From the NCBI GenBank assembly GCA_012032555.1, contig JAAUSR010000012.1:1-64000 (forward strand): a stretch of 64,000 nt of DNA, given 5' to 3'. How positions within the stretch are numbered: position 1 is the stretch's first letter; every line of letters starts with the position of its first letter. This DNA comes from Thioploca sp. (GTDB taxonomy: Bacteria; Pseudomonadota; Gammaproteobacteria; Beggiatoales; Beggiatoaceae). Under the pieces are notes generated by a model. It had not been told where the DNA came from. It saw only the letters and a list, made by a program, of their open reading frames with translations, and did no database searches. The position numbers and the translations under genes are program-made. This document shows positions 1 to 64,000 of this stretch, piece by piece.

Positions 1-132
1 TAACCCCCCTTTGTCAAGGGGGGAATCCTTAACTTAATGGCAGTGACGCCGGAGCGTGGGAACGAGAGAAAATTTTGTTCCCCCGCTGTTCTCGCCAAGA
101 AACTTCATGGTTCTCATGAGCAAGGGGGTCTA
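1..132. repeat. Repeat-rich intergenic DNA at window edge
   Basis: This stretch holds no gene. It begins with a hairpin, CCCCCCTT (4-11) facing AAGGGGGG (16-23) across a 4-base loop, followed by GCGTGGGAACGAG at about 53-65. From memory, that motif recurs in intergenic repeats of filamentous sulfur bacteria and cyanobacteria; I cannot verify this here. The region lies downstream of the PIN gene, so the first hairpin could also end transcription. Assignment as dispersed repeat is inference. Confidence 0.5.
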
Positions 133-710
133 TTAAACGTGAGGGACGGGGTTACAAACCCCGTCCCGCGAGCGGAGTATCTTCGGATTTGAGGTTATAA
201 TTTCAAGATCAGTACTGGCAAAGTCTTTATCATTAGTTAAAAGAACAAAACCATTCTCTTTACAAATAGAAATAATTCCTTTATCAGAAAAATCTACTGA
301 ATTAACCTGCAAGAAATTTTCTATATCTGTTTTTGTAAATAGCTTACCGGTAACATTGAACCGATTAACAATATTTCTATTTACTACTTGATAAATATCA
401 CTTAAAGCATTCTTTCCATCATCGCTGTCTCTAAACTGTTTGAAACGCAGGTCCTTACTAGAAATAACCTTTGCTTGAAGATATTTTTCGTATTCAATTT
501 TGATAGCACGATTAACAACTTCAGAAATAACTATAAAATCAACTGCCATGGTATTTTTTTGTACTAGCAGTTTCTTAAATATAGAAGAGTATTTTTTTCC
601 CATGAGAGTGAACCAGTTGGCCAAAAGATATACAAAAGGATGTTGGCATCGAAAAAAACTGTTCTATTAATCACGGACTCTATTTTAGAGTAGTCATAGC
701 ACTTTGCCAT
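133..710 (-). pseudogene. PIN-domain nuclease (VapC-like), frameshifted
   Basis: Reading from ATG at 710 gives a typical PIN start, with VFFDANILLYI carrying the first catalytic Asp, then WPTGSLSWEK. In that frame the protein soon stops. Adding one A to the A7 run on the coding strand (592-598) joins it to the downstream frame KYSSIFKKLLVQ, which holds the rest of the domain: an internal acidic stretch and the C-terminal VDFSDKGIISICKENGF...LTNDKDF block expected of PIN nucleases. The restored protein is about 190 residues. PIN proteins are Mg-dependent RNases, often toxins. The ATG follows the stop of the DUF4325 gene by one base, so the two are translationally linked. The last residues (about SRDGVCNPVPHV) are encoded by a palindromic repeat and look foreign to the domain. 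The interruption could be a real mutation or a sequencing undercall. Confidence 0.7.
143..167. repeat. Perfect palindrome inside the end of the PIN gene
   Basis: GGGACGGGGTT (143-153) and AACCCCGTCCC (157-167) form an 11-bp perfect stem with a 3-base loop. It lies inside the last codons of the PIN gene and supplies the C-terminal residues. It resembles a mobile palindromic repeat captured as coding sequence. It could also act as a transcription stop, although no T run follows on the coding strand. Confidence 0.6.
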
Positions 711-711
711 A

Positions 712-1059
712 TCATTCCCCTAAAATTTCATTAATAGAATTTTGCATTCTTTCAGGGTCTTTGTAATAAAGTTTGGCTGTATTGGTTACTCGTTTTAATA
801 ACGCCTTATCTTCCAAACAAAGATGCTCTACCGATAAACTGTTTTTGATTTCGTCTTCTTTAAAGTCACGGTAAAGTTGACCAATGGCGGTATTGAGAAA
901 AGCAGAAGTTAACATCTCTACATTTTGAAATGAGAGTTTGACCTTTTTTCCTTCCTGAAGCGCTACTTTTATCAAATAATATAATTTCTGACCATCATCA
1001 GCTTCAACGCAAAATGTATCACCCACAGTATTAAATACACTAATTACTACTTCTTTCAT
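712..1059 (-). CDS. STAS-like DUF4325 domain protein
   Basis: This 115-residue soluble protein has the DUF4325 pattern: a short N-terminal strand region, then VKLSFQNVEMLTSAFLNTAIG near residues 40-60, which corresponds to the STAS-like core with its conserved Ser/Thr-containing turn, and a charged helical tail. DUF4325 proteins are small STAS-fold proteins usually found next to GHKL ATPases; by analogy with SpoIIAA/SpoIIAB they may be phosphorylated or bound by the ATPase, but that is inference. The gene sits 14 bases after the ATPase gene and one base before the PIN gene, so the three form one operon. It is the only intact member of the module as sequenced. Confidence 0.75.
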   Translation of the reverse strand: MKEVVISVFNTVGDTFCVEADDGQKLYYLIKVALQEGKKVKLSFQNVEMLTSAFLNTAIGQLYRDFKEDEIKNSLSVEHLCLEDKALLKRVTNTAKLYYKDPERMQNSINEILGE

Positions 1060-1073
1060 AAATAAAATTCCCG

Positions 1074-1940
1074 TTAAAAGAGATCATCATCTAAAGGTAC
1101 TTCACTTATTAGCGCGTAAGATGCCGCATCATCAGTTCTAAATTGCATATTAATAACTGTACCGGGAAAGGAACCAGAAAATGATTTTGTTTGTTCTTCA
1201 TGGGAATCAAGTTGATAAAATCCATCATCACTAACTATTTGTATTTTACCTTGATTTCTTATGATAAATTCTCTAAGAATGGCTAATCCTATACCGCCAG
1301 AGATATCTTGTTTGGTAGAGTTTCTATCCTTAATTGCCCATCTTATTGCTTGCACTGATGAGAGGTTCTTATGGAATCTCCTATTAACTCGATTTTTAAA
1401 TCCTATACCAGTATCTGTAACTGTAAATTCTATTGTATGTCTCTTGGGAAAAAATTGCCCACAAGTATAAATAAAATCAGTTTCACTATGAATTTGGGCA
1501 TTGACGAAAATTTCATAGATGGACTCAGTAATTTTTTACTTTAAAGCTAAAGTCATATTCGGCAATTCTGGGCGATTTAACAATTCTTCTATCACATAGC
1601 TGTGAAAAAATCGTCCATCTGTCGGCTTAAGTTTTAAATATTTAATAGTGGTACTATAGTTGTCAATTTGGCGTTCAAAGCCGAAATGAGATAAAAATCC
1701 ATTTTTTCGTAATATTGTTTCGATACTATCAGGAATATTATGAAAATTAATTGTATTCCAACCAGAAACCAATTTATCAAGAACTCCACCAAGCGCTGAG
1801 CTTAAATTAGCTGCAAACCATTGCTGAAAATCAAGCTTGATAGTATCAAAGTGGTTATTCTTATTTGCATTGTATAAGTTGATTAATTGTTGATAACTTT
1901 CAAAAGAAGTGTCAATGTTAACAAGCGTAAATTTATTCAT
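1074..1940 (-). pseudogene. STAS-like/GHKL ATPase with in-frame stop codon
   Basis: The N-terminal part (ATG at 1940, MNKFTLVNI) runs about 134 residues and shows a STAS-like pattern (IKLDFQQWFAANLSSALGGV, then RKNGFLSHFGFE). A TAA at 1536-1538 then stops it. The same frame continues without a break into a GHKL ATPase: N-box ESIYEIFVNAQIHSE, G1 VTDTGIGF and G2 SGGIGLAILREF, ending at 1074. The full product would be about 288 residues, normal for a cytoplasmic anti-sigma-like or regulatory ATPase. Because both halves are well conserved, the stop is recent, a sequencing error, or read through. An upstream TTG (1982) would start inside a palindromic repeat and is unlikely. First gene of the ATPase/DUF4325/PIN operon. 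Confidence 0.72.
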
Positions 1941-1947
1941 TAACTCG

Positions 1948-2091
1948 TTACCAAGCTCTGCTTGGTAATGCTTGTTAGCCAAGCTCTGCTTGGCGAAAGC
2001 GGACCGGTTTTAATTAGTAACCCCAGCCGGTTAGATAAGAATTCTCGAAGCAGAGCTTCGTGTGCCAACACTACCAAGCTCGGCTTGGTAG
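1948..2091. repeat. Cluster of four CCAAGCTC-type palindromes
   Basis: Four short palindromes lie within 145 bases: 1948-1968 (core CCAAGCTCTGCTTGG), 1978-1994 (GCCAAGCTCTGCTTGGC), 2046-2060 (CGAAGCAGAGCTTCG) and 2071-2091 (core CCAAGCTCGGCTTGG). Each has a 6-9 bp stem and a 3-base loop, and the third reverses loop sense. They occupy the 5' leader of the ATPase operon and the gap to rdgB. They look like dispersed REP-like palindromes; spacing is irregular and the units are self-complementary, so this is not a CRISPR. Confidence 0.75.
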
Positions 2092-2141
2092 CGAGCAACA
2101 TTTAAGTATTTATTATCAATTGATAACAATTTTATCATCGC

Positions 2142-2741
2142 TCAATTGTTATTTTTAGATAAAGCGAGTTGCAGTGCCCGCAAGGCTTGCCCACGATGAC
2201 TGAGTTGGTTTTTTATTTCTGGGGGTAATTCAGCAGAAGTACAATGATGGGTCGGTACATAAAATAAAGGATCATACCCAAAGCCATTCTCACCGCGTGG
2301 TTCATGAATAATATGTCCTTCCCAGGTACCTTGACAAATCAGTGGCATAGGGTCATTCGGGTGGTGTATATAAACAATGACACAATGGTAACGAGCCGTT
2401 CGCTGAATCTCCGGAATATGAGCTAATTTTTTTAATAATAATCGATTATTCTCTTCGTCACTCGCCCCAATCCCCGCAAATCGAGCTGAATAAATCCCAG
2501 GGGCACCCTGGAGAGCATCAACTTCAATCCCTGAGTCATCCGCCATCGCCGGTAAACGGGTATGTTGCGAAGCTTGGCGGGCTTTAATTAAGGCATTTTC
2601 AACGAAGCTCAATCCCGTTTCTGCCACTTCGGACACCTCAAATTGACTTTGAGGAATGACTTGGTAATCAAATGTAGTCAATATTTGAGCAAATTCTTTT
2701 AGTTTACCAACGTTGTTACTGGCTAATACAATCGGTCTCAT
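2142..2741 (-). CDS. rdgB: XTP/dITP diphosphatase (RdgB/HAM1)
   Basis: This 199-residue enzyme removes non-canonical purine nucleotides by hydrolysing XTP, dITP and ITP to monophosphate and pyrophosphate. The family signature is complete: LASNNVGKLKEF at the N terminus (substrate-binding Ser/Asn/Lys), ADDSGIEVDAL with the catalytic acidic residues near 67-77, GAPGIYSARFAG, GFGYDPLFY, and SHRGQALRAL near the C terminus. Length is normal. It starts at ATG 2741, 12 bases after the ssb stop codon, so it is probably cotranscribed with ssb. Cytoplasmic. Confidence 0.95.
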   Translation of the reverse strand: MRPIVLASNNVGKLKEFAQILTTFDYQVIPQSQFEVSEVAETGLSFVENALIKARQASQHTRLPAMADDSGIEVDALQGAPGIYSARFAGIGASDEENNRLLLKKLAHIPEIQRTARYHCVIVYIHHPNDPMPLICQGTWEGHIIHEPRGENGFGYDPLFYVPTHHCTSAELPPEIKNQLSHRGQALRALQLALSKNNN

Positions 2742-2753
2742 TCAGGTAACAGC

Positions 2754-3269
2754 TCAAAAAGGAACATCATCGTCAAAATTTTGGTCAGCAACCGGGGCCG
2801 GGTTAGCCGGACGCGGTGGTGAAGATGGGGATGGACTTGAGGGGGAATTTACTCCTTCATTCAGCGGTGGAACTTGTGGCACAGAGTTACCAGGTGGTGG
2901 TGCATTGTAGTGAGTCGTTGTACTTTCACCACGCCCACCTAACATTTGCATTTCGAGTACCACAATTTCAGTCGTATAACGATCTATCCCATTTTGATCT
3001 TGCCATTTACGGGTTTGTAAATGGCCTTCCACATAAATTTGCGAACCTTTGCGTAAATATTGTCCAGCGACTTCTGCCAATCGTCTAAACAGAACGAGTC
3101 GATGCCATTCCGTTCGCTCTTGCCATTCACCGGTTTGTTTATCTTGCGAACTGTAACTGGTTGCTAAACTCAAATTAGCCATTGCAATACCACTGGCACT
3201 ATAACGTACTTCGGGATCAGCACCTAAATTTCCTATTAAAATCACTTTATTGACACCACGATTGGACAT
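2754..3269 (-). CDS. ssb: Single-stranded DNA-binding protein
   Basis: This protein coats single-stranded DNA during replication, recombination and repair. The OB fold occupies residues 1-110 ([17 protein letters not shown] at the start, then WHRLVLF and [14 protein letters not shown]). A proline/serine-rich linker follows and the acidic partner-binding tip DDDVPF ends the protein. ATG at 3269 (MSNRGVNKV) is preferred to a TTG at 3293. The 171-residue length is usual for gammaproteobacteria. Neighbours are an MFS transporter upstream and rdgB downstream. Confidence 0.96.
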
Positions 3270-3297
3270 ATGTGTCTTCCTTTGTTGACTCAATTAC

Positions 3298-4674
3298 TCA
3301 TTTAGTAATGTAATTTGATATAACGTTTAATGCTGTTATATCCAATACTTGACGATCAACTTTTAAGTAAGCAACACCTTCTTCAAGGATAATAACTACT
3401 TCCGCTACACCCGGTACTTGAGTAAGGGAATGACTCAATTGGTTGGCTTGTTGTTTATTAAGTTGACCCACATTAAGCAGATGACTACTTAAATAACGTG
3501 GATTTTTCGCGGTTATGGCTAGCATTAACCAAATAGTTGCCAAGGTTGCATCGACTATAAATATAGATTCAATTCCATAGTGATGATGTAACCAACCCCC
3601 ACCAAAACCGCCTAAGAAAGCACCTAAAAATTGGGCAGTGGAATAAACTCCCATTGCAGTACCTTTATATTCTGCTGGCGCTATTTTACTCAGTAATGAA
3701 GGTAAGCTCGCTTCAAGTAAATTAAAAGCGATAAAAAATAACAACAACATCCCCATGATACCAGCGAGATAATCATCTAAATAGCTTAAACCCAACAGAC
3801 CTAAAACGAGTAAAGTAATGGCACTTACAAAAACCGGCTTTAATAGATGACGCTTCTCCGCATAAATAATAATCGGCACAATGAGCAAAAAAGAACTTAC
3901 TAATACCGGCACATAAACTTGCCAATGATGAGCTAACTCTAATTTGGTTTTCAGTACAATGGGTAATACCACAAACAGCGAAGTCAAGCAAAAATGTAAT
4001 AATAAAACCCCAATATTAAGGCGTAATAATTGGGTATTGGTCAAAATCTTTTTAAATTGAAAGCGGATAGGCTCAACCGGCTGATGAGATTGTTTGGTAA
4101 CCGGTTGGGGTACAATGAAATGTAATACGGCTAAGGCGATTAGGCTTAATAATGCGGTCAATGCAAAAATACCCGGGATGCCAATCCATTGATTAAGCAC
4201 CGGGCCAATGATTAAGGCTAACATGAAAGATATCCCCATACTACTCCCTAAAAAAGCCATGGCTTTCGTGCGATGTTCTTCACGAGTTAAATCGGCTATT
4301 AAAGCAAGTATAGCTGAAGAAATAGCGCCTAAACCTTGTAAAGCGCGACCGATAATAATCCCCATAATAGAACTCGATAGAGCGGCTGTTAAACTACCCG
4401 CTGCAAAAATTAATAATCCTAAGGTAATAACCGGCTTACGTCCCCAGCGATCCGATAACATTCCAAAAGGAATTTGAAATAGTGCCTGTGTTAACCCATA
4501 AATTCCTATCGCTAATCCCACTAAAATAGGTGTTACATTAGGTAATGTATGTGCGTAAAGCGCAAAAACGGGTAGAATCATAAATAGACCCAACATGCGT
4601 GTAGACAAAATACCCGCTAAGGCCAATGCAGCCCGTTGTTCACCCACAGTCATACTTTCATTATAATTCATCAT
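3298..4674 (-). CDS. MFS drug/solute transporter, YajR-like
   Basis: An inner-membrane major facilitator of 458 residues with about 12 hydrophobic segments. Motif A is visible between TM2 and TM3 (GMLSDRWGRKPVI), and GRALQGLGAISSA follows. After the last membrane segment, roughly residues 395-458 form a small soluble domain (HSLTQVPGVAEVVIILEEG) resembling the C-terminal YAM/ferredoxin-like domain of E. coli YajR. The substrate cannot be read from sequence; the subfamily is usually called a putative drug efflux pump. It precedes ssb on the same strand, a neighbourhood also common in pseudomonads. Confidence 0.85.
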   Translation of the reverse strand: MMNYNESMTVGEQRAALALAGILSTRMLGLFMILPVFALYAHTLPNVTPILVGLAIGIYGLTQALFQIPFGMLSDRWGRKPVITLGLLIFAAGSLTAALSSSIMGIIIGRALQGLGAISSAILALIADLTREEHRTKAMAFLGSSMGISFMLALIIGPVLNQWIGIPGIFALTALLSLIALAVLHFIVPQPVTKQSHQPVEPIRFQFKKILTNTQLLRLNIGVLLLHFCLTSLFVVLPIVLKTKLELAHHWQVYVPVLVSSFLLIVPIIIYAEKRHLLKPVFVSAITLLVLGLLGLSYLDDYLAGIMGMLLLFFIAFNLLEASLPSLLSKIAPAEYKGTAMGVYSTAQFLGAFLGGFGGGWLHHHYGIESIFIVDATLATIWLMLAITAKNPRYLSSHLLNVGQLNKQQANQLSHSLTQVPGVAEVVIILEEGVAYLKVDRQVLDITALNVISNYITK

Positions 4675-4828
4675 AACTTCAGGAATTTCGGTGTCATAGA
4701 AAATTAAATTACCAGTTATAATATCACAAAAGTTAACCTAAATAATCACGCCCTGAGTGAGTAATTCTCAATTAATAATTATTTTATTTTCTTGACTCGG
4801 ATTCAAAGTAAATTACTTTGATAATATA

Positions 4829-6940
4829 TTATCCGATTTTAGCCAAGTGATGGCGTAATTTCTCGCTTTTTTCATATTCCTTAACTAACTTAGAAAAATA
4901 TCCACCACCAGGATATATTTTAACGCGATTCAGTATGGAACCCACGACCGGTGGATTTAAACGTTCTAATAATTGCGCTGCACGCTGGAGTTCACCTGGG
5001 AAAACTTTTTCTGCCTCAACCACTAATAAAATACCGCCGGCAATTTCCCCTAATAACTCGGCATCAGCGGATAATAAAATAGGGGGAGTATCCAGCAAAA
5101 TTAAATCATACTCAGCACCAAGTTGTTTCAGTAATGGACGTAGTTTACCTCGTGTGACCAAATAGGGTTCGGGAGTTTCTCCAACTGGTAACCGCGCTGG
5201 TAAGTACTCGGTAGCGGGTTTAATAAACATAAGCGGATCAAGATATTCTTGTTCAAGTAAGCGAGTTAGACCGGCTGAGGGCTCAATATCGTTATAGCGA
5301 CTATCTGGTTTAAAGGCGTTCAACTCGACCGCTAAAGTGTGTATCCCAAAATCACTGAGTAATCGAGCTAATTCGAGGGTAAGGGTTGTTGTTCCACCAC
5401 CCGCTTTTACCGAAGTCAATACAAAATAGTTGGTTTTATGAGTATGCCAATCTCGTTCTAAAGCTAATGCTAGTCGTCGCATTTGATCAGCCATCACCGA
5501 CTGAGTGGTCTGCTTATTACGGTGTTCCAAAACCCAAGCTATTGGAGGAAATCCAAGGATTTTGTGGATTTCACCTGGTGTTCTAATGCGTCTATCCAGG
5601 ATATCTATTAGAAGTGGTATTCCAATACCTAAGCCAAAAGCAGCGGCTATAAATACTAACAAAATTTTGATACGCTTACCGGCAACCGGGGTTGTCGGTT
5701 CAACTGCGGGGGTATCTAATCGTACAAATCCGGGTGCGGTAGATTCAATTGATAAAAAATCAATCCGATCATTAATTTTATCCAACTGTTGAATAATACG
5801 GGTAATTTCTCTGCTTACTACTAATGCTTCATTATAAAGCTTGGCATAGTGATTCGCTTGCTGACGCTGTTTATCAAGTTCTTCTGCTAACGATTGCTCA
5901 ATACTTTGTGCTTGATAAACATCAGCTTTGCTTTTCTCTAATAACCGATTCCGAATCGTTACCATAAAATCTTGAGTTGCTTTAGCAATATCTTGATCAA
6001 TTTTAGCAATCTCTTGTTCCGCACGTTGCCGAGTGGGATGCACTGTGGTTAAACCTAAAATTTCAGTTAAGAGTTGGGTACGCCGGTCAGTTAAACGGGT
6101 AGTAAAAGATCTTAATTCACCATCATTAGCAACTGCTTCAGCAACTAAAATATCTAATATGGTATCACCATTACTTTGTTTTTTATTCAACGTCGCTAAT
6201 TGGTTTTCAGCTTTGACACTTTCACGATGTGCGAGTACCTGTGCTTGTCTACTTTCAACTAAAATATTATCGTATGGATTTAAGCTATTTTCTTGAAAGG
6301 TAGTTACTCCTAACTCAATTGCAATTTGAGTACGACGTTGTTCACTTTTAGCAAGCAATTGTTCTAATTCCTGTCGGTGTTGTTCTAACCATTTAATTCG
6401 ATCACCACTATCAAAAATATTTTCTTCTTGAGATTTTTTTAAATATATATCTATCAATCTGTTAAGAACTGTACCTAATCCCCGATGGTTTTCACTATTT
6501 AATTTGACGGTGATAGACGGATCATTGCGCTTATTGTCAGTAGTAAGTGAATCTTGTAATCGTTTACCGGCACTGATTTCATCTTCACCAGGCAAAAACC
6601 AGTGTTTTTTAAATTCAGCCGTTTGTAAGGCTTCGTGAATGACATCACGACGGGTAATCAAACTGGCTTGTTGTTTAACGTAGAATGGGTATTCGGTACG
6701 ATCCAAGTCCATGGTCTTGTCTGTCTCTAAGTTTGGTGTAAACCGAGGTGATACCCAGAGTACCGCCACTGCTTGATAAATAGGTACTCCCATGGTGGAA
6801 AAGACCTGAATACCAATAGCACTTACTACCAACAGGATGAATAACCCTAACCATTTATATCTTAAAAGACTAACTAGCGGTTTAAACCGGCCCGTTGGAA
6901 TAGACTGCTCGACAACGCCGGAAGAAGACTGTGGTAACAT
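4829..6940 (-). CDS. Wzc/GumC-like chain-length protein, degenerate kinase
   Basis: A 703-residue polysaccharide co-polymerase. TM1 lies near 30-50, followed by a Wzz-type periplasmic domain with long coiled coils (about 190-400), TM2 near 425-445, and a cytoplasmic BY-kinase-like ATPase domain (about 500-690). In that domain the Walker A position reads KAGGGTTTL, with Thr where BY-kinases carry the nucleotide-binding Lys. The Walker A' region reads LAVELNAFKP, with Glu for Asp, while Walker B LILLDTPP is kept. It may therefore bind or hydrolyse ATP poorly, though several Tyr remain near the C terminus (YPGGGYFSKLVKEYEK). It follows the Wza-like gene by 13 bases and probably sets chain length for the polysaccharide made by the cluster at 37942-48884; that link is inference. 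Confidence 0.85.
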   Translation of the reverse strand: MLPQSSSGVVEQSIPTGRFKPLVSLLRYKWLGLFILLVVSAIGIQVFSTMGVPIYQAVAVLWVSPRFTPNLETDKTMDLDRTEYPFYVKQQASLITRRDVIHEALQTAEFKKHWFLPGEDEISAGKRLQDSLTTDNKRNDPSITVKLNSENHRGLGTVLNRLIDIYLKKSQEENIFDSGDRIKWLEQHRQELEQLLAKSEQRRTQIAIELGVTTFQENSLNPYDNILVESRQAQVLAHRESVKAENQLATLNKKQSNGDTILDILVAEAVANDGELRSFTTRLTDRRTQLLTEILGLTTVHPTRQRAEQEIAKIDQDIAKATQDFMVTIRNRLLEKSKADVYQAQSIEQSLAEELDKQRQQANHYAKLYNEALVVSREITRIIQQLDKINDRIDFLSIESTAPGFVRLDTPAVEPTTPVAGKRIKILLVFIAAAFGLGIGIPLLIDILDRRIRTPGEIHKILGFPPIAWVLEHRNKQTTQSVMADQMRRLALALERDWHTHKTNYFVLTSVKAGGGTTTLTLELARLLSDFGIHTLAVELNAFKPDSRYNDIEPSAGLTRLLEQEYLDPLMFIKPATEYLPARLPVGETPEPYLVTRGKLRPLLKQLGAEYDLILLDTPPILLSADAELLGEIAGGILLVVEAEKVFPGELQRAAQLLERLNPPVVGSILNRVKIYPGGGYFSKLVKEYEKSEKLRHHLAKIG

Positions 6941-6953
6941 AAGGTCAAGTCAA

Positions 6954-8102
6954 CTATTCTAAAGAATTTGTCGTTTCAATAGCATCTATTTTCGCTCGTT
7001 CTGTCTCTAATCTTTCCTTTTCTTGATCCAGTTGGCGCCGCTGATTATTAGCCTGAATGGAGGTAATATTAGAATAAATTCCCAACATGGTGGTAAATGG
7101 ATTGAGAAATTGTAAGGCATAATTGACTTTGGTAATGGTATTGGTGGGAACATAAATGATATCACCTTCTTGAAGTGCAACATCAAATTTTTGATTGGGT
7201 ACGATTAATTCTTTTAAAGCGATAGGGCGGTTAATCCCTTGAGTTGGACGAATAACATTGATTCTATCTGGTGCCGCATTTTGAGTCGGGCCACCCGCTC
7301 TAGCCAGTAATTCCACAAAAGACATAGCGGGTGTTAGCGGGAAAGCACCTGGATTGCGTACTTCACCAAATACATAGACTAACTTTTCCTCTATATCTGG
7401 TACATAAATAATATCATTCCGTTGTAACTTAATATTCAGAGAGAGATCTTTGCCCATGATTAATGGTTCTAGTTCAATCCAGACAATTCGATCCCGTCCT
7501 CGAAATATAGCACAGTGTGTAAAGAGCAAACTTTGAGCTTGTTCGGGTAAGCCACTGGCGTTAGCAAAACCACCCGCTAACGAAATGGCCTCTAATAAAG
7601 TGGGTGTAGTCATTCCAAATTGAATTTCACCTGGATGAGCCACGCGGCCTAATACTAATATTCGATTAGCGGCATACTGATCAATGCGCACAGCCACCGA
7701 TAAATCGGTATAATAAGGCGATAACCGAGTGGTGATCAATTTTGACACTTGTTCGCGCGAAAGATCGGTTATTCGAAGTGATCCAATGAGAGGTAAAGTG
7801 ATTTTACCATCCGGCCCAATCGTATGCTGACCTGATAATTCTGGATATCCCCAGACTTCAACCGTGAGATGATCACCAGCACCTAACAAGTATTCTTTTT
7901 CATAATCTGTTGTATTCAATTGAAAATAATTGAGTGATTGCGTTGAAGTCGTGGGGACTTGCTGACGTGGTTTGGGTGGTTCAAGCGGAAGGGGAAGGGG
8001 TGTAGTTGGAGTACAACCAATAATTATTTCTACTAAAATAACCCATTTTAACAGTAAATTAAGATTTAAATTCATTAATACTTGGGATATGGTCCTGTAC
8101 AT
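6954..8102 (-). CDS. Outer-membrane polysaccharide export lipoprotein (Wza-like)
   Basis: A 382-residue export protein of the Wza/GumB (OPX) family. An N-terminal hydrophobic stretch ends in a lipobox-like IIIGC, predicting a lipoprotein. The Poly_export domain follows (YLLGAGDHLTVEVWGYPEL, near residue 70) and then two SLBB domains (LVLGRVAHPGEI and VYVFGEVRNPGAFPL). The C-terminal 45 residues are strongly charged and likely coiled coil (NNQRRQLDQEKERLETERA), which is unusual for Wza and may contact the partner protein. ATG at 8102 is used; ATG at 8075 would leave a shorter signal peptide and is possible. First gene of a two-gene operon with the Wzc-like protein. Confidence 0.9.
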   Translation of the reverse strand: MYRTISQVLMNLNLNLLLKWVILVEIIIGCTPTTPLPLPLEPPKPRQQVPTTSTQSLNYFQLNTTDYEKEYLLGAGDHLTVEVWGYPELSGQHTIGPDGKITLPLIGSLRITDLSREQVSKLITTRLSPYYTDLSVAVRIDQYAANRILVLGRVAHPGEIQFGMTTPTLLEAISLAGGFANASGLPEQAQSLLFTHCAIFRGRDRIVWIELEPLIMGKDLSLNIKLQRNDIIYVPDIEEKLVYVFGEVRNPGAFPLTPAMSFVELLARAGGPTQNAAPDRINVIRPTQGINRPIALKELIVPNQKFDVALQEGDIIYVPTNTITKVNYALQFLNPFTTMLGIYSNITSIQANNQRRQLDQEKERLETERAKIDAIETTNSLE

Positions 8103-8438
8103 ATTAATATCATGCCACCACTCTATGTTATAACTATTTGATTATAAAAAATATCCTAATTATATATATCAAACTCATTTTTGAGTAAGTGGAGATTAGC
8201 ATTGTATTCGGTTAAGTTTTTTTAAACTAACTATTTTTAGTTATATATAAAAAAAATTAATTATACAATATATTTTGTATTATACTTTAAATAAAGTACA
8301 AACAATTTTTTAGTGAAGTTAAATAGTCAAAAAATAACTTATCTAGTTCATCAAATTGTCAACAATATGAATAAAGAAGTGACCCATTTTAAGTGAGTTT
8401 ATTAAAAAAAGTAAGCTAACTTAATAAGAGAACAGCAA
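8103..8438. other. AT-rich intergenic region upstream of export operon
   Basis: Very AT-rich DNA between the export operon and htpX, with no convincing ORF. It must contain the promoter of the Wza/Wzc-like operon, read leftward, but no box is clear enough to name. Confidence 0.4.
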
Positions 8439-9294
8439 TTAAGACTCAACTGTTTTCAGCAAAGCTTCAATTCGTTCATCTAAAGGTGGATGACTCATAA
8501 ACCAGTATTGAATCAAGCTGCTACCTTTACTACCGTTTATTCCAAAGGCAGATAACTGAGCGGGAAGTTGTCCATGATGAACCAATTTTAATCGTTGTAA
8601 AGCGCGAATCATTTTTTGAGCACCATTGGGCCGACCCAGCATCAGCACGAAACTCTCGTTGTCTTGAAAACCACATCACCATAATGCTTGCTAATAAACC
8701 CAGTATAACTTCTGCAACTAGACTTGTCATCTGATAACCGAAACCTGATCCCGCTTTATTTTTAAAGAGAACCTGATCAACCAAATGGCCAATAATTCTC
8801 GCCAGAACTATCACAAAAGTGTTAATTACTCCTTGGATTAAGGCCATTGTGACCATATCACCATTAGCAATATGACTCATTTCATGAGCGAGTACGGCTT
8901 CCAGTTCATCCGGTTCCATGGCTTGTAACAAGCCCGTACTGACAGCTACCAAGGCATTATTGCGATTCATCCCTGTAGCAAAAGCATTGATATCCATCGC
9001 ATCATAAATAGCAACTTCTGGCATACCAATTCCGGCCGCCTTAGCTTGACGTCGTACCATATCGATTAACCTCATTTCTACCGAATGATGTGGTTGTGTT
9101 ATAACTTGTGCCTTGGTTGCTATTTTTGCGCTCCATTTAGATATCGCTAGAGAAACCAAAGCACCTCCCATTCCAATAAATAGGGCTAATATTAATAATC
9201 CATGCCGTTGGTTAATAACGAGAATCTGCAAAATGCTGTTCAATAATACCAAGACTGCTAAATTAGTAGCAAGAAATAATATTACTGTCTTCAT
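8439..9294 (-). pseudogene. htpX: Membrane zinc protease HtpX, frameshifted
   Basis: HtpX is an inner-membrane heat-shock metalloprotease of membrane quality control. ATG at 9294 (MKTVILFLATNLAVL) opens two N-terminal membrane segments. The zinc motif is HEMSH, followed by IANGDMVTMALIQGV, two more membrane helices and the third zinc ligand in [10 protein letters not shown]. Immediately after this, near 8628, the frame changes. The remaining 60 residues ([14 protein letters not shown] to [13 protein letters not shown]) continue in another frame to 8439. Compared with E. coli spacing, a loss of five bases (or an equivalent net shift) would explain the break; unlike others in the window it is not a simple homopolymer change. 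Catalytic residues all lie before the break. Confidence 0.85.
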
Positions 9295-9994
9295 ATTATT
9301 TACCTTTAACAAACAATCCAATCAAGTTATTTCTAACGGTCAACAACTCACCTGACGCATTTTAGACTTCTTTTTTTTAGGTAACTTAATTTTTTTCCTC
9401 GTAAATATCATTACCAATAAATAGAGAAACCGGAATAAGTAAAAAATAAAAAATGTAGACATCAACTGAATTTAACCAGATAGATTTGAGTGAACCAAGA
9501 TCCGTACCGGAGTCCAGATGTCGTTGCTAAGAAGGAAGACAGATTTTAAGTATATCATCATCATCCTATTTCTACAATGAAGCAAAATGAGATATTAACT
9601 ACGATTGTGGCACTAATAACCAAGTGAACCCAGAAGCGATATGATTAACTCAACTACATCAGATTTAACTTAATTCATTAGCCTATCAGACCAGTTGCAC
9701 ACGAGTCAGTTTTTTTCAGTGCTTTCTTCCCTGCGGTCTGCTGACTGAAATTAAATTAGGGATCAGCAAAAGTTCAGCGCTACTTATCAATTTTAAATGT
9801 CGGTCGGACCGGGTTCCACGTGTCCGATAATTGGCTTGTCTAAACGGGATGATGGCGAATCCTATTTCAAAATTGACCGGTAGCAAGTAATTATTACTGA
9901 TACTATAAGCTTGAAAGACAGTTTATGCTAAAATATTTAATTTATTAAGACTTAATTACTCACATAGATTAACTTGGGTTTGAGGAATTTAACA
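9295..9994. other. Long intergenic region with degraded DNA and a MITE-like repeat
   Basis: 700 bases without a convincing gene. On the minus strand about 9398-9540 an open stretch reads SIWLNSVDVYIFYFLLIPVS but has no good start and no recognised family, so it may be a gene remnant. The right part holds a 106-bp inverted-repeat element (listed separately). The hisA promoter should lie in the last 90 bases. Confidence 0.45.
9779..9884. repeat. MITE-like element, copy A
   Basis: A 106-bp unit with imperfect terminal inverted repeats, GCTACTTATCAATTTTA on the left and the complement of GCTACCGGTCAATTTTG on the right. Inside is a TCGGTCGGAC...GTCCGA dyad. The same architecture and the internal phrase CGGGATGATNGCGAAT recur at 15884-15997. 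No ORF is present, so any mobility would depend on a transposase elsewhere. Confidence 0.7.
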
Positions 9995-10738
9995 ATGTTA
10001 GTAATACCCGCCATTGACTTAAAAGATGGTCAATGCGTACGACTAAAACAAGGTCGCATGGAAGATAATACGGTGTTTTCTAATGATCCCATAGCAATGG
10101 CAGCTCGTTGGATAGAAGCCGGTGCACGTCGGTTACATATTGTCGACTTAAATGGTGCTTTTGCCGGGAAACCGGTTAACGCCAAAATTATTCATCAAAT
10201 TGCTGAAATTTATCCTCATATCCCAATCCAAGTGGGAGGGGGTATCCGTGACGAAGATACTATCCAAACCTATCTCAGTGTTGGCGTGAGTTATGTTATT
10301 ATCGGAACTAAAGCAATTCAAGCACCTCATTTTGTGGCCAATGCTTGTTTAGAATTTCCTGGACATATTATGGTGGGATTGGATGCACGCCATGGTAAAC
10401 TAGCCACCGAGGGTTGGTCAAAACTTTCCCATCATAACGTAATTGATATGGCACAACGCTTTGAACAAGATGGTGTTACTGCTATTGTATTTACCGATAT
10501 TAGTCGTGACGGGATGCTAGAAGGTGTGAATGTGGAATCGACCCTTGAATTAGCGCGTTCTATTACGATTCCGGTTATAGCCGCCGGGGGGGTTAAAACC
10601 GTCTATGATATTCAGGCTTTGTGTGAAGTTGCTCATGAAGGTGTTATCGGTGCCATTACGGGTCGAGCCATTTATGAAGGTACTCTTGATTTTGTGCAAG
10701 CTCAACAACTTGCAGATGAGTATCGTCGAAAAAATTAG
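9995..10738 (+). CDS. hisA: HisA, ProFAR isomerase
   Basis: HisA converts ProFAR to PRFAR in histidine biosynthesis (Amadori isomerisation). The 247-residue protein has the (beta/alpha)8 barrel pattern: [17 protein letters not shown] with the catalytic Asp at strand 1, [33 protein letters not shown] with the second catalytic Asp, IAAGGVKT and [17 protein letters not shown] at 9995 is chosen because GAGG lies about 10 bases upstream (9982) and the N terminus then matches the family; an earlier in-frame start adds seven residues. It is followed by hisF after 81 bases. Confidence 0.95.
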
Positions 10739-10819
10739 CCGGACTGATTAATGATCAACTGCTGCTTTGCTAAATAATCACCTTCTCCAAATCAACTTTA
10801 AAATCAAGTGGAAATCATC

Positions 10820-11596
10820 ATGGGATTAGCTAAACGTATTATTCCCTGTCTCGATGTCGATGCGGGACGTGTCGTTAAAGGCGTTAGGTTTGTTAATATT
10901 CGTGATGCTGGTGACCCAGTAGCCATTGCGCAACGTTATGACGAGCAAGGTGCAGATGAATTGACTTTTCTAGATATTACAGCGAGTTCAGATGCCCGCG
11001 ATACTATGGTACATGTCGTCGAATCTGTCGCGAGTGAAGTATTTATTCCTTTAACAGTTGGCGGTGGTATTCGACAATTAGCCGATATTCGCCGCATGCT
11101 CAATGCGGGTGCTGATAAAGTAGCAATCAATACTGCAGCGGTTTTTAACCCAGAATTAGTTGCAGAAGCGAGTAGTCATTTTGGTTCGCAATGTATTGTG
11201 GTCGCTATTGATGCTAAACAAGTTAATCTAACCCAAAAACTACCACGCTGGGAAGTATTTACTCATGGCGGTAGAAAACCCACGGGGCTAGATGCGCTGG
11301 AATGGGCAAAAACCATGGTCAATCTCGGTGCGGGAGAATTATTATTGACTAGCATGGATCGAGATGGTACTCGCCATGGTTTTGATTTAGCCTTAACCCG
11401 AACAATTAGTGAAGCGGTTAATGTGCCCGTTATTGCTTCCGGTGGGGTAGGTACTTTAGAACACCTTGCGCAAGGCATCATTGAAGGTAAAGCTGATGCC
11501 GTCTTAGCGGCTAGTATCTTTCATTTTGGAGAATATACCATTGCGGATGCTAAACAACAAATGAGAACTCAAGGTATTGAAGTACGCTTATGTTAA
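10820..11596 (+). CDS. hisF: HisF, imidazole glycerol phosphate synthase cyclase subunit
   Basis: HisF uses ammonia from HisH to turn PRFAR into imidazole glycerol phosphate and AICAR. The 258-residue barrel carries [19 protein letters not shown] with the catalytic Asp, [35 protein letters not shown] with the second catalytic Asp, and [16 protein letters not shown] 10820 (MGLAKRII) is the family start. HisH is not in this window. A perfect 14-bp hairpin lies 20 bases past the stop. Confidence 0.95.
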
Positions 11597-11616
11597 ATAA
11601 TTTTGTGGGCTAAATA

Positions 11617-11652
11617 ATAAATAACTATCTTTATTAACAGATAGTTATTTAT
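11617..11652. terminator. Perfect hairpin after hisF
   Basis: ATAAATAACTATCT (11617-11630) pairs perfectly with AGATAGTTATTTAT (11639-11652) across an 8-base loop. It sits just past hisF and ahead of a 220-base gap before the first SYLF gene, so it probably attenuates or ends hisAF transcription. The stem is AT-rich and lacks a clean T run, so a processing or mRNA-stability role is also possible. Confidence 0.5.
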
Positions 11653-11877
11653 ACTGTGTCAGAAAATTGAGCCTACTCATCTATTACTGAGTGGCAAATG
11701 AATGTAAAAATTGTTACAGTATGTGCCTCAAAATCCTTCTGTTAATTTGAATTAGAGTTTTGTCAAACCCCTGTTGAGAGCGTAATATTGTCATGTTGAG
11801 AGGGATAAATACCGGGAACTGTTCCTGCTCATCACAATTAACTTGACAGAACCTGAACACAAACGGAGAATTTAACA

Positions 11878-12579
11878 ATGCGTATGAGTAAATATATCAC
11901 CTTACTATTTAGCAGTTGGTGTTTCATCAGTCAACCAATTTATGCCAAGAGTGAAACAGATAACCTCTTTGTCAATGATCCTCCTGCTCTTGAAGAGGTT
12001 AACGAACAGATCTCAACCTTAACCACCGCGTTAGAAACGGTTATTAAAGATAAAGTTCCTCCAGCCTTAATGAAACAAGCTAAAGCCATCGTTGTTGCTA
12101 ATGCTAAAAAAGGTGGTTTTGTCATCGCTATTCAAGCGGGTAAAGGGTTTATGGTGGTACGTGATGGTCAACAATGGAGTAACCCGGCGTTGATTACTGT
12201 ATCAGCAGCGAGTCTTGGATTTCAGGCGGGAGTAGAAGCTAAAACAGTGGTTTTAGTCTTTACACAACGTGAAGCCGCTGAAAAAGTCTTACAAGGCAAT
12301 CTCAAATTAGGGGCCGGTTTAAATTTAGCAGTCGGACCATTAGCGACTGAAGTTGGTACCAATACTGTCTTTGACAAAGAAGTTTACACTTATTCAGATG
12401 GTGTTGGACTATTTGCGGGTTTATCACTAGAGGGATCATCATTAACTATTGATCCATTACCTAACGAAGGTCTCTATGGTAAAAAGGTGAATGTGGCCGA
12501 AATTTTTTCAGGTAAAGTTACTACCACGGCTGTAGCCGTGAAAAATTTACAACAACTGTTGCACGAAAAGTCATTATAG
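11878..12579 (+). CDS. SYLF (Ysc84/DUF500) domain protein, secreted
   Basis: A 233-residue protein with a Sec signal peptide (residues 1-23, ending in QPIYA) and a SYLF domain filling the rest. SYLF domains bind phosphoinositides in eukaryotes; bacterial versions are periplasmic and of unclear function. Visible family features are PPALMKQAKAIVVANA, KGFMVVRDGQQWSNPALI, SLGFQAGVEAKTVVLVF, and the glycine-rich LKLGAGLNLAVGPL. It occupies the place where many gammaproteobacteria carry hisI, 7 bases before hisE, and is a paralogue of the gene at 12928. Start is ATG 11878, with ATG 11884 as an alternative. Confidence 0.85.
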   Translation: MRMSKYITLLFSSWCFISQPIYAKSETDNLFVNDPPALEEVNEQISTLTTALETVIKDKVPPALMKQAKAIVVANAKKGGFVIAIQAGKGFMVVRDGQQWSNPALITVSAASLGFQAGVEAKTVVLVFTQREAAEKVLQGNLKLGAGLNLAVGPLATEVGTNTVFDKEVYTYSDGVGLFAGLSLEGSSLTIDPLPNEGLYGKKVNVAEIFSGKVTTTAVAVKNLQQLLHEKSL

Positions 12580-12586
12580 GTGAGTA

Positions 12587-12907
12587 GTGAGTGAGTTGCT
12601 ACAACAGCTAGCTCAAGTGCTAGAACAACGTAAGACTGCTGATCCAAAGCAGTCTTACGTGGCTAATTTATATAGTAAGGGCTTGGACACGATTTTAAAA
12701 AAGATCGGCGAAGAGGCAACCGAAACAGTTATCGCTGCTAAAAATGGCGATGCTAACCAACTCATTTACGAAACAGCAGACTTATGGTTTCACACCTTAG
12801 TGCTGTTAACCCACCAAAATTTGGGACCAGAATTAGTATTAAATGAATTACAGCGGCGGTTTGGTCAATCCGGTTTAGAAGAAAAAACGCAACGTCGTCA
12901 TCAGTAA
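12587..12907 (+). CDS. hisE: HisE, phosphoribosyl-ATP pyrophosphatase
   Basis: HisE removes pyrophosphate from phosphoribosyl-ATP at the second step of histidine synthesis. The 106-residue all-alpha protein keeps the MazG-like signature [16 protein letters not shown] and [13 protein letters not shown]. It starts with GTG at 12587, preceded by AGGTGAG. It lies 7 bases after one SYLF gene and 20 bases before another, so it is embedded in an operon with them. No hisI is present in the window; the cyclohydrolase must be elsewhere. Confidence 0.93.
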
Positions 12908-12927
12908 ATTAATTGAGGAAGGTCATT

Positions 12928-13695
12928 ATGAATTTAATTTCGTTACCAGGGACAGGAAAAAAAGGCCAGATTTACTTTTATTCTGTCACGATATTGTTAA
13001 TGTCATTAGGGTTAGGGAGTTGTAGTACGCTTGGCGGGAATGGAGCAGATAGTACCAATAATTCAACCGAACAGGTAGCTATTGAAACAGTTAATACGCT
13101 TATTGAGAAATCGATGATTGTTTTAGAAGAAATTATGCAAAGCCCGGATAACACGATACCCGCTTCTTTACTACAAGTTGCTGAGGCATTAATAGTGGTT
13201 CCCGATATGTTCAAGATCGGTTTTGGTATTGGTGCTAATTTAGGTAAAGGGATTGCCATGGTACGGCAAGATGACCGTACCTGGAGCAGCCCGGTCATGA
13301 TATCTATGGGAGGAGGCAGTCTTGGATTTCAAATCGGTGCCCAAGAAACTGATATCGTACTGGTCTTTAAAAATCGTCAAGGTCTTGAAAATTTAGTCAC
13401 CGGCAGTATGACCTTGGGTGCCGATTTAGGAATTGCAGCCGGTCCCATTGGCGTATCCACCGAAGCCGCTGCCGATACTCAATTTAATTCTGAAATTTAT
13501 TCCTATTCACGGAGTAAAGGATTATTCGCCGGCGTGTCTTTAAAAGGACAAAAAGTAGAAGTTGATAAATCAAGTAACTTAAGTTTGTACGGCAAGTTGG
13601 TTAATGCCGCCGATATTTTTGCTAACCGGGTTAGCGCAACCTCTTTAAATGTCGTGAATAATTTAAAGAACAAATTAAGAAAATTAGCACCCTAA
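12928..13695 (+). CDS. SYLF domain lipoprotein
   Basis: A 255-residue paralogue of the SYLF protein at 11878, differing by an N-terminal lipoprotein signal ending in LGLGSC (Cys near residue 31). The domain shows VAEALIVVPDMFKIGFG, KGIAMVRQDDRTWSSP, SLGFQIGAQETDIVLVF, and MTLGADLGIAAGPIG. ATG 12928 follows GAGGAAGG at a good distance; an in-frame start at 12913 lacks this. It sits between hisE and the HIT gene. The pair of SYLF proteins (one soluble, one membrane-anchored) in a his/tat operon is unusual. Confidence 0.85.
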   Translation: MNLISLPGTGKKGQIYFYSVTILLMSLGLGSCSTLGGNGADSTNNSTEQVAIETVNTLIEKSMIVLEEIMQSPDNTIPASLLQVAEALIVVPDMFKIGFGIGANLGKGIAMVRQDDRTWSSPVMISMGGGSLGFQIGAQETDIVLVFKNRQGLENLVTGSMTLGADLGIAAGPIGVSTEAAADTQFNSEIYSYSRSKGLFAGVSLKGQKVEVDKSSNLSLYGKLVNAADIFANRVSATSLNVVNNLKNKLRKLAP

Positions 13696-13746
13696 GCGAG
13701 TTTGACTTTTATTACTTATTAAGTTACTAGCCGCCGGAGGAAACCA

Positions 13747-14100
13747 ATGAAAGATCCCGAGTGTCTCTTTTGTAAGATTATTGCTGGAGAGATACCCTCT
13801 GCTCAAGTTTATAGCAATGAACAGATCGTTGTTTTTAAAGATATCAATCCCAAAGCAGCCGTTCACTTGTTAATGGTACCGAGGGAACATATTATAAGTC
13901 TTAATGAACTAGAGACTCAACATGATAATCTCATAGCGTATATGATGCGAACCTTACCCATCATCGCTAAACAACAAGGGTTAAATAGGGGCTTTCGTAC
14001 GGTAATCAATACCGGCGCGGGTGGCGGACAAATTGTGTTTCATTTACATATTCATTTACTAGGTGGAGAAGGTTTAAGTGGTGCCGGTTTTGTTATGTAG
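13747..14100 (+). CDS. HIT family hydrolase (HinT-like)
   Basis: This 117-residue nucleotide-binding protein carries the histidine triad HLHIHLLGG near the C terminus and the N-terminal [12 protein letters not shown] block of HinT/PKCI proteins, which hydrolyse adenosine phosphoramidates. GCCGGAGG sits 7 bases before ATG 13747. HIT genes between hisE and tatA are common in gammaproteobacteria and may reflect shared phosphate chemistry or only operon history. Confidence 0.93.
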
Positions 14101-14117
14101 TTATATCGAGGAATTGT

Positions 14118-14375
14118 ATGGGTATTAGTATTTGGCAATTATTAATTGTTTTAGTCATTATCGTTTTATTATTTGGAACGAAAAAACTCCGTAATATTGG
14201 TGGTGATCTGGGCGGTGCGATTAAAAGTTTTCGACAATCAATGCGGGAAGGGGAAACAGAAGAAAATTCAACTACCCCATCATCAACGACAACCACCGAA
14301 CAAATCACTCAAATTGATAATGGTAAAGTGATTGAAGGTCAAGTGACGGGTAAACAAATTAACTCCAACAGATAA
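14118..14375 (+). CDS. tatA: TatA, twin-arginine translocase subunit
   Basis: TatA forms the protein-conducting assembly of the Tat pathway, which exports folded proteins. The 85-residue protein has the N-terminal helix [19 protein letters not shown], the hinge GTKKLR, an amphipathic helix ([17 protein letters not shown]) and a polar Thr/Glu-rich tail. Spacing from HIT (17 bases) and to tatB (13 bases) shows one operon. The FecR protein at 28021 has a Tat-type signal and is a likely client. Confidence 0.94.
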
Positions 14376-14388
14376 ATCAAAGACTACT

Positions 14389-14748
14389 ATGTTCGATATT
14401 GGTTTTTGGGAACTCTGTTTAATAGCTGTAGTAGCATTAATCGTATTTGGTCCGGAAAAGTTACCGGGAGCGGCTCGCAGTGCCGGCTTATGGATAGGTC
14501 GTGCCCGTCGTTTTATGGCGACTATCAAGCAAGAAATTGATCGCGAATTACATCTCCAAGAAGCCCGAGATGCGATCAAGCAAAGTGAGCAAAGTAGCCT
14601 TCATCAATTTCTGGAAGAAACCAAGACTGGTTTGAATGAGTTAAAGAAGCCACTGGTATCAGCTACTGATAATGAGAAAGCTAACTTAGCTGCTAATAAC
14701 TCACCACCCACTACCACCTCTACCGTTCATAAAATCGAGCCACACTAA
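14389..14748 (+). CDS. tatB: TatB, twin-arginine translocase subunit
   Basis: TatB partners TatC in binding Tat signal peptides. The 119-residue protein opens with [21 protein letters not shown], then PEKLPGAAR (TatB-type with Glu and Pro after the membrane helix), a long amphipathic helix and a variable tail. It ends three bases before tatC. Confidence 0.93.
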
Positions 14749-14751
14749 TTT

Positions 14752-15591
14752 ATGACTGAGCCAAATTCCTCTAGCGGCAAGGAAATGCCGTTTGTTCAGC
14801 ATTTATTGGAATTACGGGATCGCCTGCTAAAAATAGTATTAGCTGTTGTTGTCATTTTATTAGTGCTCATGCCTTTCACTAATCCATTATTCTCTTTCGT
14901 TGCCACTCCACTGCTTAACCTGATGTCGGAGGCTGGTTCGAAAATGATAGCCATTGATGTGGTTTCACCTTTTTTTACACCCTTCAAATTATTACTTGTC
15001 ATCTCTATTTTTCTGGCCATGCCGATAATTCTCTATCATTTATGGGCCTTTGTCGCGCCGGGGTTATATGAACATGAAAAATCTCTGATTCTTCCCCTAT
15101 TAGTTTCTAGTACCTTCCTGTTTTATTTAGGAATTCTCTTTGCGTATTTAGTGGTGTTACCACTGGTATTTGGTTTTATGATTTATACCACGCCGGTTGG
15201 GGTGGAAATGATGACCGATATCAGTCGCTATCTTGATTTTGTGTTGGCCATTTTTTTTGCTTTTGGAGTTGCTTTTCAAGTACCCGTAGCTACGGTGATT
15301 CTCGTTTGGTTAGAGATAGTTACCCCAGAGGCGTTAGTTGACAAGCGTCCTTATATCATTGTAGGTGCTTTTGTTATTGGCATGATCATGACACCACCTG
15401 ACGTTATCTCACAGACCTTATTAGCTGTTCCCATGTGGTTACTCTTTGAAGCGGGTTTATTTTTTGCGCGTATTGCCCTAATGAGAAAGAAAAAAGCGGA
15501 AACTCAGGATGGACCAAATTACCCTATCTCAAATTTAGATGAAATGGATATTAGCTTGACACGTCGCGATAAAGGAGATAATCAAAAATAA
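14752..15591 (+). CDS. tatC: TatC, twin-arginine translocase receptor
   Basis: TatC is the six-helix inner-membrane receptor for twin-arginine signal peptides. The 279-residue protein has the N-terminal family motif MPFVQHLLELRDRL with the conserved Glu, the periplasmic YHLWAFVAPGLYEHEK block, and GAFVIGMIMTPPDVISQ before the last helices. Its cytoplasmic tail (about 40 residues) is longer than in E. coli and charged. Last gene of the plus-strand operon. Confidence 0.95.
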   Translation: MTEPNSSSGKEMPFVQHLLELRDRLLKIVLAVVVILLVLMPFTNPLFSFVATPLLNLMSEAGSKMIAIDVVSPFFTPFKLLLVISIFLAMPIILYHLWAFVAPGLYEHEKSLILPLLVSSTFLFYLGILFAYLVVLPLVFGFMIYTTPVGVEMMTDISRYLDFVLAIFFAFGVAFQVPVATVILVWLEIVTPEALVDKRPYIIVGAFVIGMIMTPPDVISQTLLAVPMWLLFEAGLFFARIALMRKKKAETQDGPNYPISNLDEMDISLTRRDKGDNQK

Positions 15592-16134
15592 TGGACACAG
15601 CTACATTTGGGTTTCGAGTTGAACTACTTTTAGATATGAGCAAGTGTTGATTGGGAGTTTGTGTCATTAATCCCAACGGTTACTGGTGACAAAGGCGAGT
15701 TTGAGCACCTAAGCCAATATTCTACCGGCAGATCAACGAGTGACATAAAATCTATCGTTCCATATTTTCTAGGTTTCAATGAAGATTACACCTTTTGCAA
15801 AGGCAGAACAAAAATTCACACTTGTTTGAGCCGATAAAATTTGATAGGTGGTAAAAGTCCTACTCTATAATAAATAGAGTCTGGCCACCTATCAATTTTA
15901 AAAGTAGGTCGGACACACTTCGCTTAGTCCGACTTACTTTCTATTTTCTTGGTTGAGCGGGATGATTGCGAATGATGTCTTAAAATTGATCGGTGGCAAG
16001 ATAATAGGACTTATCTAAAACCAGATCGGTTGGCATAAACAGATCATAGTAAATTGGTGGTATTCGCTATATCACCGGTACCGTAAGCAGAAGAGTAACT
16101 CCTCCGAAGCCAATGATAAAAACGATAGCCGGTT
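15592..16134. other. Intergenic region with nested inverted repeats
   Basis: No gene seen. The right half holds the MITE-like copy B (15884-15997). Directly left of it, TTGATAGGTGG (about 15841-15851) and CCACCTATCAA (15885-15895) make a further inverted repeat around 33 bases, so the TIR motif occurs three times. Both flanking genes end here (convergent tatC and the response-regulator kinase). Confidence 0.5.
15884..15997. repeat. MITE-like element, copy B
   Basis: A 114-bp unit bounded by GCCACCTATCAATTTTAA and the complement of GCCACCGATCAATTTTAA, nearly perfect 18-bp terminal inverted repeats. An internal hairpin pairs AGTAGGTCGGAC (15903-15914) with GTCCGACTTACT (15927-15938). It is homologous to copy A at 9779-9884. 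No coding capacity. Confidence 0.75.
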
Positions 16135-17271
16135 TTAAGCGGCTGGCAGCATAAAATAAAAAGTACTTCCTTGACCTTCTACGCTATCTACACCAACTTG
16201 ACCGCCTAATTTTTCTATGATTTGTTGGACGATGGAGAGACCTAAACCATGCCCTTCTACACGAGTTTGGTGTAATCGAGTAAACGGGGTAAACAGTTTA
16301 GCTTGCGCCTCTAAGCTCAATCCCGGACCATTATCATGGATCCAAAACCGAATCATTCTATTTGCTTGGACATCAGCACCTAATTCTAATTGCGGCGGTT
16401 GACCACCATACTTTAACGCATTACTGAGATAATTAGCCCAAACTTCTTCAACCCAAGGCGCATATCCTTTAGCTACCGGCCAAGTTTCGGCTAGGCTAAT
16501 TTGGGCTTGAAAATCTCTTAACATGTAAACTAAACGTTTTTCAACAACTCGACTAATAACACTAGCCATATCAATTGGTTGAGTTTGAATGGTATTTTGA
16601 TGAGATAAGCCAGCCAATAGTAGTAATGCTTCAATCGTATTAAACATCTCTTGTCCGGCTTGTTCAATTAATTGCAAATAATTAATGGCTTCGTCTTCCA
16701 AGACAGTGTTAGTTGCACATTGGTCTAATAATAAACCGCTTAGATTAACAATCCCATGCAAAGGGTTTTTGAGATCATGAGCCACAGTACGGGCAAATGT
16801 GTTTAATTCGGTATTTCGTTTTTCGAGTTCGATGGCATATTCCTGACGAATTTTTAATTCCGTTTCTAACTGTTGCTGTAAATGGCGCAGTTTTAAATGT
16901 GTGCTAATACGAGCTAAGACTTCTTCGTGTTGAATCGGTTTGGTAATGTAGTCAACTGCGCCTAACGAAAAGCCTTTAACTTTATCAAGCGTATCTGATA
17001 GCGCTGTCATGAAAATAATCGGGATTTCTCGAGTTTCTTGTTTACGTTTTAATATTTTACAGACTTCAAATCCATCCATTCCTGGCATCATCACATCTAA
17101 CATAATTAAATCTGGCTGAGCATATTCAGCTTTTCTAATCGCAGCTGGTCCTTCCTTAGCAACCAGTACTTTAAAACCGGATTGTGTTAGGAATTCTAAT
17201 AACATATTGATATTATCTGGTATATCATCAACAATTAATAATGTTTTCAGGACGGAAGTGGTTACCTTCAT
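16135..17271 (-). CDS. Response regulator-histidine kinase hybrid
   Basis: A soluble 378-residue signalling protein. A receiver domain comes first (TLLIVDDIPDNINMLLE, phospho-acceptor Asp in LIMLDVMMPGMDG), then a short coiled coil, a HisKA domain with the phosphorylated His in TVAHDLKNPLHG (about residue 165), and a HATPase domain with NYLSNALKYG and HGLGLSIVQQIIEKLGG. It has no membrane segment or sensor domain, so it probably takes phosphate or a signal from a partner; the giant kinase 36 bases upstream in the same operon is the obvious one. ATG 17271 has GGTGAG nine bases before it; a GTG at 17298 lacks a ribosome site. Confidence 0.9.
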   Translation of the reverse strand: MKVTTSVLKTLLIVDDIPDNINMLLEFLTQSGFKVLVAKEGPAAIRKAEYAQPDLIMLDVMMPGMDGFEVCKILKRKQETREIPIIFMTALSDTLDKVKGFSLGAVDYITKPIQHEEVLARISTHLKLRHLQQQLETELKIRQEYAIELEKRNTELNTFARTVAHDLKNPLHGIVNLSGLLLDQCATNTVLEDEAINYLQLIEQAGQEMFNTIEALLLLAGLSHQNTIQTQPIDMASVISRVVEKRLVYMLRDFQAQISLAETWPVAKGYAPWVEEVWANYLSNALKYGGQPPQLELGADVQANRMIRFWIHDNGPGLSLEAQAKLFTPFTRLHQTRVEGHGLGLSIVQQIIEKLGGQVGVDSVEGQGSTFYFMLPAA

Positions 17272-17307
17272 GCAAAATGACTCACCGTTTATGGGCACTA
17301 ATTCGCT

Positions 17308-20300
17308 TTAGTGTTCTATTTTACTCGCTAAATAGGGTTTCACTAATCTACTAATTTTCTCGTCCTCAAATTCTTGTGCGAGTCGAATAATCCGAGTTGT
17401 TAATGGTGCTAAACGTTCATCTTGTTGCCGTAATTGCTTAGCTTGTTCAATAATGCCATTAATATCTCCAATTTGCGTTAATTCAAATAGCTGAGCGGCT
17501 GCCTTGCTAGGTAAAACGATTGAAGAGAATAAAGCTTCATCTTCATCACCAGTCACCATCAGATCCTGACGAGATACAGGTTCGTAAACCCATTCTAGCG
17601 GCAAATAGTGTTGTAAATAGTCGAATAATATCTCAGCACGAATAGGCTTGGCGATAAATTCATTACAACCATTGGTTAAACTTTCTTCTTTATATTGATT
17701 AAAAACACTAGCTGAGGTAGCAATGACAACCATTTCTTTATATTGAGGAATTTTTCTTAATTGTTGAATAAATTCAAAACCATTCATCACCGGCATAATT
17801 AAATCCAGTATAATTAGATCGGGTGACTCAGTCTGTACTTTATCCAAGCCCGCTTGACCATGATGTGCTTCGATGACCTCAAAACCAAGTGGTGTTAATA
17901 AATTAACTATCACTAAACGGTTTTCGAGTTGGTCATCCACTACTAAAATTTTATAACTTTTGGTTAGTTCAGCTTGACAACGATAACCGGTAATTATGGC
18001 TTGGCCTTCAATTGATTCGGTGGCTTCTCTGTCAACTACCGCCGGTAATGCTAATTCGATTTTAAACAAACTGCCTTGACCTAAAACACTTTCGACTTGT
18101 AGTTCGCCATCCATCAGTTCAACTAATTTTTTGGTAATAGCTAATCCTAACCCGGTACCTTGAATTCGATAACTGATATCACTAACTTGTTGAAACGGTA
18201 AGAATATTTTATCAATTTCTGGGGTAGCAATGCCAATCCCGCTATCTTTGACTTGAAAACATACCTTATTTTTATCATAGCTGACTTGAAGTTTCACCTG
18301 ACCTTGATGCGTAAATTTAATAGCATTACCTAATAAATTTAGCAGAATTTGGCGTAAACGTTTGTCATCCGCATGTATAGCCATCGGCAGCGACGATAAG
18401 GGTTCATAAGTAAAAGTAATTCCCTTTTGTTGAGCACGAACTGCGAATGTTTCAGTAATCGTTTGAATAAATTGTATAAAGTTAAAATCGACTGGATAAA
18501 GTTCAAGTTTCTCCGCTTCAATTTTGGATAAATCTAAAATATCGTTAATCAGGGTCAATAAATACTGACCACTGCGTTCAATAATATTAATCCCTTGTTT
18601 ATGTTTATCACTTAAAGTCCGATCGCGATTGAGAATTTGAGTGTATCCTAAAATCCCGTTGAGAGGAGTACGTAATTCATGACTCATATTAGCTAAAAAA
18701 GTACTTTTAGCTCGATTAGCTGATTCTGCTGCTTCTTTAGCTTGTTGTAATTGAATACTCGCTCGTTTTTGCTCAGTAATATCACGAGTCACTGTGGCTA
18801 AACAAAGGGGGATCCCCGTATGTGGATGCCTAACAATAAACACATTACTTTGAGTTTCAATGAGTTGACCCGTTTGAAAATGACGTAATTGGACTTCACC
18901 TTCCCAATGTTCTTGTTGCAATACTTTGGGAAACACCGCTTGCTGCCACAATGGTCTTAAGGATTTATCTATATAATCAGTTAGTTGGGTTTCTTCTAAT
19001 CGGCGTTGATTTTGTTCTAAACCGACTAATCGACGCCCGGCTTTATTTAAGTATAAAACTTGTCCTTCTAAGGTTGATATACCAATAACATCATTACTAT
19101 TTTCGACCAGCGCCGTAAATTTTTGTTGTTCTTCCAGTAGTTTTTCTTTCTCTTGTAATTCCTGAGTGCGTTGCGCTACTGTGATTTCTAAAGCTTCTTT
19201 ACTGTGACGTAAAGCCTGCTCCATTTGCTTACGCTCACTAATATTGCGCATAATAGCGACAAAGCATTTAACTTGTCCGGGAATCTGGATATATTGTAAA
19301 AAAACTTCTATCGGTATTTTAGTCCCATTTTTATACTGTAAGGCGGTTTCAAAAGTGGTGGTGGGTTGTTGTACCGGGTGTTGTACCGGGTTACGTAAGG
19401 AATTCACCATGGTTTCAAAACGTTCCGTTGCTAATTCAATGCGTAAATCCAGCAGTGTTTTCTGTAGTAATTCTTCAGCCGGATAGCCAAACTGTTGGAT
19501 AGCACCTTGATTAACATACAGAAACCGATAAGTTTCGCTATCAAACATAAAGATACTATCGAGAGTAATATCTAGTATCGTTTTGAACCGAGCCAATTCA
19601 CGATAAGCCGTTTGTAATTTAGCTTTGGCTTGTTTTTGATCGGTAATGTCTTCTACATTACACCAAATCAAATGCTGACCTTTTCTGCTTACCAACAAAC
19701 CGGATAATTTGACTGGAACTAAGTAGTTTTGTTTATGAATATATTCCTTTTCGATTGGACCAAACCGACCAGTGGTTTTGAGCAAATGCAATTGGTTTTT
19801 TTCTAGACTGAAGTACTTTTTAGGGGTAATGTCCCAAATAGTTAATTGATATAATTCTTCTAATGGATAGCCAATGATCTGAGCATAAGCGGGATTAGCT
19901 TCAATAATTTTGCCGTGGATATCCACTAACAGGAGACCAATGAGTGCTTCTTTAATCAAATTTCGCCAATAGACTTCGCTGTCACGCAAGGCTTCTTCTG
20001 CCTGCTTTTGTGCGGTTAAATCCATGTGGGTACCAATAAAACGATAAGGTATACCCTGTTTATTCCATACAGCGATACCGCGACTTAATATCCAGATAAA
20101 ATGTCCAGCTTTATGTTGTAGCCGAAATTGGACTTCATAAGTGGGGATTTTTTGGCTGAGATAAGCTTCTATTTGAGATAAAACTAAAGAAAAATCATCC
20201 GGATGAATTCGGGTAATGAGTTCTTCAAAACAGTTGCTAATTTCTAACGCCTCGAAGCCAATCATTTGCTTCCAACGGTGCGAAAAATAAACGTTATCTG

Positions 20301-23300
20301 TATCAATATTCCAATCCCATAAACCATCATGGCTCCCTTGCATAGCTAAGTCAAAACGTTCTTCACTTTGACGTAAAGCTGCCTCAACTTGTTTACGTTC
20401 AGTGATATCCACCATAATACCAACTAGTGCTTCTAACTGCTCGGCTTGATCGTAAATGGTTGTGACAGAAACATTTACCCAAAATGACTCGCCATGGTTT
20501 TTCAATAACCTTTGTTCAACCTGATAGCTTTTTATTTCTTTATTAATCAGTTGTTTATAATAATTCTGATGATATTTGATGTCATCCAGGTGAATTAAAC
20601 TGAAATAACTTAACGAACCGATAGCGGCTGGGGTATAACCGGTCATTTCTAACCATTTAGCATTACATTGAATGATTTGCCCTTTCAGATTAATGAGGAC
20701 AATCCCGGTAGCGGCATTATCAAAAATGGCTTTTAATCGCGCTTCTCTTTCCCGGAGTCTGTTTTCAGTTTGTTTGCGTTCAGTCATGTCAGTCGCAACG
20801 GATAAGCGGACTAAATGACCATCATCCCACGGAATAGCACGATCCTGGACATAAAACCACTTGTTCAAGCGCTTATTGTGATATTCCCAGGTATACACAT
20901 CGCTTAGTTGTCCCGTGGTTGTTAGGAGTTGCGAATTGGTACAAAAATCACAAGGCGCTTGTTGTCCAGCCTGCAAGGTTTGCCAACAAATTGTACCGAT
21001 TAAATCTTGATTAAATAGTTTTTGAATAGAGCGATTGACAAATAAAACTTCGTTGGTTTGCATATCACTCACATAAACGGCTGAATTCAAGCTATCTAGG
21101 ACAATTTTAAAGCGTTCATGAGCTTGTTTTAAAGCATCTTCTGCTTGCTTACGTGCTGTAATATCTTCAACTGTGCCTAACAGACCAACCACCTTACCAT
21201 TGTCACCATATAAAGGAACTTTGTTGACTTCTCCCCAAAATAAATACCCATCAGGATAGAGTACTTGCTCAATGGCATGATAAATGGGGGTATTAGTTTC
21301 GATGACCTGTCGATCCTGATATTGAAAATGTTCGGCATAATCTCGCCAGATTAAATCAAAGTCGGTTTTACCGATGATGTCATCGGTGCTATTGAGATGA
21401 GTAAATTGTGCAACACGTTGGTTACAGCCTAGAAATACGAGATTAATATCTTTCCAGAAGATCAGTTGTGGAATATTATCTAAGACTAAACGTAAGAAAG
21501 TATCTTGTTTGCGTAAGGCTTTAGTTCTTTCAGCCACTTCTCGTTCTAAGGTTTGATTGTATTCCCGTAACACTAATTCAATTCGACGACGTTCAGTAAT
21601 ATCTTCACTAGTACCTAAAATGCCAATAACGGTCCCTTGAGCATCATGTAAAGGAATTTTATTGGTTTCAAACCAACGTGATTGACCATCAGACCAGGTG
21701 ACTTCTTCCAAATGATGGTATAACGCTCGATTGGTGCTTATTACATAGTTATCATTTTCATGAAGCCATCGCGCTAAAGGCTCACGGAGTAATTCAAACT
21801 CGGTTTTACCAATGATTTCAACTGGATTGTTGATTTGAATCAGATGAGCAAAACGTCGGTTACATCCCAAAAATACGGAATAAACATTTTTCCAAAATAC
21901 ATATTGAGGAATATTGTCAATCAGTAAGCGTAAAAATTCTTCTTGTTCACGCAATTTTTCTTCAGCGTGCTTACGTTCAGTAATATCTTGAATAAGTACG
22001 ACAAAATAGTCGACTTCTCCTTGAGTTGAACGAACACAACGTAATGACAAGGTAGCATGAACAATGTTACCATTTTTGTGGATATAGCGCTTATCTTTGG
22101 AATAGCCTTCTATCTGACGAGCCAGTAAGCGATTAAATTGTTTTAAATCAAAGGCGAGATCGTCTGGATGAGTGAGATCAGACCAGGATTTTTGCTTGAG
22201 TTCTTTTCGACTATAGCCCAATATTTCACACAGTTTATCGTTAACATCCAACCATCCCAACGTTGGTGAAGTAATCGCCATGCCAATTAGCGGCAATTCA
22301 AAAAAGTGGTTGATTCTTTCCTGACTGTTACGTAAATCGGCTTCTGCCTGTTTTTGAGCCGTGATATCAGTGCGCGTACCAATAAATCGAGTCGGTTTAC
22401 CTTCTTTATTCCATACCGCAATGCCGCGGTCTAAAATCCAAACATAATGTCCATCTTTGTGGCGTAATCGTTGAGTGTTTTCATAGGTTGGTTTCTTCCT
22501 ATCCAGATAAGCTTCGATGTCTCCTATTGCACGAGTTAAATCATCCGGATGAATTCGCTTACTCCATTCATCAAAATGATTGACTAATTCCTGATCTTGA
22601 TAACCCAGCATACTTTTCCAACGGGGTGATAAGTACAATTCATTGGTTTCTAAATTCCAATCCCATAAACCATCATTAGCTCCCCGCATAGCTAATTCAA
22701 ATCGTTCCTCGCTTGCCCGTAACGCTTTTTCAAGTTGTTTATGCTGCGTAATATCAATTCCCATTTTTAAAACCAAGACACTACCATCGTTATCGACAAA
22801 GGGATATTCATAAATTTGATAGGTCCGATTATTAGCCAATAACTGTTCCCAAACTTTGGAAAGTAAAGCTTTTTCAAATAGGTCAGCTTTCGCTAATTCT
22901 TCACCGACTTGTTGTGCTGGTGCGTTTAACTGTTGTTCAAAATCAGTGAGGATGGGTTGAATCTTTTCATAGAAATAGCGGTTAGCAAATTGAATAGTCT
23001 GATCACCGGTATATAAGCAGATGAAAGCCGGTAAATTATCTAAAATCGTATTGAAATGTTGGGTGCTCGCGTGTAAAGTTTGTTCTGCTTGTTGACGTTC
23101 TTGAATTTTTTGCTGTAATAACGTATTTTTTTCTGCTAATTCTTGAGTTCTTTCCGAAACCTGCTGTTCTAAAGTCAGATTGTATTCGATTAAGCTTTCT
23201 TCTGCTTGTTGCAGTGCATTTTCTGCACATCGACGTTGTACAATTTCAATTTGCAGTTGCCGAGTTTGTTGAGTCGTGGTGTAGAAGTAACGACTCATCA

Positions 23301-24261
23301 ACAGCGTGATAGCTAAGCCGCCAATGAGGAAACTAAAAGACAACCAATTCTGAGTAAGTAGCGGATAATTGCCTTTAAAAAAAATGGTTACTAACCAAAC
23401 TCGCCCAGCGAATTCAAATCTTTCTTGGTAAACTGGTGGTGTTTTTACTGAATGACTATCTGCATATAACAGCCGATCATTAGCTGGTGCTAATTCATCT
23501 TCAATCTGTAAATTAAAATGACCGTGATGAGGAGATTTTTCTAATACTTGTTGTACCAGGTACTTGAGTCGAAGAACCGTAACTAAGAAACCACGTAAAT
23601 ATTTTTGTTGTGCTTCCCCAGTATTGATAGCGATTTTCTTTTGATAAATGGGGTAAAACAATAAGATGGTATCTTGATCAACTGAATTATCAACAATCCA
23701 TTTGACCCGCGGAGTGGCTTGTAGATTCTCTTTCTCTTGGGCTTGAGATAAGGTTTGTGCAAACAAGTAATTGGATTGCAAATCAAAACCATAAATACGT
23801 TCAATGGGATTTAAAGAAGTGGCATAATAAATAGGAAAATACTCATTACGAAGTGAAGCCGTTATAAATTCTTCTTGCGAGGAATGTTCAGTAAAGCGAA
23901 ATTGAGGATAATCTGCCTGAGCCAAATTTTCATAATGGCTGCGTTGGTTATGTGGGACTCGAGGCGCCCAAATGAGCGTGAACAGGTAAGGATGACGCAA
24001 TAAGATAGGGGTAGTAACACTATTAAATTGTTGTCGGCTAAGATTATCCGGGTTAATCGCGTAGAAATTAGCCAGTGTGTATAACATTTCGACCATCGTT
24101 TGGAGAGAACTCTGCAATGACCAAATAGGATTTGGTGCTAATTTATTCATTTCAAAAGAGATCTCTTGCTGCTCTAAATGGCGAACAGCCATAAATCCGG
24201 TGATAGAGAGAATACTACCTAGCACCAACAATAGGACAGTCATTTTATGTTGATATTGCAT
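17308..24261 (-). CDS. Giant hybrid sensor kinase: CHASE, 11 PAS, HisKA, HATPase, REC
   Basis: A 2317-residue inner-membrane sensor. TM1 lies near residues 8-26, a CHASE-type periplasmic domain near 45-290, TM2 near 306-325, then a coiled coil. By my reading eleven PAS domains follow, starting near 404, 519, 645, 773, 918, 1047, 1168, 1298, 1427, 1553 and 1710. Many are followed by PAC motifs (DITERK or DITAQK). The HisKA His is in NMSHELRTPLNG (about 1858); HATPase boxes are LLNLLGNAIKF and GTGLGLAITKKL; the receiver is ILVVDDQLENR with Asp in IILDLIMPVM. A helical tail of about 85 residues ends it. PAS 2 and 8 (GLWDWN) and PAS 4 and 5 (IDNIPQ...FWK) are duplicates. PAS 6 carries CWQTLQAGQQAPCDFC, so it might bind metal or sense redox (inference). 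Cotranscribed with the hybrid kinase downstream. Confidence 0.93.
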   Translation of the reverse strand: MQYQHKMTVLLLVLGSILSITGFMAVRHLEQQEISFEMNKLAPNPIWSLQSSLQTMVEMLYTLANFYAINPDNLSRQQFNSVTTPILLRHPYLFTLIWAPRVPHNQRSHYENLAQADYPQFRFTEHSSQEEFITASLRNEYFPIYYATSLNPIERIYGFDLQSNYLFAQTLSQAQEKENLQATPRVKWIVDNSVDQDTILLFYPIYQKKIAINTGEAQQKYLRGFLVTVLRLKYLVQQVLEKSPHHGHFNLQIEDELAPANDRLLYADSHSVKTPPVYQERFEFAGRVWLVTIFFKGNYPLLTQNWLSFSFLIGGLAITLLMSRYFYTTTQQTRQLQIEIVQRRCAENALQQAEESLIEYNLTLEQQVSERTQELAEKNTLLQQKIQERQQAEQTLHASTQHFNTILDNLPAFICLYTGDQTIQFANRYFYEKIQPILTDFEQQLNAPAQQVGEELAKADLFEKALLSKVWEQLLANNRTYQIYEYPFVDNDGSVLVLKMGIDITQHKQLEKALRASEERFELAMRGANDGLWDWNLETNELYLSPRWKSMLGYQDQELVNHFDEWSKRIHPDDLTRAIGDIEAYLDRKKPTYENTQRLRHKDGHYVWILDRGIAVWNKEGKPTRFIGTRTDITAQKQAEADLRNSQERINHFFELPLIGMAITSPTLGWLDVNDKLCEILGYSRKELKQKSWSDLTHPDDLAFDLKQFNRLLARQIEGYSKDKRYIHKNGNIVHATLSLRCVRSTQGEVDYFVVLIQDITERKHAEEKLREQEEFLRLLIDNIPQYVFWKNVYSVFLGCNRRFAHLIQINNPVEIIGKTEFELLREPLARWLHENDNYVISTNRALYHHLEEVTWSDGQSRWFETNKIPLHDAQGTVIGILGTSEDITERRRIELVLREYNQTLEREVAERTKALRKQDTFLRLVLDNIPQLIFWKDINLVFLGCNQRVAQFTHLNSTDDIIGKTDFDLIWRDYAEHFQYQDRQVIETNTPIYHAIEQVLYPDGYLFWGEVNKVPLYGDNGKVVGLLGTVEDITARKQAEDALKQAHERFKIVLDSLNSAVYVSDMQTNEVLFVNRSIQKLFNQDLIGTICWQTLQAGQQAPCDFCTNSQLLTTTGQLSDVYTWEYHNKRLNKWFYVQDRAIPWDDGHLVRLSVATDMTERKQTENRLREREARLKAIFDNAATGIVLINLKGQIIQCNAKWLEMTGYTPAAIGSLSYFSLIHLDDIKYHQNYYKQLINKEIKSYQVEQRLLKNHGESFWVNVSVTTIYDQAEQLEALVGIMVDITERKQVEAALRQSEERFDLAMQGSHDGLWDWNIDTDNVYFSHRWKQMIGFEALEISNCFEELITRIHPDDFSLVLSQIEAYLSQKIPTYEVQFRLQHKAGHFIWILSRGIAVWNKQGIPYRFIGTHMDLTAQKQAEEALRDSEVYWRNLIKEALIGLLLVDIHGKIIEANPAYAQIIGYPLEELYQLTIWDITPKKYFSLEKNQLHLLKTTGRFGPIEKEYIHKQNYLVPVKLSGLLVSRKGQHLIWCNVEDITDQKQAKAKLQTAYRELARFKTILDITLDSIFMFDSETYRFLYVNQGAIQQFGYPAEELLQKTLLDLRIELATERFETMVNSLRNPVQHPVQQPTTTFETALQYKNGTKIPIEVFLQYIQIPGQVKCFVAIMRNISERKQMEQALRHSKEALEITVAQRTQELQEKEKLLEEQQKFTALVENSNDVIGISTLEGQVLYLNKAGRRLVGLEQNQRRLEETQLTDYIDKSLRPLWQQAVFPKVLQQEHWEGEVQLRHFQTGQLIETQSNVFIVRHPHTGIPLCLATVTRDITEQKRASIQLQQAKEAAESANRAKSTFLANMSHELRTPLNGILGYTQILNRDRTLSDKHKQGINIIERSGQYLLTLINDILDLSKIEAEKLELYPVDFNFIQFIQTITETFAVRAQQKGITFTYEPLSSLPMAIHADDKRLRQILLNLLGNAIKFTHQGQVKLQVSYDKNKVCFQVKDSGIGIATPEIDKIFLPFQQVSDISYRIQGTGLGLAITKKLVELMDGELQVESVLGQGSLFKIELALPAVVDREATESIEGQAIITGYRCQAELTKSYKILVVDDQLENRLVIVNLLTPLGFEVIEAHHGQAGLDKVQTESPDLIILDLIMPVMNGFEFIQQLRKIPQYKEMVVIATSASVFNQYKEESLTNGCNEFIAKPIRAEILFDYLQHYLPLEWVYEPVSRQDLMVTGDEDEALFSSIVLPSKAAAQLFELTQIGDINGIIEQAKQLRQQDERLAPLTTRIIRLAQEFEDEKISRLVKPYLASKIEH

Positions 24262-24440
24262 GTGTCAGTTATCAGTTGTCAGTTAACCTTAATCTTTAAT
24301 CATGGAACATTAACGCTTAATCATTTAACCACATGATTAGAGTTGATAAATATGAATTGATAACCAGTCCCTGATAGTTGGTAACAGCTAGATGTTTATT
24401 GATAATTAACAATACTTCAGACCGCTCTCATGATAACTGA

Positions 24441-25655
24441 CTATAAACGGGCTTCAATTTTTTTCAATACCGCTGCAGCGCTTGATAATCCAGCTTCTCG
24501 GCATTGCTGTAAAGGCAACACGACAGCTTGGTCAACGCGAAATAGATAACCACTATGATCCAGTCCTGGTGTTCCTACTGGGATAAAAATATCAGGTGGT
24601 CGAGAACCTTCCGGTAATTGATTGGCTAAAACAATAGTGGGTATATCATAATCCGGTAATTGAGTATGAGCAAAACTCGAAATCCATACCAGAGTATCGG
24701 CTTCTTTCGTGCTTAATAAACGCTGACTGGAAAATTGCCAGGGATTATATTCTGGAAAATGACGTGAAAAATTAATCCGAAGTGGAAACCCAGTTTGCCA
24801 AACACAGACTTGTCGAGCTGTAACCCCATCTTCTAAAGGTAAAGCGGCAAAACGAGTTATTTTATTAAAGGCTTTCACCAGTTCACATAGCGCTTGGACA
24901 ACTAAATCAATATGTCCGGTATTAAGACTTTCAGTATGCCAGATAATAACACCATAATTAATTTGTTGCATCCGCTTAACCAAAGCGGCTAGTTCTGATA
25001 TCGAAACTTCTCCTACTTGTTGTGCTTGTAAGGGGACATCAACAAGTAAAGCTTTTAACATCGCAATAAATTCTGGTAAAAGATGTTCCGCTAGAGGAAT
25101 CGTCGTCGCATGAGGAATATGAGAAGCTTCACCAATAACAATGATTTCCGGCTGAGCAGACGGTTGGTTAAATAAGGTTTCGGTACGTTGCAAACAGCGA
25201 TTTATCAACCGTGGAAAATGGGTTTCTACTTGAGCACCGATTAAAATAATTAAATCGGCTCGGTTCCGTATTTCTGTTAAAGTGGTGGTAATACAACCAC
25301 TACTTTGCAATGCCAAAACCGAGGCGCAAGGTGTCGTAATTTGGTCAATCACGCCACCGGTTCGTTTAGCCAGAGAAATTACTGCTCGTACCCCATCCAC
25401 ATCGGTATCTAAACTGGCGTACACTGGTAGGTGTGCACCACGCAGTAATTGAGCTGCTTCCCCAATCGCCTCATCCTGACTGACGGTTCTATTAGAAACA
25501 CGTGCTAATGGAGAAAGGGGTGGCTTAGCAAAACAAGTCGATGCCTTCTCACAACCCTGTGTTTGTACATATAATCTGCCATTGATCTCACTTCCATTTA
25601 AATCCTCACAAAGCAATGAACAAAAAGGACAAGTAATGGTCAGGTTAGATTGCAT
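24441..25655 (-). CDS. fhcB: Formylmethanofuran dehydrogenase subunit B homologue
   Basis: A 404-residue protein resembling FmdB/FwdB and the bacterial FhcB, part of the formyltransferase/hydrolase complex that releases formate from formyl-(tetrahydro)methanopterin in C1 oxidation. The N terminus has the Fe-S type Cys motif CPFCSLLCEDL with a later TQGC, then a molybdopterin-oxidoreductase-like fold (LIILIGAQVETHFPR, FIPVGTPGLDHSGYLFRVD near the end). Bacterial FhcB is often considered non-catalytic. No fhcA, C or D lies in this window, so its role rests on genes elsewhere. Flanked by unrelated operons and about 270 AT-rich bases upstream. Confidence 0.8.
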   Translation of the reverse strand: MQSNLTITCPFCSLLCEDLNGSEINGRLYVQTQGCEKASTCFAKPPLSPLARVSNRTVSQDEAIGEAAQLLRGAHLPVYASLDTDVDGVRAVISLAKRTGGVIDQITTPCASVLALQSSGCITTTLTEIRNRADLIILIGAQVETHFPRLINRCLQRTETLFNQPSAQPEIIVIGEASHIPHATTIPLAEHLLPEFIAMLKALLVDVPLQAQQVGEVSISELAALVKRMQQINYGVIIWHTESLNTGHIDLVVQALCELVKAFNKITRFAALPLEDGVTARQVCVWQTGFPLRINFSRHFPEYNPWQFSSQRLLSTKEADTLVWISSFAHTQLPDYDIPTIVLANQLPEGSRPPDIFIPVGTPGLDHSGYLFRVDQAVVLPLQQCREAGLSSAAAVLKKIEARL

Positions 25656-25924
25656 TCTAAGTATCTCTAAAATAATCTCAAGTATTAATTGGAACTCATA
25701 TTAAATACCCACTTTATTGAGATTAATGGTAGTAAGCATGAAAAAAAAGCATAATCTATATTAAGCGCAATAGATTTAGATTTTAATTGAACTCAATAAA
25801 GTAGAAATAAATAGTTACTATACATAAACTATTTATAATCATAAACTTAATTGTATTAAAATTGGAATATAACCACATTTTTACAATGAGTCTTAGAGTG
25901 GATTAATATTGAGTGTTTGAAAAG

Positions 25925-26956
25925 TTACCCTCGTCGTGTATCTATAGCCTCCCGCAAAGCTTCTCCAATAAAAATCAATAATATCAATGTACCCACTAAT
26001 ACCACAAAAGTAGTCATAGACAGCCACCAAGCGGTAATATTGGCTTTACCTTGAGCCAGTAACTCACCTAAACTCGGATAAGCCGGTGGAAGTCCTAAAC
26101 CTAGAAAATCCAAACTCGTTAAGGCTAAAATTGAACCACTGATCCGAAAAGGTAAAAAGGTAACGACCGGCGTCATGGCATTGGGAAGGAGATGACGCCA
26201 CATGATAGTAGAATTAGGCACACCTAACGCCTGAGCGGCTTTAACATAATCCAAGTTACGCCCGCGTAAGAACTCCGCCCGAATGTAATCGGCTAACCCC
26301 ATCCAACCAAATAAAGATAATAAAATAACCAGTAATGACACACTGGGTTCAAAAATAGAAGCAAAAATAATTAATAAATATAATTCCGGCATACTGCCCC
26401 AGACTTCAATAAATCTTTGAAAAAACAGATCGATACGTCCACCAAAATACCCTTGAATGGCACCAGCAATAATGCCAATTATGGTACCAATTACTGTTAA
26501 AACCAATCCAAATACCACAGATAAGCGAAAACCATAAATGAGTCTTGCCAATACATCTCGTCCTCGGTCATCCGTGCCCAGTAAATTTTCTGAAGAAGGT
26601 GCGGCGGGATTTGGTTTGGCATTATCGTAATTAATGGTGTTGTAAGAATACGGATTAGGCGGAAACCATACCCAGTTAGCTGGATTAGCTGTTAATAATT
26701 GTTGAACATAAACATCTTTATAATTCGCTTCCGTATCGAAATCGCCACCAAAAGTCGTTTCCGAATAAACCGTGAGTAAAGGAAAATAATAATGACCTTC
26801 AAAGTAAATGACTAAGGGTTTATCATTGCTCAATACTTCCGCAAATAAACTGAGAATAAATAAAATACTAAATAGCCATAAACTATAATAACCACGTCGG
26901 TTCTTTTGAAAACGTTGCCAGCGGCGTTGAGACGGAGTTAAAACCGATAGAGTCAT
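25925..26956 (-). CDS. yejE: ABC transporter permease, YejE-like
   Basis: Inner-membrane permease of a peptide-type ABC importer, 343 residues. N-terminal membrane anchor with a long periplasmic loop containing SYNTINYDNAKPNP, typical of YejE and absent in DppC; then the GTDDRGRDVLARLIYG block and the EAA-type loop YVKAAQALGVPNSTIMWRHL. In E. coli the Yej system imports peptides such as microcin C. It overlaps the yejB homologue by 4 bases. The ATPase gene yejF, normally next, is missing. Confidence 0.9.
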   Translation of the reverse strand: MTLSVLTPSQRRWQRFQKNRRGYYSLWLFSILFILSLFAEVLSNDKPLVIYFEGHYYFPLLTVYSETTFGGDFDTEANYKDVYVQQLLTANPANWVWFPPNPYSYNTINYDNAKPNPAAPSSENLLGTDDRGRDVLARLIYGFRLSVVFGLVLTVIGTIIGIIAGAIQGYFGGRIDLFFQRFIEVWGSMPELYLLIIFASIFEPSVSLLVILLSLFGWMGLADYIRAEFLRGRNLDYVKAAQALGVPNSTIMWRHLLPNAMTPVVTFLPFRISGSILALTSLDFLGLGLPPAYPSLGELLAQGKANITAWWLSMTTFVVLVGTLILLIFIGEALREAIDTRRG

Positions 26957-28005
26957 TGATTAACTGAATCAAATTGAATGCGTGGATCAATTAGAACATA
27001 ACTGATATCCGTTAACAATTTAGCGATCAAGCCCAGCAAGGTAAATATGTAAAGTGTTCCTAACACCACCGGATAATCGCGTTTTAAAATCGATTCATAG
27101 GAAAGTAATCCCAAACCATCTAAAGAAAAAATGGTTTCAATTAATAAACTACCCGTGAAAAAAGCACCAATAAAAGCACCCGGAAAACCCGTGACCAGCG
27201 GAATAATCGCATTACGAAAAACGTGTTTATAAAGTACCGCATTTTCAGTTAGCCCCTTAGCACGGGCGGCTAAGACATATTGTTTCCGAATTTCTTCCAG
27301 AAAACTATTTTTAGTTAACAAAGTCATGGTAGCAAAACTACCAATCATCAGAGAGATAATCGGCAAAACCAGGTGCCATAGATAATCAAGAATTCGGTCA
27401 ACCCAACCGAGTTCGTTCCAATTATCCGAGACTAAACCCCGCAATGGAAAAATATCCCAAAAACTACCGCCACCAAACAGCACTAATAAGGTTAAGCCTA
27501 ACATAAATCCGGGAATAGCATAACCCACTAAAATTAAGGTACTCGTCACCACATCAAAAGCGCTACCTTCACGCACGGCTTTAGCAATCCCTAAAGGAAT
27601 ACAAGTTAAATAAGTTAGAAAGAAAGTCCATAATCCTAAACTAATCGAAACGGGCAGTTTAGAAAGAACTAAATCCAATACCGATTGGTGATGAAAATAA
27701 CTCTCACCAAAATCCAAAGTCAAATATTTTGCCATCATCGTCATAAATCGTTTATAAGCGGGTTGATCAAAACCGTAGAACCTTTTAATTTCCTTGAGCC
27801 GTTCTTCATCTAAACCAGTGGCACCACGGTACAACCCTTGGAGACCCGTTGCCACTTCACCCGTTTGATGCCGGTGTTTTAATTCATTAATTAATTGTTC
27901 AACCGGTCCACCTGGCACAAATTGAGTGACTATAAAAGTAATTAACATCACCCCAAATAAAGTGGGGATCATTAAAAGAAGACGTTTAATGACGTAGGCT
28001 GTCAT
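26953..28005 (-). CDS. yejB: ABC transporter permease, YejB-like
   Basis: The second permease, 350 residues, DppB/OppB family. It starts MTAYVIKRLLLMIPTLFGVM and has the insertion around GEVATGLQGLYRGATGLDEE characteristic of YejB, then six membrane segments and the EAA loop YVLAARAKGLTENAVLYKHV. The C terminus reads SYVLIDPRIQFD. It lies 15 bases after the FecR gene and overlaps yejE. Confidence 0.9.
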   Translation of the reverse strand: MTAYVIKRLLLMIPTLFGVMLITFIVTQFVPGGPVEQLINELKHRHQTGEVATGLQGLYRGATGLDEERLKEIKRFYGFDQPAYKRFMTMMAKYLTLDFGESYFHHQSVLDLVLSKLPVSISLGLWTFFLTYLTCIPLGIAKAVREGSAFDVVTSTLILVGYAIPGFMLGLTLLVLFGGGSFWDIFPLRGLVSDNWNELGWVDRILDYLWHLVLPIISLMIGSFATMTLLTKNSFLEEIRKQYVLAARAKGLTENAVLYKHVFRNAIIPLVTGFPGAFIGAFFTGSLLIETIFSLDGLGLLSYESILKRDYPVVLGTLYIFTLLGLIAKLLTDISYVLIDPRIQFDSVNQ

Positions 28006-28020
28006 ATTAATTCAGGGCGA

Positions 28021-28671
28021 TTATTTAAAATAGTTAGGTGGTTTACGTCCGACTAAAGATTCCAAATAGAACAATTCCTGGTCTTGATGTTCTTTCAGGG
28101 TATCAGTCGAAATCTGCGGATCATCTAGGTTATGAGTAATAAAATAAGCTTGATGATGATTTGAACTGACCGATTGAACCCGTTGGTTACCTCGCAAAGT
28201 GATTTCAGTATGACCATAACAAGTACAAAAATAAGTCCCTTTGGGATTCACTTGAATAAATATTCCGGTGCCACGGATACCAATAGCGGCGGTTGGTGGT
28301 TGAATAACCCGGTTACCCTTGCCAAAGACACTCATCAGTGTGCCGTTCAATAATCGCATCGTACTAACCAAAGAACTCTCTTCATCACCGCGTAGCCGTA
28401 ATGTGGATCGTGATCCCAATCGGTAAACATCTTCACCGATAACAAAAATGATTCGACCATTTTCTCCGGTTTTGACGGTATCACCGGGTTTGATCAGCGT
28501 GGTTGAAGTAGCGGTGATATTATTGACCCAAACTTTTCCTTTCACTTCACGGATAATATTGGCATAACTTACCCCCGGTATCAAACCCAATAAACCGGCT
28601 GCTGTCGATAAAGTTAAAAAAACCCGGCGAGTTAAATTGAATTGTTGGTATTCTTTATCTGGGTTGCTCAT
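28021..28671 (-). CDS. FecR-domain protein with Tat-type signal
   Basis: A 216-residue periplasmic protein. The N terminus NLTRRVFLTLSTAAGLLG is a twin-arginine signal (TRRVFL followed by a weakly hydrophobic stretch ending SYA). The FecR domain follows: KGKVWVNN, LIKPGDTVKTGENGRIIFVI, VYRLGSRSTLRLRG, IGIRGTGIFIQVNP, then TYFCTCYGHTEI, a Cys-containing motif seen in non-TonB FecR proteins of proteobacteria. It overlaps the binding-protein gene by 17 bases and precedes yejB, so it is fully embedded in the Yej operon. Its function there is unknown; unlike true FecR it lacks a membrane anchor and sigma-factor partner nearby. Confidence 0.85.
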   Translation of the reverse strand: MSNPDKEYQQFNLTRRVFLTLSTAAGLLGLIPGVSYANIIREVKGKVWVNNITATSTTLIKPGDTVKTGENGRIIFVIGEDVYRLGSRSTLRLRGDEESSLVSTMRLLNGTLMSVFGKGNRVIQPPTAAIGIRGTGIFIQVNPKGTYFCTCYGHTEITLRGNQRVQSVSSNHHQAYFITHNLDDPQISTDTLKEHQDQELFYLESLVGRKPPNYFK

Positions 28672-30466
28672 TTTTTTGCCACCATGTTCTCATTACCCAG
28701 TCTTCTGCTTGATAATATAAAGGTTGTTTAGCGGGTCGACCAAATTTATTCCAATAAGCTATTCGATGACGTCCCGTGTACCAATTCGGGATAACATATT
28801 CACCGGCTAACATCACTCGATCGAGAGCATGTACTGCGGTGACTAGGGCGTGGCGATCCGGGGCATAAATCACTTTGTCAATGAGTGCATCTATCAAGGG
28901 ATTTTTTAAACCAATCAAGTTATTACTACCCTCTTGATCGGCAGAAGAAGAATGCCACATGTTCCGCAATTCATTGCCAGGTGATTGTGATTGCCCAAAA
29001 ATCGTCACGACTAAATCAAAATCAAAAGTATCTTGCCGTCGTTGGTATAAAGCCACATCAACAGTTCGATAATTTAGTTTAATGCCTAACTTGGCTAAAT
29101 TACGCGCAAAAGGCGCTAAAATGCGTTCAAATCCTTTTTGTGCTAACAATGCTTCAAATTCTAACTTAATTCCAGCTTTATTTTGTAATACGTCATTTTG
29201 CAACTGCCAACCGGCTTCAGTCAGTAATTTTTGAGCTTGGCGCAGATTGGCGCGTAACGAATGCGGTGGTTTGGTACTTACCGGTTGCCAAACTTGAGTT
29301 AAAATCGTTTGCGGAAATTGTTCAGGAAATTGTTCACTAAGCGGTTTAAGTAATGCCAACTCGGCTTCACTCGGTAACCCTCGAGCAGCGAGATCACTAT
29401 TGCTGAAATAACTATCGCACCGCTCATATTGATCAAAAAATAAATTTTGGTTAGCCCACTCAAAATCAAAAGCCAGATTAATAGCTTGGCGTACCCGAAT
29501 ATCTTGGAAAATCGGACGACGCAGATTGAAAACAAAACCTTGCATTCCCGCATTATTACTATGCGGTAATTCGGTTTTTTTGATCTCGCCGGAATCAAAT
29601 TTTGGACCGACATAATCTCGTGCCCAAGCTTTGGATTCATAAACAGCCATAAAGTCAAATTCGCCTGATTTCAAGGCTTCTAGAGAAACTTCTCGATCTT
29701 GATAATATTTGAAAGTAATCCGATCAAAATTGTGCATACCTCGACGGGTATTTAAATCTTTAGCCCAGTAATTAGGATTTCGTTTATAAGTGATGTATTT
29801 TCCCATTTGATACTGATCGATGATATAAGTACCACTCGCTAGCAGTGGTTGAGTGACAATGGTGTCAAAAGCTTTACCAGCCACACTGGCTTGCGCAAAA
29901 ACGGGAATTTCGGCTGCAATCAAATGCAGTTCCGGATTTTTTTTAGCGAACCGAAATCGGATACTGCGGTTATCGATAATCTCAGCGGCTTGAATATCGT
30001 TCCAATAAATTCGATATTGGGGGTGAGCTTGCTCACTTTTAAGGGTATCAAACGAAAATTTAACATCGGCAGCCGTCACCGGCGAACCATCAGCAAAACG
30101 CGCCTGCGGATTAAGACGAAAGGTGACTGATAATTCGTCCTGGGCTAACTCAATATCTTCAGCCAATAACCCATACAAGCTAAAAGGTTCATCTTGGCTT
30201 TTTTCCATCAACGTCTCAAATACTAAAGACAGTCCGGTTGCAGCAATACCTTTAAGTAAATACGGATTGAAACTATCAAAATTACCAAATCCAGATAAGA
30301 TTAATTCACCACCTTTAGGCGCATCCGGATTAACATAATTAAAATGTTTAAACCCAGGTTTATAGGCGGGTGTATAACCCAAAGCCGCAGAAGGCGCCGC
30401 TGATACTTCAATCGCTAAACTGCCAATAAAGAGTAAACACCCCGCCAGGAAAGTTAATCTTTCCAT
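28655..30466 (-). CDS. yejA: Peptide-binding protein of ABC importer, YejA-like
   Basis: A 603-residue periplasmic solute-binding protein of family 5. Sec signal peptide 1-23 (ending EVSAAPS). The SBP family 5 pattern is clear: FKHFNYVNPDAPKGGEL, DVKFSFDTLKS, the binding-lobe block TFKYYQDREVSLEALKSGEFD, VRQAINLAFDFEWANQ and WQLQNDVLQNKAG. The length and the FDFEWANQNLFF motif match YejA rather than OppA. It supplies substrate to the YejB/YejE permeases downstream. First gene of the operon. Confidence 0.92.
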   Translation of the reverse strand: MERLTFLAGCLLFIGSLAIEVSAAPSAALGYTPAYKPGFKHFNYVNPDAPKGGELILSGFGNFDSFNPYLLKGIAATGLSLVFETLMEKSQDEPFSLYGLLAEDIELAQDELSVTFRLNPQARFADGSPVTAADVKFSFDTLKSEQAHPQYRIYWNDIQAAEIIDNRSIRFRFAKKNPELHLIAAEIPVFAQASVAGKAFDTIVTQPLLASGTYIIDQYQMGKYITYKRNPNYWAKDLNTRRGMHNFDRITFKYYQDREVSLEALKSGEFDFMAVYESKAWARDYVGPKFDSGEIKKTELPHSNNAGMQGFVFNLRRPIFQDIRVRQAINLAFDFEWANQNLFFDQYERCDSYFSNSDLAARGLPSEAELALLKPLSEQFPEQFPQTILTQVWQPVSTKPPHSLRANLRQAQKLLTEAGWQLQNDVLQNKAGIKLEFEALLAQKGFERILAPFARNLAKLGIKLNYRTVDVALYQRRQDTFDFDLVVTIFGQSQSPGNELRNMWHSSSADQEGSNNLIGLKNPLIDALIDKVIYAPDRHALVTAVHALDRVMLAGEYVIPNWYTGRHRIAYWNKFGRPAKQPLYYQAEDWVMRTWWQKNEQPR

Positions 30467-30491
30467 AAAAACCCCTTAGTTATAAAAACAG

Positions 30492-30812
30492 TTAAAATTG
30501 ATTAGTGAAATTAGTACTTTTAACTTTTCCTTTAAAAAATATAACGTTGGCTTTAGCATCTTCGGTATTCCAAATCATATTAGTACCAGAAAGTTTATCT
30601 AAACCAAATAGAGAACCAATTCCGGTGTCCACATTAACACTAGTTACTTTGGTCGGTTCTCCTAAAATACCAATCACTTCTTCTTCCGTCATACCGGCTT
30701 TAACTCTATTAAAATTAGTATAAGTTAAACGAGGAGTCGTTGCACAACCACTGAGCAGTACAACTATCATGATGAACCCTATTACGGATTGTTTACTGAA
30801 ATTAATTGACAT
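30492..30812 (-). CDS. Small lipoprotein, BamE/SmpA-like fold
   Basis: A 106-residue protein with a lipoprotein signal ending in LLSGC (Cys 23). The mature part has VKAGMTEEEVIGILGEPTKV, the signature of SmpA/BamE-like and DUF3862 lipoproteins, followed by predicted strands (NMIWNTEDAKANVIFFKGKV). BamE itself belongs to the outer-membrane assembly machine, but this is a short divergent member and its role is unknown. It is read toward yejA with a 25-base gap. Confidence 0.75.
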   Translation of the reverse strand: MSINFSKQSVIGFIMIVVLLSGCATTPRLTYTNFNRVKAGMTEEEVIGILGEPTKVTSVNVDTGIGSLFGLDKLSGTNMIWNTEDAKANVIFFKGKVKSTNFTNQF

Positions 30813-31138
30813 AGGTGTTCCTCAAAGGTATCAGAGCCACAGAAAGATGACACTTTATTTATCTTGCTTTAAAGTAAACTACTGTGTCAACTTATTTAGA
30901 TAACTATATGAATTAATTTTAGTATTAAATAATAAAAATAGCTAAACAAATTAACCGGAGTTGAATTCAGTAAACCACTTTAAAGGAAGTCAGACATGCG
31001 GAGCAATGTCCGACCGACATTTGAAATTGAATAGCCGCTATGAAACATCATGTACCTTGACTTCTGAAAGTCGATGCATTATGGTTATCGCTAGCGTACC
31101 TACCCTTGCTTGCTCTGCGTTAACTTTAGGAGGTAATA
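30813..31138. other. Intergenic region with a repeat remnant
   Basis: No gene. AT-rich divergent promoter region on the left. On the right, about 30989-31035, is a remnant of the MITE family: GTCCGACCGACATTTGAAAT is close to the reverse complement of the left half of copy A (9779-9884). Confidence 0.5.
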
Positions 31139-31452
31139 ATGAAAACCACAACCGTCGTGGTTACCAAAGGGCTAGCTCCAGGAAGCCTATTTAAATTAAT
31201 TTTTGTTGGACTGACTTTTAGTTTAGGTTTTATCATTATTTTATGGGGATACTTAGTTTATTTGGTATTTCAGTTATCACCATTAATGAAGAAGTCAAAA
31301 CTGGAATCACCGGATTGCTCTATTCACTTGTGCTGGCACCGGTTTTTACCACACTGTTGTCATTGGTAGTTTGGCTGTACATTTTATTAGGAATTTGGAT
31401 TTATACTCGTTTTCGGTCTCTGACTATTCGTTACCAACCGATTGATGAATAA
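31139..31452 (+). pseudogene. Small two-TM membrane protein, frameshifted
   Basis: A strong Shine-Dalgarno (TTAGGAGGTAATA) precedes ATG 31139. The first frame gives a hydrophobic helix (LFKLIFVGLTFSLGFIIILW), then breaks in the GGGG run at about 31244-31247. Adding one G restores WGILSLFGISVITINEEV and a second helix (VFTTLLSLVVWLYILLGIW) to the stop at 31452. The joined product is about 104 residues with two membrane segments and a basic, cytoplasmic-looking end. I do not recognise a named family. Intact in all but one base, so likely a real gene with an undercall. Confidence 0.65.
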
Positions 31453-31575
31453 CAAGCAAAATATCAAGTCCGAGCTTCATTCAGGCATTCAGGCATTCAA
31501 AGCAATTTATGCTAACTAGCGAGTAATCATAAACTGCTTCAGTAAGACCATTCGCTGGTTTAACCCGAGGAGAAA

Positions 31576-32727
31576 ATGATGTTAAAAAAATGGAACCGCT
31601 TAATAGTGGCAATTTTATTTGTCAGTTATTTATCTACTGGAACAGCTGAAACTCCGTCGACTCAATTTCCCGGTTTACCCCCAAACTTCCAACCCATTAA
31701 AGTGACTGTTTTAGCCTTTAAAATTTTTCCAGGTAGTTTTTGGGATCTGGTCACGCAATTTATGGCAGCGGCTGCGGAAGATTTAAATATGAACCTGGAG
31801 GTTTTAGATGCCAAAGGATATCGTAAACAAATGCTAAACCAAGCTCAAGCGGTGGTAAAGCGTAAAAATCCGCCAGATTATCTAGTTATAGCCAATGTTA
31901 AAGATATTGCTGAAAAAATGATTCAGGCGGCTGATCAAGCGGGTGTTAAAGTATTTCTCATGAATACGGGATTTGATGCCGAGGAACAGAAGCAATTAGG
32001 TAATCCTCGTCAAAAATATCGATACTGGATTGGACAATTCCTTCCAGATGACTATTTAGCCGGATATCAAGCCGCTAAAATGCTAATCGAACAGGCCTTA
32101 CGGTCTGGTGTTACCGCCAATGATGGTAAAGTTCATTTAATGGCTATAGCCGGTGATAGAACTACCCTCGCTTCCACTCAACGACTTGCCGGATTAAAAC
32201 AAGCACTTGCTGAATATTCCAAAGTGGTTATTCACGAAATCACCATTTATGCCCACTGGGAACATGACAAAGCGCAACGCCGAATCTTATTTGATCTAAC
32301 CCAAGATCATCATCCCAACCTCAATGCAATTTGGGCAGCTAATGATTCCATGGCACTTGGTGCCATCGACGCGGTGGTTGCCAATCACCAAATTCCGGGT
32401 AAAGATATTTTCATAACTGGTATGGATTGGATGCCACCTGCACTTCAGGCAGTTAAAGCCGGTACCTTATTAGCTACACTGGGAGGTCATTTTATGGATG
32501 GTGGTTGGGTAATGGTATTGCTTCATGATTATCATTACGGGAAAGATTTCATTCAAGAAACAACCTCGTTTAAGTCACAATTGTTTGCGCTTAACGCTAG
32601 CAATATTGATAATTATCTCAATCGCTTTGGTCAACAAAATTGGCAAAAAATTAATTTTAGGCAATTTTCTAAAATTTATAGTCCTTTAGTTAAATATAAT
32701 TTCAGTGTAGAAAGTGTGATTCAATAG
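31576..32727 (+). CDS. Periplasmic sugar-type substrate-binding protein
   Basis: A 383-residue protein with a signal peptide (1-25) and a Peripla_BP_4/LacI-type two-lobe fold: KVTVLAFKIFPGSFWDLVTQ, DYLVIANVKDIAEKMIQAA, KVFLMNTGFD, GKVHLMAIAGDRTTLASTQR, AIWAANDSMALGAIDAVV and FITGMDWMPPALQAVKAGT. These bind sugars or autoinducer-like ligands. No permease or ATPase gene is adjacent, so it may feed a distant transporter or a sensor kinase. GAGGAG precedes ATG 31576 (ATG 31579 is equally possible). Confidence 0.85.
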   Translation: MMLKKWNRLIVAILFVSYLSTGTAETPSTQFPGLPPNFQPIKVTVLAFKIFPGSFWDLVTQFMAAAAEDLNMNLEVLDAKGYRKQMLNQAQAVVKRKNPPDYLVIANVKDIAEKMIQAADQAGVKVFLMNTGFDAEEQKQLGNPRQKYRYWIGQFLPDDYLAGYQAAKMLIEQALRSGVTANDGKVHLMAIAGDRTTLASTQRLAGLKQALAEYSKVVIHEITIYAHWEHDKAQRRILFDLTQDHHPNLNAIWAANDSMALGAIDAVVANHQIPGKDIFITGMDWMPPALQAVKAGTLLATLGGHFMDGGWVMVLLHDYHYGKDFIQETTSFKSQLFALNASNIDNYLNRFGQQNWQKINFRQFSKIYSPLVKYNFSVESVIQ

Positions 32728-32816
32728 CTCGCGTCGGATGCGTTGGAGGAATGAAGCGCATCAATCAAGTTAGGCGAGACTACCTAAAATACCTCTTTAA
32801 AAAAAAGGAGAAGGTG

Positions 32817-33905
32817 ATGTTTACCTGGCACTGGTTTGCACCAAGTAAACCTAAAAAAGAAGAAATCAATTACCTGCAACTGATATCAAATCTGGCGCAA
32901 GCAGCCAATACCATTGAAATCTTAACGGTCAAATGCGATACCTGTGGTGCCCAAACCACTTTGGAAGGAAACCTCGTTGCTAAAACCTGCGATTTTTGCG
33001 ATAGCCCTCTGATAGCAGGCAAGGGCAATACCTCAATTATTGAGCCGGCATCGATATTAACTTTTAAAGTAACCCAAAATGAAGGCGAGGCAATATTTAA
33101 ATCGTGGATACAAAAACGCTGGTTTGCTCCCAATAACTTGGATAAATATGTTGGTCAGCAAGGAGAATTACGCGGTATATACTTACCCTATTGGGCCTAC
33201 GGTTCAAATACTGTGACCCATTATAAAGGGCAGCGTGGGACAAATTACTACACACAGGAATCCTATACTGATGATAAAGGTGAAAGTTATTCTCGCACTG
33301 TAACTAGAACGAGGTGGAGTCCTTCAAACGGAACAGTAAGATACCTGTTTGAAAATATACTTACTGTTGCAACCAATTCATTACCAAAAAAATCTTTGCG
33401 AAAACTAGAACCTTGGGATTTATCGGCACTCATTCCTTTTGAGCAGAGGTACCTTTCAGATTGTAAAGCAGCAATTTACGGTGTGGAGATACAACCAGGT
33501 TTTAAGAATGCCCAAAAGATTATGCAAAAAGAAATCAATTACCGCATCAAAAGAAATATTGGTGGTGATCATCAACGGATTAACTCGCAAGATACTAATT
33601 ATAATGATATTAAATTTAAACATATCCTTCTGCCTATCTGGTTAATGACCTATCGTTACCACCACAAGGTTTATCGGTTTATGATCAATGGTAGTACCGG
33701 AAAGGCTCATGGCGAAAGACCTTATAGTTGGATTAAAATTACCTTGATTGTTTTGTTGTTAAGCGCTATCGGGTTAGGAGTTACGCAGGCAGCGCCATGG
33801 GCAAATTTATTTTATAACTTATTGATTATTAATAAATTATTTGTGATTAAATTTAGTTTTTTAAATTTAAGGCGTTATAGAAAGTTGCATATGGTGTGCA
33901 GTTAA
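32817..33905 (+). CDS. Zinc-ribbon membrane protein
   Basis: ATG 32817 follows AAAAAGGAGAAGGTG and gives 362 residues. A double-CxxC zinc ribbon lies at about 37-62 (CDTCGAQ and CDFCDSPL). A conserved region of unknown fold follows, with YLPYWAYGSNTVTHYKGQRG and LLPIWLMTYRYHHKVYRFMI near residue 275. A C-terminal membrane helix follows (IKITLIVLLLSAIGLGV), so the zinc ribbon probably faces the cytoplasm. Such proteins are often loosely annotated as TFIIB-type zinc ribbon or PriA-like; there is no helicase domain here. The last 40 residues after the helix are AT-rich and may be altered. Function unknown. Confidence 0.7.
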   Translation: MFTWHWFAPSKPKKEEINYLQLISNLAQAANTIEILTVKCDTCGAQTTLEGNLVAKTCDFCDSPLIAGKGNTSIIEPASILTFKVTQNEGEAIFKSWIQKRWFAPNNLDKYVGQQGELRGIYLPYWAYGSNTVTHYKGQRGTNYYTQESYTDDKGESYSRTVTRTRWSPSNGTVRYLFENILTVATNSLPKKSLRKLEPWDLSALIPFEQRYLSDCKAAIYGVEIQPGFKNAQKIMQKEINYRIKRNIGGDHQRINSQDTNYNDIKFKHILLPIWLMTYRYHHKVYRFMINGSTGKAHGERPYSWIKITLIVLLLSAIGLGVTQAAPWANLFYNLLIINKLFVIKFSFLNLRRYRKLHMVCS

Positions 33906-34120
33906 ATCCAGAATAATTCGTTTTTGCTAAATTTATCATGCGTTTGGCCGTCAATACGGTAATCGCAGGGAATAGGTTTATTGCTGTCACTTCACACTAA
34001 AGTCAACCCGTTAATGCCCATTACCAGTTGGTGGTGCTAGCCAGACCAATGTTGGCAGACGAGTCGTTCCATTCGTTTAACATACGGTTTATCGAGTGTA
34101 GAATCATCCCGTTCTAACAA
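33905..34120 (-). mobile_element. Decayed DDE transposase fragment
   Basis: The minus strand translates as ERDDSTLDKPYVKRMERL, then QHWSG, stop, HHQLVMGINGLTLV, stop, and SNKPIPCDYRID. This matches by eye the catalytic core of IS4/IS701-type transposases, which read DDTTLDKPYAKKME...HWSGKHHRVVKGINL...IPCDYRIYD. Two internal stops and missing ends show a dead remnant. No terminal inverted repeats found. Confidence 0.7.
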
Positions 34121-34424
34121 GCCTCTCTCACCTTTCATTCAGGCTTTCGCTTTTCTCCACAAATCTTCATACTCAAAATAGAGCGCCTTAATTGCGGCAA
34201 TAGCTATGCCCAATAACAGAGAAAAGATGATAATTCCTAACGAGATGAGGTAAACTCCTGAAGTTACTGTCTTAGAAGCCAGGATAGGTCGGACGGAGTG
34301 AAGTCCATCGAATCTTCAATTAATTTCTCAAACACAGTGGGTCTTACTTCGATTTGATTATTATTCTTAAACTGAGAAAATTTTTTCTGAAAATCAAAAT
34401 GACTACTTAAGGAGAATATTATTT
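33906..34424. other. Intergenic region with dead IS and repeat scrap
   Basis: Besides the transposase remnant, 34280-34310 carries TAGGTCGGACGGAGTGAAGT, another piece of the TAGGTCGGAC repeat family. The last 30 bases contain AAGGAGAATATT, the ribosome site of ridA. No intact gene. Confidence 0.5.
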
Positions 34425-34811
34425 ATGGTTCATCAAGTCATTAATACACCTCATGCACCTCAAGCAATAGGTACTTATTCACAAGCAATCAAAGTAGATA
34501 AAACTGTTTATTTATCTGGACAAATTCCTTTAATACCCAGTACGATGACCTTGGTAAGTGGTGATATGGCTAGTCAAATTCGACAAGTCTTTGATAACTT
34601 ACGAGCAGTTGCGCAAGCAGCTGGTGGTGATTTAACTGATGTGGTAAAACTCAATGTGTTTTTAACGGATTTAACCCATTTTACGCTAGTTAACGAGATT
34701 ATGGCTGAATATTTTCAGCCCCCCTATCCCGCTCGAGCAGCGGTTGGTGTAGCTGCTTTGCCTAAAGGTGCTGCCGTAGAAATGGATGCTATTTTAGTCC
34801 TACCAACTTAG
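34425..34811 (+). CDS. ridA: RidA family enamine/imine deaminase
   Basis: RidA hydrolyses reactive 2-aminoacrylate and related enamines formed by PLP enzymes. The 128-residue protein is full length and has [18 protein letters not shown], the family signature near [18 protein letters not shown], and the substrate-binding Arg in [31 protein letters not shown] sits upstream of ATG 34425. It is followed directly by recG, a pairing seen in many proteobacteria. Confidence 0.94.
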
Positions 34812-34876
34812 TTATGATAAAGGCATTCAGAAAATTAAGTAACTGCTACGCCAACTCTGAATGCCACCATTTTAGC

Positions 34877-36940
34877 ATGAATTTACCCATTACCCAGTTA
34901 CCCGATGTTAGTACTAGAATAGCCGAACTATTAGCACGGCTTGGTATCCTAACGGTAGAGGACCTATTATTTCACTTACCGTTACGTTATGAGGATCGCA
35001 CTCAAATTAAGCCACTGGCTACGGTTAAAGTGGGACAAACGGTTTTAATTGAGGGCACTATTCAAGCCAGCGAGGTAAAACAAGGTAAGCGACGTTCTTT
35101 AGTTTGTACTTTATCCGATGGTTCAAGCACCATTATTCTGCGTTTTTTTCACTTTTATCCAGCACAACGACACCAATTGCAAGCCGGCGTTCGATTACGT
35201 TGCTTTGGTGAGATTCGGCAAGGTTACTATGGTTTAGAATTGGTGCATCCGCAGTATGAACGTATCAATTATTCGCCGGTTCAAAATCCATTAGCAGATC
35301 ACCTTACTCCTATTTATCCTAGTCATACTCATTTAAATCAAGCGGTTTTTTATACCCTCATTGCACATATTTTAACGACACAAAACATTATTGATTATAT
35401 TCCCACGCGAGTACAACATCAGTTCAAATTATTACCCTTAAAAACCGCATTACAACTTCTGCATCAGCCCCCGCCAACTGTGGCTTTACCCGCATTGCAA
35501 ACGAGTACCCATCCCGCTCGACGACGACTTGCTTTTGAAGAATTACTGGCTCATCATTTGAGTTTATATACTCTCCGTGTTCAAGCCTATCATCGTCAGG
35601 CACCGAGTTTGGATAACCATGGGCAATTAGGACAACAATTATTAGCCCAGTTACCTTTTCAATTAACCGTAGCCCAACAAAAAGTTCATGCTGAAATTAT
35701 GACAGATTTACGTGCAACTCATCCCATGCAACGATTAGTACAAGGTGATGTGGGTTCTGGTAAAACTATCGTCGCGGCGCTGAGTGCTTTACAGGCGATT
35801 GAATCCGGTTATCAGGTCGCCGTTATGGCACCAACTGAATTACTTTCTGAACAACATATGCGTACCTTTAACCAATGGTTACAGCCTTTAGCCATTGAAA
35901 TTGTTTGGCTAACTGGCAGCCTAACTAAAAAGAAACGCGATCAAGCTTTAGCTAACTTGGCTAGTGGACAAGCCGTATTAGCTATTGGCACTCATGCCTT
36001 GTTTCAAAAAGAAGTTGAATTTGCACGTTTAGGTTTAGTCATTATCGATGAACAACACCGTTTTGGTGTTCATCAACGATTAGCTTTACGCAATAAAGGC
36101 AATGCTAGTGGTTATTATCCTCATCAGTTGATAATGACTGCTACCCCTATTCCTAGAACCTTAGCGATGACGGCTTATGCTGACTTAGATACTTCTATTA
36201 TTGATGAATTACCGCCAGGTCGGACCCCAGTCAATACCGCAATCATTCCCAATACCCGTCGCGAAGAAGTGGTTGAACGGATTCGCTATGCGTGTCAACA
36301 AGAAGGTCGTCAAGCTTATTGGGTTTGCACCTTAATCGAAGAATCTGAAGTTTTACAATATCAAGCGGCAAAAGATACCGCCGAACAATTGTATCGAGTA
36401 TTACCACAGTTACAGATTGGAATTATTCATGGTCGGATCAAAGCTAAAGAAAAAGAAGAAGTCATGGCTCAATTTCAGCAAGGACAAATTGATCTACTCG
36501 TTGCTACCACAGTGATTGAAGTGGGTGTCGATGTACCGAACGCGAGTTTAATGATTATTGAAAATGCCGAACGGTTAGGTTTGGCTCAACTTCATCAACT
36601 CCGCGGTCGGGTTGGCAGAGGTGTATTACCCAGTTATTGTGTATTACTTTACCAACCACCGCTAAGTAACATCGCTAAATCTCGCCTAGCGACCATCCGT
36701 GATACCCATGATGGTTTTGCGATTGCGCAAAAAGATCTAGAAATCCGCGGGCCGGGCGAAGTACTAGGAACCCGTCAAACTGGCACGATGAATTTACGAA
36801 TTGCTGATTTACAACGGGATCAAGATTTATTTAGCGACATTATTCAAGCCGGTAAAATTTTAGTTAACGAATATCCTGAACATTGTCAGCATCTCATTCA
36901 ACGTTGGGTAAAAGCTGGATTGCATTACGGAGAAGTTTAA
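34877..36940 (+). CDS. recG: ATP-dependent DNA helicase RecG
   Basis: RecG remodels stalled forks and branch-migrates Holliday junctions. The 687-residue protein has the N-terminal wedge domain (LARLGILTVEDLLFHLPLRY, then an OB fold), Walker A GDVGSGKTIVAA, the DEQH box IIDEQHRFGVHQR, TATPIPRTLAMTA, and motifs V-VI TTVIEVGVDVPNAS and QLRGRVGRG. ATG 34877 (MNLPITQLPDV) fits the family start; an earlier in-frame ATG at 34814 would add 21 unrelated residues. Neither has a clear ribosome site, suggesting coupling to ridA. Confidence 0.95.
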   Translation: MNLPITQLPDVSTRIAELLARLGILTVEDLLFHLPLRYEDRTQIKPLATVKVGQTVLIEGTIQASEVKQGKRRSLVCTLSDGSSTIILRFFHFYPAQRHQLQAGVRLRCFGEIRQGYYGLELVHPQYERINYSPVQNPLADHLTPIYPSHTHLNQAVFYTLIAHILTTQNIIDYIPTRVQHQFKLLPLKTALQLLHQPPPTVALPALQTSTHPARRRLAFEELLAHHLSLYTLRVQAYHRQAPSLDNHGQLGQQLLAQLPFQLTVAQQKVHAEIMTDLRATHPMQRLVQGDVGSGKTIVAALSALQAIESGYQVAVMAPTELLSEQHMRTFNQWLQPLAIEIVWLTGSLTKKKRDQALANLASGQAVLAIGTHALFQKEVEFARLGLVIIDEQHRFGVHQRLALRNKGNASGYYPHQLIMTATPIPRTLAMTAYADLDTSIIDELPPGRTPVNTAIIPNTRREEVVERIRYACQQEGRQAYWVCTLIEESEVLQYQAAKDTAEQLYRVLPQLQIGIIHGRIKAKEKEEVMAQFQQGQIDLLVATTVIEVGVDVPNASLMIIENAERLGLAQLHQLRGRVGRGVLPSYCVLLYQPPLSNIAKSRLATIRDTHDGFAIAQKDLEIRGPGEVLGTRQTGTMNLRIADLQRDQDLFSDIIQAGKILVNEYPEHCQHLIQRWVKAGLHYGEV

Positions 36941-37016
36941 TGTTACTTTTTAGAGCACTGTTGTCGTTTACAGTAATAATTGAATTTCATGACGATAATT
37001 GGAGAAAAATTCGCTT

Positions 37017-37409
37017 ATGTATTATTTTGATGTCAAACTCAATGATAATTTTGATAATGCGGTCAAACGCGTTACCGAGGCATTACAGCAACAAAAATTT
37101 GGTATCTTAAATGAAATTAACGTTGATGCTGTTCTCAAGAACAAACTCGAAATCAACATACCACGCTATCGTATTTTGCATGCCTGTAATCCGGCTTTTG
37201 CACACCGTCTCATTAGTCTGGATCCGGCAGTTGGCGTACTCTTACCTTGCAATGTACTAGTTCGTGAAGAATCAGATAATACAACCACCGTTGTTTTTAT
37301 GGATCCCACTTCGGTTTTTGGCTTAACCCAAAATCAAGAAGTTATACGCACTATTGAGGAGGCTAAAACATTATTGATGCAGGTACGTGATCATTTAGCT
37401 ACCCGCTAA
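37017..37409 (+). CDS. DUF302 domain protein
   Basis: A 130-residue soluble protein filled by a DUF302 domain (YYFDVKLNDNFDNAVKRVTEAL, then FGILNEINV, YRILHACNPAFAHRLI, VGVLLPCNVLVREE and VVFMDPTSVFGL). DUF302 proteins form alpha/beta dimers of unknown role, sometimes next to sulfur or redox genes. ATG 37017 has TTGGAG upstream; an in-frame start at 36999 is weaker. Separate from recG by 76 bases. Confidence 0.88.
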   Translation: MYYFDVKLNDNFDNAVKRVTEALQQQKFGILNEINVDAVLKNKLEINIPRYRILHACNPAFAHRLISLDPAVGVLLPCNVLVREESDNTTTVVFMDPTSVFGLTQNQEVIRTIEEAKTLLMQVRDHLATR

Positions 37410-37941
37410 ATAATTTAAAATTCAGTAGTTGGGGTAGCGGCACAAGCCAAAACCCCAAAAATAAGTTCAGTCCCTCATTCTTCCCCCCTTCCTAAAGATA
37501 AACTCACGGTTTTAATCAAACACGACACCCTATCTCGTTAAAACCCGGTTACTAACCCCGTAGTTTGTAGTCTATAAAAATAAATTTAACTTAAAATCAT
37601 ATATTAATGATGAATTAATTTGTCATTTTCTAGACAGAACAAAAAAGATTATAAACGCTTTTTTCTGTTCACATTATCAAACTGTCATTTCTATGACAAT
37701 GCGTTATCAATTTATTTTATTTTCAGAATTACATTATCTTAACAATTAAAGCTTAAATTGACGAAGACTGAGTTAATTTTTAACTTAGTTATTATTAATT
37801 AGTAACAATAATTAATTATCCAATATCTATGGCATACTTATTGTATAAGCTGTCAATAATCTAATAAGTAGATATATTATATATAATTAATAATGTAGGA
37901 GGACAGTTAATCGGTTATATTAAGCAATATTAGGCAATGAT
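37410..37941 (+). promoter_or_regulatory. Leader of exopolysaccharide operon, possible sigma-54 promoter
   Basis: 532 AT-rich bases without a gene. Left end: TTGGGG (37429) facing CCCCAA (37453), possibly ending DUF302 transcription. At 37637-37670 an imperfect hairpin pairs GAACAAAAAAG with CTTTTTTCTGTTC. At 37830-37845 TGGCATACTTATTGTA has the spacing of a -24/-12 sigma-54 promoter (TGGCAC-N5-TTGCA) but with GT instead of GC at -12. A strong Shine-Dalgarno-like GTAGGAGGACAG at about 37894-37905 precedes no obvious ORF closer than ATG 37942. The sigma-54 call is tentative. Confidence 0.35.
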
Positions 37942-39360
37942 ATGTATATCAGTAAAATATCTGATCAAATTCAAATGATAGAATCAGTGACAAAAAAGAA
38001 TATATTTTTTATACAACTATTTGATATATTGAGTGTAATCTTATCAGCTATAATCGCTTATACTGGTTTATTTGCCACTGAAGAATGGCCTATACAGGTT
38101 AATTATATTATCGCTATTGTATTAAGTGTATTACTAATAATAATTGTTTTTCCATTATTTAAAGTTAACCAGCTATATGGAAATGATTTATTTTCATACA
38201 TCCATAGACTTTTCTTAGCTTGGTTAACCGTGATAGCTATATTGATTACTATAGCATTCTCTTTAAAGCTCAGTGATCAGTTTTCGAGAAAATGGCTATT
38301 TAGTTGGACTTTTTTAAGTTTACTATTACTTTTTAGTACAAGACTGATTATACATTATATTATATACTTGACTAGAAATGATAATTTTAAAAAAATTGTT
38401 ATCGTTGGTGCTCAAAGTTTAGGTCAAACTTTAGTTCAACGAATTAGATCGGCAAAACCTTATTTAAATATAGAAGTATTAGCATTTTTTGATGATGATG
38501 ATAACTTAATAAATAAAGCGGTAGAAAACATTCATGTTAATGGAAATATATTAAATTTAAGTCGTTTTATCAGAGAAAATGAAATAGATGAAGTTTGGGT
38601 AACCCCCCAATGTATCGATCAAGCTTATCTAGAAAAAATCTTACATAATTTACGTTATAACCTCGTAACTATCCGTTTCATCCCGAATATTTTTTCTTTT
38701 CATCCTATTAATTATTCGGTTTCTCAATTCTTAGGGTTGCCCGTCATTAGCCTCACCGAATCACCGATGACTAATGAAGTTAACCGAACATTAAAAGAAA
38801 TTGAAGACAAAGCACTTGCTAGCTTGATCTTACTGGGACTAAGTCCACTCATGTTAATGATATCAATAGTGATTAAATTGTCTTCTCCTGGTCCAATTTT
38901 TTATTCTCAAGAACGAATGGGGTGGAATGGTAAATTATTTATGATGTTTAAATTTCGCACCATGCCTATGGATGTGGAGAAAGAAACGGGGCCGGTGTGG
39001 GCCAAAGTGAGCGAAAATAGAGCCACTCAGTTCGGTCATTTACTCAGACGAACCAGTTTGGATGAATTGCCACAACTTTGGAATGTTTTAAGAGGTGAAA
39101 TGTCTATTGTTGGCCCACGACCAGAACGTCCCTATTTTGTAGAAAAATTTAAAGAAGACATTCCCGATTACATGCAAAAACATCTCGTTAAAGCTGGGAT
39201 CACTGGTTGGGCACAGGTGAATGGTTGGCGTGGTAATACCGATTTACGCAAACGTATTGAACATGATATTTATTATATTGAGCATTGGTCAGTATGGTTT
39301 GATTTAAAGATTATTTTTTTGACTATTTTTAAAGTTATTTTTGATAAGAATGCTTATTAG
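37942..39360 (+). CDS. Polyprenyl glycosylphosphotransferase (WbaP/WcaJ-like)
   Basis: This enzyme starts repeat-unit synthesis by moving a sugar-1-phosphate onto undecaprenyl phosphate. The 472-residue protein has four N-terminal membrane helices, a CoA-binding-like domain (IVIVGAQSLGQTLVQRI near 150), a re-entrant helix (LILLGLSPLMLMISIVIKL), and the catalytic domain with SPGPIFYSQERMGWNG, FKFRTMP, RRTSLDELPQLWNVL and GPRPERPYFV. All core motifs are present. First gene of the polysaccharide cluster; the sugar cannot be read from sequence, though the class usually transfers hexose-1-P. Confidence 0.93.
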   Translation: MYISKISDQIQMIESVTKKNIFFIQLFDILSVILSAIIAYTGLFATEEWPIQVNYIIAIVLSVLLIIIVFPLFKVNQLYGNDLFSYIHRLFLAWLTVIAILITIAFSLKLSDQFSRKWLFSWTFLSLLLLFSTRLIIHYIIYLTRNDNFKKIVIVGAQSLGQTLVQRIRSAKPYLNIEVLAFFDDDDNLINKAVENIHVNGNILNLSRFIRENEIDEVWVTPQCIDQAYLEKILHNLRYNLVTIRFIPNIFSFHPINYSVSQFLGLPVISLTESPMTNEVNRTLKEIEDKALASLILLGLSPLMLMISIVIKLSSPGPIFYSQERMGWNGKLFMMFKFRTMPMDVEKETGPVWAKVSENRATQFGHLLRRTSLDELPQLWNVLRGEMSIVGPRPERPYFVEKFKEDIPDYMQKHLVKAGITGWAQVNGWRGNTDLRKRIEHDIYYIEHWSVWFDLKIIFLTIFKVIFDKNAY

Positions 39361-39372
39361 GATGAAAAACCC

Positions 39373-40187
39373 ATGAATAATAAAATAAACCCAATTATAT
39401 GGAAATTACTATGGCCAATTCGGGCTTATATTCGTTATTCACCACTGCCTCGTGGTAAAAGTTTTTTAGCACGTCACCTTATTTTTCCGATATTACCCTC
39501 AAAAGGAAGTTTTACTACTGATCTTGGCCATAATTTGGAAATTAAGTTACGCTACAATGAAACATTGGGATGTTCAATATTATTATATGGTGGTTTTGAA
39601 ACAGCAGAACTTGATTTCTTGTCCAAAAAGATTTCTACCGGTGACACTGTTTTAGATGTCGGTGCCAATATCGGAATTTTTTCACTCGTTTTTGCAAACG
39701 CAGTAGGTGTACTGGGTAAAGTACTTGCTCTAGAACCTCACCCGCACAATATTGAACGTCTAAGAAACAATATTGAATTAATGGTTTTGAAAATGTTGAA
39801 ATCTTTTCAATTGCAGCAGGACAACTGAATGGAACGGTCAAATTGTATCTTGCTAATGATCTGGCTTTTGCGTCAACGATTGCCGTGAAAGGAGAACATG
39901 GAAATGGTCAAATCATAGAAGTTCCAATGAAAAAATTAGATGATATCTGGCAACAAAGGGGCATACCCAAAGTAACTGTATTGAAAATAGATGTTGAAGG
40001 GGGAGAATTAGAAGTATTAAGCGGGGCAGAAAAATTACTTGAGATTTGTCAACCACTTATTATGGCTGAAGCGAACACAAAAGAACATTTAGATAAATTG
40101 AAAAATTGGCTATTGCCTAGAGGATATATTCATAAACACCCCAGACAATTTAGGCCGTGGAATCATATATTTGAAAGTAAAAAATAG
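39373..40187 (+). pseudogene. FkbM family methyltransferase, frameshifted
   Basis: The first frame covers TAELDFLSKKISTGDTV, the SAM-binding VLDVGANIGIFSLVF and VLALEPHPHNIERLRNN, then breaks near 39780. Adding one A in the short A run of TTAATGG restores NGFENVEIFSIAAGQLNG, and the second frame continues through the FkbM signature VTVLKIDVEGGELEVLSGA to the stop at 40187. The repaired protein is about 271 residues. FkbM enzymes O-methylate sugars or lipids. Second gene of the cluster, 12 bases after the glycosylphosphotransferase. Confidence 0.85.
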
Positions 40188-40246
40188 CTATCTTCTCAGT
40201 AAGAAATAAAGATTTAAGCAACCATAACTAAAAATTTTAATTAACT

Positions 40247-40975
40247 ATGAAAATAAAACCAACGATTAAGCGACTATTTAACGTTTTTGGTGTAGATATT
40301 GTCAAATTAAATCAATCTCCTCAACAGACTTTACTTGGTATTCATTCATTACCAATCCAAACTGTAATAGATGTGGGCGCAAATACTGGGCAATTTGCTC
40401 GTTATATTAGTAACTTATTTCCTCAAGCGAAACTATATTGTTTTGAACCGCTAACTAAACCTTTTCAACAACTAGAAGCCTGGGCACAACATCAAAAAAA
40501 TCAAATTATAACACTAAATTTAGCTTTAGGCGAGGAAGAAGGTATAAAGAAGATGTTTTTACATATTGATCATAATCCTTCTTCATCATTACTCGCTACA
40601 ACCGAAATAGCAGCCAATTTATTTCCTCAAACAACTCGCCAAGAAGAAGTATCTGTTAAATTAACTACATTAGATAGTGCCTATCATCAATTTTTTCCCA
40701 ATTTAATGGACGATATCTTAATCAAGCTCGATGTTCAAGGTTACGAAGAAAAGGTTATTTTAGGAGGTAAAGAGATTTTTAGTCGAGCTAAAGCCTGCAT
40801 TTTAGAAATATCTTTAGATAAGTTATATCAAGAACAAGCCCATTTTAAAAATATCCTTATTATGCTAGATAACCTTAAATTCGATTATGCTGGTAATCTT
40901 TCTCAAATTTATGCTAAAGATGGTCATGTTATTTATTTTGACGCCATTTTTGTTAAAAAAATAAAAAATAGGTAA
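40247..40975 (+). CDS. FkbM family methyltransferase
   Basis: A 242-residue SAM-dependent O-methyltransferase. SAM motif TVIDVGANTGQFARYI, acidic loop YCFEPLTKPFQQL, and the FkbM C-terminal block DILIKLDVQGYEEKVILGG. It is one of three FkbM proteins in this cluster, each rather different, so they may methylate different positions of the repeat unit. Two bases separate its stop from the flippase start. Confidence 0.9.
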   Translation: MKIKPTIKRLFNVFGVDIVKLNQSPQQTLLGIHSLPIQTVIDVGANTGQFARYISNLFPQAKLYCFEPLTKPFQQLEAWAQHQKNQIITLNLALGEEEGIKKMFLHIDHNPSSSLLATTEIAANLFPQTTRQEEVSVKLTTLDSAYHQFFPNLMDDILIKLDVQGYEEKVILGGKEIFSRAKACILEISLDKLYQEQAHFKNILIMLDNLKFDYAGNLSQIYAKDGHVIYFDAIFVKKIKNR

Positions 40976-40977
40976 AT

Positions 40978-42465
40978 ATGTTCCAGCATAAAGTTATTAA
41001 AAATGCTGTATTATCAATAATTCAGGTTGTTATATCTGCAATTATTTTGTTCATTCTTTATCGTTATCTACTTGATGAATTAGGTGCCGCACAATTAGGT
41101 ATTTGGTCTCTTGTTTTCGCCACCGTTTCAGCTAGCCGTATTAGTGAATTAGGTCTTTCTGGGAGTGTATTAAAGTTTGTTGCTCAATACTTAGCGCAAA
41201 ATGAAGCCAATCTGGCTATTGCTGTGATCCAAACGGCTATGATTAGTATTATTGTTTTCATGAGTTTAGTTTTACTCATAGCCTATCCGATTACTAAATG
41301 GATATTAGGATATGTTATTTCGCCAAAAGAATTAACAATGGCGTTACCTTTGTTACCGTATGCACTTTTTTCTTTATGGTTAACTTCCCTTATGGGTGTT
41401 ATTCAGTCGGCTTTAGAAGGTTGCCAACGTTTTGATTTACGAGCGTATGTTCAGATGGGAACCCAAGGATTATACCTCATATTGGCAATCGGATTGGTGC
41501 CCTCTTATGGCCTCTATGGGCTGGCTTACGCGCAAATCCTGCAAGGTTTTTTATTATTAATAACTAATTGGTTCTTTCTTCGATATCTTTTACGCGAATT
41601 ACCACTTATCCCTTGGCATTGGTCATGGTCCATTTTTCGAGAGATATTTAGCTATAGTTTCTATTTTCAAGTGATTTCAATATCCCAGATTATCTATGAT
41701 CCCATTACCAAGATTTTAATTAGTCGATTTGGGGGATTGGAATTAACCGGCTATTATGAAATAGCGAATCGCTTTGTTCAACAACTACGCGCTATTTTGT
41801 TAAGTGCTAACCGTGTATTAATACCCCGGTTTACCGAATTATCGACTAAAGAACCCATCGCAATTAAAAAACTTTATAAGAATACTTATCAAGTATTATT
41901 TTATGTTTCTATACCATTTTATGGTGGAATTTTGGCGATAATTGTTCCTTTTTCAGAGATATGGCTAGGTTACTACGAAATTCATTTTGTACTGTTTACG
42001 CTATTTTTAACCATAGGATGGCTAATTAATACCTTATCGGCACCAGCTTATATAGCTTATCTTGGATTAGGTGATTTACGTTGGAATACCATAGGACATA
42101 TCGTTATCGCCTTATTAAATGGGTTGTTAGGATTGGGACTGGGTATATTCAATGGTGGTTTAGGGGTTGTTATAGGATGGGTTATTTCACTGATAGTAGG
42201 AAGTAGCATTTATGTTTATATGATACATCGAGAATACGATATACCATTAACTACCCTTTTACCGAAAGAAAGCTACTTACTTGTATGGGTAACCGGTGTT
42301 GGTACTGTAATAAGTTGGATTTTTTATGATGCTTTTCACAGCCTAAAATTCTCAAGTATTACCTTCATTGGCAGTATTTTAATTTATACCTTGGTAGTAA
42401 TTTTTCCCATTTTGCAACATCCATTGCGTATTAAAGTAATAAATAGGTTACTACCTACTACATAA
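40978..42465 (+). CDS. Polysaccharide flippase (Wzx-like)
   Basis: A 495-residue inner-membrane protein with about 12-14 hydrophobic segments and the polysaccharide-biosynthesis MATE-like pattern: VISAIILFILYRYLLDELG, ARISELGLSGSVLKFVAQYL, ISRFGGLELTGYYEIANRF. It would flip lipid-linked repeat units to the periplasm. Position between methyltransferases and the polymerase fits a Wzx/Wzy pathway. Confidence 0.88.
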   Translation: MFQHKVIKNAVLSIIQVVISAIILFILYRYLLDELGAAQLGIWSLVFATVSASRISELGLSGSVLKFVAQYLAQNEANLAIAVIQTAMISIIVFMSLVLLIAYPITKWILGYVISPKELTMALPLLPYALFSLWLTSLMGVIQSALEGCQRFDLRAYVQMGTQGLYLILAIGLVPSYGLYGLAYAQILQGFLLLITNWFFLRYLLRELPLIPWHWSWSIFREIFSYSFYFQVISISQIIYDPITKILISRFGGLELTGYYEIANRFVQQLRAILLSANRVLIPRFTELSTKEPIAIKKLYKNTYQVLFYVSIPFYGGILAIIVPFSEIWLGYYEIHFVLFTLFLTIGWLINTLSAPAYIAYLGLGDLRWNTIGHIVIALLNGLLGLGLGIFNGGLGVVIGWVISLIVGSSIYVYMIHREYDIPLTTLLPKESYLLVWVTGVGTVISWIFYDAFHSLKFSSITFIGSILIYTLVVIFPILQHPLRIKVINRLLPTT

Positions 42466-42503
42466 ATTATATCAGAAAATTAAGTTTAGCTTTATTCCTT
42501 AAT

Positions 42504-43787
42504 ATGAACAACATTGTGACTACATTTCCTACTTATCGACGAAGTCGTTTCCTCGATCTGTTCGCGTTATTATGTCCAATATTTTTATTTACGGAGATCG
42601 AATTAGTCGGACGATTATTTTTACCAGAATTGTTACTGGCTATGATATTACCCTTATTAATATTAACGAAAGGCAAATTACTTTTACATCCACTTCCTCG
42701 CACAGTAATCATTTTAGGTATTTTATGGTTGGGTGGTCAAATAATTACCGATCTAATTAGAAATACACCGTTTAGTGATTGGTCAAGGGGGTGGGCTAAG
42801 ATTAGTTTTTTAATTTTAAACTTTTCCTCAATTTACTTGTTATTAAATAACGATATGAGGAGAATAGTTTTATTTTCTCTTGGATTCGCTATAGGTGGAA
42901 TATTAGATTACTTCATTAGTCCAAGCGAGTTTCTATTATTAGATCCTTGGAAATTCGGGTTACACTTTTCAGGCATGCTTATAATGGCACTTTTGTTACA
43001 ATGGAAAAAAATTATACCTTTCCGCATATTATCAGTATTATTTGTGGTTGCTTTAGGGTTATTTTCTTTTTACCTAGGAACTCGGTCGATCGGTGCAGTA
43101 TTAATTGTTTCTGCTAGTTATTTATTGATATATCACCAACCTAAACTAAGACACTGGTTAGGAAAGAATCTTTCTTTTGGACAAATTATAGTATTAGTTA
43201 TTGTTGCTGCCCTATCAGTATGGGGCATTATTACAATGTATAGTAAAGCAGCCAGTTCTGGTTGGCTTGGAGAAAATGCCCAAGCTAAATATTATTTACA
43301 AGCTAAAGGTGATTACGGTTTCTTTCTGGGAGGAAGAGTAGAAATTATTATTTCATCACAAGCTATCATAAATTCTCCTATACTCGGACATGGCTCTTGG
43401 GCAAAAAGTTCTGAATATCGGTCACTCTTACTTTCTTTGCGAGAAAAAGGTTATGAAGTCAGTGAGTCTGCTGTTGAAAAGAATGAATTAATTCCTACTC
43501 ATTCACACTTGTTTGGCGCGTGGGTTGAAGCTGGGATACTTGGTGCGTTGTTCTGGGGTTGGCTATTAATTTTTATATTTCGCTTACTTTATAATTTATT
43601 TCGTCTTCAATCTGATCTCTTACCACTATTTGTTATCAGTGCTATGTTCGCGATATGGACAATTCTGTTTTCACCCTTTGGTGCTATTGGACGGTTACAA
43701 TGGGGATTTCTTATCACCTTATTTTTTACGGCAATGCAATTTATTCATCATCAGAAACCTAGTCAACCACAATTTACTATACAATGA
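42504..43787 (+). CDS. O-antigen polymerase/ligase-like membrane protein
   Basis: A 427-residue protein with about 11 hydrophobic segments, a GTRSIGAVLIVSASYLLIY stretch and a large periplasmic loop ending ELIPTHSHLFGAWVEAGILG, the pattern of the O-antigen ligase/Wzy family (His in the TPHN-like loop). In this cluster it most likely polymerises repeat units. Its stop overlaps the next gene's start by 4 bases (ATGA). Confidence 0.85.
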   Translation: MNNIVTTFPTYRRSRFLDLFALLCPIFLFTEIELVGRLFLPELLLAMILPLLILTKGKLLLHPLPRTVIILGILWLGGQIITDLIRNTPFSDWSRGWAKISFLILNFSSIYLLLNNDMRRIVLFSLGFAIGGILDYFISPSEFLLLDPWKFGLHFSGMLIMALLLQWKKIIPFRILSVLFVVALGLFSFYLGTRSIGAVLIVSASYLLIYHQPKLRHWLGKNLSFGQIIVLVIVAALSVWGIITMYSKAASSGWLGENAQAKYYLQAKGDYGFFLGGRVEIIISSQAIINSPILGHGSWAKSSEYRSLLLSLREKGYEVSESAVEKNELIPTHSHLFGAWVEAGILGALFWGWLLIFIFRLLYNLFRLQSDLLPLFVISAMFAIWTILFSPFGAIGRLQWGFLITLFFTAMQFIHHQKPSQPQFTIQ

Positions 43788-44596
43788 AAATCTCTATTGT
43801 CACTATTTCCTATAATCAAGCAAAATTTCTAGAAAGAGCAATCCGTTCGGTTCTTGAGCAAGACTACGAAGATCTCGAATACATTATCGTTGATCCCGGT
43901 TCAACTGATGGTAGTTTAGACATCATTAATCGTTATCAACATCGCCTTGCTCAGATGTTAATTGAACCCGATTGTGGTCCGCCCGATGGCTTAAATAAAG
44001 GGTTTGCTCTAGCAACCGGAGAGATTTTAGCTTATATCAATGCGGATGATGCTTTATTACCTCAAGCGGTTAGTTCGGCTATTCGCTGGTTTAAGCATCA
44101 TCCTTCAGTAGATGTTGTAGTCGGTCACGGATATATTGTTGATGACACCGGCAAAATAATTCGTCGCTTTCGTTCTGCTCCCTTTGCCGCTTGGCGATTT
44201 GCTTATGGTGCCGGTACGGTTATACAACAATCTACTTTTTTTAGACGTTCAGCTTTCTTGGCTGCTGGTGGATTTAATGTCGCTAATAAAACCAGTTGGG
44301 ATGCCGAACTCTATCTTAAAATGGGATTGAATGGTGCTCGTATTCAAATGGTTAACGATTACTGGTCAATTTTCACGCTTCATCCCCATTCCATATCGGG
44401 AAGCCAGCAACTTGTAACCGAAAGCCAAAATAATCATCGCCGCTATTTTAGAATGGTAATGGGTCGGGAACCGCAGCGCATCGATTCATTGTGGCGACAA
44501 ATTGCTAGAATTCAACGATGGTTACTGGACCCGATTGGAATTAAACATCGTTTGTCCGACAAATTATTCGGACCACCGCCTTTAAATTTATTTTAA
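43784..44596 (+). CDS. Family 2 glycosyltransferase
   Basis: A 270-residue cytoplasmic glycosyltransferase with a GT-A fold: MKISIVTISYNQAKFLERAI, EYIIVDPGSTDGSLDII and the DXD-like INADDALLPQAV. SSTDGT is usual where this protein has PGSTDG. The acceptor and donor sugars are unknown. Its ATG overlaps the polymerase stop; the next gene starts directly after its stop. Confidence 0.93.
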   Translation: MKISIVTISYNQAKFLERAIRSVLEQDYEDLEYIIVDPGSTDGSLDIINRYQHRLAQMLIEPDCGPPDGLNKGFALATGEILAYINADDALLPQAVSSAIRWFKHHPSVDVVVGHGYIVDDTGKIIRRFRSAPFAAWRFAYGAGTVIQQSTFFRRSAFLAAGGFNVANKTSWDAELYLKMGLNGARIQMVNDYWSIFTLHPHSISGSQQLVTESQNNHRRYFRMVMGREPQRIDSLWRQIARIQRWLLDPIGIKHRLSDKLFGPPPLNLF

Positions 44597-45910
44597 ATGG
44601 AACTAAACAGCACTAAGATAATGTCAATAACGCAACCAAATATTTATTCTTGTCCAATTATTGCAGCAACACCAACCAATAAAGCCCATTTTTTCGGTTA
44701 CCACGATTTGTGTCCTTGGAATAAGCAAGATAACACCTTAATTCTATTAAGAACCGATCCCACTGTAGAAGAACGAATTCCTAATGGCCATGATATTGCT
44801 GAGATTTGTCTCTGGCAGCCAGAATCGGATACTTTAGAACCAATTGCTGAAACCAAAGCTTGGAATTGGCAACAAGGTGCAAGGTTACAGTGGTTACCAA
44901 ACACTCATTCCAGCATCATCTATAACACGATAGAAAATAATTCTATAAATAGTGTTGTTTTAGATCTATCCACCCAAACTCAAAAGATTCTACCTTTCTC
45001 TATTGCAGCTATTAGCCCAAGTGGACAGATAGCGCTCTCACCTCATTTTGGACGATTGGGTAAATATTGGCCGGCTTATGGTTATGCTGGGATTGAATCA
45101 CCTTATATCGATGAATTAGCACCGGCTGAAGATGGCTTGTGGCAAATAGACTTGGTTACTGGAGAAGTATCATTACGCTTCTCGCTGCTGGAGATGCTTG
45201 AACAGGAAATGCTAACTCAATTGCCAAACACCGTACATTTTATTGCTCATCCTAGTTTCAGTCCCCATGGTAACCACTTTGCTTTTATGCACCGTTTTAT
45301 GACACCGGATGGTGCCCTTTACTCTCGTCTATTTATTAGCGATACCAATGGTTCGAATTATCACCTATTAGCAGAAGAAAAAGTGAGTCATTTTGATTGG
45401 TACGATGACAATACCATTCTCGTTTGGACACGATTTAGCGGCAAATCGTTAACCTCAATCCGCCGTAGTCACTTACTCGTTAACCCACTATTCATGCCAA
45501 TCATCCGCAAATTGCGTCAATTAGCGCCTCGTCTTAAGCAATCCTTGTTTAAAGAAGGCTATTACCTAATAGATATTCATGATCCCCAAAATCGACAAAT
45601 CGTGGGGATGGGATTACTGGAACAAGATGGTCACCCGATGTTTTCAACAGATAGACAATGGATAGTAACCGATACTTATCCCGATAAAAACCATAATCAA
45701 ACTTTGATTTTATTTAATCAAATTACTAACCAACGTATTGATATTGGCAAATTTCAAGCTAAGGAAATAACCAATAGTGATATTAAATGTGATTTACATC
45801 CTCGTTGGAATCGAGCTAATACGCGTTTATGTATTGATTCAACCCACAATGGCATCAGACAGTGTTTAATTATCGACCCAACCATGGTACTACATCAGTC
45901 TTACTATTAA
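44597..45910 (+). CDS. Beta-propeller-like protein of polysaccharide cluster
   Basis: A 437-residue protein without signal peptide or membrane helix. Regularly spaced blocks (AHFFGYHDLCPWNKQDNTL, ARLQWLPNTHSSIIYN, AISPSGQIALSPHFGRL, FSPHGNHFAFMHRF, DWYDDNTILVWTRFSG, DGHPMFSTDRQWIVTDTYP, DLHPRWNRANTRLCI) recall TolB/oligogalacturonate-lyase-type propellers: the HPSFSPHG and DLHPRWN motifs begin blades. I know of no assigned function. Conserved His and Asp residues are compatible with metal or sugar binding. It could be a lyase or modifying enzyme kept with the glycosyltransferases. ATG 44597 abuts the previous stop; ATG 44621 is possible. Confidence 0.7.
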   Translation: MELNSTKIMSITQPNIYSCPIIAATPTNKAHFFGYHDLCPWNKQDNTLILLRTDPTVEERIPNGHDIAEICLWQPESDTLEPIAETKAWNWQQGARLQWLPNTHSSIIYNTIENNSINSVVLDLSTQTQKILPFSIAAISPSGQIALSPHFGRLGKYWPAYGYAGIESPYIDELAPAEDGLWQIDLVTGEVSLRFSLLEMLEQEMLTQLPNTVHFIAHPSFSPHGNHFAFMHRFMTPDGALYSRLFISDTNGSNYHLLAEEKVSHFDWYDDNTILVWTRFSGKSLTSIRRSHLLVNPLFMPIIRKLRQLAPRLKQSLFKEGYYLIDIHDPQNRQIVGMGLLEQDGHPMFSTDRQWIVTDTYPDKNHNQTLILFNQITNQRIDIGKFQAKEITNSDIKCDLHPRWNRANTRLCIDSTHNGIRQCLIIDPTMVLHQSYY

Positions 45911-45938
45911 TTCTATAACCATCTGTTGTTACAAATTT

Positions 45939-46825
45939 ATGGATAAATCAATTATGCTGGAGAAATTGAGAGATATCTTACAATGTCCGGAATGTCAAAG
46001 TGAAATCAAAATTCATCCTCATGAAATTGTTTGTCAAACTTGTCTAAAACAGTTTCCTATAAAAAATAATGTACCTTTATTTTCTATTGAAGAAATTGAA
46101 AAAAAGGCCTTATTACAACACCCGAAAAGAAAATCTTACATAACCTCAAAGAAAAATTTCCAGTTCTCACCTTATTACCAAAATTACTTAAAACACCCTC
46201 ATTAAAATACCTCACTCGAGGCAAAGATCGGTTGGAATCTTATGTCAAAAATATCGCTAATAACCCCGAAGCTATTATTTTAGATATTGGTGCGGGTAGA
46301 AAAAAATATCCGGAAACAATTACCCTTGACCTATACCATTATCCGGATATTGATCTGTGCGCTAATGCAGAGAAGTTACCTTTAAAGGATAACAGTGCTG
46401 ACATGGTTTTAAATACTTCAGCGATGGAACATATGGTTAATATTGACAAAATACTTACTGAAATGGATCGGGTTTTAAAATCAGGTGGCTTCATTTTCGT
46501 AGCAACTCCTTTTGTTTTTCCTTATCATCCCCAGCCATTTGATCTAACTAGATGGTCTGCAGATGGTTTAAAACGCCTATTTCCTAACTATACTTGTTTA
46601 GAATCGGGTAGTGTCAGGGGACCACATGCTACGCTTCATCGAGTTATCTCCTCCTATTTTGCTTGGTTGTTCTCACTCGGAAATTATCCAATTTATCTTT
46701 TTTTATATATGGTGTTTAGTTGGGTTTTTCTACCTTTCGGCATATTAGATGCACTTCATGGTCAGTATCGACAGAAACAAAGTCCGCTGGATTGTATTGT
46801 TTATTTTATTGGGCAAAAGCCATGA
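45939..46825 (+). pseudogene. Zinc-ribbon SAM methyltransferase, frameshifted
   Basis: The N-terminal part has a Trm112-like zinc ribbon (CPECQSEI and CQTCLKQF near 19-45). The frame breaks near 46120; one extra C in the CCC run gives HPEKKILHNLKEKFPVL, which continues through KYLTRGKDRLESYV into the methyltransferase domain: AIILDIGAGRKKYPETI, DLCANAEKLPLKDNSADMVL, NTSAMEHM, RVLKSGGFIFVATPFVF. The repaired product is about 295 residues. Such methyltransferases occur in O-antigen clusters. Catalytic motifs are intact in the second part. Confidence 0.82.
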
Positions 46826-46875
46826 TTTCTTATTACTATTGAAATAACTATTTCTTCAAGTAAATCGTGAATTAA

Positions 46876-47676
46876 ATGATAGTAAATAAAATAAGACAAC
46901 TTGTTCCACGCCACTTAAAAAGTACTATTACCCAGATATTATGTCACCAATCGGTAGGGTATTTATTAGCTAAAATCTATGCTGATAAGATACCGAGCCG
47001 TGGAATATCTATTTTAACAGCTAGTTCTAGAATTACTAATCAGACTAAAGCGAGTCTATTTTGGCGTCTTTACGAAAGAGCGGAAATTGGTTTTATTCAA
47101 TATTACCTCCGGTCAGGTCAAGATGTAATAGAACTAGGCGGGAGTATAGGTGTTACTTCTTGTTATATCCTAAAAAAATTAAATACAGCCGCAAAATTTT
47201 TAACTTTAGAAGCGGATCCAGAACTAGCCGATTTGTTAGAAACTAATCTAATTCTTAATAATCCTAATCGAAACTATACTGTCATCAATAAAGCGATTTC
47301 TTATAATTCCTCGAGTCATACTCAAGTAGAATATACGATAGGGCAACACAGTACTTCCGGAAAATTAGCTCATCAAGAAACCAGAAAAAACCAGCAAACT
47401 TGTCTAGTTGAAACAATTACCTTAGCAGAACTCATTGCAGAGAACCAAATTGGCGAATATGTATTAGTATCGGATATTGAAGGCGCAGAATCTGGTATTT
47501 TTTTACATGATTCCAATAGTTTAAGTCAGTGTCAACAAATTATTATTGAATTACATGACACTCATCTTTCCGGTCAAACAATAACGATTGCTGATATGGT
47601 TAACTGGATAGGAAAACTTAATTTTAAATTGATTGATCAACATGGACACGTTTTTGTCTTTCAAAAAATAAAATAA
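46876..47676 (+). CDS. FkbM family methyltransferase
   Basis: A 266-residue SAM-dependent methyltransferase. SAM motif QDVIELGGSIGVTSCYIL, acidic loop LTLEADPELADLLETNL, C-terminal YVLVSDIEGAESGIFLH (the FkbM DVEGxE motif with Ile and Ala). It is the third FkbM protein of the cluster and the most divergent. It lies 14 bases before the glycosyltransferase gene. Confidence 0.88.
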   Translation: MIVNKIRQLVPRHLKSTITQILCHQSVGYLLAKIYADKIPSRGISILTASSRITNQTKASLFWRLYERAEIGFIQYYLRSGQDVIELGGSIGVTSCYILKKLNTAAKFLTLEADPELADLLETNLILNNPNRNYTVINKAISYNSSSHTQVEYTIGQHSTSGKLAHQETRKNQQTCLVETITLAELIAENQIGEYVLVSDIEGAESGIFLHDSNSLSQCQQIIIELHDTHLSGQTITIADMVNWIGKLNFKLIDQHGHVFVFQKIK

Positions 47677-47690
47677 GAGGAATTAAAATT

Positions 47691-48884
47691 ATGCCTTATT
47701 CTTTGGCCGTTTTAAGTTATCATCCCATGCCCTATCATGTTGCTTTTTATCGTGCTTTACATCAAGAGCCACGTATAACAGAAACCATACTTTACCTGGA
47801 TGACTTTGGAGTTCGGGAACAATTTGATCCCGAGTTTAATCAAAAATTGACTTGGGATAATGATATTCTGGCTGGTTACAATTATAAATTTTTTAAAAAC
47901 TTTACTTGGAATCCCTTTAAAGCACCCTTTGGTCGAATTAATCCCGGTATCTTTTTTGAAATTGCTTTTAGTCATTACGATGCCGTATTACTCGATTATG
48001 CAACGGTTAGTACTTGGTTTGCTTATACTGCTGCTCAATTAACCCATCGACTGGTAATAATGCGTGCTGAAGCTGATCTGGATAAACCTTATAAAAGTAA
48101 ATGGAGTCAGTTGAAAGAACGTTTTTTATCCACTTGGTTAAACCATTGTGATGCAGTTATGTATAGTTGCGAGAAAAATCGTCAATATTTTAAAGCCTTT
48201 GGTGTTACTGATGACAAGTTATTTCCTATTCTCAGTTCGGTTGATAACGCTTACTATCACTCATTACTAACGTCTCGTTTGCAATTACGCACAACTCAAC
48301 GACAAAAATATAACTTACCGCCAGAAGCTATTGTCGCCATATTTTCTGGACGCTTAATTGAACGTAAAAAACCGCTAGATTTATTAGCGGCATATAAAAA
48401 GATTATTACTCAACAGCCCAATTTATGGTTAGTTTATATTGGTGATGGGCCCTTACGTGAAACCATTGAGCAAGAGGCGCGTCAGGCGAATTTAGATCAA
48501 GTAATTTGTGTGGGGTTTCGTAACCAATCTGAATTACCGGCTCATTATATGATGGCTGATTTTTTTGTGATGCCCTCAGAATGGGATCCAACACCTAAAG
48601 CGTTAAATGAAGCTGTAGTTTGTGGATTACCTAGCATTGTTTCTACCGGAATTGGTCAAGCTAATGATCTGATTATCAATGCGGTTAATGGTTTGGTATT
48701 TGAAGTGGGTAACATCGAACAGTTGGCTCAAGCATTACTCACATTGAGCCAAGATCCGGCACTAAGAGAAAAATTTTCTCAACAACTCCAAGTAACCGCT
48801 GCAGAATGGTGCCCAGAAAAAAATGTTGCTGGGGTTGTAGCCGCACTTGAATATGCGTTAGATAAAAATAACCATTGTCCTTGA
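47691..48884 (+). CDS. Family 4 glycosyltransferase
   Basis: A 397-residue GT-B enzyme. N-terminal acceptor domain begins SLAVLSYHPMPYHVAFYRAL; the donor domain has VAIFSGRLIERKKPLDLL, WLVYIGDGPLRE, and FFVMPSEWDPTPKALNEAV, the E(x7)E-type motif with E in SEWDPTPKALNE. It probably uses a nucleotide sugar to add a residue to the repeat unit. Last gene of the polysaccharide cluster, followed by 315 bases with no gene. Confidence 0.92.
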   Translation: MPYSLAVLSYHPMPYHVAFYRALHQEPRITETILYLDDFGVREQFDPEFNQKLTWDNDILAGYNYKFFKNFTWNPFKAPFGRINPGIFFEIAFSHYDAVLLDYATVSTWFAYTAAQLTHRLVIMRAEADLDKPYKSKWSQLKERFLSTWLNHCDAVMYSCEKNRQYFKAFGVTDDKLFPILSSVDNAYYHSLLTSRLQLRTTQRQKYNLPPEAIVAIFSGRLIERKKPLDLLAAYKKIITQQPNLWLVYIGDGPLRETIEQEARQANLDQVICVGFRNQSELPAHYMMADFFVMPSEWDPTPKALNEAVVCGLPSIVSTGIGQANDLIINAVNGLVFEVGNIEQLAQALLTLSQDPALREKFSQQLQVTAAEWCPEKNVAGVVAALEYALDKNNHCP

Positions 48885-49199
48885 AACCAAAAATTTCTCT
48901 CTTGGTCACTGTTGACTGTCAACTCACGTCGACTCGATTGTTGCTGCCCCCGATCCAAATTATTTAAGATTCTAACCTCAATTTATAACAAGCTATTCTA
49001 CTCAAATAATTTGTGCCTCTAATTGGATAACTTTTTTAAACAGAGAGTATTCCGAGTTTTATTGTATAAATGATTAATATATATCAAATTTACTTTAAAT
49101 AAAATTTAGTATGACTAGATATTAAAATAATAGTGTTGTAGCATTGGATAGCTTCTCGTTGGTTATTTAATTTACTCAACCTGAAATAAGGAGGATAAA
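48885..49199. other. AT-rich intergenic region
   Basis: No gene or clear repeat seen. Contains the promoter and the ribosome site (AAGGAGGATAAA, ending just before 49200) of the SH3b-LysM gene. Confidence 0.4.
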
Positions 49200-49919
49200 A
49201 TGCAGCAAGGGAAAAAATTATTAATCAGTGTAATTAGCGTACTCGCTCTGTGGCAATCGTCGGTAATTGCCGCTGAGGAATGTTCTTATCACGTGGTTAA
49301 AGTCAAAGAAAAAGATAGTCTCTTAATCCGGTTTGGACCCCATGTTAAATATAAAAAACTGGGTTCTATACCACATGATGGCACTAAAATCCAAGTCACG
49401 GGTCCTGAATTAGAAGTGGGTAAGTCACATTGGATACCCATAGCGTACCAGGGAATCACGGGTTGGGTTAATCAAGGTTATCTAAAATCAGATTGTCCCA
49501 TAACCACCGCAACAGCGTCGAAAACAGCTACAACAATTTCTGAACCGATTCCAGATTATCATACCGTTGCTGAAGGAGAAACCTTATTTGGTCTTTCACA
49601 ACAGTATGGTGCAACTGTTGAAGAAATGGCGCACTGGAACGAATTAAAACCCCCTTATAACTTGTCTGCGGGTCAATCTTTACGAGTATCACCACCAACC
49701 TGTTTCTATCGGGTTATTAAAGTAAAAGCTAATGATATGCTTTGGGTACGTTCTGAACCGGATGTCAAGTCAAAACGGGTGGGTGGTATTCCTCATGATG
49801 AGACAGAAGTTGAAGTGACCGGGGCAGAAAAAGAAATTGATAAATCTAGTTGGGTACCGGTGAGTTATAAAGGCATAACGGGTTGGGTTAATAGTAATTA
49901 TCTGGAAAAAAATTGCTAG
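49200..49919 (+). CDS. SH3b-LysM-SH3b periplasmic protein
   Basis: A 239-residue exported protein, signal peptide 1-24 (ending VIAAEE). Two homologous SH3b domains (about 30-100 and 170-239; both contain IPHD, GITGWVN and a closing Cys) flank one LysM domain (DYHTVAEGETLFGLSQQYG, about 120-163). Each SH3b starts with C-Y and ends in C, suggesting one disulfide per domain. It should bind peptidoglycan; there is no catalytic domain, so it may be a targeting or scaffold protein. Confidence 0.85.
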   Translation: MQQGKKLLISVISVLALWQSSVIAAEECSYHVVKVKEKDSLLIRFGPHVKYKKLGSIPHDGTKIQVTGPELEVGKSHWIPIAYQGITGWVNQGYLKSDCPITTATASKTATTISEPIPDYHTVAEGETLFGLSQQYGATVEEMAHWNELKPPYNLSAGQSLRVSPPTCFYRVIKVKANDMLWVRSEPDVKSKRVGGIPHDETEVEVTGAEKEIDKSSWVPVSYKGITGWVNSNYLEKNC

Positions 49920-49926
49920 TAATTAT

Positions 49927-49962
49927 ATGGAGTTAGACTAAAAAATTAAGAGCTAACTCCAT
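49927..49962. terminator. Bidirectional hairpin between convergent genes
   Basis: ATGGAGTTAG (49927-49936) pairs perfectly with CTAACTCCAT (49953-49962) across 16 bases. It lies between the SH3b-LysM stop and the ygfX-like stop, overlapping the last codons of the latter. No pronounced T run, but the position suits a shared terminator. Confidence 0.5.
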
Positions 49963-50398
49963 GATGACACTCGAAATTAGCGTGGCGAATATGAACTCGC
50001 AAATGACGAAATGTTTGTAGATCTAACGCATCCGGAAAAAGAACTAGCGCATGCCGCTGACCTTTTACCCTTAATATAACTAACAAAGGATGGCTATAAC
50101 TCCCTGATGCAATTTGAGTTTCTTGTCCTGAGAGTAGTTTGACTTTGATACAGTCGGATATTTTATCATCGTATAAAATACATCCATATAATGAATGATT
50201 GATGAATAATAAGTGTCGGCGAGTGCTATACCAGAAACTCACTAAGATAAATAACCCCATACCGAATTTAGTGAGTGAAGATAAAGCCAGTGTAAATAAT
50301 AATAATAGTGCTCCATTATGTAATATGATTAATATTAGCGCGAGACGTTTAGAAAAACTCGGTTTGAGACAAATGGGAATAGTAAAGTCAGACATCAT
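49946..50398 (-). CDS. YgfX-like membrane protein
   Basis: About 150 residues. Two N-terminal membrane helices (ALILIILHNGALLLLFTLAL and GLFILVSFWYS) precede a small soluble domain with ILYDDKISDCIKVKLLSGQE and HALVLFPDALDLQTFRHLRV, the pattern of E. coli YgfX (CptA). There it is described as a toxin affecting cell-division proteins and is paired with SdhE (CptB). No sdhE lies next to it here. Start is ATG 50398 or 50395; a TTG at 50416 is less likely. Confidence 0.7.
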   Translation of the reverse strand: MMSDFTIPICLKPSFSKRLALILIILHNGALLLLFTLALSSLTKFGMGLFILVSFWYSTRRHLLFINHSLYGCILYDDKISDCIKVKLLSGQETQIASGSYSHPLLVILRVKGQRHALVLFPDALDLQTFRHLRVHIRHANFECHHGVSS

Positions 50399-50678
50399 CT
50401 TGATGATGAATCTCAATGGGTCAATTTATAAAAGTATATTAATATATTGACTTTTTTTGGGGATGAAACAAGAGGTCATGGTCGTAACGAATCCTTAAAA
50501 TAAGATTATGATTTTTGTCTGCAGTTTCGCTTTAGGTCTCAACGAAACGATGATGCTAAAACTACCAATTAACTAAAATATTAATTTTAATTCTATTGGT
50601 GGTTGCAATCTCGGGTTCCGTTAAACTGATATCACGCTCAGTTTAGTACTACCGAAAATTAAATCCTTACCTAACGCT

Positions 50679-52886
50679 ATGACATTACGTAAAAAAACAT
50701 TATTGATTATCGGCAGCGCACTTGTAGGGTTATTGTTACTCTTATTGATGGTTTCTTCAACTATTTTATTAAAAGAATTTATTGCTTTTGAGAATAGTAG
50801 TATTAAAAAAAATGTGAATAGCGCGATTAATATTTTAGCGAATGAATTAACTGAATTAGGTATAATAGCAACAAGTCATGCGATTGGAGATGACATTTAT
50901 GCTTATATGGTGAATAATGATGAAGCTTATATTGTATCCCATTATACCCCGGCTATTTTTGAAACATTAAACTTAAATGTGTTGATACTATTAAATCTTA
51001 AGGGTGAAATCCAGTTTAGTCGAGCTTATAATACTGCCCAACATGAATTAGAATCGATTTCACCTAATCTTCAGGCGCATTTTGGGGAACAAAGTTTATT
51101 TAGATATCACCCCGATACTAACAATCAAATGACCGGTTTACTGTTACTGCAAAAGCAAGTGTTGTTGGTTGCTAGTCGTCCCATATTAACTAGCCTTAAA
51201 CAAGGTCCAAGTCGAGGTACTTTAATAATGGGACGCTTTTTAAATGCGTTGGAAATTCAAAAATTAAATAACCTAACTCAATTGACTATCAATATCCAAC
51301 CCCTTCATCATCAGACTTTTTCCACTACTGTAACTCCAGTTACTGAGGTAAAAAGTCAACCCCCTCTCGTTCAAATTATGAATGATAACCGTATTGCTGG
51401 TTATACCCTATTGAAAGATATTTACCAACAGCCTGCTGCCCTATTACGAATAGAAATGCCGAGAGAAATTTACCAACATGGATTAACGAGTTTATGGTAT
51501 TTATGTGGAATTGTATTGATATTTGCAGTTATTTTATCTGGTTTGATTTTATGGTTATTTGAGCGTTTAGTACTGGCTCGATTAGCCTTATTAAGTCATG
51601 AAGTGATGCAAATAGACACCACTGGCAATCTATCAACAGTCACCGTAATTGGACAAGATGAACTTTCTAGGTTAGCAATGGCTATTAATAATATGTTAGA
51701 ACAAGCAGATATTTACCACGAACGTCTTCGGCGAAGCGAAGCGAGTCTGGCTGAGGCGCAGCGAATTGCGCATCTCGGTAATTGGGATTGGGATATTATT
51801 CATAATACTTTTTATTGCTCGGATGAGATTTATCGAATCTTTGGACTGCGTCCGCGTTCGGTAGAGCCTGATTATGAATTATTTTTAACCGCAGTTCATC
51901 CGGATGATCGCAATTTGGTTTCGAGCCATATTAATAAAGCCATGAGTGAAGATAAACTCTATAGCATTGAACATCGGATTATGCAACGGAATGGAACGAT
52001 CCGTTACATTCATACCCGTGGTGAAAAAATTAAAGATGACACCGGTCAAGTTATCCACATTATCGGTACGGTACAAGATATTACTGAACGTCACCTCATC
52101 CAACAACAAACCTTACAATTACTAGAAGAAAATCGGTTTCTCGTCCATCGAACTCTTGCTATAAGAGAAGAGGAACATCGGAAATTAGCACGAGAATTGC
52201 ACGATGAATTTGGTCAATGTATTACAGCCATTCAAGCGGATGCTGCTACGATTGCCAATCTTGCTCAAGATGATCAATCCCGTTGTTCAGCAAAAATTAT
52301 CTTTAGCACGGAAGCTATCATGGCGGTTTCTACTCGAGTATATAATGTGGTTCATTCACGAATGCAAGAACTACATCCGAGTAGCTTAGATCAATTAGGT
52401 TTAGTGGATGCATTGCGAGAATTGATTACGATATGGCAAGCTCGTCATCCACAAACAATTTGTAATTTTGAAGCAGAAGGTAATTTAGATCACCCCGCAT
52501 TACATAAACATGAGGTGATCATGATTTCGGTTTATCGTATTGTGCAAGAATGCTTAACCAATGTAAGAAAGTATGCACAAGCACTTCAAGTCACTATCAT
52601 TCTAAATGCTGATGTGGTAACACAACAACTTATCGTTGGTATTCAAGATGATGGTCAGGGAATCAACCTCGAGCGACGTAAACGGGGATTAGGGTTAATC
52701 GGAATGCGTGAACGTGTTCAAGCTATAGATGGTCAATGGCTATTAGAAAGTGCCCCAGGACAAGGTGTAAAAATTGTTTTCACCATCCCGATTACGGAAG
52801 AAAATTTATATAAACATGCTAGGTGGGAACGAAGAGATGAAGAAATTGCGAAAAAATTATTAGAAAAATATGAGAAATTAACATGA
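50679..52886 (+). CDS. Sensor histidine kinase, CHASE4-HAMP-PAS, NarX/UhpB type
   Basis: A 735-residue membrane sensor. TM1 near 10-30; a CHASE4-type periplasmic domain about 30-275 (SIKKNVNSAINILANEL; AIFETLNLNVLILLNLKGEI); TM2 near 275-295; HAMP (LVLARLALLSHEVMQID); PAS_3 (LAEAQRIAHLGNWDWDI) ending DITERHL; HisKA_3 with His in KLARELHDEFGQ; HATPase with VQECLTNVRKYAQ and GLGLIGMRERV. It passes phosphate to the NarL-type regulator whose start overlaps its stop by 4 bases. The ligand is unknown. Confidence 0.92.
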   Translation: MTLRKKTLLIIGSALVGLLLLLLMVSSTILLKEFIAFENSSIKKNVNSAINILANELTELGIIATSHAIGDDIYAYMVNNDEAYIVSHYTPAIFETLNLNVLILLNLKGEIQFSRAYNTAQHELESISPNLQAHFGEQSLFRYHPDTNNQMTGLLLLQKQVLLVASRPILTSLKQGPSRGTLIMGRFLNALEIQKLNNLTQLTINIQPLHHQTFSTTVTPVTEVKSQPPLVQIMNDNRIAGYTLLKDIYQQPAALLRIEMPREIYQHGLTSLWYLCGIVLIFAVILSGLILWLFERLVLARLALLSHEVMQIDTTGNLSTVTVIGQDELSRLAMAINNMLEQADIYHERLRRSEASLAEAQRIAHLGNWDWDIIHNTFYCSDEIYRIFGLRPRSVEPDYELFLTAVHPDDRNLVSSHINKAMSEDKLYSIEHRIMQRNGTIRYIHTRGEKIKDDTGQVIHIIGTVQDITERHLIQQQTLQLLEENRFLVHRTLAIREEEHRKLARELHDEFGQCITAIQADAATIANLAQDDQSRCSAKIIFSTEAIMAVSTRVYNVVHSRMQELHPSSLDQLGLVDALRELITIWQARHPQTICNFEAEGNLDHPALHKHEVIMISVYRIVQECLTNVRKYAQALQVTIILNADVVTQQLIVGIQDDGQGINLERRKRGLGLIGMRERVQAIDGQWLLESAPGQGVKIVFTIPITEENLYKHARWERRDEEIAKKLLEKYEKLT

Positions 52887-53527
52887 GTACTATTCAAGTA
52901 TTGTTAGCTGATGATCACGAAGTAGTACGGGCAGGGTATCGACGCTTGCTGGAAAATACCTTGGATATTCGGGTAATAGCGGAAGCCGCAGATGGTGATG
53001 AAGCCTATACGAATTACGTTAAACATCATCCGGATGTCGTTATTATGGATTTATCAATGCCAGGTATGGACGGTTTTGGTGCGATTAGAAAAATCCTGGC
53101 TTATGATAAAAAAGCCCGGATTTTAATTTTTAGTGTTTATGAAAATGAAATTTATCTCTGTCGAGTTTTAGATGAAGGGGTATTAGGGTACATCACGAAA
53201 CGGAGTGCGGCTAGAGTTATGATTGAAGCAGTACGGCAAGTTGCGCAGGGTAAGACTTTTATCGGGCAAGAGATGCAATCTTATTTAGTCCATAAAAAAT
53301 CTCCGGGTACTAGCCCATTGCGGGATCGGCTATCCCCTCGCGAATTTGAAGTATTTCTACTTCTAGCTCAAGGTAAAACTGTCAATGATATTGCTGAGAT
53401 ACTGAATTTGAGTTCAAAAACAGTGGGTCATCATTATACCCATATTAAAAATAAGCTCAAAGTTTCTAGCGTTGCAGAATTAACTCGAATTGCTATTCGA
53501 GAAGAATTATTGGACCCTAAAATTTAA
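52883..53527 (+). CDS. NarL/FixJ-type response regulator
   Basis: A 214-residue DNA-binding regulator. Receiver domain with ADDHEVVRAGY and the phospho-acceptor Asp in VVIMDLSMPGMDG (about residue 54), conserved Thr/Lys (ITKRSA), then a LuxR-type HTH (LSPREFEVFLLLAQGK, IAEILNLSSKTVGHHY). Translationally coupled to the kinase at 50679. Targets unknown. Confidence 0.95.
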   Translation: MSTIQVLLADDHEVVRAGYRRLLENTLDIRVIAEAADGDEAYTNYVKHHPDVVIMDLSMPGMDGFGAIRKILAYDKKARILIFSVYENEIYLCRVLDEGVLGYITKRSAARVMIEAVRQVAQGKTFIGQEMQSYLVHKKSPGTSPLRDRLSPREFEVFLLLAQGKTVNDIAEILNLSSKTVGHHYTHIKNKLKVSSVAELTRIAIREELLDPKI

Positions 53528-53603
53528 ATTGACAGTAAAAGGATAAGGGATACTGACTTTAGCATCCCTAACTCGATAGAGAAGCGGTTATTAATTTACT
53601 TTT

Positions 53604-54410
53604 TTATCTATTATTTGGTTTTATGAGCAACCGATCTAGTAAGGAAACCAATAAAGCACCATCAGCCGGATGCAGACTATGTGTGCCAACAGTGGTAATA
53701 GTAAGTGCTCTACCCTGTAAGGCGGGAACATTGTTCATATCTTGGCTGTAGGGCGGTACCCACTGCTCATCACCCACTCTGACAATAGCAACATAAAAAG
53801 CGTTTTCTGGATGCGGTTGACGATTAAGCCAAAACAGAGGGGTAGCGGGATATTCTCTGACTAAATCCCAATAAAGTCCCTCAGAGCGATTAATCGTATC
53901 CAGACCTAGAAAAGGTGCAATCCAACTAAAAGGGCTATTACTTAATTGCGCTCCCACTTCAGCTTTATCTGTTCCCAAGTGAGGACTGGCAATGGTAATT
54001 AAACCCTGTACCGGGATTTTACCTGATACCATCACGAGACGAGCTACTACACCACCGGCTGAATGTCCTACCAAAATAAGATCGTTATGAGGATGGCGAT
54101 AACTGATAGATTGTAAATAAAAATCTAACCACTGTGCTTGAACGGGTAAAGGTGCTTCTGAAGGCAGAGTAACCGTATAAACATAACGTTCTGATTGGGA
54201 AGGTGGTGTGGGTGGCGGTGGACCTTGAGGAAACCAATTGCCGCCATCTAGCCAACCCGCCGATTGTAAAGCCGGAATAGTACCGCTAAATCGCCAATCA
54301 CTACCGTCGGCTAAATAACCGTGAACGAATACCACTGTTTGTCCAGCATAGCTAAAAGTACTAAACCATAAGCTAGCTAACCCTAATAATATGCTTACAT
54401 ATCGATACAT
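53604..54410 (-). CDS. Secreted alpha/beta hydrolase, lipase-like
   Basis: A 268-residue exported hydrolase with a signal peptide (1-22, ending SYAGQ). The oxyanion-region motif VVFVHGYLADGSDW and the nucleophile elbow LVGHSAGGVVAR are visible; the block LITIASPHLGTDKAEVG is typical of PGAP1/lipase class 2 enzymes; a catalytic His is likely in VGTHSLHPADGAL. Substrate probably a lipid ester. ATG 54410 has TGGAGTG upstream; a GTG at 54425 is less likely. It is 35 bases after the DHH gene. Confidence 0.85.
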   Translation of the reverse strand: MYRYVSILLGLASLWFSTFSYAGQTVVFVHGYLADGSDWRFSGTIPALQSAGWLDGGNWFPQGPPPPTPPSQSERYVYTVTLPSEAPLPVQAQWLDFYLQSISYRHPHNDLILVGHSAGGVVARLVMVSGKIPVQGLITIASPHLGTDKAEVGAQLSNSPFSWIAPFLGLDTINRSEGLYWDLVREYPATPLFWLNRQPHPENAFYVAIVRVGDEQWVPPYSQDMNNVPALQGRALTITTVGTHSLHPADGALLVSLLDRLLIKPNNR

Positions 54411-54445
54411 TTTATTGCACTCCACTAAGCTAAAACTTGAATTTA

Positions 54446-55381
54446 TTAGCCATCTCCATTGAGTTGGGTAATCACTTCTTGTAAAACAGCTTCAGCTTGG
54501 TCGTTAGGAATTTGACACGTACCGGCTTTTTCGTGACCACCGCCACCATATTTTAACATCAACGCACCAATATTCGTTCTAGCAGAACGATCAATAATCG
54601 ATTTCCCCACGGCTAATACCGTATTTTGCTTTTGTAAGCCCCACAACACATGAATAGAAATATTGCATTCTGGATACAACGCATAGATGACAAAGCGGTT
54701 AGCCGTGAAAATTTCTTTTTCATTACGTAAATCTAATATCACTACATTTTTATATACCTTAGAGCACTTTTCAATTTGCTTCATCGAAGCTTGCTGATGT
54801 TGAAAATATAAGTCAATTCGTTCCTTAACATCCGGCAACTCCAAGATTTGATCAATCGTGTGATTCTTACAATAGTCGATCAATACCATCATCAAATCGT
54901 AATTGGAAATCCGAAATTGTTTAAAACGACCTAAACCACTGCGCGGATCCATGAGATAATTTAAAAGTACCCACCCATTTGGCGACAAAATATCCTCACG
55001 CGTAAATTGCGCTGAATCGGCTTTGTCTACCGCTATAATCATCTCTTCACTTACCTTAGGAAAAGCTTCTTGACCACCATAATAATTATAAACCACCCTA
55101 GAAGCAGAAGGTGCATCTGGATCAATCACATAATTATCTGGTTTTTTACCTAATATTCGATAAGTTTCACTGAGGTGATGATCAAATACTAAATGTGCTC
55201 CCGGTACATAGGGTAAGTTAGTCGTAATATCATTGGAATTAATTTCAATTTTACCATCTTGCATATCTTTGGGATGAACAAACTTAATATTCTCAATTAA
55301 ATCCAATTCTTTTAACAACACCGCGCAAATTAAACCGTCAAAATCACTGCGTGTCACCAAGCGATATTTTTGTCCTGACAT
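54446..55381 (-). CDS. DHH family phosphoesterase
   Basis: A 311-residue soluble metal-dependent phosphoesterase. Metal-ligand motifs are RSDFDGLICAVLL (D-F-D), LVFDHHLSE (DHH motif) and AVDKADSAQFT; the DHHA1-type end is KYGGGGHEKAGTCQIP. The family includes exopolyphosphatases and oligonucleotide or c-di-AMP phosphodiesterases; which one applies cannot be told here. GGAGG lies upstream of ATG 55381. Confidence 0.88.
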   Translation of the reverse strand: MSGQKYRLVTRSDFDGLICAVLLKELDLIENIKFVHPKDMQDGKIEINSNDITTNLPYVPGAHLVFDHHLSETYRILGKKPDNYVIDPDAPSASRVVYNYYGGQEAFPKVSEEMIIAVDKADSAQFTREDILSPNGWVLLNYLMDPRSGLGRFKQFRISNYDLMMVLIDYCKNHTIDQILELPDVKERIDLYFQHQQASMKQIEKCSKVYKNVVILDLRNEKEIFTANRFVIYALYPECNISIHVLWGLQKQNTVLAVGKSIIDRSARTNIGALMLKYGGGGHEKAGTCQIPNDQAEAVLQEVITQLNGDG

Positions 55382-55867
55382 AAGTTAGCTCCTCCAAACT
55401 TTAAAAACAGCTAATATTTTATAGACAAAAACCAGGTTTCTGTACTAGGTGATGACGTGTGTGAAAGCATTGCAATAAAATCCATGTTATCATTGTGTTA
55501 AAAATCTCACCGGTTAGTTACCACGCGATGTTATCTATCATCAGGATGACATTCATTAACCGAGTGGAATATTGAAAATTCAATAAATGAGTTATTATAA
55601 AGTTAACCGACATAAAAATACCTGTCACCTTCATTTAAACCATCATTCAGTTAACAAAACCGGAATCCCTTAAAAAAATAACTCGAAGATTCCAATCAGG
55701 CTTGGATAATGGAGACTATTTTATAGCTACCTTATCCCTAATACTTCCATTAGCTTAAAACACGGAACATTATTTCAACCTCTTAACTGATAAGCAAGTC
55801 CAATTACATTTCTATAATAGAAAATTTACGGGTTACAAGAAAGTCGCCTCGGTTTAATCCCCTACCA
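55382..55867. other. Intergenic region, nothing recognised
   Basis: 486 bases between mltD and the DHH gene. No ORF, repeat or clear promoter identified beyond the ribosome site of the DHH gene at its left end. It should carry that gene's promoter. Confidence 0.35.
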
Positions 55868-57910
55868 TTAAAATGATTGAATAGACTTTACTGATTTTTG
55901 AAAAGTAGCTATTGTTGTTGGAACGATTAAGGATTTACCAACCATCACTGAATTATCTTTTAATTCATTGAGTTTACGAATAACAGCCACGGTGGTTTGA
56001 TAACGCTTAGCAATATTCCATAATGTTTCACCCTCTTGAACCTGATGTTGTTGAGTTTCTGCCTGAGCTTCTAAGTTAGAAGCTATTATAGGTGGTTGCG
56101 AAGGCAATAGGTTAGTTGGTACTTTTAACCGCTTGCCTACATATAATGCTTGATCGATTTTAAGATTGTTTAACTCCCGTAATTGAGCGACAGTAGTATT
56201 ATATTGTTTCGCAATACGCCATAAATTTTCACCATTATTCACTTCATGTTGTTGTGTAGCTGTATTAACAACCGACACCAATGAGGGTGGTTCTGTGACT
56301 TGACTAGATGAAGTGGCTACCAGTCTATTTGCTGGGTTGGTATCAACATAAGTAAATAAACGTTGTTCTATCGGCAATTCAGCCAGACGTTGTTTAAAGC
56401 TTTCTGCTCTATGAATTGGTAAAATTAAATGGTAAGGACCGGCTGGATCCGGTGCTTCACGTCGAAAAGCCGCATTCAAACGTTTAAATTCACTAAATGA
56501 TAAACCCGCTAAATTAGCAGCCATAGATAAATCAATAGGATAATCAATATTGACTCTTTGTAAATAGGGCTGATCAGCAATCGTGCTTAATTTAATGCCA
56601 TATTCTTCAGGATGTGCCACCATCTTAGCGAGTGCGAGCAATTTAGGAACATATTCACGGGTTTCGGTAGGTAATTCTAATGACCAAAAATCGGTTGGCT
56701 TTTCCTGTTCTAAGTTTTTATTTATGGCTTTGCGTAGATTTCCCTGACCATAATTATAAGCAGCCAGTGCGAGTGGCCAATCCTGGTCAAAAGTTTTATA
56801 CAGCTTCTGTAAATAATCTAAAGCGGCTGAAGTGGAAGCCATAATATCACGACGCGCATCATACCAAATGTTTTGCTTTAATCCATATTCATCTGCGGTT
56901 GAGGCTATAAATTGCCATAGTCCAGCGGCACTCTTATGTGATAATGCCATCGTTTCATAGGCACTTTCAATTGCCGGTAATAAAGCCAGCTCTAAGGGCA
57001 TATCTCGTTTCTTTAGTTCCTGAACAATGTGATAAAGATAAGGGCGAGCTTTAGTAGAAATTCGGTTAAAATAGGCGGGGTATTGTGTATATTTATCGAT
57101 AAAACGTTGAATTTCAGCATGTTCAATTGGCGGTAATTGATAACCCTGACGAATCCGATCCCATAGATCACGGTGGGATGCCCCAGAATAACGATTTTTA
57201 TAGGGTTTATTTCTAGTAACCACTAACAGCGACTTCTGCTGAGAGACTTGACGTGAACGGGTTTTAGGCTGTTTCTTTATTGAAGATTGTTCATGAGCCA
57301 TTGAATAATTATTTTGACTCGATCTTTTAACGTCTTGGTTAGAATTGAATTGCTTAGTTGAAGCGAGTTTCTTGTTACTGGTAGGGGTAGCTTGAAGTTT
57401 AACTGGGGGGGTGAATGAATTAATAATGCTTTGTTGAGTAGTAGTCGATTTATTGGATTCAGTTGAAGAGATACCTGGCTGATTTTTCTTCAATTGGTTA
57501 GTCTTGTTTGGAGAAGCATTTAATTGAGTAGCTGAAGACATTTGTAGAATTCGGTCTGGAAGCGTTTGTGGTAGCCACCGGCTCGCGCGTAAAGTCGGTG
57601 AGACTTTTTTCATGGAATTCTTGGGTTGTTCAGTTTCAACCGGCCATGGCGTAGTAAATAAATGACTTGACTCTGGTGGAAAGGTTTTATCAAAAAACGC
57701 AAAAGCTAAGGCAGTTGGTTCGGTCTCAATTCGATAAGTAGAATCAGCGGCTAATGAACTCTGGGTAGAGTTATTATCCGCCATATCTGCGCGTGTTTGC
57801 TGTTGAGGTAACTTTTCCCTACCAGAACTCGGTTTGGTAACTAAGGTATTACAGCCAACTAGGCTTATCATCATGGCAACGGGTAATAAAAGTGAAATAT
57901 ACGTATTCAT
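55868..57910 (-). CDS. mltD: Membrane-bound lytic transglycosylase D with two LysM
   Basis: A 680-residue outer-membrane lipoprotein (lipobox LVGCN, Cys 20) that cleaves peptidoglycan glycan strands. After a low-complexity Ser/Thr/Lys/Gln-rich linker (about 35-235), the SLT domain (about 260-430) has the catalytic Glu in LLPAIESAYET, SAAGLWQFI, and ALAAYNYGQGN. Two LysM domains (about 545-590 and 615-665; ENLWRIAKQYNTTVAQL and ETLWNIAKRYQTTVAVI) bind peptidoglycan. The linker is longer than in E. coli MltD. Confidence 0.94.
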   Translation of the reverse strand: MNTYISLLLPVAMMISLVGCNTLVTKPSSGREKLPQQQTRADMADNNSTQSSLAADSTYRIETEPTALAFAFFDKTFPPESSHLFTTPWPVETEQPKNSMKKVSPTLRASRWLPQTLPDRILQMSSATQLNASPNKTNQLKKNQPGISSTESNKSTTTQQSIINSFTPPVKLQATPTSNKKLASTKQFNSNQDVKRSSQNNYSMAHEQSSIKKQPKTRSRQVSQQKSLLVVTRNKPYKNRYSGASHRDLWDRIRQGYQLPPIEHAEIQRFIDKYTQYPAYFNRISTKARPYLYHIVQELKKRDMPLELALLPAIESAYETMALSHKSAAGLWQFIASTADEYGLKQNIWYDARRDIMASTSAALDYLQKLYKTFDQDWPLALAAYNYGQGNLRKAINKNLEQEKPTDFWSLELPTETREYVPKLLALAKMVAHPEEYGIKLSTIADQPYLQRVNIDYPIDLSMAANLAGLSFSEFKRLNAAFRREAPDPAGPYHLILPIHRAESFKQRLAELPIEQRLFTYVDTNPANRLVATSSSQVTEPPSLVSVVNTATQQHEVNNGENLWRIAKQYNTTVAQLRELNNLKIDQALYVGKRLKVPTNLLPSQPPIIASNLEAQAETQQHQVQEGETLWNIAKRYQTTVAVIRKLNELKDNSVMVGKSLIVPTTIATFQKSVKSIQSF

Positions 57911-58019
57911 AGAGGCGCAATGCTATGTAAGTTTGGCATAAAAATCAATACTTAAGTTGATTTTATTCGAAATCTCCATAAAAATGAATTACTAACCTAG
58001 CTCTTAGCGATGAGATATT

Positions 58020-58901
58020 TTACGGCAAACATCGTGCCAAAGATTGGCCCATGAGTAGTTTATGAGTAACCCTAATCTCAGATAACCAACTGATTTGATT
58101 GGCATTAAATAATAAAATAACGGTTGAACCCATATTAAAACGACCTAATTCAGTACCTTGAGATAAAACTGGTGCGCTAGTAGTAGGATAATGCCAACGT
58201 TGCACTTGAGATAAATAATTAGGCGTGATCACCCCAGCCCAGACGGTTTCTATACTACCCACCAGAAGTGCGCCAACTAAAATTAAAGCCATTGGCCCAA
58301 CTGCTGTTGTAAATAAACAAATAACTCGCTCATTACGCGCAAATAGATTGGGAACAACTCGACTGGTGCGTTGATTGACACTAAATAAACGCCCAGGAAC
58401 ATAAACCATATCCGTTAATTGTCCAGTCACGGGCATATGAACACGGTGATAATCTCGAGGTGACAAATACAAAGTACAAAATAAACCCGCTTTAAACCGA
58501 GTTACAATATCAGCTTGTGTTGCTAATAAATCTTCTAATTGAAAAAAATGATTTTTAGCTTGCAGTAACTGACCCCGCTCAATGTGACCGATTTGGCTGA
58601 TTTCACCATCGACTGGGCTAATAATTTCGGCTTGTTTGGATAGCGGGCGCACTGTCGGCTTAAGCGCACGGGTGAAAAATTGATTAAACGTAGTATAGTG
58701 ACTTACCTCTGGAAATTGGGCACTGTTCATATCTACCTGATAAAGTTTGATAAATCCCCTAATAAACCAATAAGTAAGCGGTCCTAAAGCTAATCGAGTG
58801 ATTTTAAAAACTAATCGTGATAATCCCTGTTGGGGAATAACATACTGTATTGAAGTCAAAAGCCGATCAAACCACCTAGATTTAGTAAAATAATCATTCA
58901 T
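58020..58901 (-). CDS. psd: Phosphatidylserine decarboxylase proenzyme
   Basis: Makes phosphatidylethanolamine from phosphatidylserine at the inner membrane. The 293-residue proenzyme has YTTFNQFFTRALKP, the substrate-region VDGEISQIG, YLSPRDYHRVHMPVTG with catalytic His/Asp, and the self-cleavage site NMGSTVILLF near residue 256. The site reads MGST rather than the usual LGST; the Gly-Ser bond that yields the pyruvoyl group is kept. Transcribed with mltD about 110 bases downstream. Confidence 0.95.
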   Translation of the reverse strand: MNDYFTKSRWFDRLLTSIQYVIPQQGLSRLVFKITRLALGPLTYWFIRGFIKLYQVDMNSAQFPEVSHYTTFNQFFTRALKPTVRPLSKQAEIISPVDGEISQIGHIERGQLLQAKNHFFQLEDLLATQADIVTRFKAGLFCTLYLSPRDYHRVHMPVTGQLTDMVYVPGRLFSVNQRTSRVVPNLFARNERVICLFTTAVGPMALILVGALLVGSIETVWAGVITPNYLSQVQRWHYPTTSAPVLSQGTELGRFNMGSTVILLFNANQISWLSEIRVTHKLLMGQSLARCLP

Positions 58902-58926
58902 AAAAATTCAATCATTCATTTAATTA

Positions 58927-60500
58927 TCAAGCGACCAGTAAGGCATAGCGGGCAATAATTTGTAAAGTCTCATCTAAATATAAATTAAGTATTTTCAACA
59001 AGTCTAATTCTGTTAACTGGCTACAAAGTACTTCTTGTTCATCCAGAATAACAGTCACATGCTGTTGTTCAACTAAGGTTCTCATTATCTTTAGTAACGC
59101 TACTCGATTATTCTTACCATTCAAATGAGGTAATAATTGGCTGGTAAATTCATCAAGTTGTCCTAATTGTCCCAAAGAATTAACCACCGTGGTTTGTCCT
59201 TGTGCAGCTTGCCAACGAGCGAAAGGAATCGCGGTTGGATAATCACTATGCGTGGTAGGTAACAGTGGAGTGGCATGAAGATCCAAGCTAATTAATTCCT
59301 GACAAAATAAAGATAATAATTCTTGGGCTAAAATTGCTGTTAACGCTGGGGTTGATAAAGTAGCGCCATCTTGCTGCAAATGCAGGTAAGTCACTAAATC
59401 TAAGAAATAAATATTACTTGGATAAATATCAATCAGATAAAGTAATGTCCTTTGAATTAAAGAACTGTTGATAGGAATCGGCTGACTATTCGGTTTCTGA
59501 AAATAAATCGTAGCTAGAGAATTAACCTCAACTGATGAATGAGTAGTTTGTAAAAAGGGCATTGCTGCAACATAGAAATGTGACATTAATTTTGGATCCA
59601 ATTCTCGGTTGACAGCCAAACCTTGATGACAAAGTAACGTCATCCGCAATTTGCGATTGGAAAAAAATCCATATATTGCTCATGAGTTACCCAATCACCA
59701 CCCAAATTAAATTTGAGCGGTTGCCCAGTAGATAAAGCATCTCGAAATTTAACATCCGTCACGTATTCTAAGCCATATTGTTGGGCTTGTTCGATAAATT
59801 GATAAAAATAAAGGGGATGATTTTCTACCTCTAACAAATCATGATATAAATAATTATCTCCATCGGGTTTTTGTAAACGGGTTAATTGTTCTTGTAATAG
59901 CAAAGTATAAGCATCTTGATGAGGTTGATTGTGCTCAATAACCGCTTGCAATAATTGCTTGGTTTCTAAGGGACGAATGGTATTATCCTCAAATTGGTGG
60001 AAGTGATAGTACTGTATCATATCTCGCATAATCTGATTCAAATACCAACCTGGATAGGTATTGTAACTAATATAGGCAATTCCGTTAGATACTAAATGAT
60101 GTTGGCAAATACTCAATAGTTTCTTCTGAACGGAGGAACTCACCCAAGAATAAACGCCATGAATAATAATATAATCAAATTGACCCCAAGAATCATCGAC
60201 ATCTACAATATCTAATTGTTTAAGAACAATATTATTTAAACCAACTGCCTTAATTATTTGTTGACCAGCAGCGATTTGTCGCGCTGAATAATCAATCCCC
60301 AAACAATGTGCTTGTGGCCAACTTTGAGCGATTGCCAGGAGATTAATTCCATTACCACAACCTAATTCTAATATTCGAGCTGTCGTTAATAACGGGGGTT
60401 GCAAATTAAATAGCGTGGCTAGAGTCGCCAAATGTCGCGGTTGAATGTCTGGACGAATTAAGCACAGATAGGGGAAATCGTCGTAGGTATGGTTTATCAT
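58927..60500 (-). pseudogene. SAM methyltransferase with regulatory domain, frameshifted
   Basis: The first frame (ATG 60500) carries a complete class I methyltransferase domain: ARILELGCGNGINLLAIAQ, HCLGIDYSARQIAAGQ, FDYIIIHGVYSWV, followed by the start of the methyltransferase regulatory domain (EVENHPLYFYQFIEQAQQYG, EQYMDFF). It breaks in the T7 run of the coding strand near 59660. One extra T yields DFFSNRKLRMTLLCHQGLAVNREL, the expected continuation, and the second frame runs to 58927. The repaired protein is about 524 residues, normal for this family. Substrate unknown. Located just upstream of psd. Confidence 0.85.
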
Positions 60501-60958
60501 GGCATAAATTAACTCAATTTTCTAAAAAAGTTTTGGCATCTTGTTCCCCAATTTTACTTGGGTAAGTTAAGCTGGTTCTGTTGACAATTTAAGATCGAGT
60601 GTGTCCTACACACCGTTTAGAAAACCAGTTAACCTTGCTTAAAACCCTATGCATCAGGTGAATAATTTAGCCAGTGTTATGCTAAATTGCCTTCAAGAAT
60701 AACTGTAGGTCGGCAATCCGTTGCCGACTAGCGGCGAAAAAATTCACGCCCTACGGAATAGTTCTCTTCTTGGAGGCAGCTTAGTATTTAGTTTAAGTCG
60801 GGTGAGAATTCTTTCCCACCAGTTCTCATCGTTAAATTTCGACATAAATCGAGAGTAATTGCCGATCTACGCCTAATATCATCAATCTCATCGTATCATT
60901 TGAAGAAAATAATGAGGGCAGAGTTGGTATCGATAAGAAAGAGTAGCATTCATTAAGA
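60501..60958. other. Intergenic region with GTCGGCAA palindrome
   Basis: No gene. At 60709-60728 GTCGGCAA and TTGCCGAC form an 8-bp stem with a TCCG loop, preceded by GTAG, resembling the TAGGTCGG repeats elsewhere in the window. A minus-strand reading at 60832-60958 is open but continues in the wrong frame through the LRR gene and is not supported. Confidence 0.45.
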
Positions 60959-62905
60959 TCATTCGGAATGACAAGTCCAAGCGATACCTTCAATATCGTT
61001 ATAAGGCGTTTCAATAGGAAAATCGGCTCCATCAACGATAGCACAACGGTTAATATCAAATAAGTGAATGGCAGTATCGTTAGCCTGATGTAAAGCAAAT
61101 AGCAATAAACCATCCTCTGATGATATTTCTAGAGCTTCGACGCCCTTGGGAAAATTATCACAAGCTTTGGCAACGGTACCGGTATCATGAAAATATTTAT
61201 ATAAAGTGGTTCCCTTAGCACCATACAAAATCTGACCTTCACTATCCCAAGTAATTCCTTCTACTTGAGCAGAATAATGAAATATTTCTTGGGGATAACA
61301 AACACCATTATTAATTTGTTTCAGATCAATAACAAATAGTCCTTTACCTCCCGCCCATAACCATAAATCTTGGCTATCGGGATAAAAAGAGATAGCGGAT
61401 ACTTTACCTAATCCAGTACTACAAATTGGTGTCAATTCACCATTATCTGAGTTAACTTGGTAAAGATAACCTTTTTCATGGTTAGCTTGAGCATTATCAC
61501 CCGACGAAGCATAAATTTCGGTGGTTGCTGAAAGAATATCCATATCTTCAATATCATACTCCGGATAAATATTTCCTAATGGCGTAGTGGCAAAATGATT
61601 TTGGGGATCCACCGTAAAGAATTGACTATTATTAAGACCTTCATCTTGTAAAGCGTAGAGTAAACAGGTTGACTTTTCGTTAGTTGTTGAATTTTCATTG
61701 GTTAGTGATTGAGTTGCAGCAGCTTGATAATTTAACTTGGCTGGTGAATTTTTCAAGCAAGGGGTTTGAGTACTCAACCAATTTGAATTTAACTTATTGG
61801 TCCAGATAAATAAATTAGAGTCAGAGTAGGTCAAATGGTTATCGTCTAAGCTTAAATAACTCAGTCCCGTTAAGTTCATTAATGTTGATGGAATGTCTCC
61901 ACATAATTCATTATTACTCAGATAAAGATCTTGCAAATTATTTAAGTTTCCCAATGCTTCTGGAATCGTACCACTGAATTGATTATTCTCTAGGACGAGT
62001 TGTTGTAGATTAGCTAAATTTCCTAGCGATTCCGGAATGATACCCGTCAATTGGTTATTATCTAAATACAGTACTTGCAAATAGTTTAGATTTCCGAATG
62101 AGTTAGGAATAGAGCCGCTGAGTTGATTATCATTTAAAACGAGCCATTGTAAATTGCTTAATTTTTCTAGCCATTCCGGTAGGGTACCGCTCAGTTGATT
62201 ATAATCGAGCTTAAGCCGCTGTAATTTTTTCAAATTAATTAGGGGACGCGGAATGGAACCGGTGAGCTGATTATGACTTAAATCTAGCCCTTGTAGATGA
62301 CGTAAATTGCCGAGTGACTCAGGAATAGCAGCATTCAGTTGATTATTATTTAAAGACAGGGTTTGCAATTGCTCTAAATTTCCAAGTGACTCAGGAATAG
62401 AACCATTCAGTTGATTACTGTTTAAATAGAGCCCTTGTAAATTAACTAAATTTCCTAACGAATTCGGAATAAAACTCTCGAGGTGATTACCACTTAAATA
62501 TAGGATTCTTAAACGCCTTAATTGACCTAAAGAATCCGGAATGAAATGACTTAATTGGTTATTACTTAAAGAAAGCTCTTGTAATTGGTTTAATTGACCA
62601 AGGGAATCCGGAATAGAACCATTGAGATTATTATTTTCCAGGTAAAGCTTCGTTACATAACCGTTGTCACAGTTCACTCCCCACCATTGACACGGGGTGT
62701 TATTCTCATTCCAACCGGTATTTTTTTGCCAAGTGGCGCCATTAGTTTGGTTATAGAGAGTAAGAAGTACTTCACATTCAGTGATGGGAATTATCGTTAC
62801 ATTTGAACACTGAGTCGTCGCTTGTACCAAAGACCATGGTAAAATAAATAAAGTAAGTCCCAGAAATTTAAGAAGTTGATTGTTTAAGCAAGCTATGTTG
62901 GGCAT
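60959..62905 (-). CDS. Secreted plant-type LRR protein with beta-propeller C terminus
   Basis: A 648-residue exported protein; signal peptide about 1-30 (SLVQATTQC). A cap like the plant LRRNT_2 domain follows (NNTPCQWWGVNCDNG), then about 12 tandem 24-residue leucine-rich repeats of plant type (LxxLxLxxNxLxGxIPxxLGxL), about residues 90-375. The C-terminal part (about 410-648) looks like an incomplete propeller: VSAISFYPDSQDLWLWAGG, VEGITWDSEGQILYGAK, IEGIAWTCHS. Probably surface-exposed and used for binding. ATG 62905 follows AAGGAAGGTGA. The DNA has a visible 72-base periodicity. Confidence 0.85.
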   Translation of the reverse strand: MPNIACLNNQLLKFLGLTLFILPWSLVQATTQCSNVTIIPITECEVLLTLYNQTNGATWQKNTGWNENNTPCQWWGVNCDNGYVTKLYLENNNLNGSIPDSLGQLNQLQELSLSNNQLSHFIPDSLGQLRRLRILYLSGNHLESFIPNSLGNLVNLQGLYLNSNQLNGSIPESLGNLEQLQTLSLNNNQLNAAIPESLGNLRHLQGLDLSHNQLTGSIPRPLINLKKLQRLKLDYNQLSGTLPEWLEKLSNLQWLVLNDNQLSGSIPNSFGNLNYLQVLYLDNNQLTGIIPESLGNLANLQQLVLENNQFSGTIPEALGNLNNLQDLYLSNNELCGDIPSTLMNLTGLSYLSLDDNHLTYSDSNLFIWTNKLNSNWLSTQTPCLKNSPAKLNYQAAATQSLTNENSTTNEKSTCLLYALQDEGLNNSQFFTVDPQNHFATTPLGNIYPEYDIEDMDILSATTEIYASSGDNAQANHEKGYLYQVNSDNGELTPICSTGLGKVSAISFYPDSQDLWLWAGGKGLFVIDLKQINNGVCYPQEIFHYSAQVEGITWDSEGQILYGAKGTTLYKYFHDTGTVAKACDNFPKGVEALEISSEDGLLLFALHQANDTAIHLFDINRCAIVDGADFPIETPYNDIEGIAWTCHSE

Positions 62906-63374
62906 ATGATTCACCTTCCTTCTTTCAGAAGGATATTTAATTATTATATACTATAATACAACATTAGTATAGCATTTCTAATGAAGAAATAGTAGAACTA
63001 ATATTAGTAGAATATTTCTGAAGTTAAATTAGAATATGAAACTATTTAACATTAGTGCGTTGTAACCACTTACTGTAGCGATAGGTTACACGGCGCTAAC
63101 TTATGTTCAGATCGATGATCTGATATACAAATTTCGTTCCGGTAAGTTAAGTAACTTGATTCTGGACGGGCTATGCCTGAGAAGTTTACTATTATCCTGG
63201 TTAACGATTCAGCATTCACTAATAACTGATAAGTAAGATCGTGGATAAACTCTTAACGAAAAAATATAAATTAATATATAATAAAACTTTAATAAGTTAG
63301 CTAATTATAATAATCTCTACCTTTTTTAACAGTCGGGATCATACACATCTTATTGATTTATTAGGGTTATAAAC
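62906..63374. promoter_or_regulatory. Divergent intergenic region with two promoters
   Basis: 469 AT-rich bases between the divergent LRR and lysyl-tRNA synthetase genes. The minus strand near 62940-62960 holds TATAAT-like sequence suited to a -10 box for the LRR gene. No ORF, structured leader or repeat recognised. No strong Shine-Dalgarno precedes the synthetase ATG. Confidence 0.35.
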
Positions 63375-64000
63375 ATGCCTAAAGTGACTTGGCCTCATCA
63401 AGAAGCTAATCGGTTACGTTCTCTGGTGTTAAATTCAGCGCAACCAATTATTTTTGAAACCGGTTATGGACCATCTGGACTTCCGCATATTGGTACTTTT
63501 GCGGAGGTCGCCCGAACTACTTTTGTCATTAAAGCATTACAGCATGACTTCCCAGAGGCTAAAGTCCGTTTAATTGCATTTTCTGATGATATGGATGGCT
63601 TAAGAAGTTTACCAGAGAATATTCCTCAACATGAAAAATTACGACCGTTTTTGGGGATGCCGCTGTCTGCTATTCCTGATCCATTTGAACAATCAGCAAG
63701 TTTTGCTGATTATATGAATGGACAGTTGCAACGATTTTTAAATTCTTATGGCTTTGATTATGAATTCCATTCTTCTACCCGCTGTTATCAACAGGGTATC
63801 TTTGATAATGGTTTGAAAAAAGTCATGGACAATTATAACCCGATTAGAGAACTCTTTATTGCCACGATTTCAAAAGATAAAAGAGCGACTTGGAGTCCAT
63901 TTTTTCCAATTTGTGAAAGCTGTGGTAAGATTTATACTACTCGAGTTATTGCAATTGATCCAATTCATTATTCGCTCCGCTACCAATGCGACCAAGTTGG
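63375..64000 (+). CDS. lysK: Class I lysyl-tRNA synthetase (partial)
   Basis: The gene runs off the right edge; 208 residues are visible from ATG 63375. ETGYGPSGLPHIGTFAEV is the class I HIGH-region signature of archaeal/alphaproteobacterial-type LysRS, with LIAFSDDMDGLRSLPEN and the zinc-ribbon start CESCGKIYTTRV. The KMSKS loop lies beyond the window. Most gammaproteobacteria use the unrelated class II LysS, so a class I enzyme here is notable; whether a class II copy exists elsewhere is unknown. Confidence 0.92.
   Translation, partial: MPKVTWPHQEANRLRSLVLNSAQPIIFETGYGPSGLPHIGTFAEVARTTFVIKALQHDFPEAKVRLIAFSDDMDGLRSLPENIPQHEKLRPFLGMPLSAIPDPFEQSASFADYMNGQLQRFLNSYGFDYEFHSSTRCYQQGIFDNGLKKVMDNYNPIRELFIATISKDKRATWSPFFPICESCGKIYTTRVIAIDPIHYSLRYQCDQV

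Follow-up and report, generated by a model that had tools for sequence, protein, structure and literature searches.

A FecR-fold protein with a twin-arginine signal encoded within a yej gene unit of Thioploca sp., and the contexts of its relatives

The yej gene unit and its conservation

The window, meaning the whole 64,000-nt stretch of Thioploca sp. DNA analysed here, carries on its minus strand a run of five genes in the order lipoprotein, yejA, FecR-like gene, yejB and yejE, without yejF. The genes were assigned as follows.

30492-30812, minus strand: gene of a small lipoprotein resembling BamE/OsmE (each model scoring under its cut-off); it opens the unit and lies 25 bp upstream of yejA
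28655-30466, minus strand: yejA-type substrate-binding protein, 603 aa (SBP_bac_5, 227.4 bits, plus relatives), overlapping fecR by 17 bp
28021-28671, minus strand: FecR-fold protein gene, 216 aa (FecR Pfam PF04773, 17.8 bits, below the gathering cut-off of 24; later backed by the fold)
26953-28005, minus strand: yejB permease, 350 aa (PRK15133, 458.8 bits, above the NCBIfam cut-off of 445), separated from fecR by 15 bp
25925-26956, minus strand: yejE-type permease, 343 aa (best model PRK15021, 412.1 bits, below the cut-off of 439), overlapping yejB by 4 bp

The two overlaps and the short gap agree with the original prediction, made from the sequence alone, that yejA, fecR, yejB and yejE overlap or nearly so, and the single unit that it proposed stands as a conserved gene unit that begins with the lipoprotein gene. 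The lipoprotein, yejA, fecR and yejBE genes are presumably read as a single transcript. A promoter scan was uninformative, with 20 found compared to a mean of 18.4 in shuffles. Terminator-like elements numbered 9, compared to 4.4 in shuffles. A BamE/OsmE-like lipoprotein gene also adjoins yejA or fecR in several relatives.

The yejA-fecR-yejB order, which the original prediction proposed to look for in related genomes and would have doubted had it been unique to this assembly, was found in two of them. The congener G001 has the lipoprotein-yejA-fecR-yejB-yejE order on one contig, with proteins 87-95% identical, and G011, from a second genus, has it too, with proteins 51-80% identical. The fecR gene is inside the yej unit in three genomes of two genera, counting the window genome (G000). 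Misassembly was ruled out as the source of the gene order because the order recurs in the single-contig G001 and in G011.

The ATPase was predicted to be supplied from elsewhere, and this was borne out by a full-length, unlinked YejF-like ATPase of 539 aa at G000:C20:35282-36898, for which the best NCBIfam model was YejF (707.9 bits, below the equivalog cut-off of 834). The same protein rules out a lost yejF. The components of a YejABEF importer (yejA, yejB, yejE and a YejF-like ATPase) are all present in the genome, with YejE and YejF scoring below their own cut-offs. Compared to the YejABEF microcin C/peptide importer, the window shares yejA, yejB and yejE in order but has fecR between yejA and yejB, a lipoprotein gene in front and the yejF-like gene unlinked. 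Since a YejF-like protein is carried by 36 of the 42 genomes of the window's family, some of them without a yejB match, we go no further than to infer that the lone YejF-like protein energises the window's YejBE permease.

Sequence, predicted structure and export of the FecR-fold protein

The FecR-fold protein was found to have R15-R16 within TRRVFLT, a beta-rich FecR-like domain at residues ~39-190, a C149-T-C151-Y-G153 motif, H173, H195 and a C-terminal helix at 197-205; the Tat signal and CTCYG motif that had been predicted are both present. The AF2 model has a pLDDT of 90.8, and in it C149 and C151 share a predicted beta-strand, two residues from one another. Filtering for length and redundancy gave 76 rows, and 75 of them, all but the row of locus L113, made up the alignment used for folding (A2). 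The best match of the model to a solved structure was the PupR periplasmic domain 6ovk (Z 15.0, rmsd 3.2, 134 aligned, model residues 61-202), followed by 4m0n (Z 14.0) and 4m0h (Z 13.6), all others being at or below 5.5; Foldseek/VIA rows ranking under anti-sigma factors were taken as background. A sequence search of solved structures gave no meaningful match (best E 0.39). The assignment to the periplasmic FecR fold comes from the model, the Pfam match being below its cut-off.

The likeness to the anti-sigma regulators FecR and PupR (PupR CCSSD, 6ovk; PF04773) is the predicted FecR-fold beta domain, and its match to PupR's signalling domain speaks in favour of a FecR-type signal transducer that controls an ECF sigma factor in trans. 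This explanation is considered extremely unlikely, and the signalling role of FecR type that the original prediction implied is not supported. Unlike these regulators, the 216-aa window protein has neither a sigma-binding cytoplasmic N-terminal region nor the transmembrane segment, and carries instead an N-terminal Tat-type signal, the invariant C-x-C and H173. The first beta strand starts at 39, after just ~38 residues that look like a twin-arginine signal, and there is consequently no room for a sigma-binding domain. FecR-type regulators have an ECF sigma gene and a TonB receptor gene next to them, but a scan of seven proteins encoded between 24441 and 32727 gave no match to sigma-70 or a TonB receptor, in agreement with the prediction of a FecR protein without a sigma partner. 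ECF sigma genes do occur near 7 of 81 relatives, but six of these seven loci also contain an NrsF anti-sigma gene, and the seventh (L131) breaks off where its sigma gene ends.

The family, which is mainly beta- and gammaproteobacterial and has a member in Paucimonas lemoignei (L077), was aligned in 108 rows (ORFs in the loci with hits to the A1 model at E 1e-12; 14 of 122 matches were dropped as identical to a kept row over residues 41-200). C149, C151 and H173 are kept in all 108 rows, although the rows are very divergent. The relatives taken from genome contigs were the best 80 of 152 from a scan that required the CxC pattern; the 108 rows include 24 found by an HMM without the Cys pattern, and all 24 of these have the three residues. 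H195 is kept in 108/108 rows of one alignment and in 9/10 and at least 90% of two others. Exactly two cysteines follow ORF residue 35 in 79 of the 108 rows, and C149 and C151 must act together in these because there is no other cysteine in that region. The twin arginine is less uniform, with R16 in 106/108 rows and R15 in 90/108, position 15 not being Arg in 18/108.

The twin-arginine motif is followed by a hydrophobic stretch, and the host has a Tat system (tatC through its Pfam match, tatA and tatB only from position and reading):

14118-15591, plus strand: tatA-tatB-tatC of the window genome

From these sequence features the FecR-fold protein is inferred to be exported by Tat. E. coli FecR, too, reportedly depends on Tat for its passage (Passmore et al. 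2020, cited in PMC10924467; also PMC11533796), and for this reason a Tat signal alone does not point to a cofactor. This precedent lowered our confidence in the metal/redox reading set out below slightly, from an even balance to just under it, and made a purely structural role a little less unlikely than before.

Genomic contexts of the FecR family

ORFs in the surveyed loci were called by a simple script; fecR was located by tblastn in 8 of 88 loci where the script had chosen another ORF, and many of the loci end at contig ends. Where flanks of up to 8 kb were surveyed, genes of the yej set adjoin 3 of 81 loci of the FecR family. They adjoin 0 of 29 loci that gave the best matches in a class sample (1.5-kb flanks, fecR being unlabelled by the ORF script in several) and 1 of 30 loci in the family to which the L124 genome belongs, that one being the L124 genome itself.

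These counts bear on the possibility that the FecR-fold protein is an accessory of Yej import, such as a periplasmic helper for protecting, delivering or sensing the (metallo)peptides that YejA-YejBE take up. It is favoured by the overlap or tight spacing of the genes, which is kept in G000, G001 and G011, and by the finding that, within the window's family, yejA and yejB were seen no more than 1.5 kb apart only in these three genomes and in G017, where fecR is not with them. A second adjacency was found in L124, where fecR follows a complete yejABEF by 20 bp. Against this, yejA-yejB pairs without fecR were found outside the family in G041, G042 and G049, yejA is present in 25 of 57 near genomes and fecR in only 9, and G006, G009 and G016, from the window's family, have both genes unlinked. 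Furthermore, lipoprotein-fecR is kept in four Parabeggiatoa loci (L056-L059), none of which gave a yej match at 1e-3. Two of these loci belong to G018 and G032, genomes in which no yejA orthologue was found at 1e-40 and no yejB match exceeded 31-33% identity. A dedicated Yej component, as implied by the original prediction, is not supported by these data and is judged unlikely. Because relatives are widespread without the pump, the FecR-fold protein is probably independent of Yej.

Other contexts were of a redox or metal type. An ECF sigma-NrsF pair is divergent to FecR-MsrB-DsbD-MsrA in L078, L082, L084 and L092, and L131 shows the parts of this cluster except NrsF. In L100, a bufferin-type operon ends in FecR (BufB 361 bits, cut-off 310). 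Both arrangements resemble the bufferin and SigF-NrsF metal-stress operons described in PMC12452194 and PMC3511200, in that FecR relatives either end such an operon or adjoin sigma-NrsF with MsrA and MsrB; neither paper uses the word FecR in its main text. The Msr context accounts for 5/81 loci and the bufferin context for 1-2/81, both in distant branches, while most surveyed loci show neither and the window copy has no neighbours of either type. A viral origin found no support: none of nine IMG/VR pattern matches was confirmed as a relative, and there was no PHROG match.

In 39/81 loci the neighbour is a CxxCH lipoprotein or a protein of the outer-membrane barrel/autotransporter type, a surface-type context. 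A search for the CxxCH lipoprotein family (alignment A3) in the window's family, run without a positive control, gave 0/42 matches. The surface-type context favours a generic periplasmic beta-domain, for instance an adhesion or envelope scaffold, with purely structural Cys and His residues and kept in the operon by drift. The Tat export of FecR also has a precedent for which the passages of PMC10924467 and PMC11533796 name no cofactor. What speaks against this explanation, which we regard as rather unlikely, is the invariance of C-x-C and H173 across such divergent rows. A disulfide that joins residues i and i+2 is strained, and 79/108 rows offer no third cysteine.

Candidate function

The explanation tentatively preferred, with confidence falling somewhat short of even, is a stand-alone, Tat-exported periplasmic FecR-fold metal/redox protein that is independent of Yej and whose gene came to lie within the yej operon of a single lineage. 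The protein would be exported folded through Tat to the periplasm, where C149, C151, H173 and H195, grouped by their conservation, may form a candidate metal-binding or redox-active site. It would handle periplasmic metal or oxidative stress, with no need for the Yej transporter; both the chemistry and the stress role are deduced from the residues and contexts above. In one lineage of Beggiatoa/Thiomargarita type, fecR lies between yejA and yejBE and would thereby be co-expressed with peptide import, for which the unlinked yejF-like gene would supply the ATPase.

Knowledge of FecR-fold domains comes mostly from sigma-factor signalling, of which they form the periplasmic half. A widespread soluble version with a Tat signal, an invariant C-x-C and conserved histidines, found in copper-chelator or methionine-sulfoxide-repair clusters in some genomes, suggests that the fold has also been taken over for a metal/redox module of the periplasm. 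The conserved CxC/His residues are a directly testable candidate site. The yej operon case mostly warns that a transport role for a FecR gene is not assignable from gene order alone. A more specific and very improbable proposal is that the CxC/His/His family comprises unrecognised Tat-exported periplasmic sensors or chaperones of a metal, perhaps copper, and that in the yej-linked lineage they form a functional unit that takes up or monitors metal-loaded peptides via YejA.

No description of the CxC/His FecR family was found in the titles and opening lines of abstracts covered by the literature search, though one may exist under another name or in a paper outside it. A Collimonas FecR gene is up-regulated on biotite (PMC12542777). 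A FecR domain is also described on an anammox TatC (PMC2881027).

The yej unit and its gene order

The FecR-like gene lies within a unit of five minus-strand genes, the first of which encodes a small BamE/OsmE-like lipoprotein:

30492-30812, minus strand: lipoprotein gene, first of the unit, 25 bp from yejA
28655-30466, minus strand: yejA, product carrying SBP_bac_5, overlapping the FecR-like gene by 17 bp
28021-28671, minus strand: FecR-like gene, FecR domain score below cut-off, 15 bp from yejB
26953-28005, minus strand: yejB, YejB above its NCBIfam cut-off, overlapping yejE by 4 bp
25925-26956, minus strand: yejE, YejE score below its NCBIfam cut-off, last of the five

No yejF was found within this unit in the window, and the coordinates and main statements of the original prediction, a yejA-fecR-yejB-yejE unit lacking its ATPase gene, proved correct when the genes were checked. 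An assembly artefact was ruled out, and the order is not unique to this assembly, since two other genomes carry the identical five-gene order: G001, a single-contig genome of the window's genus (87-95% protein identity), and G011, from a second genus (51-80% protein identity). The yejF gene is deduced to be truly separate from the yej unit because it is located at 4.73 Mb in G001 and yejA at 1.64 Mb.

In the window's genome, a YejF-like ATPase is encoded at C20:35282-36898 (L027:8283-9902), for which the best NCBIfam model was YejF (707.9 bits versus a cut-off of 834). Of the 42 genomes in the window's family, 36 encode such a protein, some of them with no yejB match, and it may energise other permeases. 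Downstream of the yej unit, in both the window (17308-24261) and G001, lies the gene for a multi-PAS hybrid histidine kinase (2,317 residues in the window). A formylmethanofuran dehydrogenase subunit B-like protein (24441-25655; 247 bits, below the cut-off of 328) is also encoded downstream of yejE in G001 and is absent there in G011. The ORF of an HtpX-like protease (8530-9321) seemingly has an unrelated tail after its RADAGSA region, a possible frameshift.

Fold and conserved residues of the FecR-like protein

The 216-residue protein begins with a twin-arginine signal (TRRVFLT, then a hydrophobic stretch), with cleavage placed near residue 37 by reading of the sequence alone; a domain rich in beta-strands follows, and a helix forms the C-terminal part. 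The structure model, built on an alignment of 75 family members (mean pLDDT, 90.8), was compared with solved structures. It best matched the periplasmic signalling domain of PupR (6ovk; Z 15.0, rmsd 3.2, 134 aligned), followed by an anti-sigma factor, BDI_1681 (Z 14.0 for 4m0n and 13.6 for 4m0h), and no later row exceeded 5.5. From these matches the protein is predicted to be a FecR-fold domain; its fold is like that of FecR and PupR, whereas their sigma-binding and membrane parts are missing. A TatC gene lies ~12 kb from fecR within the window, with tatA and tatB beside it by reading. Tat dependence is already reported for E. coli FecR, so that export by this route is no novelty for a FecR domain.

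When the single protein served as the query, 9 of 57 near genomes had relatives; with an alignment, 45 of 369 class genomes did (E 1e-6), the weakest of these 45 probably being generic FecR-domain matches. The family of the genome of L124, a locus in a betaproteobacterium-like MAG, had relatives in 44 of 74 genomes. The genome_contigs search, which required the CxC pattern, matched 152 places, and the best 80 of these, which were kept, were mainly from beta- and gammaproteobacteria, with single MAGs labelled otherwise. No description of this FecR-CxC family was found in the literature. The peptide-transporter operon harbours a member of a widespread Tat-signal FecR-fold family, and the family itself matters more than its insertion in the yej operon.

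Over 108 distinct rows, G110, R133, Y147, C149, C151, G153, and H173 (numbered as in the window's protein) were invariant; H195 was kept in 108/108 of these rows but in 9/10 and at least 90% in two other alignments. Both cysteines and both histidines were kept in all 24 rows found without a Cys pattern, by a model itself built from rows having CxC. Exactly two cysteines followed ORF residue 35 in 79 of the 108 rows. This conservation suggests a candidate metal or redox site, and the FecR-like protein would act as an independent periplasmic metal/redox protein, a role that we propose tentatively.

Genomic contexts of the relatives

Contexts were surveyed at 81 loci (the best 80 of 152, plus G001). 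An outer-membrane barrel/autotransporter-type protein (34 loci) or a CxxCH lipoprotein (25 loci) was encoded near fecR in 39, with both in 20. MsrB was found in 8 loci, MsrA in 6, a DsbD/thioredoxin-like protein in 5, an ECF sigma factor in 7, NrsF in 6, and yej genes in 3. In the class sample (29 loci), the barrel-type protein occurred in 9 and the CxxCH lipoprotein in one other; in the L124 family (30 loci) they occurred in 6 and 4, respectively, and at the other 20 no named partner was encoded within 1.5 kb.

At four loci (L078, L082, L084, and L092), MsrB, a DsbD-like protein, and MsrA come after FecR, and the genes for ECF sigma and NrsF are divergent; at L131 the order is MsrA, FecR, MsrB, DsbD, with ECF sigma at the contig end. 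These five clusters look like a periplasmic oxidant-repair regulon.

L100:4177-8672 is a bufferin-type (MNIO/BufB) operon with divergent ECF-NrsF genes. It encodes a BufA-like precursor (by reading, without an NCBIfam match), BufB (361.1 bits, above the cut-off of 310), HvfC-like and HvfX/DoxX-like proteins (both below cut-off), and lastly the FecR-CxC member, whose gene overlaps the HvfX/DoxX-like gene by 4 bp. L083, also of the bufferin type, has divergent ECF-NrsF genes and the three clusters of L100 ahead of FecR, again the last gene. According to PMC12452194, bufferins are peptides that chelate copper, and Buf1 clusters include sigma and NrsF genes.

In a recurrent surface-type cluster (L026:9615-16974, L075, L077, L124, and others), the CxxCH lipoprotein gene adjoins that of the beta-barrel, with the FecR-CxC gene beside them. 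Several of these lipoproteins have a PKD domain, and the barrel often carries fused Ig/cadherin and autotransporter domains; the cluster is possibly a redox surface system.

Relation of fecR to Yej import

The lipoprotein and fecR genes lie together at four Parabeggiatoa loci (L056 to L059), with no match to yej genes at 1e-3, the L057 contig stopping 364 bp past fecR. In the genomes of two of these loci (G018 and G032), yejA gave no match at 1e-40, and yejB gave none at 1e-60 there or in the congeners G404 and G405, these four genomes being 80-91% complete, so that a gene could be missed in any single one. The matches in these genomes were permeases of 29-34% identity, such as the window's genome carries too. 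These data argue against the FecR-like protein being an accessory of Yej import, a role that we consider possible but less likely. In favour of it, yejA was seen no more than 1.5 kb from yejB in just four genomes of the window's family, namely the three with fecR in the unit (the window's, G001, and G011) and G017. A second adjacency, at L124, where fecR lies 20 bp behind a complete yejABEF, would also favour an accessory role, but among 30 loci of that family it occurred at one, which is in L124's own genome, and yej linkage was seen in none of the 29 class-sample loci.

Because the tree places the Parabeggiatoa fecR copies among the yej-linked ones, with G011 grouping with them (support 80/74; whole group 97/92), the data fit an ancestral lipoprotein-yejA-fecR arrangement from which yejA was later lost in Parabeggiatoa. 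Two separate insertions are a possible alternative to this single ancestral arrangement. Lipoprotein-yejA is present without fecR in two genomes (G007 and G024).

L124 (CAMDRT010000007.1) and L115 are in MAGs labelled Bordetella parapertussis that are environmental in look, and the label is probably wrong.
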